43,421 bases of DNA, from positions 1 through 43,421 of the forward strand of contig JAFUCE010000154.1 of assembly GCA_017459805.1 (NCBI GenBank), given 5' to 3'. Positions 1 to 43,421 of the stretch are shown in pieces. Source of the DNA: Eggerthellaceae bacterium (GTDB lineage Bacteria; Actinomycetota; Coriobacteriia; Coriobacteriales; Eggerthellaceae). The position numbers were made by a program, and so were the translations under genes. Numbering within the stretch: the first letter of the stretch is position 1; every line of letters starts with the position of its first letter. A model generated the notes under the pieces. It was given only the letters and a program-made list of their open reading frames with translations, searched no databases and was not told where the DNA came from.

Positions 1-1
1 C

Positions 2-103
2 GTGTGGTACCGGGACGAGCGACTCAAGGCTTTCGATGAGGACGGTAGAGTGGTGTACGATACGATAAGTGGTAGAAGGAAGAGGCTGGGCTATGTTGCC
101 TGA
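2..103 (+). CDS. C-terminal end of an unrecognised protein (5' end outside window)
   Basis: A reading frame open from the left edge ends at TGA 101-103 and encodes 33 residues beginning VWYRDERLKAF and ending RRKRLGYVA. The tail is rich in Arg and Lys, as is common at transposase or nucleic-acid-binding protein ends, and the repeat-rich DNA after it would fit a mobile-element remnant. I do not recognise the family. It is on the opposite strand to the adjacent tRNAs. The coding call rests only on the open frame and plausible composition. Confidence 0.5.
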   Translation: MWYRDERLKAFDEDGRVVYDTISGRRKRLGYVA

Positions 104-220
104 GACCCCGAATCTGGTCCAAGATTCTTACCGCACCCCCTTCCGTCATTTTTTGCCAGCAACTGCCTTCGGTATTGCCAAAACACTATGACCGTCACGT
201 TACCCCTAGAGCAGGATTGT

Positions 221-267
221 TGTGCCACCAGATACACGCGCAGTGTGACTGTCGTATGGTATGAAAA
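221..267. repeat. 47-bp direct repeat, copy A
   Basis: This matches 411-457 with only a few mismatches. The last 23 bases (GTGACTGTCGTATGGTATGA and three more) are identical. Read on the minus strand, both copies begin right after a run of T bases, so each resembles a tRNA-operon 3' flank. The minus-strand terminator hairpin precedes copy B only. Confidence 0.8.
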
Positions 268-410
268 CGCCGTTTGTATATCGCAGGTGGCGAGGAAAGA
301 ATGCTACTGGTTGGCGTTAGTAAAACAGCGAGCGCGCATCTGGTGAGTGCCACAAGCCCGCTCCAAGCGCAGCGTAGTACTCCGTACACGCAAGCGCAGG
401 TAGGGTTTGT

Positions 411-457
411 GGTGCCACCAGATGGGCGCGCAGCGTGACTGTCGTATGGTATGAAAA
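411..457. repeat. 47-bp direct repeat, copy B
   Basis: Second copy of the repeat at 221-267. It overlaps the T tract of the tRNA-operon terminator. Duplication of the sequence downstream of a tRNA operon can arise from tandem duplication followed by deletion, or from integration and loss of an element. Confidence 0.8.
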
Positions 458-480
458 AGCGGCGTTCGGAAGAACGCCGC
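454..480 (-). terminator. Rho-independent terminator of the tRNA-Ser operon
   Basis: On the minus strand, a perfect 9-bp stem GCGGCGTTC / GAACGCCGC (arms 472-480 and 459-467) with a four-base loop is followed by five T bases (454-458). It lies downstream of both minus-strand tRNAs, after the palindromic element 489-605, which would therefore sit in the 3' trailer of the primary transcript. Confidence 0.85.
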
Positions 481-488
481 AACATAAG

Positions 489-510
489 TGGCGGAGAGAT
501 GGGGATTCGA
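489..510 (-). repeat. Attachment-site-like copy of the tRNA-Ser(GGA) 3' end
   Basis: These 22 bases are identical to 648-669, the 3' end of tRNA-Ser(GGA): half of the T-arm, the acceptor strand, the discriminator base and CCA. Direct duplication of a tRNA 3' end just downstream of the tRNA is the usual trace of an integrase-type attachment site. No integrase is seen and only 137 bp lie between the two copies, so any element has been lost, or the copy arose otherwise. Confidence 0.65.
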
Positions 511-605
511 CATTGCGCTTCGCGCAATAACCCGCTTCGCTACGCTCGCGACAAACGTGCCAGAGGGCACGTTTGGCCCTCTCGGGGTTCGAATCCCCGT
601 CTCTA
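489..605. repeat. tRNA-derived palindromic element with nested hairpins
   Basis: The ends are inverted copies of a tRNA T-arm/acceptor sequence: AGATGGGGATTCGA at 497-510 faces TCGAATCCCCGTCT at 590-603 with one mismatch. Inside are perfect hairpins: ATTGCGC-TTC-GCGCAAT (512-528), CAAACGTGCC-AGAG-GGCACGTTTG (552-575) and a T-arm-like stem CGGGG-TTCGAAT-CCCCG (583-599). No anticodon arm is present on either strand, so it is not a working tRNA. It resembles a small non-autonomous palindromic repeat that captured tRNA ends. Confidence 0.6.
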
Positions 606-647
606 TATATCTTACAACCGCAACATTGCTGTTGCGTTTTATCAACC

Positions 648-739
648 TGGCGGAGAGATGGGGATTCGAACCCCAGATACCCTTTTGGGGTATACACGAT
701 TTCCAATCGTGCTCCTTCGGCCAGCTCGGACATCTCTCC
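648..739 (-). tRNA. tRNA-Ser(GGA)
   Basis: The minus strand reads a complete class II tRNA. The acceptor is GGAGAGA / TCTCTCC with encoded CCA (648-650). The anticodon stem is CACGA / TCGTG with loop TTGGAAA, giving anticodon GGA. A long variable arm (TACCCC..GGGGTA type) marks it as serine, and the T-arm is GGGGTTCGAATCCCC. It decodes UCC and UCU. It lies 30 bases after tRNA-Ser(CGA) and is probably co-transcribed with it. Confidence 0.96.
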
Positions 740-769
740 ATGATACAAGGGTATTCAGTTGTCAATTTC

Positions 770-862
770 TGGCGGAAGGGCAGGGATTCGAACCCTGGTC
801 ACCATTTAACATGGTGAAACGGTTTTCGAGACCGCCGCATTCAACCGCTCTGCCACCCTTCC
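770..862 (-). tRNA. tRNA-Ser(CGA)
   Basis: A complete class II tRNA on the minus strand, with acceptor GGAAGGG / CCCTTCC and encoded CCA (770-772). The anticodon stem is GCGGT / ACCGT with loop CTCGAAA, giving anticodon CGA. It has a long variable arm (CACCATG..CATGGTG type) and T-arm CAGGGTTCGAATCCCTG. It decodes UCG. It is the first tRNA of a two-tRNA serine operon. Confidence 0.96.
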
Positions 863-894
863 GCATTCGCTTTATCTGGCAAGCGTGAATAGGT

Positions 895-900
895 AGTATA
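895..900 (-). promoter_or_regulatory. Possible -10 box of the tRNA-Ser operon
   Basis: TATACT on the minus strand lies 32 bases upstream of the tRNA-Ser(CGA) 5' end, a sensible distance for a short 5' leader. I see no good -35 box at 16-18 bases, so this is a weak call. Confidence 0.35.
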
Positions 901-947
901 ACCCAAGCAAAGAACAGCTGCTAGTGAAACCTTAGCCTTTTAAGCAA

Positions 948-2213
948 TTAGCGCTCGGGCTGGGCCTCGGAACTAATTTCGGCAGGCTGACCACTTGTCG
1001 CATCTGCCGCTTCCGAACTAGCAGTTTCTTCGTCGCTTACCGCATCGGAGCTTGAAGTTTCTTCGTCGCTTGCTGCGTCTTCATCCTCAACGTCAACGAT
1101 GAGTGAGTCATCATCGACAACTTCTTCGCTGCTGGCAGCAGCTTCAGCCGCAGCCTCGTAAGGAGCCAAATCAATGTCGTAAGGAAGGCCCTCGGGCATG
1201 TCGTTAATAACAATGTCGGCAGCCTCTTTGTATTCCTTATACCAATCGTTGACAGCGGTGGTTTTAGCGCTTGACTGCAGCTGCTCGTCAATTACTTCAA
1301 GCAAGGCCTCGGGAAGCTGATCGGCTGAAGTAATGCCGCCTTCCGGTACGGTAAATAAATCGGTGCACTTGATGATGTGATAGCCATACTGGCTTTCCAC
1401 GAGGCCACTTACCTGGCCCACTTCAAGTTCCGAGAGGGCATTGGCATATTCTTCAACGAAGGAATTGATCTTGTCCCAGCCAACGTCGCCACCTTCGGCG
1501 CCAGAGGTATCCTCTGAATACTCCTTGGCAGCATCTTCGAAGCTGATTTCGTTGTTGTTAATCATGGCAAGGACCTTTTCGGCGGTTTCCTTATCCTCTA
1601 GATTAAAGAGAATGTGCGATGAACGACGGCTGCCGTCAATAAAACTCGCATACATCTGGGCTGTTTCAAGGCGTTCCGTTTCTGATACCGGTTCGGCCTC
1701 TTTGCCAATTTCTTCCTGTAGCTTTTCATCAAGCATGCTGGTGCGCAGGCTGTCCCTATAGCTTTCTTCCGTAAGCCCGGCTTGCTCAAGAGCGGTTTGC
1801 CACGCTTCGTCGGACGAATAATAGGAGCGCATCTGCTCGATTTCTTTATCGATTTCTTCGTCGGTCACTTCAATGCCACGTTCTTCGCAGGCCTGTGCTG
1901 TCAGCTTTTGCGAAATGAAATAGTCAATAAAATCTTCGCGGAACTGCTTTACGTCTTCACCGACAGAAACGAGGTAGTTCCCCCACGCATCATCGTCATC
2001 GAGTCCGTTATAGCTGCGGTAGGACTGGATGTAAGTTGTTACATCGTCTTCCGGGATTTCCTGACCATTGACCGTTGCTGCAATGCCACCGGTCAAACCT
2101 TCGATGGAAGATGACGATGTGCTTTCTGAGCTGTTACAGGCCGCAAGACCAAAAGCAGCCGCAAGGCTTAGCAATAGCGCGATTGACAGTTTTTTTATTG
2201 ACTTGGTGTTCAT
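948..2213 (-). CDS. prsA: PrsA-like foldase lipoprotein (parvulin peptidyl-prolyl isomerase)
   Basis: Predicted secreted lipoprotein of 421 aa that helps exported proteins fold by cis-trans isomerisation of prolyl bonds. A lysine-rich start and hydrophobic segment lead to the lipobox LAAC (Cys26), so the mature protein should be anchored on the outer face of the membrane. A SurA-N-like helical region follows (about 45-190), then a rotamase core (about 198-287) beginning SRRSSHILF and ending YGYHIIK, both typical of parvulins. The last 65 residues are a Ser/Glu/Asp-rich tail. The ATG at 2213 is chosen over an ATG six codons upstream because AAGGAAAG lies 7 bases before it. It is divergent from the gene at 2354. 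Confidence 0.88.
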   Translation of the reverse strand: MNTKSIKKLSIALLLSLAAAFGLAACNSSESTSSSSIEGLTGGIAATVNGQEIPEDDVTTYIQSYRSYNGLDDDDAWGNYLVSVGEDVKQFREDFIDYFISQKLTAQACEERGIEVTDEEIDKEIEQMRSYYSSDEAWQTALEQAGLTEESYRDSLRTSMLDEKLQEEIGKEAEPVSETERLETAQMYASFIDGSRRSSHILFNLEDKETAEKVLAMINNNEISFEDAAKEYSEDTSGAEGGDVGWDKINSFVEEYANALSELEVGQVSGLVESQYGYHIIKCTDLFTVPEGGITSADQLPEALLEVIDEQLQSSAKTTAVNDWYKEYKEAADIVINDMPEGLPYDIDLAPYEAAAEAAASSEEVVDDDSLIVDVEDEDAASDEETSSSDAVSDEETASSEAADATSGQPAEISSEAQPER

Positions 2214-2242
2214 GTTTCTTTCCTTATGCATTTACGCAGTTC

Positions 2243-2261
2243 AATACAAACAGAGTGTATT
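2243..2261. promoter_or_regulatory. Operator-like inverted repeat in the prsA upstream region
   Basis: AATACA-N7-TGTATT is a perfect 6-bp inverted repeat about 30 bases upstream of the prsA start, in the 140-bp divergent intergenic space. It could be a regulator binding site, but short A+T-rich palindromes are frequent by chance. Confidence 0.25.
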
Positions 2262-2341
2262 TTCTCACAGCATGAAAAACGCGCTTTTTGCTGCACAATA
2301 TGCCCATGTTCGCTACACATTAGTACCGCCGACAAACTTGC

Positions 2342-2347
2342 TACAAT
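2342..2347 (+). promoter_or_regulatory. -10 box giving a probable leaderless transcript
   Basis: TACAAT is followed by exactly six bases and then the ATG at 2354, so transcription should begin at or next to the start codon. No Shine-Dalgarno sequence precedes this ATG. The same arrangement is seen at 24304, 25778 and 30085. Confidence 0.6.
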
Positions 2348-2353
2348 ATAGCC

Positions 2354-2806
2354 ATGGCAGAAAAGGACAACATCTATTCGTTTACGCGCGCAGAAATTGC
2401 CCGCCACTACGAGGCTTTTTTCGAAGGCCCCACTGAGGCGTTTTTTCTCGTTGTGTGTTCACGCAGTCTGAGCCAAAATGCGCACGATGCGTTGGAAAAA
2501 TCTGCGGCGGCACTTGGCTGGACCACAGGACCGAGCCTTGTTTTTGCCGACACGGACACGCTCAGCAAAGCAGATATTTACAAAATCATTGAGGGTCTTG
2601 ACCCTGTCTGTCTTGTCCTTCTTGGCAGCGAAGTTCAAGCCAAGGTAGCCGATGCCTATAACTGCGATGTTCCTACACAGGGTCGGTTCCGTCTTTTTGG
2701 ACGCGAGGCTTGCGCATTTTCCGACCTCGACGCCATGCTTGAAAAAGAGTCGAGCAAGCAGGCGGCCTGGGGGCTCTTGCGCAGCCTCCCACAGGCTTCC
2801 CAGTAA
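2354..2806 (+). CDS. Hypothetical protein, 150 aa
   Basis: A complete frame of 150 residues starting MAEKDNIYSF and ending SLPQASQ, with no signal peptide or membrane segment, so presumably cytoplasmic. It has alternating hydrophobic strands (about 28-36, 60-66, 78-88) and helices that suggest a small alpha/beta fold. I do not recognise a family. It is one of few plus-strand genes here, divergent from prsA, and its ATG sits six bases after a -10 box with no Shine-Dalgarno site. The downstream hairpin at 2833 serves the convergent operon rather than this gene. Confidence 0.75.
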   Translation: MAEKDNIYSFTRAEIARHYEAFFEGPTEAFFLVVCSRSLSQNAHDALEKSAAALGWTTGPSLVFADTDTLSKADIYKIIEGLDPVCLVLLGSEVQAKVADAYNCDVPTQGRFRLFGREACAFSDLDAMLEKESSKQAAWGLLRSLPQASQ

Positions 2807-2824
2807 GGCCATAAGTCGCCAGTA

Positions 2825-2853
2825 AGAGAAAACGGCAGCCGCAAGGGCTGCCG
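2825..2853 (-). terminator. Rho-independent terminator of the response regulator-purC-folE operon
   Basis: On the minus strand the stem CGGCAGCC / GGCTGCCG (8 bp, 5-base loop) is followed by TTTTCTCTT. It lies about 80 bases past the stop codon of the ACT-domain gene, the last gene of the seven-gene minus-strand operon. There is no T tract in the plus direction. Confidence 0.8.
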
Positions 2854-2933
2854 AAATCTAGACGAGAAAGCATAGGCGCTTCCAGAGGAGTGATATTATC
2901 CTAGCTTAAGAATAATACTCTGTCAAGTATAAA

Positions 2934-3203
2934 TTAAACCTGGTACATATAATCAAACACATCTTGGCGCTGCAGTGTAATCTGCAGGCCGAGCCGCTCG
3001 CCCACCGCAGCAAGTTTTTCCTGGACGCTATTAAAGTCGGCGTCGGCCTCTGAAAGCGTTACCAACATGGTCATGCTAAACAAGTCACCCAGAAGCGTTT
3101 GGCTGATGTCATCGATATTTGCCTTGCAATCTGCCAGCACGTTTGCCACTGCCGCAACAATACCGCTTTGGTCTTTTCCCAGAACAGAAATTACGCACTT
3201 CAT
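2934..3203 (-). CDS. ACT domain protein (UPF0237 family)
   Basis: An 89-aa protein made of a single ACT domain, a small-molecule-binding fold that usually binds amino acids. The start MKCVISVLGKDQSGIVAAVA is the first ACT strand and glycine-rich turn. The second half resembles GcvR/UPF0237 proteins. Stand-alone UPF0237 proteins are regulatory, but their ligand is mostly unknown. AAGGAAA precedes the ATG by about six bases. It follows folE by 9 bases and ends the operon. Confidence 0.88.
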   Translation of the reverse strand: MKCVISVLGKDQSGIVAAVANVLADCKANIDDISQTLLGDLFSMTMLVTLSEADADFNSVQEKLAAVGERLGLQITLQRQDVFDYMYQV

Positions 3204-3212
3204 TTCTTTTCC

Positions 3213-3806
3213 TTACTGATAGATAAGCGCAAGCGCTTCAGCACGCGTTGCTTCATTGCTCTCGAAAATACCACGCACGGCGCTCGTTGTCGTGCGTGAC
3301 CCAGGCTTTTTCACCCCGCGCATATTCATGCACAGATGCTCAGCCTCAAGCACCACGAGCACACCCTGGGGGTCAAGATGGTCCACCAAAGTGTCGGCCA
3401 CCTGGCTTGTCAGGCGCTCTTGCACCTGCGGGCGGCGCGCAAACAAATCGACCAAGCGCGCCAACTTAGACAGGCCGCAAATACGCCCTTCAACCGAAGG
3501 GATATAGGCAATGTGGGCCTTACCGAAAAACGGCGCAAGATGATGTTCACACATGGAATAAAAGGGAATGTCGCGCACAAGCACCATTTCCTGATGGTCT
3601 TCATCGAAGGTTGTTTCAAAAAACATGGCAGGATCGGCGTGAAGCCCTGCACAACATTCTGCATACAATTTTGCCACGCGTTCGGGTGTCTTGAGCAAAC
3701 CTTCGCGATGAATGTCTTCGCCAATGCCTTCCAGAATGAGGCGAACCCCTTCCTCGATCTTGGCTAGGTCCATAGCTGCACCAGAGTTATCGAGTTCGTT
3801 ACTCAT
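3213..3806 (-). CDS. folE: GTP cyclohydrolase I
   Basis: Converts GTP to 7,8-dihydroneopterin triphosphate, the first step of tetrahydrofolate (and other pterin) synthesis. The zinc ligands expected for type I enzymes are visible: Cys86 and His89 in [11 protein letters not shown], and Cys159 in EHLCMNMRG. The length of 197 aa from ATG 3806 fits the family. The longer open frame (to 3977) is rejected because it runs into exoA, while GGTGGGAG precedes 3806. It follows exoA by 11 bases. No other folate genes are adjacent. Confidence 0.95.
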
Positions 3807-3817
3807 ATCTCCCACCC

Positions 3818-4606
3818 CTATAAATCTATCTCGAGCGATACCGGACAATGGTCGCTTCCAAATATTTCTGAATAAATATGCGCATGCTGGATTTTCTTCT
3901 TCAGCTTTTTGCTCGTAAGGAAGTAATCGATGCGCCATCCTGCGTTGTTTTCGCGCGCTCGGCCACGGTAGCTCCACCAGGAATAGGCACCTGTTAAGTC
4001 GGGGTGCAACATGCGGAAGGTATCCAAGAAACCTGCATCAAGAAGTTCGTTGAATTTGCCCCGCTCCTCGTCAGAAAAACCCGCATTGCCACGGTTAGGA
4101 CCAGGGTTTTTAAGGTCTATTTCGTTGTGGGCCACATTAAAGTCGCCACACATTATGACGGGCTTCGGCTTGGCCGTGTTCGGGCCCGCAGGCGTTGTGC
4201 CTTCTTCAAGACCCTTGCAGAACGCGCGGAAGGCGTCGTCCCATTCCATTCGATGGTCAATACGCGCAAGGCCATCCTGGGCATTAGGCGTATACACGCA
4301 GACAAACCAAAACTTCTTGAACTCCAGCGCGCAAATGCGCCCCTCGGTGTCGAGATGCGGCACTCCCAGCTCGTGCAGCACCTGTAAGGGTTCTACCTTG
4401 GAATACACGGCGGTGCCTGAATAGCCCTTGCGCTCCGCATAGCTCCAGTAGCTGGTGTAACCGTCGAATTCAAGTTCGATTTGCCCCTCTTGGAGCTTGA
4501 TTTCTTGAATCGCGAACAAGTCCGCATCAAGCTCGGCGAAGATGTCTTCAAAGCCCTTCTTGCAGACGGCACGCAGCCCATTAACATTCCACGAAACAAG
4601 CCTCAT
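3818..4606 (-). CDS. exoA: Exodeoxyribonuclease III / AP endonuclease
   Basis: A 262-aa member of the exonuclease-endonuclease-phosphatase fold that cleaves DNA at abasic sites and has 3'-5' exonuclease activity in base excision repair. The catalytic metal and base residues are visible: Asn7 in SWNVNG, Glu35 in IQEIK, Asp155 and Asn157 in CGDFNVAH, and the terminal Asp252-His253 in GSDHCPV. AAGGTG precedes the ATG. It lies 14 bases after the membrane-protein gene and 11 before folE, so it is co-transcribed. Length and motif order are normal for the ExoA/Xth family. Confidence 0.95.
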
Positions 4607-4620
4607 CGTTCACCTTCGAC

Positions 4621-5457
4621 CTAACTTGCGTGAGCCGCTTTTTTAGCTTCGGTGACCGTTTCTGCCGGAGCCGCTTCTTTGGCTTCGGTGGCCGTTGCCG
4701 AATCAGCAGCTTCCTTGCTTACGTCGCCCTTCTTGGCAGCGTCTGCTTCCTGTTCAGGAGTAAGCCCCGCGGCACGTGCCTGAGCGTACTTAGCCGAAGC
4801 AACCGCGTCGCTTGCACGCTTGCGCGTAAACAAACCACGGAACAGCTTGCGCTCTTCTTCAGGTTCGGGGTTTTCTTCGGCTTCCTTAGCAGCCTTGCGT
4901 GCGGCGGCAGCTTCTTCCTTACGAATAGCCGACTTCTTCTTCGACTTTTCGAAGGCAATCATTCTGTCTTGGTATTCATTGCGCAAACGGCGCAGGTAAG
5001 TGAAATCGAAAATAATGGCAAGAAGGAGCAGGACATAGCTCAGGCCAATAAAGACAAAGGAGACATTAACGTAGTCGTCCCCCCTGCCGCTCAGGTAAAA
5101 GGAGATGACCGTAGATACCAAGGCAGCGCCAAGCATGCCCCACCACACTTTTTTCCATTTCTTGTATTCAGGCGTGTCGGGGCTGTAATATTTTGAACGC
5201 AGTGCCTGCTCCTTGCGGCGCTCCACGGTTTCTTTGCTTGCTTGCTTCTTTTTGTTGTCTTTTACCGCCTGCGATTTGTTTGCTTTAGCCGTTGCACGGG
5301 CAAACAGGCCCTTGGGCTCTTCGACCTTACCCGGAATGCGCACGCTCGAAGCCGCTTTGGTTACCGGCTTGGCAGACGCAGCGCTCTTGCGTGTTTTACC
5401 CACGGGCTTTTCGTCGGCGTTTTGATAGCGTTCATTTAAGGGGTTGCGTTGTGACAT
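4621..5457 (-). CDS. Two-TM membrane protein with Lys/Ala/Glu-rich tails
   Basis: A 278-aa protein of unknown function. A highly basic N-terminal region (1-103) leads into two membrane segments (about 104-122 and 130-152) separated by a short loop. A charged cytoplasmic-type tail follows, with an Ala/Glu/Lys-rich end. Both tails are probably inside. The start codon overlaps the purC stop by one base (TAATG), so translation is probably coupled to purC. I do not recognise the family. Its tight place between purC and exoA suggests a housekeeping gene. Confidence 0.8.
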   Translation of the reverse strand: MSQRNPLNERYQNADEKPVGKTRKSAASAKPVTKAASSVRIPGKVEEPKGLFARATAKANKSQAVKDNKKKQASKETVERRKEQALRSKYYSPDTPEYKKWKKVWWGMLGAALVSTVISFYLSGRGDDYVNVSFVFIGLSYVLLLLAIIFDFTYLRRLRNEYQDRMIAFEKSKKKSAIRKEEAAAARKAAKEAEENPEPEEERKLFRGLFTRKRASDAVASAKYAQARAAGLTPEQEADAAKKGDVSKEAADSATATEAKEAAPAETVTEAKKAAHAS

Positions 5458-6323
5458 TAGAATTTCTCTCCTGTTATAAGCTCGTAGGCTTGAATATACT
5501 TTTCGCTTGTTGCCTCAATTATATCCTGAGGCAATTTGGGCGGCGTACTCGTGCGATCCCAGTTGGCATTCAGCCAATCACGCACAAACTGCTTGTCAAA
5601 GCTTGGCTGGCTTCTGCCGGCTTCATAGCCTTCCCGTGCCCAGAAGCGGCTGCTGTCAGGCGTTAAAACTTCGTCACCCAAACGTATCTGCCCATCAAGC
5701 ACACCAAACTCAAATTTTGTGTCGGCAATAATAATGCCCCGCGATGCCGCATAGTCTGCTGCCTTGTTGTACACCGCAAGAGACAGGTCGCGCACAGCAT
5801 TCGCTTGGTCTGCCCCCAGCAATTCGCAGCAGGCATCAAAGCTAATGTTTTCGTCATGGTCGCCAATTTCGGCCTTGGTCGATGGCGTGAAAATGGCTTC
5901 GGGAATCTTTGATGACTCCTGCAAGCCCGCAGGAAGTTGAATGCCGCATACTTCGCCTGTCTCTTTGTAGGAGGCAAGGCCCGAACCCGTTAAATAGCCC
6001 CGCACGATGCATTCCACCGGCAGCATGTCCATCTTGTGCACCAGCATAAAACGCCCGCGCAAGTAGTCGGCATAGGGAACAAACTCAGCAGGAAGGTCTG
6101 CCACATCGGTGCTGATGAGGTGGTTGTCGACCACCTCAGATAGCAAATCGAACCAGAACACCGACAGGCGCGTCAGTACCTCGCCCTTATGCGGTATTTC
6201 GTCTTCAAGAATATAGTCAAAAGCCGAAATGCGATCCGTTGCCACAAGCAGAAGCGCATCCCCTAAATCATAGAGGTCGCGAACTTTTCCTTGCGCGCTT
6301 GGCCGTAAAGACATCTCTGACAT
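5457..6323 (-). CDS. purC: Phosphoribosylaminoimidazole-succinocarboxamide synthase
   Basis: A 288-aa SAICAR synthetase that joins aspartate to CAIR using ATP, the seventh step in bacterial purine synthesis. Family motifs are clear: GKVRDLYDLG near the start, VRGYLTGSG in the middle, and ADTKFEFG (nucleotide and metal site). Length and order match the yeast-type single-domain enzyme. It follows the kinase gene by 8 bases with an AGGGGG Shine-Dalgarno site. purB lies 6 kb upstream in a different minus-strand operon. Confidence 0.95.
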   Translation of the reverse strand: MSEMSLRPSAQGKVRDLYDLGDALLLVATDRISAFDYILEDEIPHKGEVLTRLSVFWFDLLSEVVDNHLISTDVADLPAEFVPYADYLRGRFMLVHKMDMLPVECIVRGYLTGSGLASYKETGEVCGIQLPAGLQESSKIPEAIFTPSTKAEIGDHDENISFDACCELLGADQANAVRDLSLAVYNKAADYAASRGIIIADTKFEFGVLDGQIRLGDEVLTPDSSRFWAREGYEAGRSQPSFDKQFVRDWLNANWDRTSTPPKLPQDIIEATSEKYIQAYELITGEKF

Positions 6324-6331
6324 TGTGCCCC

Positions 6332-7840
6332 CTAGATTTCGTCTTCGTCCCAGGCTTCGTCAAAACTCGACTCGGCCTTGCGGTTTTCACTGCGAGTGCG
6401 CCTGCGCGCTTCGCGTTCAGTTTCTTCATTATATAAGGGAAGGGCAATGGTAAAGGTAGAACCTATGCCGACTTCACTTTGCACCTTTATTTTCCCATTG
6501 TGCTGTTCAACGATTTCATGCACCAAGGCCAAGCCAACACCGAGCCCGCCCTGTTCGCGATTACGCCCGCTTTCAGCACGCCAAAAGCGCGAAAAGACCA
6601 TCTTGGCTTCTTCTTCGGAAAGACCAATGCCAGTGTCCGCCACAACAATATAGGCATTGTTGTCGTCGTGACTCACTGAAATAGTGATACTTCCTTGTGG
6701 CGTATAGCGGACCGCATTCGAAATAAGATTGGCCACCGCCTGACGGATAAGGTCAGGGTCGGCATAGACATAGACGCCATGCTCGAACTTTGTACTGAGC
6801 TCTAGGCCTGATTCTTTAATATATGCCTCATGGGTAGAAACAAGGGTCGTAATGAGTTCACCGACGTCGACAACTTCCCGCTTGAGTTGCGTGTTGTGAT
6901 TTTCAAGACGCGAAAGTTTCAGAATAGCGTCGACCAAACGCGAGAGGCGCTGAACTTCCGAATCAAGCGTTTCAAGGCGTTCTTCGTCAGCCTCAAACAC
7001 ACCGTCAATCATGGCTTCAACCGTCGACTGGATGGCCATAAGGGGGGTGCGTAATTCATGGGCTACGTCCGTGGTAAGGCGGTGTTCAAGCTCGCGGTCT
7101 TTTTCGACCGACTCCGCCATGCTGTCAAAGGTTTGGCCCAGCTGGGCAATTTCATCGTCACCAGTCAGCATAGTGCGTGCACTTAAGTCGCCTTCACCAA
7201 AGGCTTTGGCTGTCCGCGAAATGCGGTTGATAGGGTTCACGAGTCCGCGGGCAAACAAAGTCCCCACGATACCTGCCAGCACAATGGCAATCAGCGCCGC
7301 AATTATCATCGCCTGGTAGCTGCGCGCGCGGAACTCTTCGTCGGCCTGGGTTAACAGCGTGCTGCTCCCGTACACCCAAACACGCACGGCGCCCACCGTT
7401 TCATGGTCGACCACAATGGGTGCTGTTGCAATAGATTCTTCATCAAGGGGAAGCAAGGTGAAGTCGCGCCTGCCGTTGCGATGGGTACTGTCATAGAGCA
7501 GGGTTCCTTTTGCATCGACCACCTGAACACCCACACTCGGCGAAAAACGCGTAGCAGCTTCTGCGGGAATGAGTATGTCATTGCCCCATGCGTGAACAGC
7601 TTCGTAGCGTGTGGCAATTTGTGAAGCGGTATTGTTAGAAATGTTTTGAATGTTTTCGCGCGTATAGGTATGAAAGTGCTGTTCCCACACGAAGGACAGA
7701 ATGCCAAAGGCAATGAGTGCCGTCATGATGGCGATAAGGACAAAATTGAGGGCCACCCGTGTTGTATATGAAAAGTTGAACCAGCGCGAGGAAGCGCGCC
7801 GGTTCGTTGCGTTTTGAGTTTTTTGTTTTACGTCATTCAC
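6332..7840 (-). CDS. Sensor histidine kinase (HAMP type)
   Basis: A 502-aa membrane kinase. TM1 is at about 29-51, an extracytoplasmic sensor region at 52-175, and TM2 at about 177-198. A HAMP linker (199-250) leads to a HisKA domain with phospho-acceptor His261 in DVAHELRTPL. The ATPase domain shows an N box (NLISNAVRY), DTGIGLS and a GLGVGLALV glycine loop. It is the partner of the response regulator 25 bases upstream. The layout resembles BaeS/MtrB-type envelope sensors, but the signal is unknown. The Shine-Dalgarno site at the chosen ATG is weak. Confidence 0.93.
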   Translation of the reverse strand: MNDVKQKTQNATNRRASSRWFNFSYTTRVALNFVLIAIMTALIAFGILSFVWEQHFHTYTRENIQNISNNTASQIATRYEAVHAWGNDILIPAEAATRFSPSVGVQVVDAKGTLLYDSTHRNGRRDFTLLPLDEESIATAPIVVDHETVGAVRVWVYGSSTLLTQADEEFRARSYQAMIIAALIAIVLAGIVGTLFARGLVNPINRISRTAKAFGEGDLSARTMLTGDDEIAQLGQTFDSMAESVEKDRELEHRLTTDVAHELRTPLMAIQSTVEAMIDGVFEADEERLETLDSEVQRLSRLVDAILKLSRLENHNTQLKREVVDVGELITTLVSTHEAYIKESGLELSTKFEHGVYVYADPDLIRQAVANLISNAVRYTPQGSITISVSHDDNNAYIVVADTGIGLSEEEAKMVFSRFWRAESGRNREQGGLGVGLALVHEIVEQHNGKIKVQSEVGIGSTFTIALPLYNEETEREARRRTRSENRKAESSFDEAWDEDEI

Positions 7841-7865
7841 GCTTGCTGAAGAAGCTCCCTGCTAA

Positions 7866-8576
7866 CTACTGGGGTGCTTTAGTGGGATCTTCAAAACGAT
7901 AGCCCACACCATGTACCGTGTGCAGCCACTTCGGGTCGCGCGGATTGTCACCAATCTTGGCACGCAGGTTCTTTACGTGGGAGTCGATAGTGCGCTCGTA
8001 GCCTTCGAAGTCGTAGCCAAGCACTTTTTCCACCAGTTCCATACGTGAATACACGCGCCCCGGATAACGCGAAAGCGTCGTGAGCAATTTGAATTCGCTG
8101 GCGGTCAGGTCAACTTCATTGCCATTCACCAGCACCTTGTGCCCTGAAACGTCAATGGTAAGTTCGCCAAATTCAAGAACCTCGCGCTGGGGTTCAACAT
8201 CTTGATGGACGCGGCGCAGCAAAGCACGCACGCGCGCAACCAGTTCACGCGGGCTGAAGGGCTTAACCAGATAGTCATCAGCGCCCAGTTCCAAACCAAT
8301 GATGCGATCTTCCACTTCGCCCTTTGCCGTCAGCATAATGATGGGCACATCGGAATTGTCGCGGATAGCGCGGCACACACGCTCGCCAGGCACGCGCGGC
8401 AACATAAGGTCAAGCACGACCAAATCAAAGTGGTGCTTGCTAAACTCTTCGAGGGCTTCCTGGCCATCCCCGACGGCAGTGACCCAATAATTTTCTCGTT
8501 CTAAATAGGCTGCAACCGCATCGCGGATAGCCTTTTCGTCTTCAACTAAAAGGATTCGACGTGTTTCGTTGCTCAT
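7866..8576 (-). CDS. OmpR/PhoB-family response regulator
   Basis: A 234-aa two-domain regulator. The receiver domain (about 6-120) has acidic residues Glu12-Asp13, phospho-acceptor Asp56 in VVLDLMLP and Lys in VKPFSP. A winged-helix DNA-binding domain (about 138-230) contains LTASEFKLL and ends HTVHGVGYRF. The start at 8576 is chosen because AAGGAGG lies just upstream. The longer frame to 8675 crosses the promoter. It heads the operon with its kinase, purC, exoA and folE. Confidence 0.95.
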   Translation of the reverse strand: MSNETRRILLVEDEKAIRDAVAAYLERENYWVTAVGDGQEALEEFSKHHFDLVVLDLMLPRVPGERVCRAIRDNSDVPIIMLTAKGEVEDRIIGLELGADDYLVKPFSPRELVARVRALLRRVHQDVEPQREVLEFGELTIDVSGHKVLVNGNEVDLTASEFKLLTTLSRYPGRVYSRMELVEKVLGYDFEGYERTIDSHVKNLRAKIGDNPRDPKWLHTVHGVGYRFEDPTKAPQ

Positions 8577-8640
8577 TTCGGCCTCCTTGCTCAATTCATA
8601 TGCGTTTCTACACATTTTATTCGTGCAATTGTGAACGTCT

Positions 8641-8670
8641 AGTATACCTCGCAAACACGCATCTTGGAAA
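8641..8670 (-). promoter_or_regulatory. Probable promoter of the response-regulator operon
   Basis: TATACT (8641-8646, minus strand) lies 64 bases upstream of the response-regulator ATG. TTTCCA is 18 bases further upstream (8665-8670) as a weak -35 box. This 200-bp space is divergent from the Tat-signal gene at 8779. Confidence 0.4.
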
Positions 8671-8778
8671 TGCATCTGCGTTTATTCTATCAATTGGTCT
8701 GAAATCTACCTGAAAATGAAAGCAGGATGCCACAATAATAAAGGCTGAAAACGAAGGCGAAACAGGTCTGCAACAAAC

Positions 8779-10247
8779 ATGAGCGCGAATAAACGCATAC
8801 CTCACATAGATACCACCACCTATGGAAAACGCAGCTCGGGCGTTGAACGGGCGCGGCGGCGTAAGGGGCGCGCACGCACGTCATCTGCGGCAAGCCCTTC
8901 GAATACAAAGATGCTACTTACCCGTCGTAACTTATTGCTTGGCGCGGCAGGAATTGGCGTTGTTGCCGCTGGTGTCGCAGGTACCCGTGTCCTTTCAAAT
9001 CGTGAAGAAAGCACCGATGAAATAAAGACATTGCAAGTTCCCGAAGACGCAGTTTTTGACCTTGAATCCTGTGCAGAGTTTGACCCCTATGACGCATTTG
9101 AAATGGTGGGCGACTTTGAACGGCCCTTCGGCACCTTTCTCTGGGCAACGACGACACTGTTGCAGCCTGCCTCTTCCCCACCGACGAGCCAAGCCCGCTG
9201 GTTCACATGGGTGTTTTACATCTTACGAGTGGCGGCTTTTACACCCTTCGTGAACATGCTGTTGGCGAAGAGGAAGGTTTTGAAATATATGACGTACGCG
9301 CTTCTTCGTCTGGCATGGTGTGGATGGAGGCCGCCATCATGGAAGGTCTGTGGCGGATTTACGTAGCCAGCCTTTCAGCTGACTTAAGTTTAGGCGAACC
9401 ACAGCTTGTTGAAGAAGGCGACGCGAGCATGGAAATCCCGAACTTCACCATTATTGACGACTATGCCTACTGGCAGTGTATGGCACCCGTCACGAACGAA
9501 AATGCACGACGCGAGCCATCGTCTATTCGCTGTGCGCGTGCGGGGGACGGCAAAGCAAAAACTTTGTACGATTCGGTTGGTCGCATGTCGGCCCCCCTGA
9601 CCACCTATGAAAACAGCATTATTTTTAGTCCACGCCACCCTGACGCTACCAGCTACTGCGACCTGATGCGCATAGATGCTTCGTCGGGTAAGGTGCTCGA
9701 TAGCCTCACGCTTCCTTCGGGTATGTATCCACACCAGATTGCCTATGGCGCCACCGGCTTTTCTTTCTGCTTCGAAAACATCTATGACTACGGTGGCGGC
9801 ATATCGAACTTGGGCTCTTACACCCCTGCCGAAATTCACAACGCTGAAAAGTACGACGACCTGTCTTGGTTCCGTTTCAACCGCACCCCCACAACGGCAC
9901 CCTGCTGGTGCGGCGACAACTGGTTTATGGTGAAGTCAAATCAGAGCGTGTGCGCCGTCAACTTTACTAATAAAGTTTTTTGTTCCTTTGGGGTTGAAAG
10001 CGGTTGCCTTGACTGGGGCGACTTCTTAATTTCAAGTGGTAAGCGCGAAAAGATAGTAACCGCTATGCAAATCGATGACACTGACACCGAAGGCAACGAA
10101 ACGAAGATGACCCAAGTGCGCGTGTGGCAGGCACTTGGAAATACGCCCGATGCGTCAAGCGCGGTAGTCGAGGCGGCGGACATCCCCTACGAGGCGAATG
10201 TTTCTACGAGCAGCAGCGACTCCGACAGCGCTGACCAGGCACAATAG
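8779..10247 (+). pseudogene. Tat-signal secreted protein, frameshifted
   Basis: Two adjacent frames form one protein. The first (from 8779) carries a basic N-terminus and a twin-arginine signal, TRRNLLLGAAG, with a hydrophobic stretch. It stays sensible up to GTFLW, then degrades. The -1 frame picks up at once as GNDDTVAACLFPTDEPS and runs to 10247. One extra G in GGG at 9143-9145 restores a single frame of about 489 aa. The mature part is rich in aromatic residues with repeated strand-turn patterns, suggesting a beta-propeller-like secreted protein, but I do not recognise the family. An ATG at 8911 beginning MLLTRRN is an alternative start. It may be a real mutation, a sequencing error or a phase-variable G run. 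Confidence 0.75.
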
Positions 10248-12107
10248 CAACAAAACCCACACCACGTAAAGAGGCATATCGGCCGTGTTGGCCGCGACGT
10301 GAGCGCTTGAGCTTGTGCTTGTATTACTCGCAACAGTCTTTACGGGTTCTTGTTTCGTTGCGGGATCCGAGCTTGCAGCGGAACCGGATTCCTGCTCATC
10401 GCCGGACTCGGGCTCGGGCTCGGGTGTAGGCTTTGGCTGGGGAGCAGGATTTGCAAAAACCTTAATGCAGGCATTTCCAAAATAAGCTTGGTCGCGCGAA
10501 ACAAGGTGGAGCAAGGGTGCAAATTCAGTGGCGTCCATCCAGCGCTGTTCACCATCAATTGTAGCCAGCACGAATGATTCGCCCGGATTACACACAAGTG
10601 TGTCGTAGTGGCTCAGACCAAAGGTACTGACCGCATCTTTGTTATTGCCAGCTTCGAAAGAAGCTACGGGAATCATGCCGCCCGAACCATCTGGTTCAAG
10701 CACGGAAAGCACAATCGAATAGTAGTGGCCTTTGTTGACGCGCACATCTTTCGTAATTTTGATGCGATGGTATCCTTCCCAGGGAATCGTGCCTTCTGCC
10801 TCGTATAAAAGCGTGCCCTTCCTGGGGTCGGTGCCCGCCAAAGGAGTCGTTCCAATGTCGTAAATCGATACGCTATACTCCGAACCAGCCGCATAGCTGT
10901 TCACGGAAAATGCCTTCAGGATTTGGTCCTGCCCCGCTTGAAACACGTTGGCATAGGAGCGCGGTTCGTAGTCAACAATACGGGTGTCGGCGTTACTGCG
11001 CTGCCCCATATAGTCGTACTGATTGGTGATACTAGTTTCGACTGACATCATTTCCCAAGCCGTAAAGCCCGTGGCGGAACGGTCGTAATAGGAAAGATAG
11101 AAATAACCCAAATCGCCCCATGAGTTGTAGTTGGGGAAGTCCTCTGTTTCTGCACCCCAGCTGTTTTTTACAATCCACGCGCCGTCGCCTTCGGGCATCG
11201 TAGAACCTAAGGTTCCCGTCGTAAACTCTGTTGCCGGAAAGTCATCCATCCAACCAACAATGCATACATCGTGGTCTATGACCATCGTGTCATTGGTAAA
11301 GAAGGTGTGGGTGGTGGGGTCGTAATAATTGTCGCTGTAACCACGCGTTCCGTCGAAGGAACAGTAGGAAACCGACACCGCACCGTACTTAACAATTGCC
11401 TCTTTAATAGCTGCAAGTGCCGTTTTACTAATTCCTGAAAAGCTTTCTACACTGTCAGGGTCGTCAAACTGTGCGAGCTTGGGCAACCGATGCATATTAC
11501 GCAAGGTAAATTCTGCTTTGTAGCGCATGTCTTCGTCCAGAGCCCAGGTGCCGTCCGTACTATATGAACTTCCCCACACCTCTTCCTCATCGTTTTGATA
11601 CGGTGCCGTGGCTTCGAAAACCACCCCTTCGCCCGTAGCGATAGTCGAAGCAACCTCAAAGGCATGGCCCCCCAAGGCAAAGGCAGCGTTGTCCCCAAAC
11701 GAATCGACAAGTTCGCTAATGGGATGTTGGCCTTCGCCCGCCTGAGCCCCTGCTTCACTTCCAACAGGCGTACCCGCAAAATAGACTAAATGCCGCGCAG
11801 ACAACTGCACCCCTTCTGGTGCCAAACCCTGCTTTACCAGATTGGCTTCCATGGCTGCGAGCGCACCGAAGGCCCAGCAAGCACCCCAAGGATCCTGAAG
11901 GCGGACGGGTGAAATATAGCCATAGTCGCGGGCATCATAGGTGGCCAGTTTAGCCGCGTTTTTGGGAACGCTCGTCGAAAGTGCCTGGGTGTCTGCCCAG
12001 GCGCCCGGCGTAGCAAAGGTGGTTGAAAAAGCTAAGGTGAAAGCACAGACCAAAGCAAGGGCGCGCCTGCACCAAACAGCTTTCTTATGTTTCAATTCCT
12101 GCAGCAA
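10155..12107 (-). CDS. Cell-surface papain-family (C1) cysteine protease
   Basis: A 650-aa secreted protease with a C-terminal anchor. The signal peptide is about 1-38 (cut near AWAD). The papain core has Gln71 (oxyanion), Cys77 in GACWAFG, His279 in IDHDVCIVGW and Asn315 in VKNSWG, so the catalytic set is complete. A lectin-like beta-domain often paired with this subfamily follows (about 395-555). Then come a Pro/Glu/Ser-rich linker (560-610), one TM (about 611-633) and a basic tail. The start is TTG at 12107 with GGAG 11 bases upstream. It follows purB by 27 bases. The last 93 bases overlap the convergent Tat-protein gene. Confidence 0.9.
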   Translation of the reverse strand: MLQELKHKKAVWCRRALALVCAFTLAFSTTFATPGAWADTQALSTSVPKNAAKLATYDARDYGYISPVRLQDPWGACWAFGALAAMEANLVKQGLAPEGVQLSARHLVYFAGTPVGSEAGAQAGEGQHPISELVDSFGDNAAFALGGHAFEVASTIATGEGVVFEATAPYQNDEEEVWGSSYSTDGTWALDEDMRYKAEFTLRNMHRLPKLAQFDDPDSVESFSGISKTALAAIKEAIVKYGAVSVSYCSFDGTRGYSDNYYDPTTHTFFTNDTMVIDHDVCIVGWMDDFPATEFTTGTLGSTMPEGDGAWIVKNSWGAETEDFPNYNSWGDLGYFYLSYYDRSATGFTAWEMMSVETSITNQYDYMGQRSNADTRIVDYEPRSYANVFQAGQDQILKAFSVNSYAAGSEYSVSIYDIGTTPLAGTDPRKGTLLYEAEGTIPWEGYHRIKITKDVRVNKGHYYSIVLSVLEPDGSGGMIPVASFEAGNNKDAVSTFGLSHYDTLVCNPGESFVLATIDGEQRWMDATEFAPLLHLVSRDQAYFGNACIKVFANPAPQPKPTPEPEPESGDEQESGSAASSDPATKQEPVKTVASNTSTSSSAHVAANTADMPLYVVWVLLLLCLVSAVGVAAARRNIRLVGDVRRLDYRA

Positions 12108-12134
12108 ATCTTTTATTACTCCAGGTCAAACAGC

Positions 12135-13478
12135 TTAAAATTCAAGACTATTGAGGCGCTCAAACACGATATTCACATGCCCCAAGAAATCCCAGGGGTC
12201 GAAAATCTTATCGAGCGTCGCAGCGTCAAGCGTGTAATCTGGGTCTGCCTCGAGGCGCTGCCTGAAGCTTGGACCTTCCTGTGCCTGCTGCACGTCGTGC
12301 CAGGTTTCCATGGCGTTGCGCTGAACAATCACATAGGCTTCTTCACGCGTAATACCGGTGTCGACCAGAGCAAGCAAGACCTTGGATGAAAAAATGAGGC
12401 CACGCGTTTTGTTTAAGTTTGCTTTCATGGCTTCAGGATAGGTTTGCAAGCCATCCAGAATCCAGCGCAGCTTTTCGGCGATGTAGTCAAGGGCGATAAA
12501 ACTGTCAGCCAGTGCGATGCGCTCGGCCGAAGAATGGCTAATGTCGCGCTCGAACCAAAGGGCAACATTGTCATAGGCCACTTGCGCGTTCGCCTTAATG
12601 GTGCGCGCCATTCCGCAGACGCGCTCGGCCGTAATGGGGTTGCGCTTGTGCGGCATGGCGGATGAGCCCTTTTGTCCTTTGGCGAAGGGTTCTTCGGCTT
12701 CGATAACATCGGACTCTTGCATGAGGCGAACCTGCATGGCAATGGATTCAAAAGTTGAGGCACACACAGCCAGGGCGCTTGCCACCTGGGCATGGCGATC
12801 GCGCGCCAAGACCTGAGTTGAAAGCGGATCAGGCGTTAGCCCCATGTGCTCGCAGACGTACTGTTCTACGAAGGGGTCGATGGATGAATAGGTGCCCACC
12901 GCGCCAGAAATGGCACCCGTTGCAGCCAGCTCGCGCGCCTGCTGCAAACGCACCTGGGCGCGTTTCAAGGCCCATGCCCAGCTCGCAAACTTCATGCCAA
13001 AAGTCATGGGTTCAGCATGAATACCATGGGTGCGCCCCACGCAAAGCGTGTCCTTGAATTCAAAGGCGCGGCGTTTGCACACTTCCCCCATAGCAGCCAC
13101 GTCGGCCAAAATGATGTCGAGTGCCTGAGTGATTTGATAGGACAGAGCCGTGTCGCCTAAGTCAGAACTGGTCATGCCATAGTGCACCCAACGCGATGGT
13201 TTTTCTTCACCTTCAGGGACCTCGGCGTCGATATATTCAGCCATGCAGGTAAGAAAGGCAATGACGTCATGGTTGGTTGTTGCTTCGATTTCGTCAATGC
13301 GCGCCACGTTGAAGTCGGCATGTTCGCGAATCCAAGCCGCTTCCTCGCGCGTAATGCCCGCCTGGCCAAGTTCTGCCTGGGCTTCGCAGGCAAGCAGTTC
13401 GATTTCCTTCCATACCGCAAACTTGTTTTCGTTGCTCCAAATCTTGCCCATTTCGGGGCGGGTATAACGCTCGATCAT
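12135..13478 (-). CDS. purB: Adenylosuccinate lyase
   Basis: A 447-aa fumarase/aspartase-superfamily enzyme acting twice in purine synthesis (SAICAR to AICAR, and adenylosuccinate to AMP, each releasing fumarate). The superfamily signature GSSAMPHKRNP is present, as are GRTHGIHAEP (general-acid histidine region) and an N-terminal MIERYTRPEM typical of the bacterial short form. GGGAG precedes the ATG. It starts 2 bases after the second TrkA gene, so the three genes are one transcript. Confidence 0.96.
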   Translation of the reverse strand: MIERYTRPEMGKIWSNENKFAVWKEIELLACEAQAELGQAGITREEAAWIREHADFNVARIDEIEATTNHDVIAFLTCMAEYIDAEVPEGEEKPSRWVHYGMTSSDLGDTALSYQITQALDIILADVAAMGEVCKRRAFEFKDTLCVGRTHGIHAEPMTFGMKFASWAWALKRAQVRLQQARELAATGAISGAVGTYSSIDPFVEQYVCEHMGLTPDPLSTQVLARDRHAQVASALAVCASTFESIAMQVRLMQESDVIEAEEPFAKGQKGSSAMPHKRNPITAERVCGMARTIKANAQVAYDNVALWFERDISHSSAERIALADSFIALDYIAEKLRWILDGLQTYPEAMKANLNKTRGLIFSSKVLLALVDTGITREEAYVIVQRNAMETWHDVQQAQEGPSFRQRLEADPDYTLDAATLDKIFDPWDFLGHVNIVFERLNSLEF

Positions 13479-13480
13479 AG

Positions 13481-14158
13481 TTATAGCTCCCTAATTGCGG
13501 CCACAGCTTCTTTTTCAAGTTCCTTGTCGGAGGCGACAATAACAACGTCGCCCGGGTAAAGACGCGTTTCTTCGCCCACCACTTCCATGTCGTCTTCGTC
13601 GTCGCCCGAAACAGCAATAATAAGCGCGCCATCAGGCATAACAACATCAAGTGCCAAGATGCCCTCTTCGCCGTCGGCGGTTTTCATCTGTGGCACCGTC
13701 ACTTCATTGAGCGAAACTGAGCCACGCGTAAGCGTTGTGAGCACGCGCATGCTGCCCAACATGGCGTCTTCTTCAATGATGCTGGCGATAAGCGTGGTGG
13801 AGCTGACCGCTTCAATTCCCACCTCGCGGAAGATACGCAGGTTTTTCGGACTGTTAACACGAGCAATAACGCGTGGGACATTAAAGGTACGGTTGGCTAT
13901 TTCGCAGGACATGAGGTTGCTTTCGTCCTGGCCCGTCGTTGCTACAAAAATATCTGCCTTGCGGATGTTGGCGTCTTCCTGATAGCGGCTCATACAACCG
14001 TCGCCGCAAACCACCAGAAACGCGCCCGTGAGGCTATTGGCAAGTTTGTCAGCCGTGCGGGCATCCTTTTCGATGATAGCCACTTCATTACCCGAGCGAA
14101 GCATGCGCGCTGCCAGGTATTCACCAATTTTTCCGCCGCCGTTAATAACGATATACAT
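13481..14158 (-). CDS. trkA: TrkA-type potassium uptake regulator (second of pair, CeoC-like)
   Basis: A 225-aa RCK protein. An N-terminal Rossmann domain (1-135) binds NAD(H) or ATP through GGGKIGEYLA. An acidic residue (Glu in IIEKD) ends the second strand. The C-terminal RCK-C domain (about 140-222) ends in LYPGDVVIVAS. It controls a Trk/Ktr-type K+ channel at the inner face of the membrane. Tandem single-RCK genes are known as ceoB-ceoC in mycobacteria. No channel subunit gene is in this window. It follows its twin by 9 bases. Confidence 0.92.
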   Translation of the reverse strand: MYIVINGGGKIGEYLAARMLRSGNEVAIIEKDARTADKLANSLTGAFLVVCGDGCMSRYQEDANIRKADIFVATTGQDESNLMSCEIANRTFNVPRVIARVNSPKNLRIFREVGIEAVSSTTLIASIIEEDAMLGSMRVLTTLTRGSVSLNEVTVPQMKTADGEEGILALDVVMPDGALIIAVSGDDEDDMEVVGEETRLYPGDVVIVASDKELEKEAVAAIREL

Positions 14159-14167
14159 ATGCAGCCC

Positions 14168-14830
14168 CTAGTCTTGCATCCATTTAGAAAACGAAGTTAC
14201 GCGCGAATGACGTACGCACGCAAGAACGGAATCGCCGTGATAAAGAATGCTGTCGCTTGTAGGAATTGAACTCATTCGCCCATCGTCGCGCTCAAAGGCT
14301 ACGATGCGAATCTCGTGGCTCTTTTCAAGTTGCGAAACACGAATCTGCTTGAGGTTATGGTCCTTAAGATTGAGCGAAAACAGGAGCACTTCAAAGTCGC
14401 CAAAACTGTCGATATGGCTTCCATGCCCTGAACTAATTTTGGCGAAAATTTCTTCTGCAACCAGGGATGTTCCACAAATGTAGTCAAGACCGAGTTGCTC
14501 GTAGGTGCGTTCGTGCCCGGGGTTGTAAAGGCGCGTAATAACATGCGGGACCGCATAAATGCGCTTGGCAACTTCAGCGACCATCAAGTTGGTGTTGTCG
14601 CGCTGCGTAACCGCTGCCACGCAGTCGGCAGTTTCCACGCCGGCGCGCACAAGCACGTCTTCGTCGAAACCAACGCCCTCGAGTGTGGTCCCGTTAAAGG
14701 AGCTGCCTAAATTGTCGAATGCTGCAGGGTTTTGATCGATTACGCAGACGTTGTTGTCGTTTTCGGAAAGCATACTTGCCAGCCGAGAACCCACGCGTCC
14801 GCAGCCCACAACAATAATGTTTCTGGCCAT
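14168..14830 (-). CDS. trkA: TrkA-type potassium uptake regulator (first of pair, CeoB-like)
   Basis: A 220-aa RCK protein with the Rossmann motif GCGRVGSRLA at residues 9-18, Asp in VIDQN at the end of strand 2, and a C-terminal RCK-C domain with SILYHGDSVLACV. It probably pairs with the next gene to form the ring that gates a potassium channel. AAGGATG sits about eight bases before the ATG. First gene of the trkA-trkA-purB-protease operon. Confidence 0.92.
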   Translation of the reverse strand: MARNIIVVGCGRVGSRLASMLSENDNNVCVIDQNPAAFDNLGSSFNGTTLEGVGFDEDVLVRAGVETADCVAAVTQRDNTNLMVAEVAKRIYAVPHVITRLYNPGHERTYEQLGLDYICGTSLVAEEIFAKISSGHGSHIDSFGDFEVLLFSLNLKDHNLKQIRVSQLEKSHEIRIVAFERDDGRMSSIPTSDSILYHGDSVLACVRHSRVTSFSKWMQD

Positions 14831-14856
14831 CGTGCATCCTTTCTTTACCAGGGAAA

Positions 14857-14885
14857 AGTATACGCCAAAGCTGAAAAAAGTGCAG
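14857..14885 (-). promoter_or_regulatory. Probable promoter of the trkA-purB operon
   Basis: On the minus strand CTGCAC (14880-14885), 17 bases, then TATACT (14857-14862), 27 bases before the ATG. The same CTGCAC with 17-base spacing occurs at 38997-39025. The rest of the 255-bp intergenic space (14831-15085) holds a small palindrome GCGTAC-TTC-GTACGC (14986-15000) and nothing else recognisable. Confidence 0.5.
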
Positions 14886-15059
14886 GTAAGAGCGCCTGAC
14901 GGCAGGATATGCTATGTCACCTGTCGCCCATGGTGAAACAGCGAAAACTGCTCGTGTCCCCGAGACTGCCACGCTGCGCGGCCGAGCGTACTTCGTACGC
15001 ATAAGGGGCAAGATTGGGTGCACGAGTAGTTTGCAGTGTCAGGACGTCTCATGCGCATG

Positions 15060-15085
15060 TTCCGTCGTTTGGCAAAACGGCGGAA
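15060..15085 (-). terminator. Hairpin just past the RlpA-like gene
   Basis: An 11-bp inverted repeat (15060-15070 against 15075-15085, loop GGCA) with one mismatch starts directly at the stop codon of the RlpA-like gene. No T tract follows on the minus strand, so it may stop transcription weakly, or only protect the transcript end. Confidence 0.4.
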
Positions 15086-15775
15086 CTACAAAAACTTGTA
15101 GTGCACTTCGCGGACGCCCCAGTCCCAAATATCTTCGAAACCAAAGGCTTTGTGTACTCCGCCACCGAGGTCGAGCACACGCCCGTACTTAGCAAAGCCG
15201 CCCGTGTCGGTAACGGTAGCAACAACGACCATGCCGTCATAGACAATAATAACGGGATGCCCCAGCAAGTCTTCCTGACCTTCTGGCACGGCAACGGTTA
15301 CGCAATCGTCGTTGAAAGCACGCCCAGAACGGGTCAGTGTGGACGATGAGTTAACGTCATAACCCGATGCTTCGCCAACCAGCCAGCCTTCGCCCGACGT
15401 ATCAATTTTTGTACGTTCGGCTGAAGCGGGTGGATTAAGAACACCTATCTTCGCAGCAGCCTTTACGGTGTTAGGATCGCCCAGGTCAACAGCAGCCAGC
15501 TCTACAACGGGCTTTGATTCAGCAGCGGAAACAGAGCGCTTTGCCGCCTGAGTCAGCTGGCTTCCCTCTGAAGATGCGGCGCTATCTAACTTTTCTGATG
15601 CGCTAAAACTGTATTCGGCCGTGTTGATAGAAGACTGCTTCTTGCCAACACCAAGAGTTGAAAGGTCGGGTTCACCCACACCAGAAGCAATGCCCGTACC
15701 AAAAAGAGCCCAAAGCAAAGCAGAGGCGATAGCCATAGCCATAAAGAACGCGAATGCGAACTTTGCCATACTCAT
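15086..15775 (-). CDS. RlpA-like double-psi beta-barrel exported protein
   Basis: Exported or membrane-anchored protein of about 229 aa. From ATG 15775 it has a hydrophobic signal or anchor (about 5-30), a Ser/Ala-rich spacer (30-130), then a C-terminal barrel beginning GEASGYDV and containing LTRSGRAFND, VIIVYDG and TDTGGFAKYGRVLDL. This barrel is shared by RlpA lytic transglycosylases and 3D-domain resuscitation factors, and the Asp of the VTDTG..LDL segment is the usual catalytic position. A role in peptidoglycan cleavage is inferred. The start is uncertain: no clear Shine-Dalgarno site, and the frame is open to 15865. Confidence 0.8.
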   Translation of the reverse strand: MSMAKFAFAFFMAMAIASALLWALFGTGIASGVGEPDLSTLGVGKKQSSINTAEYSFSASEKLDSAASSEGSQLTQAAKRSVSAAESKPVVELAAVDLGDPNTVKAAAKIGVLNPPASAERTKIDTSGEGWLVGEASGYDVNSSSTLTRSGRAFNDDCVTVAVPEGQEDLLGHPVIIVYDGMVVVATVTDTGGFAKYGRVLDLGGGVHKAFGFEDIWDWGVREVHYKFL

Positions 15776-15895
15776 ATGTCGAACGCGAGCCACCTGCTGC
15801 CTTCTTCTTTCTTTGCACCTACAGTGCATATTCGGTTGGGCAGCGGGGTGTATTGATAAGAGCAAGTACTGCCGAGTACGTTTAAGCTAGCCCGA

Positions 15896-15901
15896 ATTAT
15901 A
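15896..15901 (-). promoter_or_regulatory. -10 box upstream of the RlpA-like gene, followed by a structured leader
   Basis: TATAAT on the minus strand would give a leader of about 110 bases before ATG 15775. The leader can fold as GCUGCC..GGCAGC enclosing UGCAC-UGUAG-GUGCA. No standard -35 box is clear. See the finding on a possible regulatory RNA. Confidence 0.45.
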
Positions 15902-15959
15902 CCGTCCCTTTATCGTTCTTTCTACTCAATTCAAGTTTTATACAAACAAATGTTTGCTA

Positions 15960-16394
15960 CTATGAACGCCGCAGAGCGAGTGCAAGCACTCCGTAAGCTA
16001 TGAGAGTGAGCAGGGGTGATGCAAAAAGAAAAAGTACCGCTACCGTTCTTACGAGCATACTATCAATACCGAAATACTGCGCAATTCCTCCACACACTCC
16101 CGCGATTCGGATGTCATTTTGCGAACGCCGGAAGCTCCTTTGCGGAGCACCTTCGCCACCAGTTCGCGCAAACAGATTATCAAGCCCCTTATTCTGCGAC
16201 GCCCACAATAGATACAGGCCAAGTGCAATCAGGGCAAGCGGGGCAATAAATCGCATAACGCGACGAAGCCAGGTAACAAGGGCCGTCCACCACGCAGTAT
16301 TGCTCGTCAACAGCAACACAAAGCCGAGTACGACAAGTACCGCACCGAAGACAATCCATGCCCGATCGTTTTTTGTACAGTCGCGAAACCGCAT
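15960..16394 (-). CDS. PspC-domain membrane protein (C-terminal PspC)
   Basis: A 144-aa membrane protein with two N-terminal hydrophobic segments (about 13-30 and 44-63). A PspC domain sits at the C-terminus (about 88-143) with the diagnostic IRIAGVCGGIAQYFGID and a following TM. PspC proteins sense envelope stress. The order is the reverse of its neighbour, where PspC is N-terminal. The ATG at 16394 is chosen because AGGA lies seven bases upstream and it begins 2 bases after the previous stop. Confidence 0.87.
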   Translation of the reverse strand: MRFRDCTKNDRAWIVFGAVLVVLGFVLLLTSNTAWWTALVTWLRRVMRFIAPLALIALGLYLLWASQNKGLDNLFARTGGEGAPQRSFRRSQNDIRIAGVCGGIAQYFGIDSMLVRTVAVLFLFASPLLTLIAYGVLALALRRS

Positions 16395-16396
16395 GC

Positions 16397-17167
16397 TTAA
16401 TCCTGCTGCCATTCTGAAACGCTGTCGGGACTAAAGCGCAGTGAAACGCCCAGGTCGACAGGACCATCTTGCAAACTGGTATACATGCCTACCGCAAGGA
16501 AAAGCACGAGCGCGAGCCCAGCGCACAGTAAAAGAATGCGCGACTTCGAAGCACGCCCCATGATAAACAAACCCACCGTAATAAAGAGAATGGGCCCCGC
16601 CTTATATATCCAGGCCGAAAGGTCGATGGTGGCTAGGCCGAATGCGGAAGCAAGCGCTATCAAGCCCACCACAATAAGCAAAATGCCCAAACCAAGACCC
16701 GTAGCAACAAAGCGCGTGTTCGCGGTTCTTGACGACGTTTGAGATGCCTGCGATGCCTGAGCTGAAGCAGTGCCTGGAGCGGCTGCATAAGCAACATCGT
16801 AGGACACCTGTGGCCTGGCCTGATAATAGGCCGAAGCCGCCGCTGGAGGCACTGGTGGAATGGGTGCTGGTGTTGGCGTAGGCGCTTGGACCCCCTGCTG
16901 CGTACCGTGTACCACCTGCTCATACACTTCGGAACGGAATGATGCAGGGTCAATATCGAGAGCGTCGGCATACTTTGGTTTTTCGGGCAGGATAAGCCAG
17001 ACCGCTATATACACAAGGGCAAAGGCACCCGCTGTGAGAACGGACAGCACCACCACCAGCATGCGCAAAAGGTCCGCGTCGAAGTCGAAGCGTTCGGCAA
17101 TACCAGCACACACGCCACCTAAAACCCCATCGGGGTTCCTATAAATATGTAAGTGCTGCTCCTGCAT
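16397..17167 (-). CDS. PspC-domain membrane protein (N-terminal PspC)
   Basis: A 256-aa protein. The PspC domain (about 7-62) has GVLGGVCAGIAERFDFD and a TM. A Pro/Ala/Gln-rich linker (about 85-145) follows, then three more hydrophobic segments (about 155-240). The start at 17167 is supported by GGGGGAG five bases upstream. It lies 39 bases after the CNNM gene and 2 before the second PspC gene. A cell-envelope stress role is inferred from the family. Confidence 0.87.
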   Translation of the reverse strand: MQEQHLHIYRNPDGVLGGVCAGIAERFDFDADLLRMLVVVLSVLTAGAFALVYIAVWLILPEKPKYADALDIDPASFRSEVYEQVVHGTQQGVQAPTPTPAPIPPVPPAAASAYYQARPQVSYDVAYAAAPGTASAQASQASQTSSRTANTRFVATGLGLGILLIVVGLIALASAFGLATIDLSAWIYKAGPILFITVGLFIMGRASKSRILLLCAGLALVLFLAVGMYTSLQDGPVDLGVSLRFSPDSVSEWQQD

Positions 17168-17206
17168 GTGCTCCCCCACAATCGCCGTGGGCAAGCGCCA
17201 CTGCGA

Positions 17207-18538
17207 TTAGTCGGCCACAGCTGCTTCGTCTTCGTCGGGGTCGATTTCGTCTGCTGTCTTATCCAGTTTCACCACGCGTATCACCTGAATACGGCGGCGG
17301 CGCATCGACTCAATTACGAAGCGATAGCCTTCAATTTCAAACTCATCCCCCAGCTGCGGAATAGTATCCACGGCATCCAGCAACCAACCCGCAAAGGTGT
17401 CGTAATCTTCCGACTCGCGCACGGGCCAGCCAAGCTCCAACGCGTCTTCCACGGGGAAGTTACCGTCCACCAGCCATTCGGTTTCCGAAAGCGGCGTGAG
17501 GTACTTATTCTCGAGGTCGGTCTCGTCAACAATTTCGCCCACAATTTCCTCGACAATATCTTCCAAGGTAATTAAACCATCAGTTCCCCCATACTCATCC
17601 ACCACAATGGCCATTTGTTGCCTACTTGTTTGCATTTCGGAAAGCATAGGGAAGATATCTTTGGTTTCTGGCACGAAATATGCTTCCTGGGCATATTCGC
17701 CCACCAGGTCGTCTTCGCGGTCATCCAGAATAGCGGGCACCAAATCCTTGTACATGACCACGCCAACAATGCGGTCATGGTCTTCATGGAACACGGGTAG
17801 GCGCGAATAGCCAGTACCCCGCATGCGGTCTATGGCTTGGCGCACCGTTTCGGTATCTTCAACAAAAATCATGTCGGCGCGCGGCGTCATAATATCGTGC
17901 GCACGCGCCTCGCTTAAGTCCATGATTTCATGGATCATGCGCTTTTCGTCGGGCAAGAGTTCTTCGGCATCGGCCACGATATATTTGATTTCTTCTTCGG
18001 AAACGTCCTGGCGGTCTTCGGGAGAAGGAATGCCCAGCAATCGCGCCAGCGCATTGGACGATGCCGCTGTCACCCAAACTAGAGGGCGTGCGATTTTTTC
18101 ACACGCAGCAATGGGCCCGGCCAAGCGCGCTGCCATGCCTTCGGGATCTGACAACGCAATGCGCTTGGGCAAAAGTTCGCCCACCACAATGCTCACGTAG
18201 GAAACGATAAGCGTGATAAAAATGGTGGCAAGGGGCTGCCCGATGGACGCACGCAGGCCAAAGCTCGACTCAATCCATGAAGCCACGGGGCCCGACAAAG
18301 TCGTTGCCGAAACTGCCGACGCGAAGAAGCCAAGCAAGGTAATAAAGACCTGAATGGTTGCCAACAAACGGCCTGAATCAGAGGCAACGGCGAGGGCCAG
18401 CTTAGCGCGGCGGTCACCTTCATCGATGGCGGTTTGCAGCTTGGTATGCCGCGCGTTGACCAGCGCCATTTCCGATGCGCTGAAAAAACCATTCGCCAAA
18501 ATCAGAAGAAAGGTGACAAGCAAACTTAAGGCAATCAT
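17207..18538 (-). CDS. CNNM/CorC-family protein with DUF21, CBS pair and CorC_HlyC domain
   Basis: A 443-aa hemolysin-C/CNNM-type membrane protein, related to Mg2+/Co2+ efflux proteins. A DUF21 transmembrane domain (about 1-190) opens with LILANGFFSASEMAL and contains VGELLPKRIAL. Two CBS domains (about 205-330) include DIMTPRADM and GYSRLPVFHEDHDRIVG. A CorC_HlyC transporter-associated domain follows (about 350-432), then an acidic tail. The family's acidic segment EYGGTDGLITLEDIVEEIVG is present. It is followed closely by the two PspC genes. Confidence 0.93.
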   Translation of the reverse strand: MIALSLLVTFLLILANGFFSASEMALVNARHTKLQTAIDEGDRRAKLALAVASDSGRLLATIQVFITLLGFFASAVSATTLSGPVASWIESSFGLRASIGQPLATIFITLIVSYVSIVVGELLPKRIALSDPEGMAARLAGPIAACEKIARPLVWVTAASSNALARLLGIPSPEDRQDVSEEEIKYIVADAEELLPDEKRMIHEIMDLSEARAHDIMTPRADMIFVEDTETVRQAIDRMRGTGYSRLPVFHEDHDRIVGVVMYKDLVPAILDDREDDLVGEYAQEAYFVPETKDIFPMLSEMQTSRQQMAIVVDEYGGTDGLITLEDIVEEIVGEIVDETDLENKYLTPLSETEWLVDGNFPVEDALELGWPVRESEDYDTFAGWLLDAVDTIPQLGDEFEIEGYRFVIESMRRRRIQVIRVVKLDKTADEIDPDEDEAAVAD

Positions 18539-18643
18539 CGTGCCGCCACCTTCACGTTATGTAAGCAGGTTAAAGGCCCAGGTTCCGAAGAAGAACTACT
18601 TCGGCCACCTTCTGAAGAATTGTTTGAACTTGTTTTCATACCT

Positions 18644-20614
18644 TTACTCTACCACATTTGTCCGAGGCTTGAGCCAATCGAGCCACGCAAGCCCATCTTC
18701 TTCCCTTACGTCCCAAAGGACGTTTCGGGTACCACCAACGCCAGCTGCCGTGAGCGCTGTGATGGTGGTGGTATGAGCGCGTTTCTGGAAGGGGTTCGTG
18801 CGCGTCATCATGTCCTGAATTTTCTGGCGCGGGTAGTACACGGTTTCAGTACCCAAGCCGTCGTTGCAAATGGCTGCGTAACCATGCGTAAGCGCAAAGC
18901 CGCTGCCGCGCTTCCACCAAAGAGTACCGAGGACAATAATGCCTGCTTGAATAGTAAAAAACACATAGGCGAGCACACAGGCGGCATTGACAAAAGAAAG
19001 CGATCGCAGCTCTTCTGCATTAAGAGAGGACGCGATGTTGGGCAGGAACATATTAAAGGCAATCTGCATAACAACAATGATAAGGATTGTCCAGAAGAAG
19101 CCGTTTTGCCAAAGGCAGCGACGCAGTATGCCCCGACGCAGCGCCACAGGGGGCAGCCCCTTGAAGTCGGATGATTTCGGACGGTCGGAAAATTCGGGCA
19201 GCAAGCCAGCCATCAAGCTGTCGACCTGGTCAATCTTGAGGAAGGGGTGAACAACTAAACCGCCTGAGTTAAGCGATGCCTGGGTGTTTTGGTCTTCCCC
19301 ACCACCCGCGCGAATGCGGCCCAGCGACACTTCGCAATAGCCGAGCATACGACGAATAATCGACTGTTTAATGACCACCGACTGTATACGGTTAATATCG
19401 ATGCCGCTAAAGTCGCGTTGCAGGATGCCGCGCTCGACTTCAATGCGGCTTCCTCGCCTGCGCACGCTAAAGGAACCATAGGAAAGCGCCGTCGTTGCCA
19501 CCATGACAAAACAAATGAACGCGAACCATAGCACGATAAAGGGAACACCTAGGGCTGCCAGCGGTAACACTTCGCGCGCAAAGAGGGCAACGGTCACCAA
19601 ACCCGCCACAATAAGAATGACCATGCTTGCAAGCATGCCCGACATTCCGCTTGTTGAAATGCTGGCCAGAAGCAATTCTTTGTTGTCCATGCGGCGCTCG
19701 AAGGAAACAGGCTCCATACCCACGATGTTTTCACCATAAAGCCCGCGGAATTGTTCGGCGCCAAGTTCCTGAGCCGTTGTGTCGAGTATGTTGGCTTGAC
19801 CTGCGCCCGCCCCTTGCTGCCCCGCCATGGCAGCGGCACTCGACCCCGCAAGCGGCACAGCAGCACCACCTGCCCCACCCGCAAGTGGGACGGCAACCCC
19901 GCCTTCGCCCACAACTGAGGCAGGAGAAGCTTGCAAGCCAAGACTTAGGGCCTTGCGTACAAACAGTTCTTTGCGGATTGCTTCGCCAACGCCGAGTTTG
20001 ACATAGGGCACTTTAATGGCCTTGTTCGAAGCGCCACCAGCCGTGTCAATTTCAACGGTGCACACTCCAGCAATGCGCTGCACAAGCGACTGTTTGTGGT
20101 TCACGCTTTGCACGCGCGCATAGGGAACATGAACACGCCGCTTGGTAATAATGCCTGAATAAAGGCTGAATTCTGTTTCATCAAAAACAAAGCTGAGGTT
20201 TTTGTACGACAGAGCGGTAACGCCAACAAATATGCCGTAGAGCAACACAAAGCCCAACAACACAAAAAGGAGTACGAGCAAAATTGGGAAACCAGTTTCG
20301 CGCGCATACATGATGCCCGTGATGATGTCATTGATGTTTGAAATGAGCGAAATAACAATGACAGCACCAATGCCCAAGAGCGGGCTCAGCCAGATATAGC
20401 TATGGTGCACCTTGTTGTGCTGCCCCGTTGGGAAGGCAAGCGTGCCGAGCGGCATTTGCTGCGGCGCGGGTGCCTGCAGCGGCGCGGGTGCCTGCTGGGG
20501 TGCGTACGGCTGTTGGGATACAGGCACCTGTTCAGCTACAGGTGCGGGGCCTGGTATTCCAGGCTGCATATTGGGCGCCGATTGCCCCGGTTGTGAAATG
20601 GGAGGCTCGGGCAT
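18644..20614 (-). CDS. YdbT-like membrane protein with repeated bacterial PH (bPH2) domains
   Basis: A 656-aa membrane protein. A Pro/Gln/Ala-rich cytoplasmic start (1-60) contains near-repeats of QAPAPQ. Then come paired hydrophobic segments and bPH2 domains (strands such as VHVPYARVQSVNHKQ and GIDINRIQSVVIKQS, and a third YYPRQKIQDMMTRTNPF), giving three PH units separated by TM pairs. Between the first and second lies a Gly/Ala-rich linker with tandem GGVAVPLAG/GGAAVPLAG. The YdbS-YdbT pair is conserved, with unknown function at the membrane. The ATG follows the YdbS stop directly (TAGATG). Confidence 0.88.
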   Translation of the reverse strand: MPEPPISQPGQSAPNMQPGIPGPAPVAEQVPVSQQPYAPQQAPAPLQAPAPQQMPLGTLAFPTGQHNKVHHSYIWLSPLLGIGAVIVISLISNINDIITGIMYARETGFPILLVLLFVLLGFVLLYGIFVGVTALSYKNLSFVFDETEFSLYSGIITKRRVHVPYARVQSVNHKQSLVQRIAGVCTVEIDTAGGASNKAIKVPYVKLGVGEAIRKELFVRKALSLGLQASPASVVGEGGVAVPLAGGAGGAAVPLAGSSAAAMAGQQGAGAGQANILDTTAQELGAEQFRGLYGENIVGMEPVSFERRMDNKELLLASISTSGMSGMLASMVILIVAGLVTVALFAREVLPLAALGVPFIVLWFAFICFVMVATTALSYGSFSVRRRGSRIEVERGILQRDFSGIDINRIQSVVIKQSIIRRMLGYCEVSLGRIRAGGGEDQNTQASLNSGGLVVHPFLKIDQVDSLMAGLLPEFSDRPKSSDFKGLPPVALRRGILRRCLWQNGFFWTILIIVVMQIAFNMFLPNIASSLNAEELRSLSFVNAACVLAYVFFTIQAGIIVLGTLWWKRGSGFALTHGYAAICNDGLGTETVYYPRQKIQDMMTRTNPFQKRAHTTTITALTAAGVGGTRNVLWDVREEDGLAWLDWLKPRTNVVE

Positions 20615-21106
20615 CTAGACATCCTCACGCGCAATACGGGCGAGCTCGGCCGCACGGTCGCGCAGCTCTTCGGCGATTGCCGCGTCAAGCCCAGGGATTT
20701 CGTGTTCATGCGCCGCCGTGGAAACCGTCACGCTTGCAAGACCAAACATGCGCAAAATGGGGCCCTGCCGCGTATCGGTATTCTGAACGCGAATAAAAGG
20801 AATGATGTAGCGCTTGCGCCAGAAAATCCCCTTGGCAATATCGAGGTATTCAGGTGTTATTTCGTAGCGCCAGCGGGCATAGCGGATGGGAGGAAGCACC
20901 ACCAACCAAATGACGAGCAAAACAACCCACAGCACAAGTAAAACAATGAGCAACAAGCGGCCAATGCCAAGGCTTTCGGGGAAAAAGGTCATAACGAAAG
21001 CACAGGCAATTAAGGGAAGCATCACAATGCAAATCCAAATAGCATCGTTAAAGCGCCACACGCTTTTCACGCGAGGGTCAAGCTGGTTAGCTGGCAAAGG
21101 TTTCAT
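20615..21106 (-). CDS. YdbS-like bacterial PH domain membrane protein
   Basis: A 163-aa protein with two hydrophobic segments (about 24-43 and 49-72) and one bPH2 domain (about 75-150). The domain contains RYEITPEYLDI and RYIIPFIRVQNTDTRQGPI, the hallmark strand-turn of YdbS. Partner of the downstream YdbT-like protein, with no gap between the genes. It is the first gene of the envelope block. The Shine-Dalgarno site is weak (GAGAAAG). Confidence 0.88.
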   Translation of the reverse strand: MKPLPANQLDPRVKSVWRFNDAIWICIVMLPLIACAFVMTFFPESLGIGRLLLIVLLVLWVVLLVIWLVVLPPIRYARWRYEITPEYLDIAKGIFWRKRYIIPFIRVQNTDTRQGPILRMFGLASVTVSTAAHEHEIPGLDAAIAEELRDRAAELARIAREDV

Positions 21107-21192
21107 GGATGGTCTTTCTCGTCTTAATTCCTTAACTTCAAATATGGTAGCAAGCCCCCTGTGTGGCCCTACAGCAGAAATGGCTTTGTTGC

Positions 21193-21867
21193 CTATTCGT
21201 TGATGAGCCCATGAAGTTTACTTTTGTCGGCAACTTCAATATAGCCACGCGAAAGAGTGACGATTCCCTTGTCGGCAAAAGTTTTGAGCATGCGCGAAAC
21301 AGCTTCGCGCGCACTCCCAATATGGCGGGCAATTTCGTCATGGGTGAGCTTGAGTTTGTCGCCTTTTTGACGGGCAACCTCATCAAGCAAAAACACTGCT
21401 AGGCGCCCATCAAGCCCCATGAAAAGCTGTTGCTGCATGACCCACATAACGTCACTGAAGCGGTCAGCGCTTTGCTTGTAGGTATAGGCTTCCATGGAAA
21501 CATTTTCTTCAAGAATCCGAGCGTACACGTCAGGATCAATAACTAAAAGCACGGTATCTTTTTCGGCATCCATAAAAAGGTCGAAGGTTATCATTTTCAG
21601 GATGCAGGTTGCCGCCAAGACACAGGTCTCGTTTTCGTATACGCGGAACAAGGTGCATTCGCGTCCCGATGCAGAAAGCATGTAGGCACGTAATTCGCCT
21701 TCAAGCACCAAGAGCACGCCAATACAGTCATTTTCACCACTGTGAACATGATCTCCTGCACTAAACTGCGCTGGCCGCGTGCCTGCTATAAGCGCATTTT
21801 GCTGCTGCTTCGTCAGCGTTTCCCAAAATGGGAAGAACTGCTTCAGGTATCCCTCGACTTCTGCCAT
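21193..21867 (-). CDS. Crp/Fnr-family transcription regulator
   Basis: A 224-aa regulator with an N-terminal cyclic-nucleotide-binding-type beta-barrel (about 12-125), a long helix, and a C-terminal winged helix (about 150-220) with recognition segment HDEIARHIGSAREAVSRML. Cysteines at 48, 71, 82 and 88 include a close CVLAATC pair in the barrel, where thiol- or persulfide-sensing members of this family carry reactive cysteines. No FNR-type N-terminal iron-sulfur cysteine cluster is present. The start at 21867 is chosen for AGGAGT six bases upstream. It lies directly after the CoA-disulfide reductase gene. Confidence 0.93.
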   Translation of the reverse strand: MAEVEGYLKQFFPFWETLTKQQQNALIAGTRPAQFSAGDHVHSGENDCIGVLLVLEGELRAYMLSASGRECTLFRVYENETCVLAATCILKMITFDLFMDAEKDTVLLVIDPDVYARILEENVSMEAYTYKQSADRFSDVMWVMQQQLFMGLDGRLAVFLLDEVARQKGDKLKLTHDEIARHIGSAREAVSRMLKTFADKGIVTLSRGYIEVADKSKLHGLINE

Positions 21868-21892
21868 GGGTACTCCTATCAAAACGGCATCT

Positions 21893-21898
21893 ATTATA
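21893..21898 (-). promoter_or_regulatory. -10 box for the Crp/Fnr gene, overlapping the previous stop codon
   Basis: TATAAT on the minus strand overlaps the TAA of the CoA-disulfide reductase gene (21894-21896) and lies 25 bases before the regulator's ATG. The regulator may thus be made independently as well as by read-through. No clear -35 box. Confidence 0.45.
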
Positions 21899-23558
21899 TC
21901 GGCTGAGATGCTTCCTGGTCGGCTTCCCATGCAGCATAGAACGCATGCCCGCCTGAAATGTTTACGCAATCAAAACCGTGTTGCTTCAGGATGCGACAAG
22001 CCACATAACTGCGCACGCCGGTCTGACAATAAAGATAGAGACGTTTGTCGCGCGGCAGTTCGTCCAGATGCTCGCGCAGCTTGTCGAGCTCGAAGAAAGC
22101 TGCTCCTGGAGCTGACCCGCGCTTTTCGATTTCCCAGGGCTCGCGCGCATCAATGAGCACAGTGTCTTCAGGCCGATTGAGCGCTTCTTCCCAGGACACC
22201 TGCTCCACCAAACCGTCGAGCAAATTGCAAATCGCAAAGCCCGCCATGTTCACCGGGTCCTTCGCTGAAGAATAGGGCGGCGCATAACACAGATCCAGTT
22301 CGGACAGGTCACGTGCTGTCATGTGCCCATGTATGGCAGTCGCAATAACATCGATGCGCTTTTCGGCACCTTCACCGCTAACTGCCTGGCCCCCCAGAAT
22401 GCGCCCGGTCTCCGGGTCGAAAAGGACCTTCATGCGCACGGGGCTTGAGTCAGGATAATAGGTCGCATGGGACGAGGGACTCAGGCGCAAGCAGTCATAA
22501 GCGACGCCGGCGTTCTTGGCCGATGTTTCGTTGAGACCCGTTGCAGCAACCGTAAGGTCAAAAACTTTGAGTACCGAAGAACCGAGCGAACCCGTGAAAC
22601 GAGCTTGCTTGCCAGCAATATTGTCAGCCGCAATACGCCCTTGCTTGTTTGCGGGCCCAGCAAGCGGAATGTGCGCTTCTTCGGACGTAACGAAGTTCTT
22701 TACCTGCACGGCGTCACCGACCGCATAAATGGCGGGGTCGGACGTGCACATGTACTCGTCCACCACAATGGCGCCCTTTACACCCAGGTCAAGACCCGCA
22801 TCTGCCGCAAGAGTGCTTTCGGGCACCACACCAATGGACATAATCACCATGTCAAAAGTACGCTCGCCTACATTACTTTGCACCGTAAGAGCTTCGCCTT
22901 CGTCAATCAGACCTTCAACACTGGCGCCCAGGTAAAGATCAACCCCGTGTTCGCGCATGTGGTTATGCACGAAGCAGGCCATGTCGTCGTCGAGGATGGG
23001 TAGCACATGCTTCGGGCGTTGGTAAAGAGCCACCTGCAAACCCCAGTCCACCAAATTGTCGGCCATCTCTACCCCAATAAACCCGCCACCAATAACTGCG
23101 GCTGTCTTGGGACGAGCACTACGCACGAAGTCAGCAATGGCGTAGGTGTCTTCAACGGTACGCAAGGTGAAGAGGCGATCGGCCTCTACCCCAGCAATGT
23201 CGGGCAGGACTGCCTTGGCCCCAGGGGACAAAATAAGGTAGTCATAGCTTTCGGTATATTCTTCGCCTGTTTCCAAATTGCGAACGCTTACTTGCTTTGC
23301 AGCGCGGTCAATGGAAGTTGCCTCCGTGGCCACACGCACATCAATATCGAAGCGACTATGCAGGCTTTCGGGAGTATGCAGGGTCAGCTTTGCGCGGTCT
23401 TCAATCGTGCCACCAATGTAATAGGGCAAGCCACAGTTTGCGTAAGACACATAGCCCGAACGTTCAAGCAAAATGATTTCAGCATTTTCATCCATGCGGC
23501 GCAAACGTGCTGCCGCTGAAGCGCCGCCCGCTACACCACCAACGATAACAACCTTCAT
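21894..23558 (-). CDS. CoA-disulfide reductase fused to rhodanese (CoADR-RHD)
   Basis: A 554-aa flavoprotein. The N-terminal FAD and NAD(P)H domains (about 1-320) open with VVIVGGVAGGASAAARLRR, followed by the single active Cys42 in YANCGLPYYIGG and the second FAD motif in IYAVGDAV. Then comes a pyridine nucleotide-disulfide dimerisation domain (about 325-445). The C-terminal rhodanese domain (about 465-550) carries Cys511 in YCQTGVRSYV. Such fusions reduce CoA disulfide, CoA persulfide or polysulfide. The start MKVV at 23558 is preferred over the ATG two codons upstream because AAAAGGA then has a six-base spacing. Confidence 0.93.
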   Translation of the reverse strand: MKVVIVGGVAGGASAAARLRRMDENAEIILLERSGYVSYANCGLPYYIGGTIEDRAKLTLHTPESLHSRFDIDVRVATEATSIDRAAKQVSVRNLETGEEYTESYDYLILSPGAKAVLPDIAGVEADRLFTLRTVEDTYAIADFVRSARPKTAAVIGGGFIGVEMADNLVDWGLQVALYQRPKHVLPILDDDMACFVHNHMREHGVDLYLGASVEGLIDEGEALTVQSNVGERTFDMVIMSIGVVPESTLAADAGLDLGVKGAIVVDEYMCTSDPAIYAVGDAVQVKNFVTSEEAHIPLAGPANKQGRIAADNIAGKQARFTGSLGSSVLKVFDLTVAATGLNETSAKNAGVAYDCLRLSPSSHATYYPDSSPVRMKVLFDPETGRILGGQAVSGEGAEKRIDVIATAIHGHMTARDLSELDLCYAPPYSSAKDPVNMAGFAICNLLDGLVEQVSWEEALNRPEDTVLIDAREPWEIEKRGSAPGAAFFELDKLREHLDELPRDKRLYLYCQTGVRSYVACRILKQHGFDCVNISGGHAFYAAWEADQEASQPI

Positions 23559-23735
23559 ATCCATTCCTTTTCGCCCTTACGTTGTTTTCAATCCAAAGCA
23601 ATGCGCGTCCTAAAGTGAACAATTCCAGACGCACTTGAAGCCCCCCTTGCTTCTGCAGGTCTATTGTAACGCGCCAAACACAAAAATCCCCGAAGGGCTT
23701 TTATGGAAAAGTTTATTTATCCCTGCTCTTAACAC

Positions 23736-23757
23736 AAAAACCTCCAAAGAGGTTTTT
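23736..23757. terminator. Bidirectional terminator hairpin
   Basis: AAAAACCTC-CAAA-GAGGTTTTT is a perfect 9-bp stem with T tracts in both directions. It lies 80 bases past the stop of the minus-strand rhodanese gene and separates it from the CoA-disulfide reductase gene. A second, imperfect hairpin (AAAATCCC / GGGCTTTT, about 23684-23702) lies just beyond. The remainder of 23559-23837 holds nothing else I can name. Confidence 0.85.
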
Positions 23758-23837
23758 GCAGAGGAGGATTGCCTAAAGCAAAGGGACTATATTTAAAGCA
23801 CAAGGCGGCAAAGCGCAACCACAGCTTGTATACGCGC

Positions 23838-24164
23838 CTACTTTCCAGCTACAACAGCGCCACGGTAAAAACCAATACCGCCAATATTAGTTACATCGGT
23901 ATAACCCATGGACTTCAAAGCATTGGCTGCGCTGCCGCTACGGGAACCACTTGCACAATAGATATAAATGGTTGCATCTTTGTCGCGGAGCTTTTTACTT
24001 GCTCGATGGAAGCTGTTCAAGGGAATATTGATAGCGCCCTCTATGTGGCCGTTTGCGAATTCGCCTTCGGAACGCACATCAACCAGCGTTGCTCCGTTTT
24101 CTTTTGCCTGTTCAACGTACTCACTAAAATTACTACCACCAAAAAGCATGTCGAAAAAACCCAT
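23838..24164 (-). CDS. Single-domain rhodanese
   Basis: A 108-aa sulfurtransferase-fold protein with LVDVRSEGEFANGHIEGA and the active-site loop YCASGSRSG with Cys70, both standard for PspE/GlpE-type rhodaneses. It has no signal peptide, so it is cytoplasmic and probably handles persulfide sulfur. AAAGGAAG lies seven bases before the ATG. It is adjacent to the CoA-disulfide reductase gene with its own terminator at 23736. Confidence 0.93.
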   Translation of the reverse strand: MGFFDMLFGGSNFSEYVEQAKENGATLVDVRSEGEFANGHIEGAINIPLNSFHRASKKLRDKDATIYIYCASGSRSGSAANALKSMGYTDVTNIGGIGFYRGAVVAGK

Positions 24165-24303
24165 AAATGCTTCCTTTCTTTATTTGAACAATGCCATAGT
24201 AGCGGTGCCTGCATTCGCAAACTGTAACCAAATCACGCAAGGAAAGTAGAACGGCATAAACTGCTTCTCATACATGGGCGCTCTCGCCATCATGTGCGTG
24301 CGC

Positions 24304-24309
24304 TACAAT
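24304..24309 (+). promoter_or_regulatory. -10 box giving a probable leaderless thpR transcript
   Basis: GCTACAAT, six bases, then ATG at 24316. The eight-base core and the spacing are identical to the promoter at 2340-2353. No Shine-Dalgarno site precedes the start. Confidence 0.6.
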
Positions 24310-24315
24310 GCATGT

Positions 24316-24840
24316 ATGCGCTTATTTATTGCAACAGAACTACCCCAGGAAATGCTTGATGCTTTGGCAGAAACGCAGGCCGAACTGCGCGCATGCGTGT
24401 CGGGGCGCTATGTGGGTGCCGACTCCTTCCACGTTACCCTCGCCTTTTTGGGTGAAGTCGAAGCTTGGCGCGTGAACGAGCTCGCTGACATACTTGATGA
24501 CGCCTGCTCTGGACATGCCGCCTTCGAAAGCTGCCTTGGTGAACTAGGAAATTTTGGCAGGGCAAGCAAAGCAACTTTGTGGCAAGGCTTTACCGACAAA
24601 AAACCCTTTGCCGAACTTGCGCAAAGTGTTCGCCGCGAACTCGCGCATGCAGGCTTTGACTTTGACGACAAAGGCTTTCTGCCCCACATCACGCTTATGC
24701 GCAAGCTTGACTTAAGCAGCGGAGTATTGCCCATGCCGCATGTGGCACGCGGCACTATCGACACCGTCAGCCTTTTTGAGTCCGACCTTTCGGGCGATTA
24801 CCCCGCCTATACCGCCCTCCATCGCACGTTCCTAGCTTGA
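24316..24840 (+). CDS. thpR: RNA 2',3'-cyclic phosphodiesterase (LigT/ThpR family)
   Basis: A 174-aa 2H phosphoesterase that hydrolyses RNA 2',3'-cyclic phosphates to 2'-phosphomonoesters and can ligate 2'-5' ends in vitro. Both catalytic HxTx motifs are visible: His39-Val-Thr41-Leu in FHVTLAFLG and His124-Ile-Thr126-Leu in PHITLMRK. The start MRLFIATELP is the family N-terminus. An ATG fourteen codons upstream is rejected because it lies before the -10 box. Single plus-strand gene with no partner. Confidence 0.92.
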   Translation: MRLFIATELPQEMLDALAETQAELRACVSGRYVGADSFHVTLAFLGEVEAWRVNELADILDDACSGHAAFESCLGELGNFGRASKATLWQGFTDKKPFAELAQSVRRELAHAGFDFDDKGFLPHITLMRKLDLSSGVLPMPHVARGTIDTVSLFESDLSGDYPAYTALHRTFLA

Positions 24841-24909
24841 GCGCCCTCGCTTGCAACCCGTATTATTTTCGTAGTTCGAGTGAAGCGGAAAGCAAATAAT
24901 TCTTTGCCG

Positions 24910-25122
24910 TTATGGGAAGCACGCGCGTGCAGGGCAGTCGCCCGTATCCACCAAGATATAACCATGGTCACTTTTAATGGCGCCGAACACCGATGTTCCA
25001 AAACCTATAAAAGCGAGCACCTTTTCACCAAGCGCTACCACTTCGCGCTCAAGCTGTTCATGCCAAGAATCGTCTGCTGTCATACCCGGATACGACTGGG
25101 TATACCTATAGTCCTTTATCAT
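24910..25122 (-). CDS. Small hypothetical protein, 70 aa
   Basis: A complete frame of 70 residues beginning MIKDYRYTQSYPGM, acidic in the first half, with a strand-rich middle (VLAFIGFGTSVFGAI) and IKSDHGYILVDTGD near the end. There is no signal peptide or TM. I do not recognise the family. A well-formed promoter (TTGAAC, 18 bases, TATACT at 25151-25180) points at it with a leader of about 22 bases, and AGAGAAG lies before the ATG. The overlapping plus-strand frame has a less protein-like composition. Confidence 0.65.
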   Translation of the reverse strand: MIKDYRYTQSYPGMTADDSWHEQLEREVVALGEKVLAFIGFGTSVFGAIKSDHGYILVDTGDCPARACFP

Positions 25123-25150
25123 GGGGTCTTCTCTTCTAGTGACTGCATAC

Positions 25151-25180
25151 AGTATAGGGTATGGGTTCGTTCGTGTTCAA
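25151..25180 (-). promoter_or_regulatory. Sigma70-type promoter of the 70-aa gene
   Basis: Minus strand TTGAAC (25175-25180), 18-base spacer, TATACT (25151-25156), with the start codon 28 bases after the -10 box. Among the promoters found in this window it is the closest to consensus at both boxes. Confidence 0.65.
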
Positions 25181-25198
25181 AGCATGGGGGGTACTTGC

Positions 25199-25771
25199 TT
25201 AATCGCTAGCGGGCAGAATTTTGAAGCGATACAAACCGTGGCTGAGTTTGCGCAAAGCCCGCGAAAAAGCATCCGCGTCGAAGGAGTCGCCCGTGGCAAG
25301 TACCGTATAGCGTACCTTGCCTTCAAAGAAATCGTAGCCCACGCGAGAAAAACCATTGCGTTCGTAAAACCCAAGGCGCGACAGGCGCTGCTCATAGTTG
25401 TCTGCAGCTTTATCGAGGGGTTCGATTTCAAGCACAAGCTGCTTTCCGGGAAACTGCTGCTTGAGGTAGTCCAGTATGCGCGTGCCCCAGCCACCGCCGC
25501 GGAATTCTTTGCACACCGCCAAATAGAGGATGTAGAGGTAATCGCCTGCTGCAATGGTGTAGGTCATACCCACGAGTTGTTCCGCGCTGGCATCCACGCT
25601 AAAGTACGCGAGGAAATCCACCTCTTTTTTGCGCGCTGCAAAACGCAAAGTCAGCAGCGAAAAACGCTCCTCGAACGGGAATGCCTCCTTATAGAGGGCA
25701 CATACCTGCTCGTATGCAGGATCGCGTTTGGTAAGAGAGCGCACCTCAAATGTGTTCGCAATGCTTGTCAT
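25199..25771 (-). CDS. GNAT-family N-acetyltransferase
   Basis: A 190-aa protein with a GNAT fold: N-terminal strand and paired helices, a central strand with YILYLAVCKEFRGGGWGTRI containing the acetyl-CoA loop RGGGWG, then a YEQRLSRLGFYERNGF segment typical of motif B. The acceptor substrate is unknown. The start at 25771 lies exactly six bases after TATAAT, with no Shine-Dalgarno site, so it is probably leaderless. An upstream ATG is rejected because it falls at the -10 box. Confidence 0.88.
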   Translation of the reverse strand: MTSIANTFEVRSLTKRDPAYEQVCALYKEAFPFEERFSLLTLRFAARKKEVDFLAYFSVDASAEQLVGMTYTIAAGDYLYILYLAVCKEFRGGGWGTRILDYLKQQFPGKQLVLEIEPLDKAADNYEQRLSRLGFYERNGFSRVGYDFFEGKVRYTVLATGDSFDADAFSRALRKLSHGLYRFKILPASD

Positions 25772-25777
25772 GCCCGC

Positions 25778-25783
25778 ATTATA
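25778..25783 (-). promoter_or_regulatory. -10 box giving a probable leaderless GNAT transcript
   Basis: Consensus TATAAT, six bases GCGGGC, then ATG (25769-25771) on the minus strand. Same geometry as the sites at 2342, 24304 and 30085. A palindrome GAGCATGCTC lies just upstream (25797-25806) near the -35 position. Confidence 0.65.
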
Positions 25784-25940
25784 TAACGGCACGTTCGAGC
25801 ATGCTCTATCTCGTGAGCATAAGTTTATTATTGCAGGTGCAGAACGCCTTGCGGCCCCCGACCCTTGCGAGTGGTATACGCCCCACCAGTAAAAAATTCA
25901 TTCCCTCAAGCGACTCAAAAGCCCAGAGGGATGGGCCGTT

Positions 25941-26022
25941 GGGGGAACGTGTTGTTTGGGGAATGCTTTATTGGGGGAATGAGTTGCTGGAGGAATAGGT
26001 CGTTTGAAGGAACGAACCGCTT
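25941..26022. repeat. Degenerate tandem array, five units of 15-17 bp
   Basis: Units at 25941-25957, 25958-25972, 25973-25988, 25989-26005 and 26006-26022. Each starts with a G-rich block (GGGGGAA, GGGGAA, GGGGGAA, GGAGGAA, GAAGGAA) followed by a T-rich end (TTGTTT, TTTATT, TTGCT, TCGTTT, CGCTT). It fills the space just past the hypD stop codon. No coding function is apparent. Confidence 0.65.
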
Positions 26023-26037
26023 GGCGCGCTGTAGGCT

Positions 26038-27126
26038 TTAGCGGTAGTAGCGATAATAGGCAGCGCACGAGCCTTCAGATGAAACCATACAGGGCCCAAT
26101 GGGGTTTTCCGGCGTGCAGACCTTGTCAAACAAAGGGCATTCATGTGGCGTAATGGAGCCGCGAAGCACGTCGCCGCATCGACACGACGCGTGTTCTTGC
26201 GTTGGTTCAACCTCGGGGTGAAAACGCTCGACAGCATCAAAGGATGCAAATGCGTCGCGCATCTTATAACCGCTTCCGGGAATTTCGCCAAGTCCGCGCC
26301 ATGTTGCCGGGCAGAGCTCAAAGACTTCATCGATAATGGCCCGTGCCGCAGGATTGCCTTCCTCCATCACACCGCGCGCGTAAGCAATCTCGATTTCAGC
26401 GCGCCCATCATGCAGCTGGCGCATGAGCATGGCGATACCCTGCAAAATGTCAACGGGCTCAAAGCCGGTAATAACACCAGGAATGCCATATTGTTCTGCA
26501 AGGAAACGGTAGGGTTCGGGCCCGATAATCGTACTGACATGACCAGGCAAGATAAGCGCGTCCACCTTAAGCTGCGGGTCAGCCACAATAGCTTCAAGCG
26601 CACCAGGCATATTTTTGTGGGCGACAAAGACGCTGAAGTTTGATAGACCCAAGGACGCGGCGCGCTTAATTGATGCGGCAACCACTGGTGTTGTGGTTTC
26701 AAAACCAACGCCCACAAACACCACCTGGCGGTCGGGGTTATTCTGCGCAAAACTAATGGCATCAAGCGGCGAATAAACCACTTCGATAGCGTGCCCCGCC
26801 GCCTTTTCCGCAAGCAAACTAGACGTAGAACCAGGCACACGCATCATGTCCCCGAAGGTGGTAATGCTCACTTCGGGAATACGCGCGAGCGCAATAACGG
26901 TGTCGATGTCGCGGTTGGCTGTCACGCACACTGGACAGCCTGGCCCCGAAAGCAAACGCGTACCTTCGGGCATGAGTGATCGAATGCCAAAACGCCCAAT
27001 GGCTTGCGTATGGGTGCCGCACACTTCCATAAGATTGGCGGACTCTGGGGCAAGTTTCTGGATAGACTCTACTAAGCCTCGCGCAATCGTAGGATCTTTG
27101 AATACGTCAAGGTCTAAATCTCGCAT
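26038..27126 (-). CDS. hypD: Hydrogenase maturation protein HypD
   Basis: A 362-aa iron-sulfur protein. With HypC it carries and builds the Fe(CN)2CO group of [NiFe]-hydrogenases. Conserved segments include LMEVCGTHT near residue 38, GPGCPVCVT, GFETTTPVVAA, LPGHVSTIIGP and a cysteine-rich C-terminus (CRCGDVLRG..ECPLFDKVC) that binds a [4Fe-4S] cluster. The start overlaps the end of hypC by 13 bases, so the two are translationally coupled. hypE, hypA and hypB are not in the window. Confidence 0.96.
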   Translation of the reverse strand: MRDLDLDVFKDPTIARGLVESIQKLAPESANLMEVCGTHTQAIGRFGIRSLMPEGTRLLSGPGCPVCVTANRDIDTVIALARIPEVSITTFGDMMRVPGSTSSLLAEKAAGHAIEVVYSPLDAISFAQNNPDRQVVFVGVGFETTTPVVAASIKRAASLGLSNFSVFVAHKNMPGALEAIVADPQLKVDALILPGHVSTIIGPEPYRFLAEQYGIPGVITGFEPVDILQGIAMLMRQLHDGRAEIEIAYARGVMEEGNPAARAIIDEVFELCPATWRGLGEIPGSGYKMRDAFASFDAVERFHPEVEPTQEHASCRCGDVLRGSITPHECPLFDKVCTPENPIGPCMVSSEGSCAAYYRYYR

Positions 27127-27341
27127 AGCTCAGGGAACTCTTTAATGATGTCGATGGTCTCTTGCGCAAACTGCTGGTCAACCACTTCGATGGCAAAACC
27201 AGCATGCACAAGTACGTAGTCTCCTACCCCTGCTTGGGGTACCAGGTCAAGCGAAGCCGAGCGCTGCGCGCCCAAAATATCCACCGTGGCAATGTTGTTG
27301 TCGCTAATCTCGGTAATCTTCGCGGGAATTGCTAAACACAT
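27114..27341 (-). CDS. hypC: Hydrogenase maturation chaperone HypC
   Basis: A 75-aa HypC/HupF family protein starting MCLAIPAKI. Cys2 is the conserved residue that, after Met removal, holds the Fe(CN)2CO moiety with HypD. The fold core VDILGAQRSASLDLVP and VGDYVLVHAGFAIEVVD are typical. The start at 27341 is fixed by AAAGGAGAG just upstream. The longer frame to 27473 is spurious. Length is normal. Confidence 0.96.
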   Translation of the reverse strand: MCLAIPAKITEISDNNIATVDILGAQRSASLDLVPQAGVGDYVLVHAGFAIEVVDQQFAQETIDIIKEFPELCEI

Positions 27342-27366
27342 AGGCTCTCCTTTTTTTAACCTGGCA

Positions 27367-27372
27367 ATAATA
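27367..27372 (-). promoter_or_regulatory. Possible -10 box upstream of hypC
   Basis: TATTAT on the minus strand lies 25 bases before the hypC ATG, in the 97-bp gap after hypF. It would give a short leader carrying the AAAGGAG site. No clear -35 box is seen, and read-through from hypF is also possible. Confidence 0.35.
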
Positions 27373-27438
27373 CCACGGCTACGCAAGGGAAGGCATCGTC
27401 CGCCTCCGCCAACGGTAGGAGCACATGTGCCATCCACA

Positions 27439-30078
27439 TTAGGACTTGTGGCTCGCCACGATAGCTTGCCCAAAAGAAATACTGCCGTCGTTGGGAGGTA
27501 AATCCTTATTCATAACAACGGTGAAGCCATCATTGGCAAGGGCGCGCACCGCTTGTTCAATAAGGTAGCGATTCATGAATACACCCCCCGCCAGAACAGC
27601 CGTATTGATGTCGAAGGCAGAGCGAGCAATGTGGGCAAGCTGAACGATGACCTGCACAAAGGCGTCGTGGAACTTGCGTGCGATTTCAGGAACCGCAAGA
27701 CCTGCTTCCACATCGTCAAGCAGGGCGCGGAAAAGAGCTTCGGCGTCCAGTAAAACGACCGAGGTATCAAGTGCGGTACTCTGCTCAGTTGCCGTGTTCT
27801 TAATAATGCTTATTTCGTACGCGTCCGACAGACTGGGTTCGGGCACGCTTGCCGCAGAACCGGGGGTGCTGTCGGTTTGCCCTAAACTATCCTGGGTCAT
27901 GCACGCCTCTAAAAGAATTGCCGCCTCGCCTTCGTAGGTGGGCGCCGTGCATACCTCCAAAATGGCACTGGCTGCATCAAAGAGGCGTCCCACCGAAGAA
28001 GTATAGGGCGTGTTAATACCCTGCTCTATCATCTGCTCGCAAAGGCTGGCTTCACTTCCTAAGGCCTCAATAAGGCGTGCCGCCGCAGGATGTTCAAGCA
28101 AATCAAAAGCCCACAGCGCACCATAGGCACAGCGCAAGGGATGCTTTATGGCCGCCGCACCACCAGGCAGGGGGAAGTAGGCGAAGTTCGCGAAACGTTC
28201 ATAGCTTGCAAGGTTTGACAGCAGCACTTCCCCGCCCCAAATGGCGCCGTCGGGTCCTGCCCCTGTACCATCAAAAGCAAAACCAATCGCGGGCCCTTCA
28301 AGCCCGTGTTCTGCCATGGCCGAAGCGATATGGGCATGATGATGCTGCACAAGCGTGACAGGCAGGCTTTGGCTGTGAGCCCACTTGCTTGTGAGGTATT
28401 CAGGATGCATATCGCAGGCCACGCGCTCAGGCGCAAGTTCAAAAAGACGCTCGTAGCTTGCTTTTGATTCGAGCCAGGCGTCAAAGGTTTCTGCGTTTTC
28501 CATGTCGCCAATGTGCTGCGAAACAAAGGCGCGATTTTCGTCCAACAAACAGAAGGTGTTCTTCTGTTCAGGCCCTGTCGCCATAATGCATGCCTTTGTT
28601 TGAGAAGTCGATTGCGGTGCCAACTCAGCGGCGGCACCTTCTGCAGCTTGCGCCGTAACTGCTATAGGCAGGGGGGCATAGCCGCGTGCGCGACGAATGA
28701 CCTGGATGGAACTTTCGCCGTCGCCAAAATTAAGAATGCGGACCACCGAATCATCGTAGCGTGCGCGGATAGCACGGTTGTTTCCCACGAGCACGTCGGC
28801 AATACCAGCAAGGGCGGTGCAAGCCTCTTTATCGTCAATCTGAATAGGTTCATCATGCACGTTGCCCGAAGTAAATACGAGCATGTTCTTGCCTGTTGCC
28901 TGCTCGAAATCATGCAAAAGTAAATGCTGCAGGGGTGTGGCAGGCAACATGACACCCAGCTCGGGTAGTTTGTCGGCAAGACCTGTAGCAAATCTGGCAC
29001 CGGCACGTTTCTTCAAAAGCACGATAGGCCGCGCAGGCGAATTCAGCAGCGCTTCTTCTTCGGCGCTTAGCGCACAATAAGTGCGCGCCGCATCAGCGTC
29101 TGGCACCATGACCGCGAAGGCTTTACCCTCGCGCCGTTTCCGTTTCCGCAGTTCAGAGAGGGTTGCAGCATTGGATGCATCGCACACCAGGTGAAAGCCA
29201 CCCAATCCCTTCACGGCAACAATCTTGCCTGCTGCCAGCATGTCCACGGTGCGGGCAATAATCGCATCCGACTCTTCCCTGCCCCGCGCCCAGAAGAAGC
29301 TACTGGTTATCGAAGAGGTGGTGGAGGCTAATTCAACGACATGAAAGCCATTGGTTGTCGAAGAGTCAGCGAGGGTTTTGCTGGTGCCCGAGATGGTTTC
29401 GTTCACAGGGGCGAAGCCTACTTCGGTAGGTGAGCCGCTGGGAACGGAAGCAGATGGGGTGCCAGCGGAAGCCGCAGCATCGACTTGTTCGCTGTTCGTT
29501 AGAACAGCGAAACAAAGAGAAGGCCCACAAGTAAAGCAAGCATCGGGTTGCGCATGAAAGCGGCGATTGCTAGGGTCGGCATATTCGGCCGCACACGCGT
29601 CGCACATTTCAAACGTGCCCATGGATGTCTTTGCGCGGTCGTAAGGAAGCCCATCGATAATCGTAAAGCGTGGACCACAGTTTGTGCAGTTTATAAAGGG
29701 GTAACGATACCGGCGGTCCGTCGGGTCAAAGAGTTCGCGAACACAGTCGTCACAGGTAGCCAAATCAGGCGACACGAGCGTCGTTTGCTCCACCGCCTCT
29801 GCGTCAGAAAAGCGAATCTCGAAGAAATCAAAACCTTCGAGCGGAACTTCTTTCATGTCGATGCGCCTAATCTGTGCAGCAGCGGGCGCTTCATCGTGGA
29901 TGGCCATCACAAATTCATCAACCAGGCGCTCTTCGCCTTCAGCATGAATATGCACGCCGTCAATAGCATTAAGCACCCAGCCGTTTACCAAATGGCGCTT
30001 CGCAAGCCTATAGACAAAGGGTCGAAAACCGACCCCCTGCACGATACCTGTCACATGTATATCAAGAGCGTTTAGCAT
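27439..30078 (-). CDS. hypF: Carbamoyltransferase HypF
   Basis: An 879-aa enzyme that activates carbamoyl phosphate and passes the carbamoyl group to HypE for cyanide ligand synthesis. Domains in order: acylphosphatase (1-90, VQGVGFRPFVYRLA); two zinc fingers with Cys109/112/131/134 and Cys159/162/181/184; YrdC-like (about 275-460, KGLGGFHLVCDA); Kae1-like (about 480-875, with VQHHHAHIASAMAEH and LAGGVFMNRYL). It is longer than the usual 750 aa because of two low-complexity inserts (about 191-270 and 727-778). The start is ATG 30078, six bases after a -10 box and with no Shine-Dalgarno site. Confidence 0.95.
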   Translation of the reverse strand: MLNALDIHVTGIVQGVGFRPFVYRLAKRHLVNGWVLNAIDGVHIHAEGEERLVDEFVMAIHDEAPAAAQIRRIDMKEVPLEGFDFFEIRFSDAEAVEQTTLVSPDLATCDDCVRELFDPTDRRYRYPFINCTNCGPRFTIIDGLPYDRAKTSMGTFEMCDACAAEYADPSNRRFHAQPDACFTCGPSLCFAVLTNSEQVDAAASAGTPSASVPSGSPTEVGFAPVNETISGTSKTLADSSTTNGFHVVELASTTSSITSSFFWARGREESDAIIARTVDMLAAGKIVAVKGLGGFHLVCDASNAATLSELRKRKRREGKAFAVMVPDADAARTYCALSAEEEALLNSPARPIVLLKKRAGARFATGLADKLPELGVMLPATPLQHLLLHDFEQATGKNMLVFTSGNVHDEPIQIDDKEACTALAGIADVLVGNNRAIRARYDDSVVRILNFGDGESSIQVIRRARGYAPLPIAVTAQAAEGAAAELAPQSTSQTKACIMATGPEQKNTFCLLDENRAFVSQHIGDMENAETFDAWLESKASYERLFELAPERVACDMHPEYLTSKWAHSQSLPVTLVQHHHAHIASAMAEHGLEGPAIGFAFDGTGAGPDGAIWGGEVLLSNLASYERFANFAYFPLPGGAAAIKHPLRCAYGALWAFDLLEHPAAARLIEALGSEASLCEQMIEQGINTPYTSSVGRLFDAASAILEVCTAPTYEGEAAILLEACMTQDSLGQTDSTPGSAASVPEPSLSDAYEISIIKNTATEQSTALDTSVVLLDAEALFRALLDDVEAGLAVPEIARKFHDAFVQVIVQLAHIARSAFDINTAVLAGGVFMNRYLIEQAVRALANDGFTVVMNKDLPPNDGSISFGQAIVASHKS

Positions 30079-30084
30079 ACATAC

Positions 30085-30090
30085 ATAATA
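30085..30090 (-). promoter_or_regulatory. -10 box giving a probable leaderless hypF transcript
   Basis: TATTAT, six bases GTATGT, then ATG at 30076-30078 on the minus strand, with no Shine-Dalgarno sequence in the 66 bases separating hypF from pgi. Fourth example of the same spacing in the window. Confidence 0.55.
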
Positions 30091-30144
30091 CCGCAGGCAC
30101 GTGAAACGCGGTCGCGCATGAACTGAAGCGGCGGAAATCCTTCG

Positions 30145-31854
30145 TTAAGCAATGCTGCGGCAAATGCGTTCAACCACTTCGCCGAGCTGACGCAGCACCA
30201 CCGATGAATTGTCGGGAAGATGAACATGCATACAACGACGCCCGCGTTCATTTAAGACTTTGAGGTCGCCTTCTGCTTGCGCCTTAGCAAGTGCTGCAAG
30301 ACTTGGCGCCGCACTACCCTCAATTTCGATATCAAGAATTTCGCCCGCAGATACAATGAGGAATACGCCGTTGTTGGGCCCACCCTTTTGCAGCTGCCCG
30401 GTGGAGTGTAGATAGCGCGGGCCAATTTCCAAGCACGATGCCACGCCGCATTCGGCAGCCACCGAATGGCGAATGGTCTCGAGGGCTTCACGACGCCCTT
30501 CACCCGCAAAGGGCAAAAAGGCGTTGAGGGCAAAGTAGTCGCCCGGCTTGATGCTGGCAAGCAGGGCATGCAGCGCCACCTCAAGCGTACGGGCGCCCTT
30601 CAGTTCGTCCCCCAGGCGCACTTCAACATCGCCCATTTTGAGGCTGCCGATATTGCCCTGCACAAAGTCTGGCTCGGTATGGCCTTCGCGCAAAATGTCC
30701 AGCACCGCTTTCTTTGCAGCAGAAACGTCGGGCTGGTCAAAGGGACACACTTTCATCAAAAAGCCGCACATAGCAATGGCATACTCCCACATGACAAAGT
30801 GCTCGGCCAGCTCAACGACGTTTTCGATGCTATATTCCATGCAAGGAATGTCCTTGCTCATATAGGCGTAACTCATTTCGAAGTTTTTGCGTTCGTCCCA
30901 AAGGTCGGTCTTGGTTTTGTACATGATGGCTACGCGATCGCCTTCGTCACGCGTTAAAACCAGGGGGTCGATTTCGATATTGGGAAGAATGCCCTTGCCG
31001 TCTTTCCCCAAACTTTCGGCCACCAACTGTTCAATCCAGAGACCAAGAACACGGCCTCGTTTTGGTGCCAAGAAACTGAACTTGTCGCGCCCTGCAACGT
31101 AATTGTCGAAAAGGAATGCCGCTAGTTGAATAGCGGGATTCTCTGGCGAATCTACGCTGCACGCCTCTTCAGCCTGCGCGGCATGCTCCATAAACTCATC
31201 CATATTAATACCCACGAGTGCCGTTGGCAGCAGTCCAAAAACGGACAGGGCACTGTAGCGCCCACCCACTGAGGGTTCGCCAGCAAAAATTGCGCGCCAG
31301 CCTTCGTCGCGTGCAAGCTGTTCGAGTTCGGTACCTGGGTCGGTTACGGCAACCAAATGCTGCGGAATACGATCCGCAGGCATAAAGCGCTCCATTTCCT
31401 TACGCACTGCCACCAGCATGGAACGCGTTTCGATGGTGGTCCCACTCTTAGACGAAACAAGCACGAGCGTCGATTCAGGATTTAAGCCCGCAAGAATGGA
31501 GCGCACGCGCACGGGTGAGTCGGAATCGAGCACGCGAAACTTACAGCCCGACGCATCCTCTTTGTTGTACTTCGTGATAGTCATGGGCGCCTGTGTCGAC
31601 CCACCCTCGCCAATAAGCAAAACAGAGCGAATGCCACTTGCCAGGGCACTCTGAGCAAATTCAACAATGCTGCTCACGGGATAGGGCGGATTGCTTGCCA
31701 GGTCTACCCAGCCCATAAAATCGCGCGCATACTGTTGCGCTTCTTCACTGAAGTCGTACAAACTTGCATCCTTCGCGCGAATGCGACTTGCCGCCTTCGC
31801 CTCAATTAAGGATGCGACGGATGGATAGGTCGTGTCTGCCTCGGAGTTCAGCAT
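30145..31854 (-). CDS. pgi: Glucose-6-phosphate isomerase (divergent, Pgi-domain type)
   Basis: A 569-aa protein with the two SIS folds of phosphoglucose isomerase, which interconverts glucose 6-phosphate and fructose 6-phosphate. Visible motifs are VSSKSGTTIET (phosphate loop), GGRYSALSVFGLLP (PGI signature region) and a C-terminal GPRYLHSTGQLQKGGPNNG with the expected His. The sequence is closer to the Pgi half of actinobacterial Tal-Pgi fusions than to E. coli Pgi, but no transaldolase domain is attached. It lies 11 bases after the LytTR gene and ends the operon. No terminator is seen before hypF. Confidence 0.9.
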   Translation of the reverse strand: MLNSEADTTYPSVASLIEAKAASRIRAKDASLYDFSEEAQQYARDFMGWVDLASNPPYPVSSIVEFAQSALASGIRSVLLIGEGGSTQAPMTITKYNKEDASGCKFRVLDSDSPVRVRSILAGLNPESTLVLVSSKSGTTIETRSMLVAVRKEMERFMPADRIPQHLVAVTDPGTELEQLARDEGWRAIFAGEPSVGGRYSALSVFGLLPTALVGINMDEFMEHAAQAEEACSVDSPENPAIQLAAFLFDNYVAGRDKFSFLAPKRGRVLGLWIEQLVAESLGKDGKGILPNIEIDPLVLTRDEGDRVAIMYKTKTDLWDERKNFEMSYAYMSKDIPCMEYSIENVVELAEHFVMWEYAIAMCGFLMKVCPFDQPDVSAAKKAVLDILREGHTEPDFVQGNIGSLKMGDVEVRLGDELKGARTLEVALHALLASIKPGDYFALNAFLPFAGEGRREALETIRHSVAAECGVASCLEIGPRYLHSTGQLQKGGPNNGVFLIVSAGEILDIEIEGSAAPSLAALAKAQAEGDLKVLNERGRRCMHVHLPDNSSVVLRQLGEVVERICRSIA

Positions 31855-31865
31855 ATATACCCTTT

Positions 31866-32579
31866 CTAGAACTCAAGTATTTTCTTGAGCTGCGTCACGC
31901 GACGCCGCGAAACAGGAACTTTATCTTCGCAGGAATCAATGGTCAACAGCAAGGTGCCCCCCGACACCGTTTCAACTTCATTTACGTAGCCAAGGTTAAC
32001 AAGGTAGCCACGATGCACGCGGAAGAAGCCATGACCTTCAAGCCGTTTTTCCAACTGCGACAATGACGACGTGCAGAAGAAACGATCGGTGTCGGTTTGC
32101 ACATAGGTGTAGTCATCGCGCGCCATAACAAAACGAATGCTGTCGATGTTGATAAACACTTTTTTGCCAGCTTTTTCTACTGAAATACGCTCGGTCGCCT
32201 TTGCCTGCGCTTGAAGACGAGTCTGTTCAAACACCCGGGTAATGGCTTGCGTCAAGCGCTCCGTTTCAACGGGCTTTACCAAGTAGTCAACCGCGTTAAC
32301 ACCAAAGGCATCAAGGGCGTATTCACTATATGCGGTAACAAAAACAACCACGGGGGGTGCCGTCAGACGCTGGAGTGCTTCGGCAAGTTTCATGCCAGTT
32401 GTGTCGGGCATATTAATGTCGAGAAAGACCACATCAACAGTGTTTTCCTGCAAACGTTCAATGGCTTCACGCACATTAGCCGCTTCAGCCACCACTTCCA
32501 CGCGCCCATCTTCTTCGAGCAAAAAGCGCAACTCCGAACGCGCAGGTGCTTCGTCGTCTACGATTAATGCTTTCAGCAT
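31866..32579 (-). CDS. LytTR-family response regulator
   Basis: A 237-aa regulator. The receiver domain (1-120) has DDE at 8-10, phospho-acceptor Asp54 in VVFLDINMPD and Lys in YLVKPVE. The C-terminal LytTR DNA-binding domain (about 135-235) has FVMARDDYTYVQT and FFRVHRGYLVNL. AGGGGGA precedes the ATG. It follows the LytS-type kinase by 65 bases and is its likely partner. LytTR regulators often control cell-wall or carbon-source genes. Here pgi is directly downstream. Confidence 0.94.
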   Translation of the reverse strand: MLKALIVDDEAPARSELRFLLEEDGRVEVVAEAANVREAIERLQENTVDVVFLDINMPDTTGMKLAEALQRLTAPPVVVFVTAYSEYALDAFGVNAVDYLVKPVETERLTQAITRVFEQTRLQAQAKATERISVEKAGKKVFINIDSIRFVMARDDYTYVQTDTDRFFCTSSLSQLEKRLEGHGFFRVHRGYLVNLGYVNEVETVSGGTLLLTIDSCEDKVPVSRRRVTQLKKILEF

Positions 32580-32644
32580 GCTTCCCCCTTCATTGACACG
32601 ACTCGTTTGAATATTCGAGTAATTATATCTGCACTCGGCGCATA

Positions 32645-33934
32645 CTACCAGGCACAGCTTCCCTTAAGAAGCAGTTTAACCCGCGTCCCCCTGCCTTCTT
32701 CACTTTCGATTTCCATGCTCGAATCATCGCCGTAGTAGCCGCGAATGCGTTCTTGGATATTGCGCATAGCAATGCCCAGGCCATCCGTTGTTTTACCATT
32801 CGCCAAACGCGCTTCTGCATCGTTAGACATTCCCAGGCCATCGTCTTCAACAATTACCGTAAGGTCGGCCCCTGAACGCATGGCTGTACAGCTAATATGC
32901 AAAGTGCCCTCCGCGGGCATGGCGTGGCGAACGGCATTTTCAACAAGCGGCTGCACCATGAAAGCAGGTACCAGACTCAGTTCGGTGCCATCCTTCATCG
33001 AAACGTCGAACTGTAAACGCTCTTCCCCGAAACGAGCAATTTCAAAACCCATATAGCGTTTCGTTTGTTCGATTTCACGCTCAAGCGTAATAAGGTCCGA
33101 AGAATTTTCGAGTACCGAACGATAAAAGCTTGCAAAGTCGCGCAAAAGTTCGCGCGCATGTTCGGGGTCGGTACGAATAAGCGAGGTTATGGTGTTGATG
33201 GTATTGAACAAAAAGTGGGGATTGATCTGGCTCTGCAAAAGCTTAAGCTCCATTGAAGTGGCTAGTTCGCGTTGCTCCTTCAAGGCATGTGCCGAAACTT
33301 GCGTAGACAGCAGATCCGCGTAACCTTGGGCTATGGATTCTTCGGTTTCGTTAAGACTACGCGCCGATGGGTAATAAAACTTCAGAGCCCCAATGGTTTC
33401 ATTGCTCATGCGAAGGGGTGCAATAATTGCTGAACGAATTGAACTTCCTTCGGGCATGCCAACTTCTTCTTGGGTGCGAAGTACCTGCGTCCTTCCTTCT
33501 TTAATGGTTGCAAGGGTAGCTGCCGTGCGAATGGGTGCACCAATTTCGTTGTACTTTTTGTCGCGCCCCGCATAACCTATGATTTTTTCCTTGTCGGTAA
33601 TAGCTACCGCTATGGCACTCGTTGCTGGCAGCATGCGCTCGCATACCTCCTGAGCACCTCCAAGGGTAAGCCCTTCGGTGCTTAGGGACTTCAGTGTGTC
33701 TGACGCAAGCCTCAGCATGGCATCTGACTGCGAAGCGCGCACACGGTCGGGGTCAAGCAGGACGCGCAAAAACAGGAGCAAACTTGCCGTAAAGGAAAGA
33801 CCGGAAAGATAAAGATATAGGGTGCTTCTGCTTGGGTTTAGTAGGTTAACCAGCAAAAAGGCAGCTGCAATAGCCGCTGCAAACAGCAAAAATATTTCAA
33901 GAAGCCGGTAGCGTGTTTGACGAGAAAGAGCCAT
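32645..33934 (-). CDS. LytS-type sensor histidine kinase with GAF domain
   Basis: A 429-aa kinase. It has two N-terminal membrane segments (about 9-31 and 39-62), a GAF-like sensor domain (about 90-225), a His_kinase domain with the phosphorylated histidine in LQSQINPHFLFNTINT (about 240-258), and an ATPase domain with VQPLVENAVRHAMP and VEDDGLGMS. Start MALSRQTRYR at 33934. The frame extends to 34051 but that extension overlaps the permease gene. It begins 7 bases after the TauE gene. Its two short TMs are fewer than in classical LytS, so sensing is probably cytoplasmic through GAF. Confidence 0.93.
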   Translation of the reverse strand: MALSRQTRYRLLEIFLLFAAAIAAAFLLVNLLNPSRSTLYLYLSGLSFTASLLLFLRVLLDPDRVRASQSDAMLRLASDTLKSLSTEGLTLGGAQEVCERMLPATSAIAVAITDKEKIIGYAGRDKKYNEIGAPIRTAATLATIKEGRTQVLRTQEEVGMPEGSSIRSAIIAPLRMSNETIGALKFYYPSARSLNETEESIAQGYADLLSTQVSAHALKEQRELATSMELKLLQSQINPHFLFNTINTITSLIRTDPEHARELLRDFASFYRSVLENSSDLITLEREIEQTKRYMGFEIARFGEERLQFDVSMKDGTELSLVPAFMVQPLVENAVRHAMPAEGTLHISCTAMRSGADLTVIVEDDGLGMSNDAEARLANGKTTDGLGIAMRNIQERIRGYYGDDSSMEIESEEGRGTRVKLLLKGSCAW

Positions 33935-33941
33935 AGTAAAC

Positions 33942-34853
33942 CTAAAAGATGATTTCGTTAATAACAAGGGCCACGGAAAGAACGAGCAAGAACACGCCAA
34001 ACATAAGGCGCAGCGTGCGCTCGGGAATCTTCTTGATAAAGTTTGCACCAATTATGGCACCAGGAATGGAACCGAAGGCCATGGCAAGACCAGCCATGAC
34101 TTCAACATTGCCGTAGACAAACTGAGTAATTGCGCCCGTTGTGGCAAGAATGCACACCGCCAGCAAGGACGTTCCCGAGGTTTGCTTCATGGGAAGGCCA
34201 ACGCCTGCCACAAAAATGGGCACCATCAAAAAGCCGCCGCCCAAGCCAACATAGCCTCCCGCCACACCAGCCACAAGGCCCGCGATAGCACCAATAATGT
34301 ACTGGCGGCGCGTCAGATCCTTGGCTTCAATAAAGGCCGGTTCTGCTGCAGAACGGGCGGCAGCTTCGCTTTCCTTGGCTGCTTCATGTGCCTCGCTTGC
34401 ATCGTTTGCTTCACGTGCTGCGCTTGCATCACGTGACTCAAGCGCTTCCTTTGTTTCGCTCGCATTTGCTTTTACCCCGCTCTTTGGCATGGCAAGACCC
34501 TTGCGAAGCATAGTGGAAGCCGAATAAGCAATAACACAGCCCGTGGCAAGCATGACGAGCCAGGCTGGTGACATATTAGCGAGGCGCACACCTAAAGGCG
34601 ACGTGCAAGCCCCACACACCCCCGCAAGCAAACCGAGGGGCACCAGGCAGGTGTGATTGCGGATATGTGTGATACTTCCCGCTGCTGCCGTGAAAATCAT
34701 TGAAAAAAGCGACGTGCCCGTGGAAGCAAGCGCGCTCAGCCCGAAGCCCAGGCGAAAAACAGGAATCATCATGGTTCCGCCGCCCACCCCTAAGAGGCCC
34801 GACAGAATACCTACCACTACCCCACAAAGGGCTGCACCAATAACGATTCCCAC
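33942..34853 (-). CDS. TauE/SafE-family membrane permease
   Basis: A 303-aa sulfite/sulfoacetate exporter-type protein made of two homologous halves, each opening with a glycine-rich motif: GLLGVGGGTMMIP (about 20-31) and GYVGLGGGFLMVP. About eight hydrophobic segments are visible. The halves are joined by a charged linker (about 123-178) rich in Glu, Ala and Ser with repeated SEA/EAA units. The start is GTG at 34853, 9 bases after the glycosyltransferase stop, with no strong Shine-Dalgarno site. The substrate is unknown. TauE proteins usually export sulfur compounds or organic anions. Confidence 0.9.
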   Translation of the reverse strand: MGIVIGAALCGVVVGILSGLLGVGGGTMMIPVFRLGFGLSALASTGTSLFSMIFTAAAGSITHIRNHTCLVPLGLLAGVCGACTSPLGVRLANMSPAWLVMLATGCVIAYSASTMLRKGLAMPKSGVKANASETKEALESRDASAAREANDASEAHEAAKESEAAARSAAEPAFIEAKDLTRRQYIIGAIAGLVAGVAGGYVGLGGGFLMVPIFVAGVGLPMKQTSGTSLLAVCILATTGAITQFVYGNVEVMAGLAMAFGSIPGAIIGANFIKKIPERTLRLMFGVFLLVLSVALVINEIIF

Positions 34854-34862
34854 AGCAAGCTT

Positions 34863-36131
34863 CTATTCGTCGAGATTCAAGCGTATTTCACCCGTGGAAC
34901 CGGGGTCGATATTGCGCACTGGCTGGTCCGCAGCGCTGTCATCAGGAACAACCGAATGAAGGAGGGCCGCCGAAAGAGCCTTGTCGCCTTCGGTTCGCGC
35001 CATGATTTCTGGCCAGACCGACTGGAATTCAAAGTAGTTCGCACAATGCTCTTGCGCATACAGAGCCGCCGCATTGGCTGCCGCACTTGCTGCCTCGCGA
35101 TACGCCGCCTTGTCGGGGCGCCCAAAACTACGCAGCCAGGCCGTGCGCTTCACGCGCTTTTCGATACCTTCTTCCAGGAAGGGACCAGGATATGGTTCCA
35201 AAGAAGAGGGCTTAATCTGCTGAAGGTCGACCTGTGAGCGACTATATTCAATCTTGCGGAACTCGTAGAGCCAGCGATAAATATCCTGACGGAAGCGCCT
35301 GCCTTCGCTACGTGTTTCAGGCGGCAGGTGATGCAGCTTCCATTGGTTGTCGAACCACACGTCTGAACCAAACATGCGCAGGTTCAACAGATAGTCCAAG
35401 TCTTCGCCGCGCACCACCCAGGGGTCGAAACAAATGCGTTTGAAGGCTTCACGGTGAATGGCCATACAACCACCACACACATGGTTTGAACGCGAAAGGC
35501 GCGGGCCACGCATGGCAGTGTCTATCCACTTGTTAAACACCCTGCCCTGTTCCCAGTAGCGGTTATACCATTTGTCCTGGTGAAGCGAATGGTAAGTCCC
35601 CTCAGAATTGAGGTAGTAACCCGTCTTGGCCAGAATAGGAATGCCGCGCTTGGTCAGCTTGCCCAAGCCATACATGGCCTTGGACATAAAGTCAACATCA
35701 TCCACCACTTCGTCGTCGTCCAAAAACAGAACAGCGTCGAAGCCAAGAACGTTTGCCAGAACAAGACCAAGGTTGCGCACGGCACTGTATCCAACGAGCC
35801 CGATTTCCTTTTCTTGCCTGTCTAAATTGAGCTGCTCAAAACGCTTGCGGATAAGCGCCACTTCGGCAGAGCCCACCACAATAATGTCAAGTTGACTAAA
35901 CTGGTCGCAGATTGCCCGCACGCGTTCCGTGGCGGGTGCGTCAATTTCAGGATCGGCGGCAACGATGACCGCAATCGGGCCCATCTGCTCCACCTTGCCC
36001 AAAGATTCAAGGCAACGCGGCAATTCATCAATATGCCCTAAAGTTGAAGGATGATCATAAGTCGCTTCAATTGGCGTTTCGCCCGAACGCGAACTCGTCA
36101 CGAAGACTGGTATAACAATCAATGGGTTCAT
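34863..36131 (-). CDS. Family 2 glycosyltransferase
   Basis: A 422-aa GT-A fold enzyme. The nucleotide-sugar-binding N-terminus PLIVIPVFV leads to the metal-binding LDDDE (about 136-140). An acceptor-side region follows with CGGCMAIHREAF and RGEDLDYLLNLRMFG, where the Glu-Asp is the usual catalytic position. No membrane segments are seen, so it acts at the inner face of the membrane or in the cytoplasm. The sugar and acceptor are unknown. It is the first gene of the GT2-TauE-LytS-LytTR-pgi run. GAGG lies about ten bases before the ATG. Confidence 0.9.
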   Translation of the reverse strand: MNPLIVIPVFVTSSRSGETPIEATYDHPSTLGHIDELPRCLESLGKVEQMGPIAVIVAADPEIDAPATERVRAICDQFSQLDIIVVGSAEVALIRKRFEQLNLDRQEKEIGLVGYSAVRNLGLVLANVLGFDAVLFLDDDEVVDDVDFMSKAMYGLGKLTKRGIPILAKTGYYLNSEGTYHSLHQDKWYNRYWEQGRVFNKWIDTAMRGPRLSRSNHVCGGCMAIHREAFKRICFDPWVVRGEDLDYLLNLRMFGSDVWFDNQWKLHHLPPETRSEGRRFRQDIYRWLYEFRKIEYSRSQVDLQQIKPSSLEPYPGPFLEEGIEKRVKRTAWLRSFGRPDKAAYREAASAAANAAALYAQEHCANYFEFQSVWPEIMARTEGDKALSAALLHSVVPDDSAADQPVRNIDPGSTGEIRLNLDE

Positions 36132-36214
36132 GCATTCACATCCTCGTTAGCTTTCCATGCGCCTGTCGCTTGAGCTACATTAAGCAAGCCACTCTTGCGC
36201 ATTTTGGACGGCAT

Positions 36215-36223
36215 ATTATAACA
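36215..36223 (-). promoter_or_regulatory. Extended -10 promoter of the glycosyltransferase operon
   Basis: TGTTATAAT on the minus strand combines a consensus -10 with the upstream TG. The ATG lies about 84 bases downstream, giving a leader of roughly 77 bases. It sits just past the QueT stop codon, so the operon can be read apart from queT. Confidence 0.55.
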
Positions 36224-36242
36224 ATCAGCTATGGAAATGATG

Positions 36243-36830
36243 TTATGCCGCTGCCGCTTCATCTTCCACGCCAAATTTACGCAATGCCGCCATAAGGGGC
36301 AGCCCAAGCGCGTACATGACAACTGCCTCACCAATACCTATGGCTATAAGGCCAAAAAGATACATGGGCAGGTAGGCACCATCAAGGGAAATAGTGGTAA
36401 AGGGGATGGTATAAAAACCGAGGCCTTGCAAAATAATCGGTAGATACAGGGGCACGATAAGCGCATTACTCAACACAAAACCAAAGATGGCAAGCCGTGG
36501 GCGCGTACGAAACCGGCGGCACCAGAGTGCCCCAAGGAAAGTGGCAAGGCCTCCAAAAATAACGTCAAGCAAGCCGAGCATACCCATGCCACTTACTGCC
36601 ACATTAACTAGGTTCGCAATGATGCAACCCAAAGTAAGACCTGGAACAGCAGGGGCAGAAAACACGGCCACCACACAGAGGGCTTCAGAGATACGGAACT
36701 GCACGGGCCCCCAGGCAAGACCCTGGAGTACGAGCATACAAACCAAACTTGCGGCAGCATATATCGCAGCAATAATGCCTGCTTGCGCAAGCGAACGGGT
36801 GCGCAAGGTGCGCGCGTCTTTACGTGACAT
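36243..36830 (-). CDS. queT: QueT-family (ECF substrate-binding) membrane protein
   Basis: A 195-aa integral membrane protein with about five to six hydrophobic segments and the family hallmark LAWGPVQFRISEAL (about 34-47). QueT proteins are S components of energy-coupling-factor importers, linked to queuosine precursor uptake in many bacteria. The start at 36830 is set by AAGGAGA five bases upstream. The frame continuing to 37004 is noncoding leader. The ECF energising genes are not in the window. See the leader feature for possible control. Confidence 0.9.
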   Translation of the reverse strand: MSRKDARTLRTRSLAQAGIIAAIYAAASLVCMLVLQGLAWGPVQFRISEALCVVAVFSAPAVPGLTLGCIIANLVNVAVSGMGMLGLLDVIFGGLATFLGALWCRRFRTRPRLAIFGFVLSNALIVPLYLPIILQGLGFYTIPFTTISLDGAYLPMYLFGLIAIGIGEAVVMYALGLPLMAALRKFGVEDEAAAA

Positions 36831-36900
36831 CTTTCTCCTTCCGCGCAGCTTTTCCTGCGGGATATGGGCAGCTAATACCAGGCTTACACAGGGCCCACCG
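36831..36900 (-). promoter_or_regulatory. Possible structured leader of queT (preQ1-like, unproven)
   Basis: On the minus strand GGGC (36893-36896) can pair with GCCC (36866-36869). This is followed by AUAUCC and a hairpin CGCAG-GAAAAG-CUGCG (36855-36859 / 36844-36848) placed directly before AAGGAGAAAG and the ATG. That order (outer stem, AUAU, small hairpin, Shine-Dalgarno) recalls preQ1-II riboswitches, and queT is a known target of such RNAs. The conserved bases do not match well enough for a firm call. Confidence 0.3.
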
Positions 36901-37007
36901 ATGCATAAGCGCATATATCCTAGCACAGCACGCAAAACGCCGCACGAATCCTCCACGGCAAGGCGGCGCACAAGACGCGCTGTAGAACAAGAAGTTTTTA
37001 GCAAAAA

Positions 37008-38957
37008 CTAGCTTTGAAGCGACTCGCCCACCGCATAAAGTTCATCACGATGGCCCTCCACCGAACCCACCATTCGCGAAAGCGGGGCGGCAATGTCGAG
37101 GATGCCATGGTCGACCAAGGACACCAGCTGCGACGCAACCAGTTGACGTAGTTGCGGCGAAGGAGCAGGCGTTATGCCTTCACGCTGCAGAATATCACGC
37201 GCTTCCCCAACGCTTGGCACCTTGGGGTCGGCCATTTCTTCGATGAGTTCATGCATTTCTTGATGCACCACTTCAACACGCCCAAAATTATGATGCATGC
37301 ACAGCACATAGGTCGCCAACGCAGCTTCGCGTCGCCCTGCCTGCCACAAGGCAAAGGCAAGACGATAGTACAAATAAGCAATCGTGCCTTCCTGCGTTGC
37401 ATAGCTAAGGGCTTGGATGAGGTAAGGAATGGCTTCTTCGTGAGCCTGCTTGGTAAAGAGCGCATTGACTAGGTCGGTATAGCCAATGGTGCTCGTGGGG
37501 GCAAGCTCGATGCACTTTTCTGCTTGCTGAATAGCACGGTCCGGTTCACCCATTTCGCAATACAGGTCGCACAAAATAGATCGCGCGCGGAAGCCCGAGT
37601 CGGAATAGCGGACAAAACGCGTCCCATCCTCCACTTGATTAAGGGGCAACAGGAAGCGTGAGACAACGTCGGAACAGTAGAGTGCCTTGGTATTAGTGGG
37701 CAGGCTTTCGACAGCTTTGTCGGCCTCGTCAACCACGCTTTCCAGCACCGCAATTGCCGCAAGGGGCGATTCATGACGGTCCGCTTCGGCAGCATGGACG
37801 GTGTCCCATGAATCTGTTTCCATGTCGGAAAGCACATCAAGTTCGCCCACCGTGTCGGCATACAAAGTGTTACGAAGCTCTTCGGGAACTGGCCGCGAAT
37901 CGCCCGTTGGTTGCTTGTGGTTTACGCGAATGCTTTTTTCGAAGGCGGCATCGGATGTTTGCGAGATGTCAAGCAAGTGCTGCATCCATACGATATCCTG
38001 TGCCTCAATCGCGGGCATTACATTTGAAATAAAGGGGATACGGTCGAAGAAAAGCGTCGCGGCAGAGTCGGCGCTTAAGCGAACGGGATGGCTGGAAATG
38101 CGAACCCGACGCACGCCCACACTGGTGCCGAAAGCAGCAGCAGCCAAAAGCACGCCCACCGACAGCGTATACCGCGCCGCTTCCTGTGCCGTTTCCTGCG
38201 ACACATCGAGCCACAGACCGCTTGCTACATCGAAGCGCTGCTGGGGCATCCAGTCCGCCAAGGGCGCCGTGTAGTCGATGGAAAACAAGCCCTCCGCTGC
38301 ATTACAATCGAAGCTATAGGAAAGACGATAGGGCACGCGCAGGGATTCCACTGCCAAAGCAAAGCGAGTGCGAAGGTCCCATTCCCCGCCTTTGCGACCC
38401 TGAACACCAAAGACTTCCTGAAGCGGGTTTGCCCCCGCGCCTTTTATTTGAGCAGACGCCCCTGCACTTAAGGACGAAATCAAGCTGGCATCGGCAAGGG
38501 CACAATCGAGTTCGCTCCACACCAGGGCAGTCGACTGAGCATCGAAGGCTTCCTTCACGAAAAGGAGGCGATTCATAGCTGCCTCTGCCGCAAGTACGCA
38601 GGATAGTTCATCGTCGCTAAGGTCTGCAAAGGGGAAGCGCACCCAGAAGGTTTTAGTGTTGCTTAAGCGAATGACATCAATGTCGTAGGATGCCGCAATG
38701 GTACGAATGCGCGACGCTCCAATGTTGGAAAACAAACGCGCGGCGTAGAGCGCGAAACCCTGGCCTGGCTCGGTGCCAGATGCACTGCTGGGGCCCAGCA
38801 TAATAAGGTCAATCGCATCGGGCAGCTCCGTTGAAAGCAGGCTTGAGAGAAGCTTGCCCATGGCATCACTTTCAAGCTCTTTTGCACTAAGCTGCGTGTT
38901 AGCTTGCTGGGGGTTTTCTGATGGGCTTTTACCGTCGAAGGAATCAAATAAAGACAT
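37008..38957 (-). CDS. Large hypothetical protein with TPR-like repeats
   Basis: A 649-aa protein without signal peptide or clear TM, so probably cytoplasmic. The N-terminal two thirds show alternating strands and helices that I do not recognise. The C-terminal third (about 455-570) has helical pairs with TPR character: SILCDLYCEMGEPDRAIQQA, then YTDLVNALFTKQAHEEAIPY and LYYRLAFALWQAGRREAALA, each with the small residues and spacing of tetratricopeptide repeats. GAGGTG precedes the ATG and a promoter is at 38997. It is the last core-like gene before the A+T-rich accessory region. Confidence 0.85.
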   Translation of the reverse strand: MSLFDSFDGKSPSENPQQANTQLSAKELESDAMGKLLSSLLSTELPDAIDLIMLGPSSASGTEPGQGFALYAARLFSNIGASRIRTIAASYDIDVIRLSNTKTFWVRFPFADLSDDELSCVLAAEAAMNRLLFVKEAFDAQSTALVWSELDCALADASLISSLSAGASAQIKGAGANPLQEVFGVQGRKGGEWDLRTRFALAVESLRVPYRLSYSFDCNAAEGLFSIDYTAPLADWMPQQRFDVASGLWLDVSQETAQEAARYTLSVGVLLAAAAFGTSVGVRRVRISSHPVRLSADSAATLFFDRIPFISNVMPAIEAQDIVWMQHLLDISQTSDAAFEKSIRVNHKQPTGDSRPVPEELRNTLYADTVGELDVLSDMETDSWDTVHAAEADRHESPLAAIAVLESVVDEADKAVESLPTNTKALYCSDVVSRFLLPLNQVEDGTRFVRYSDSGFRARSILCDLYCEMGEPDRAIQQAEKCIELAPTSTIGYTDLVNALFTKQAHEEAIPYLIQALSYATQEGTIAYLYYRLAFALWQAGRREAALATYVLCMHHNFGRVEVVHQEMHELIEEMADPKVPSVGEARDILQREGITPAPSPQLRQLVASQLVSLVDHGILDIAAPLSRMVGSVEGHRDELYAVGESLQS

Positions 38958-38996
38958 ATTTCACCTCGCATATGCTCGCACATTTCTTAGATATTC

Positions 38997-39025
38997 ACTA
39001 TAGCGCAGAACGCTCCCGCGTGCAG
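38997..39025 (-). promoter_or_regulatory. Probable promoter of the TPR protein gene
   Basis: Minus strand CTGCAC (39020-39025), 17 bases, TATAGT (38997-39002), 40 bases before the ATG. The same CTGCAC with 17-base spacing stands before the trkA operon. Confidence 0.5.
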
Positions 39026-39067
39026 TATTTGTTAGCACCCTGTTGCCTTAAAAATAGGGGCTGTTTG

Positions 39068-39097
39068 GGGTTATAGGACGCTTTTGTCCTATAACCC
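39068..39097. terminator. Perfect 12-bp hairpin at the edge of the accessory region
   Basis: GGGTTATAGGAC-GCTTTT-GTCCTATAACCC is a perfect stem. It lies about 120 bases past the last minus-strand immunity-type gene and before the TPR gene's promoter, so it may end the accessory transcript. No T tract follows on either strand, so it could instead be a boundary or recombination element. The rest of 39003-39216 shows nothing I can name. Confidence 0.45.
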
Positions 39098-39216
39098 TAA
39101 CATCTCTAACTTTGCCATGGTGCTACCCCAGACAACAGCAGGCAGAAAATACACGCCATCACGATTGTGCCCGCCAAAAGCACAGCCTTCCACCTTAACT
39201 GACAGGGTAATTATTC

Positions 39217-39795
39217 TCAGCAATATAATTCTAGAAGTCTCTCGAAAAAGTCTTTTCTGCCATTCACAAAGCGTCCCTTACCGAAATGGTCGCGCGCAAT
39301 TTGTTTTGCAGAATCAATATCGCCTAAATCGAGGTATGCTAACGACTCCAGCACAGTATCTCTAAAATAGCCGTCACCAGGGTTCTCGACAATGTGTTGA
39401 CTAAGATTGTCTACCGTGGCCCTAAAGTCTGCAAGGGATTTAATGAGGCAAGATATTAGCTCTTCTGCCAGCTCATCAAATGGCTCTCCGACATCGAGAA
39501 CCCCTTGGCTTATTTCTAAACTTGGAGAAACAAAAGCGCCATTCGCACGCAGCGACACTCGAGCGTTTCGGTTATCCGACATATCCATAATGTCCCAGAA
39601 CAACTCGTCATAAACAAGCTTCTTAACTTCTACATTGTAGTAAATATTTCCTTGCTTTCTTCTGATAGAAGGACTACATCTATTAAATAAATCAGAATCT
39701 ATAGACCAGATAATGCCAGATACCATCTTAAAACCATGCTCTTTAGCCGCTGTCTTAATAACAGCCTCCAGTTCTTTTTCGTCTGTCTTATCCAT
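39217..39795 (-). CDS. DUF4304-like hypothetical protein, possible immunity protein
   Basis: A 192-aa soluble protein. The first half (KTAAKEHGFKMVSGIIWSID, then a strand with GNIYYNVEVKKLVYDELFWD) resembles the DUF4304 pattern of a helix followed by an amphipathic sheet. That family is often found among immunity proteins of polymorphic toxins. The second half is helical, with DFRATVDNLSQHIVENPGDG. The start at 39795 has GGAGGAG upstream. The frame beyond is rejected. It is the last gene of the accessory array. Family assignment is tentative. Confidence 0.7.
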   Translation of the reverse strand: MDKTDEKELEAVIKTAAKEHGFKMVSGIIWSIDSDLFNRCSPSIRRKQGNIYYNVEVKKLVYDELFWDIMDMSDNRNARVSLRANGAFVSPSLEISQGVLDVGEPFDELAEELISCLIKSLADFRATVDNLSQHIVENPGDGYFRDTVLESLAYLDLGDIDSAKQIARDHFGKGRFVNGRKDFFERLLELYC

Positions 39796-39891
39796 GTTTA
39801 TCTCCTCCAATAGAACAATTCCAGTAATACAAGCAGCCAAATAGCATCACAGCCAGGATTTACAAACCTGTCTAATCGGGTCTAATAACCT

Positions 39892-40149
39892 TTACTTCTG
39901 TACCTGGGGGGACGTTAAAGCCTCGTGGGAATTAGTCTTCACCATCCCTTCCGACAACCTTGGCTCCGAATTTTTCGATTTCTTTGAACCCTTCTTCTTG
40001 GTTTTTCCTAAGTGGCGCTGTTGCAGACGATTTATATTCTTGAAGGATAATTTTTGCATCATTCTCGTCAGGACATCGGAACGTCCATACTCTTCTTCAT
40101 AGGTACTGTTATAAATTGGGAAGGTATTCCACTCTATCATTGATGCCAT
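39892..40149 (-). CDS. Small basic hypothetical protein, 85 aa
   Basis: An 85-residue frame beginning MASMIEWNTFPIYNSTYEEE, with a lysine-rich second half (LGKTKKKGSKKSKNSE) and a polar end. GAGGTGG five bases before the ATG is a good ribosome site, which supports translation. I do not recognise it. The basic tail could mean nucleic-acid binding, or it may be a truncated cassette. It sits between a broken fragment (40175-40345) and the DUF4304-like gene. Confidence 0.5.
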   Translation of the reverse strand: MASMIEWNTFPIYNSTYEEEYGRSDVLTRMMQKLSFKNINRLQQRHLGKTKKKGSKKSKNSEPRLSEGMVKTNSHEALTSPQVQK

Positions 40150-40174
40150 GTAGCCACCTCTTTTTCCGTCCCAT

Positions 40175-40345
40175 TTATTCTTTTGGTACAGAACCAGAAT
40201 AAAATCTATTAGCATCTTTTACCACGTGATCCCAAGGTCACAAGGCCTCTAGATTGTCAATGTTGTGAGGATTATCAATCTCTCGCCCCCTAATATGATA
40301 TGAATCAAGTCCTCTGAGGGCATGTTTCGCGATAAAGAAAAACAT
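40175..40345 (-). pseudogene. Broken remnant of a short accessory gene
   Basis: A 35-residue frame starts at ATG 40345 (MFFFIAKHALRGLDSYHIRG) and ends at TGA 40238-40240. The same frame then continues with sensible sequence (PWDHVVKDANRFYSGSVPKE) to TAA at 40175-40177. The two parts read like one protein interrupted by a stop. No ribosome site precedes the ATG, so the 5' part is probably lost. The family is unknown. Confidence 0.45.
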
Positions 40346-40369
40346 TGTTAATAAAACTTACATCCCGGT

Positions 40370-41611
40370 TCAACCGTGTTTATGGGCAATTAAATCTAGC
40401 GGCCATCCTTGCGTTTCATCAAGGTTGTCAAAACTGCAATCATATACATCAAGTATGAAAGCCACACCGAGAGCCAGGCCCATCCCACAACCACTATGGA
40501 TAGTGATATAGTTGTCACGACTTCTTGATGCTTTTACAATAGCCTTCTCCATTTTATCGGAGCTATATTCACCATTGACATACTGAAGAGCCTTATCGAG
40601 CAACGGATTGCCAGTTTTCTTCAAGTGATAGGTACGAGGAATTCTTTCAAAACAAAATGCCTTTTGGACAACCTCCCCTAAAGAATCCTCAGTGCAAGGC
40701 TTGGAATAGACCCGGAATAATTCCTCAAGACCGCTATCTGAGACCCCCAAAAACCAAGACCATGCATATATATCGACATAGTTGAAATGATAGACTGGAT
40801 TACCATACTTACCCCCTTTCAGCCAGTCATTCGCAGCAGCCTCAATCAACACCGAGAGCTCTTGTTTTAGCATTTGATAGTCATAGCCCGCAGCGTATAA
40901 GCACCGCATGAGGTTAAGACGCTCAGCGACTCCATTAGGATAACCGCCTGGATACGTCGACTTTCCTTCTTTGGCATATTCAAGCTCATGTCGAATCTTC
41001 CACAGTTGTTCCTCATACTCCAATGTAGTAGACGGAAGAATACGAGGCTGCGGAGGTTTATATGAATCGGAAGCTTGAAATGGCTCCATCTCAATAGATC
41101 GCGGCGAGGGGGAGTTGGCAACAGCTCGCCAGTCTTCCACACTCATTTCGGGAGGGCGGGGGCGCATTCTGGGTTCAATGACGTTCTCCCCGAGCAACCT
41201 ACGCACAACACTTACACGATCCCACACCACAGCTGGTTCGGAATCTTTACATTCCTCATATGTACAAACAACAGTATCGCCGTCTACAAGAAGCTTGCCA
41301 TTCCCGCTAAAGGGATCAACCATAACCGTAGGCGGGGCAATATCATCTTCGTTAATAAAGGGCCTGGAGCCTACTTTTTTCCAAACCCCATCCGAAGTTA
41401 CCTTTGAAAATACACTGGCGAAAAACGAATAGGGGGTGTCAAGCGGAAGCTCATCGTAGGAATCGTAGTATCCACAATAAAATGCTAGAACACTATTCTG
41501 ATAGCAACGTGCATATGCATTTTGCCCATTTGGAAGTGGAATCTCAATTACATCGCCAACGGATAATTTGTTATTCACCATCAAGGACCCCAAACTCATC
41601 ATTAGCCGCAT
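40370..41611 (-). CDS. Two-module immunity-like protein: Imm26-like plus PoNi/DUF1911-like
   Basis: A 413-aa soluble protein. The N-terminal part (about 12-115) opens with SVGDVIEIPLPNGQNAYARC and continues with short strands, the pattern of Imm26 immunity proteins. A proline-rich linker (about 150-195) follows. The C-terminal part (about 196-405) has GVAERLNLMRCLYAAGYDY, YVDIYAWSWFLGVSDSGLEE and LLDKALQYVNGEY, resembling the helical PoNi/DUF1911 fold of immunity proteins against PoNe DNase toxins. Both assignments are by eye. Start uncertain: in-frame ATGs at 41602 and 41581 are alternatives, and none has a strong ribosome site. Codon use is more A+T-rich than the core genes. Confidence 0.72.
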   Translation of the reverse strand: MRLMMSLGSLMVNNKLSVGDVIEIPLPNGQNAYARCYQNSVLAFYCGYYDSYDELPLDTPYSFFASVFSKVTSDGVWKKVGSRPFINEDDIAPPTVMVDPFSGNGKLLVDGDTVVCTYEECKDSEPAVVWDRVSVVRRLLGENVIEPRMRPRPPEMSVEDWRAVANSPSPRSIEMEPFQASDSYKPPQPRILPSTTLEYEEQLWKIRHELEYAKEGKSTYPGGYPNGVAERLNLMRCLYAAGYDYQMLKQELSVLIEAAANDWLKGGKYGNPVYHFNYVDIYAWSWFLGVSDSGLEELFRVYSKPCTEDSLGEVVQKAFCFERIPRTYHLKKTGNPLLDKALQYVNGEYSSDKMEKAIVKASRSRDNYITIHSGCGMGLALGVAFILDVYDCSFDNLDETQGWPLDLIAHKHG

Positions 41612-41650
41612 CCAAATTGGGGGCTTTCTCGAAAAAGTGCCTACCGTTTT

Positions 41651-42073
41651 TTATCTCACAAATACTGCGTCAAAAAAAGAAATAACACTATCCTCGGCAC
41701 CATTCACGAGACGCTTAAAAACCTTATCAATTGGTGCAATTATGAAGTCGTTATTTCCGATAAGAACAGGATACATTCCCATATCGTCATTGCCCCATCT
41801 GTACCCATCTTCCGAAAGTCCATTACGCAGCATTACTTCGCCAAGATATGCACCAAACAAGGCTGAAAGTCGCCAGATATCTATTTCAGATGGTTGCTCT
41901 ATCTTGATAGAGTTCGAATACTCATCCAAGATATTCTCTAAAGGCTCAACGGTAGTGCTTGAATAATCGAGATTAACGCCAAAATCCGTTGCATAATCGA
42001 TTGCAATCTCTGCAGCCTTCTTCATCGCAATATCATCACTGTTATCATGATTCTGGTTAATAGACTCGTCCAT
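41651..42073 (-). CDS. DUF3806-like hypothetical protein, possible immunity protein
   Basis: A 140-aa acidic protein. An N-terminal helix is followed by LSALFGAYLGEVMLRNGL, then WGNDDMGMYPVLIGNNDFII and APIDKVFKRLVNGAEDSV. This order (GxYLGE, Trp, tyrosine-proline strand, PxxKVxKRLxNG) recalls DUF3806-type proteins that occur as immunity partners in toxin loci. GGGAGGAAG precedes the ATG. It lies 39 bases before the Imm26-like gene's start region. Function is inferred from pattern and neighbourhood only. Confidence 0.68.
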   Translation of the reverse strand: MDESINQNHDNSDDIAMKKAAEIAIDYATDFGVNLDYSSTTVEPLENILDEYSNSIKIEQPSEIDIWRLSALFGAYLGEVMLRNGLSEDGYRWGNDDMGMYPVLIGNNDFIIAPIDKVFKRLVNGAEDSVISFFDAVFVR

Positions 42074-42112
42074 CCTCTTCCTCCCTAGAGACTCTACTAG
42101 TATTTAATAGCC

Positions 42113-42526
42113 TTAAATCACTTCGATACATAGGCCAGCACTAGCTTCTTTAGCTTCGTTTAATACGGCACGAAAATACTGCAGTAGGTTGTGCCCATAC
42201 ACCGTAACAAAAACCTCGGATAAATTTGTGGCATTCTCGTTACACCAGCTTGAATGCATGGCCGCATCGCCCTCATCAACAAAACATGCGCAATCTACAT
42301 CCAGAGAACGCAACTCCTCAATAATAAAATCTAGTTCAACCAGCGCACGATCTATGTCTTCTGCGCTTATACCTTCATTAAAGGTATCCTGAATGATGGT
42401 TGGGCACTTATCTAATACTTCAGAACTAAGGTTATTTACCATTGTCAAACGTAACGACTCAACTACACCCGACGAGCCAATCTCATACCAGCAATTCGTA
42501 ACAGTAAAACCAACTCCAATTAACAT
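42113..42526 (-). CDS. Imm70-family immunity protein
   Basis: A 137-aa alpha/beta protein matching the Imm70 pattern. The start MLIGVGFTV is followed by CWYEIGSSG (WYEIGS is the family hallmark), a helical middle with ISAEDIDRALVELDFIIEEL, and a C-terminal FVTVYGHNLLQYFRAVLNEA ending in strand LCIEVI. Imm70 proteins are encoded beside polymorphic toxins and neutralise them by binding. No toxin is seen in the window. GAGGTGA precedes the ATG by about ten bases. It lies 44 bases after the partial gene at the right edge. Confidence 0.8.
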   Translation of the reverse strand: MLIGVGFTVTNCWYEIGSSGVVESLRLTMVNNLSSEVLDKCPTIIQDTFNEGISAEDIDRALVELDFIIEELRSLDVDCACFVDEGDAAMHSSWCNENATNLSEVFVTVYGHNLLQYFRAVLNEAKEASAGLCIEVI

Positions 42527-42570
42527 AGATTTAAATCACCTCACCGATCCAAAATTTAACCTCTACTCCA

Positions 42571-43421
42571 TCATCTGTTTGCTTTCTTATTGCTGCCACA
42601 AGCTTGCCCAGCAAGAAATGCAGAAAAATCCTTTGCAAAACACTCAAGGGCCTTCTTTTGTCTCGAGGTAGCGCAAAATACATCCGCTTCTGAATCAAAA
42701 ATAATCTGATCTCCTAATCCTTGCGCATGCTTTTCCAAAAAACTCATTGCCACCTGTTCTATATAGTAGCCATTACATTCACTGTCTTTACATGGAAAAT
42801 CATTACAAGAGAGATAGATACTGTATTCATCGCCACTATCAACCCAAACAAGGGGAGACACCTGATTATGCAGTGGTTTTTCATCATTATATTTTTCTTT
42901 TGTCGCGTAAAAGCCTTTCGTTCCCCAAGCAGGAAAAGAACGACCATCAACCTCCAAAAGCCCTGGGTCAAGAATAAATTCCTTTTCGATTGCAAAAGAT
43001 ATTCCGTAACTACTTGTAATGCATCGGTTAGCAATATATTGCGGGACATGATCAATTGGCTCACCAAGAACAGAAAAGATGCCCTTTACTGGAGCCACAG
43101 AATCCTCGAAAAACCATAGACCCCAAAATCCTATGTCGTATTCTTTTTCAACTTCACAGGGTTCACCATAAATAGCTTTGGAAAAGAAACCTTCTTCCCA
43201 GCATTCACATTCTACGAGGAGCGGATCTACTAGTAGGCCTGACATCATCGCCTCTTTTAATGATGCAAAAGACGGATTCGTTGTAGCTTTTCGAAAAAGA
43301 AGTACATGGTTTAAACCTGCGTAGCCATCTCCATCGAGGGGACAAATATTTGCATCCCTAACTAATCCATAAAAAAACAAACCTTGTCTAGGACTAAAAA
43401 TGAGATAGTCGCCGCTACTAG
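42571..43421 (-). CDS. Hypothetical accessory protein, 5' end outside window
   Basis: The stop is at 42571. The frame stays open through the right edge, reading SSGDYLIFSPRQGLFFYGLV before the TTG at 43380 that would otherwise be taken as the start. The sequence there looks coding, so the gene is incomplete. At least 282 residues are visible: soluble, strand-rich, with many aromatic residues (DIGFWGLWFFED, RSFPAWGTKGFY) and a C-terminal half with NDFPCKDSECNGYYIEQVA, which ends in a helical tail. I do not recognise the family. By position it is another cassette of the immunity-type array, or part of its cognate effector locus. Confidence 0.7.
   Translation of the reverse strand, partial: SSGDYLIFSPRQGLFFYGLVRDANICPLDGDGYAGLNHVLLFRKATTNPSFASLKEAMMSGLLVDPLLVECECWEEGFFSKAIYGEPCEVEKEYDIGFWGLWFFEDSVAPVKGIFSVLGEPIDHVPQYIANRCITSSYGISFAIEKEFILDPGLLEVDGRSFPAWGTKGFYATKEKYNDEKPLHNQVSPLVWVDSGDEYSIYLSCNDFPCKDSECNGYYIEQVAMSFLEKHAQGLGDQIIFDSEADVFCATSRQKKALECFAKDFSAFLAGQACGSNKKANR

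Follow-up and report, generated by a model that had tools for sequence, protein, structure and literature searches.

The window, a stretch of 43,421 nucleotides from an Eggerthellaceae bacterium, carries on its minus strand a regulator gene (21193..21867, with an ATG start codon at 21867, encoding 224 aa plus stop), a gene for a CoADR-rhodanese fusion of the CoA-disulfide/persulfide reductase type (21894..23564, 556 aa) and a gene for a single-domain rhodanese of 108 aa (23838..24164). The fusion protein matches TIGR03385 (4.1e-150), but its score of 500.4 bits stays below the 578.8-bit cut-off of that profile, and its C-terminal part matches Rhodanese PF00581 (1.1e-10). The presence of Pyr_redox domains followed by a C-terminal rhodanese, with both catalytic cysteines kept (C44 in YANCGLP and C513 in YCQTGVRS), assigns it by sequence to the CoADR-rhodanese proteins of the CoAPR/Npsr type. 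The single-domain rhodanese (PF00581, 3.2e-20) keeps its catalytic C70 in the active-site loop YCASGSRS, and the two nearest relatives, L008 and L009, have no counterpart of it at their loci. Thus, the observation of an earlier note on this DNA that a Crp/Fnr regulator lies beside two genes of persulfide chemistry is borne out.

A terminator-like hairpin followed by a U-run (AAAACCTCTTTGGAGGTTTT, 23736..23757, minus strand) lies between the rhodanese and CoADR genes. It was recognized from sequence and fold (z -2.53 for the RNA fold of 23660-23800), and the promoter scan did not list it. Because this hairpin separates rhodanese from CoADR, an arrangement of rhodanese, CoADR and regulator in one operon is not favored. 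The CoADR and regulator genes are 26 bases apart and may form a single transcription unit. The promoter that the earlier note had assigned to the regulator at the reductase stop codon did not hold up: it is a TATAAT string which is missing at this junction in L008 and L009, and a promoter scan found no sigma-70 site in 21100-24350.

The regulator is a member of the Crp/Fnr superfamily, with an N-terminal cNMP-type beta-roll and a C-terminal HTH_Crp domain. Its Pfam matches are HTH_Crp_2 (1.5e-15, 57.4 bits, over the cut-off) and Crp (4.8e-9), and the cNMP_binding profile scored 20.4 bits, less than its cut-off of 27.5. Against PDB sequences, 3dv8 came out on top (5.9e-54), CooA (1ft9) was among the closer sequences after it (3.6e-6), and the Porphyromonas gingivalis HcpR (9day) was a weak match (0.006). 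The predicted structure (pLDDT 89.5) matched the folds of 3dv8, CRP and FNR, the best being 3DV8 (2.3e-24). Sequence comparison places the protein in a widespread Crp/Fnr subfamily which includes PDB 3DV8 and is marked by C48, C82 and C88. The sole other cNMP-binding-type protein found in its own genome has a different recognition helix.

The first set of relatives comprised 80 sequences kept from 316. The CVLAATC pair pointed out in the earlier note, C82 and C88, is present in 82/82 relatives, and its codons (21604..21624, minus strand) encode a C-x5-C at the position of the phosphate-binding cassette in an alignment to Escherichia coli CRP. A third invariant cysteine, C48 (21724..21726, minus strand; 82/82), had been overlooked. 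The other cysteine singled out in the earlier note, C71 (21655..21657, minus strand), is indeed present, but is found only in Coriobacteriia-type relatives (6/82); it is no family feature, and its role as a key sensor residue is not supported. C48, C82 and C88 occur together in 149/151 relatives with identity down to 27%; one relative, L199, has lost C48 and C88 and still has the operator described below. The first cysteine in the regulator is C48, which by sequence and model lies within the beta-roll region, and the sequence contains no N-terminal cysteine cluster of the type that holds the Fe-S center in FNR.

In CRP, cAMP is contacted by E72, R82, S83, T127 and S128. These residues align to A85, F95, D96, V140 and M141 in the regulator, so that all five are replaced, and on this alignment the protein is not a cAMP-dependent CRP; the cyclic-nucleotide site in the barrel, which the earlier note had named as evidence against its own proposal, has been lost. 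The DNA-reading triad R180-E181-R185 is kept in the same alignment, in agreement with a TGTGA half-site.

Such a half-site occurs in the operator consensus TGTGAC-N3-GTCACA. An imperfect copy of it, GTGATTTGGTTAC (24224..24236, minus strand), lies 72 nt ahead of the start codon of the single-domain rhodanese gene, and a -10 box, TACTAT (24196..24201, minus strand), begins 35 nt from the first G of the operator, with a predicted transcription start at about 24189. The window operator has 3 mismatches of 12, and a 3-mismatch scan of the window yields fewer matches than shuffles; its identification therefore rests on position and orthology. Motif scans of the window, L008 and L009 found no operator ahead of the CoADR gene, and direct control of CoADR by the regulator is improbable in the window. 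The earlier note had looked to a palindrome shared by the two rhodanese genes and to control of both of them. The palindrome is borne out for the single-domain gene, which has the site upstream of 24164; direct control of both genes is not supported, as the CoADR gene has no site upstream of 23564 and is set apart by the hairpin.

In the genome from which the window comes, five operator sites with a -10 box were found, against none for the reversed pattern and 1.3 expected from composition. The loose palindrome without a -10 box is not enriched there (20 vs. 26 for the reversed pattern), and the analysis was therefore confined to sites that also have this box. Besides the rhodanese, these sites precede genes for a type III sulfide:quinone reductase (SQR), a CcdA-like protein, a CC/Se-motif-like protein and a rubredoxin-like protein, and at all five a reading frame begins about 72-82 nt on (one has a non-ATG start placed by homology). 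The SQR scores above a curated cut-off (NF049943, 560.9 vs. 525 bits), and its operator is conserved in the sole other SQR-bearing genome among 138.

GTGA-N5-TCAC was found in 79/321 upstream regions (0.7 in shuffles), and GTGAY-N3-RTCAC gave 129 sites (4.07 expected). A match of at least 5/6 to TATAAT stands at offset +35 in 64% of 110 sites, the next best offset accounting for 7%, and TTGACA was absent from the would-be -35 position of these 110 sites. The -10 box exactly 35 bases on puts the operator at -41 of the predicted transcription start, a class II activator position. Thus, as predicted from sequence, these promoters have the layout of class II activation, with the operator centered at about -41 and a -10 box that lacks an accompanying -35 box.

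The operator also tracks the regulator. It lies near 104/150 regulator loci, which are not all independent since they combine two overlapping sets, with one Anaerocolumna locus counted twice (L015, L202) and some near-identical sequences. At CoADR loci, 20 + 20 of which were hand-picked from a longer list, it was found in 5/20 whose genome carries the regulator at another place and in 0/20 from genomes without the regulator. For rhodanese genes from genomes of the family to which the window belongs, with loci for 30 of 61 matches listed, an operator with at most one mismatch was present in 6/6 loci with the regulator and 1/24 without it (Fisher 1.2e-5). It is also found upstream of 55/96 thioredoxin and 4/12 desulfoferrodoxin genes. 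Only 5/45 CoADR upstream regions have the strict operator, in part because another gene often comes before CoADR. In sister genomes, operator promoters occur at ferritin and thioredoxin genes. Chance may account for some of the -10-box sites of sister genomes: the one in L302 is 573 nt from its gene, that in L303 overlaps a longer frame, and that in L309 precedes a protein without a family. In the most divergent relatives (L183-L194), the cysteines and the neighboring genes are retained but the operator mostly is not; the strict form was present in 1/11 loci examined in that clade (L187), and a common palindrome was not found in them.

Gene linkage was examined in 293 evenly drawn genomes, which gave 67 regulator matches and, after exclusion of G152 for an internal stop, 66 loci. 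A CoADR-rhodanese gene lies within 5 kb of the regulator in 30/66 loci, and within the same distance are thioredoxin in 39/66, TrxB in 5 and rubrerythrin in 4; the linkage occurs in four orientations. In 38 genomes, after removal of Crp/Fnr rows with E above 1.1e-8, 30/39 three-cysteine regulators but only 1/68 other Crp/Fnr genes were within 5 kb of CoADR, the single exception (in G239) being a broken frame. The figure of 30/39 is biased upward because these genomes were chosen for carrying both genes, and at least 13 more genomes that carry both, in most cases at a distance from each other, were omitted; the figure of 30/66 is not biased in this way.

Near-invariant cysteines and an operator of its own before sulfur and thiol genes indicate that reactive sulfur or thiol stress is probably what the regulator senses. 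The idea of cysteine-based sensing in the earlier note is favored by the three invariant cysteines, the lost cyclic-nucleotide residues and the repeated occurrence of CoADR-rhodanese, rhodanese and thioredoxin genes nearby. Having at least two conserved cysteines as well as operators in front of rhodanese and SQR genes, the protein has the sequence features of a reactive sulfur species (RSS) sensor with a putative persulfide response. Reactive sulfur is likely to be the signal. We propose, as a model that we consider evenly balanced between right and wrong, that the regulator is a CRP-fold activator without cAMP binding that senses reactive (sulfane) sulfur through C48, C82 and C88 and drives the operator regulon. 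A persulfide or polysulfide would react at these cysteines, with C82 and C88 having replaced the phosphate-binding cassette of CRP. Joining two of the three cysteines through a di-, tri- or tetrasulfide would then move the dimer into its DNA-binding form, which we infer would bind TGTGAC-N3-GTCACA centered at -41, substitute for the -35 box and activate transcription. Its targets would be the rhodanese of the window and, elsewhere in the genome, the type III SQR, the CcdA-like membrane thiol carrier and the CC/Se-motif-like and rubredoxin-like proteins; in relatives the same operator would serve thioredoxin, thioredoxin reductase, rhodanese and CoADR genes. Computation establishes the family, its cysteines, the operator with its promoter geometry and the gene sets, and the model builds on these. 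Weighing against the model are the imperfect operator of the window, the small share of CoADR genes with a strict site, the distant relatives that mostly lack the operator, the absence of the rhodanese from L008 and L009, and L199 with its operator kept despite two lost cysteines.

The main rival is general thiol oxidation by O2, H2O2 or disulfide stress, in which a C82-C88 or C48-linked disulfide would be the active form, thioredoxin would reset it, and sulfur genes would belong to the regulon since they share repair chemistry. The thioredoxin, TrxB and rubrerythrin neighbors, the operator at thioredoxin and desulfoferrodoxin genes and the ferritin and thioredoxin promoters of sister genomes all fit thiol or oxygen stress and speak against the persulfide reading, as does the lack of an operator at CoADR, the regulator's most persulfide-specific neighbor, in the window, L008 and L009. 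However, none of the five sites in the regulator's own genome precedes a thioredoxin or peroxide-reducing gene, one lies at an SQR and one at a rhodanese gene, and CoADR-rhodanese recurs near the regulator in close to half of the loci from evenly drawn genomes. We regard general thiol oxidation as rather unlikely.

It is more doubtful that C48, C82 and C88 serve in Fe-S cluster or heme binding and that the regulator senses O2, NO or redox state like FNR, CooA, HcpR and PgRsp. The three cysteines could be ligands of a metal center, as three invariant cysteines plus one further residue suffice for an Fe-S cluster; CooA ranks among the nearer PDB matches, and PgRsp of P. gingivalis, a heme-binding protein that affects oxidative-stress genes, was modeled on 3DV8 (PMC6955866). 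Against this, the N-terminal cluster of FNR is lacking, the targets found are enzymes of sulfur and thiol chemistry, and the heme spectrum of PgRsp is described as unaltered by replacement of Cys76 with alanine (PMC6955866). CooA and PgRsp bind heme, whereas no histidine column among the 82 sequences of this family is as invariant as the cysteines (H42 80/82, H176 77/82, with H42 lost in distant relatives). Least probable by far is that the regulator is a mere neighbor, with the operator belonging to another CRP-family protein and the linkage reflecting inherited gene order. Binding of the operator by the regulator is deduced, and most loci of the distant clade are without the operator; but the co-occurrence of operator and regulator (6/6 vs. 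1/24 and 104/150 vs. 0/20), the linkage in four orientations, its near absence for other Crp genes and the fit of the half-site to the kept R-E-R triad all oppose it. Taken together, the observation in the earlier note is partly confirmed and its interpretation partly supported, with the link to sulfur holding.

With somewhat greater reserve, we suggest that reactive sulfur sensing by this subfamily defines a class of CRP-fold sulfane-sulfur sensors in anaerobic Clostridia and Coriobacteriia, in which the cAMP cassette would have been rebuilt as a C-x5-C switch plus C48 and joined to a new N5 operator. Anaerobic gut bacteria live in sulfide, and the persulfide sensors that we found described belong to other protein families and mostly to other bacteria. 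If correct, this would add a persulfide-sensor family alongside the CsoR, ArsR, Fis, LysR and MarR types, one for which a structure, 3DV8, is already solved, and would show that a cyclic-nucleotide pocket can be converted to a cysteine switch. Sulfur signaling in gut anaerobes would also become directly testable, given a CRP-type sensor for which operator, targets and a PDB structure are defined. In the open-licence literature searched we recognized no Crp/Fnr persulfide sensor or N5 operator and found no biochemistry on the three-cysteine subfamily, which is weak evidence of novelty given the limited scope (preprints lay outside it, and the spelling "CRP/FNR" may escape matching).

Several known systems resemble the one described here in part. 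In Desulfovibrio, HcpR is likewise a Crp/Fnr protein of anaerobes with a GTGA half-site, and its sites, given as TTGTGA-N6-TCACAA, target hcp and frdX (PMC545781); the spacing here is N5 instead of N6, and no hcp-type protein was recognized by eye among regulator neighbor clusters 0-21. SqrR/BigR form a tetrasulfide between two cysteines and are linked to SQR and persulfide handling (PMC9774590), but they are ArsR-family repressors and thus of a different protein family. CstR, a CsoR-family protein of Staphylococcus and Enterococcus, detects RSS through a dithiol and regulates CoADR-rhodanese (CoAPR) together with two sulfurtransferases (PMC9405070); it is a repressor of another fold, whereas the promoter geometry of the Crp/Fnr regulator predicts activation. 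FisR of Cupriavidus pinatubonensis has three conserved cysteines with disulfide and tetrasulfide cross-links (PMC9774590). It is a three-cysteine activator, as the regulator would be, responsive in its case to sulfane sulfur and controlling sulfide-oxidation genes; however, it is a Fis-family protein acting at sigma-54 promoters, in contrast to a CRP fold with a class II-type site and a -10 box without a -35 box. The closest protein, the Crp/Fnr protein 3DV8 of Eubacterium rectale, belongs to the same subfamily and has all three cysteines; a single paper in the literature searched names it, as a modeling template, and no function was found for it. E. coli CRP, in which the spacer between TGTGA and TCACA is 6, shares with the regulator the overall fold, the TGTGA half-site, R180/E181/R185 and the class II-type position, and differs from it in the cAMP residues, lost in the regulator, and in the spacer, which here is 5.

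The Crp/Fnr regulator is linked to sulfur metabolism, as the earlier note had proposed. Three genes confirmed by family searches lie on the minus strand of the window: first in transcription order is a single-domain rhodanese (23838-24164), followed by a CoADR-rhodanese fusion (CoADR, CoA-disulfide/persulfide reductase type; 21894-23564) and the regulator (21193-21867). By sequence, both enzymes retain their catalytic cysteines. The rhodanese and CoADR are separated by 273 bases containing a terminator-like hairpin, and CoADR and the regulator by 26 bases; the separate regulator promoter suggested previously at the reductase stop codon proved to be wrong. Two bacterial PH-domain (PF03703) proteins (20615-21106 and 18644-20614, minus strand) lie directly downstream of the regulator, and the matching neighbour clusters, 14 and 15, are found downstream of it in 4 loci each. 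A candidate hydrogenase-maturation-like set with hypD-, hypC- and hypF-like frames was noted by eye at 26038-30078 (minus strand). The nearest relatives of the 2.13-Mb, 176-contig assembly carry the labels Coriobacteriaceae or Eggerthellaceae. In the host family, the regulator is found in 10 of 138 genomes, including 6/6 of the host genus.

An even draw of 293 genomes from the class to which genome G138 belongs contained 66 with the regulator (67 copies). In the 66 loci examined, CoADR lies at most 5 kb away in 30, thioredoxin in 39, and at least one of CoADR, rhodanese, thioredoxin or thioredoxin reductase (TrxB) in 51. In 38 hand-picked genomes with both genes present, three-cysteine regulators were near CoADR in 30 of 39 cases, as against 1 of 68 for other Crp/Fnr genes. 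Regulator-linked CoADR occurs in four relative orientations, indicating that the linkage was retained through rearrangement, and a more distant family member (locus L198, 36% identity) has the row regulator-rhodanese-CoADR. A distant clade (loci L183-L194, ~28-35% identity) retains the three cysteines and mostly the order thioredoxin-regulator-CoADR, but largely without the operator described below. In genome G239, a broken Crp-type frame with stops (C1:224328-224483) adjoins the CoADR gene and is perhaps a decayed second copy of the regulator, which is intact on a different contig; in a near relative (L009:6338-7961), CoADR is split across two overlapping frames by a frameshift or an assembly error.

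When perfect inverted repeats were counted in 321 upstream regions, a single one stood out, GTGA-N5-TCAC (79 regions versus 0.7 in shuffles), with the operator consensus TGTGAC-N3-GTCACA followed by GAA. This predicted operator precedes thioredoxin genes in 55 of 96 cases, 4Fe-4S-type membrane protein genes in 23/27, rhodanese genes in 12/19, desulfoferrodoxin genes in 4/12, CoADR genes in 5/45 and regulator genes in 5/149. The most constant target is the membrane protein with 4Fe-4S-type cysteines (cluster 1, e.g. locus L060). At 64% of 110 operator sites, the hexamer starting 35 bases past the operator's first G agrees with TATAAT at 5 or 6 positions (next best offset, 7%), and the stretch where a -35 box would be expected carries no TTGACA. 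With its -10 box at +35, the operator is centred at -41 relative to the predicted start, the position typical of a class II activator. The strict operator occurs in 104 of 150 regulator loci, 99 of them with the -10 box, and in 5 of 20 CoADR loci from genomes with the regulator elsewhere versus 0 of 20 (expected 0.48) from genomes without it. Among host-family rhodanese genes, with at most one mismatch allowed, it is present in 6/6 loci from regulator genomes versus 1/24 from genomes lacking the regulator (p 1.2e-5), the single locus belonging to G025, of the same genus as the regulator-bearing G024.

In the window, GTGATTTGGTTAC at 24224-24236 precedes the rhodanese start, with TACTAT exactly at +35 (24196-24201). 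This operator is imperfect, and a scan at three mismatches gave fewer matches in the window than in shuffles, so the candidate site rests on its position, which is common to the rhodanese orthologues L010, L011, L012, L198 and L199. No operator was found upstream of CoADR in the window or in loci L008 and L009. The palindrome test proposed in the earlier note thus succeeds for the single-domain rhodanese; direct control of CoADR by the regulator, also proposed there, is probably not the case in the window.

Operator plus -10 box occurs at 5 sites in the host genome (reversed pattern, 0; expected from composition, 1.3) and at 23 in the six genomes of the genus (reversed pattern, 1), and a reading frame begins about 72-82 nt after all five host sites. 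Besides the window rhodanese, the predicted targets are a type III sulfide quinone reductase (SQR) of the selenoprotein subtype (L298:1887-3146, contig C172; NF049943, 560.9 versus a cut-off of 525 bits), a DsbD/CcdA-type membrane protein (PF02683, matched on orthologue L301), a small protein whose weak match to NF041239, a CC/Se motif family, scores 20 bits against a cut-off of 40, and a 61-aa protein weakly matching a rubrerythrin rubredoxin domain (19.9 bits, under 26.5). Type III SQR is present in 2 of 138 family genomes, and the other one retains the operator at -80. The DsbD/CcdA-type gene, whose non-ATG start in the host was placed by homology, has an equal site in two sister genomes. 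Sister-genome sites also precede thioredoxin (L304, confirmed; L306; L308) and ferritin (L305, confirmed).

Aligning the window protein with those of 80 loci and the Crp/Fnr structure 3DV8 showed C48, C82 and C88 to be invariant (82/82). The earlier note had overlooked C48 and was mistaken in counting C71, present in 6/82, as a key cysteine. With evenly sampled Clostridia-class genomes contributing further loci (n=151 in total), C48-C82-C88 was retained in 149, relatives of 27-35% identity included; the exceptions are L152 (CSC) and L199 (ECR). C82 and C88 align onto the phosphate-binding cassette of E. coli CRP. The cAMP contacts of CRP, E72, R82, S83, T127 and S128, are replaced, and its DNA-reading residues R180, E181 and R185 are retained. 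The predicted model (pLDDT 89.5) is nearest to 3DV8, and its two loops of lower certainty contain or adjoin C48 and C82-C88. L199, from G024, has lost C48 and C88 and retains the operator at rhodanese, which makes it a naturally occurring check on the requirement for the cysteines.

We propose that the regulator most likely acts as an activator: sulfane sulfur, or another thiol oxidant, would react with its three cysteines, and the modified protein would bind the operator at -41 and recruit RNA polymerase. The host products (rhodanese, SQR, CcdA-like carrier) and, in relatives, CoADR, thioredoxin and thioredoxin reductase would make, move or reduce persulfide sulfur. Since thioredoxin is the commonest neighbour in Clostridia, general thiol stress as the signal is the main rival. 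It is also possible that the cysteines hold a metal centre, for which three cysteines leave room; PgRsp, modelled on 3DV8, binds heme (PMC6955866).

In open-licence literature we found neither a CRP-type persulfide sensor nor a TGTGAC-N3-GTCACA operator described, which is weak evidence of novelty. As regards activation by cysteine modification, FisR is an activator with three conserved cysteines, indicating that such chemistry is able to drive activation (PMC9774590). The Enterococcus CoADR-rhodanese, CoAPR, reduces CoA persulfide and is under the repressor CstR (PMC9405070).
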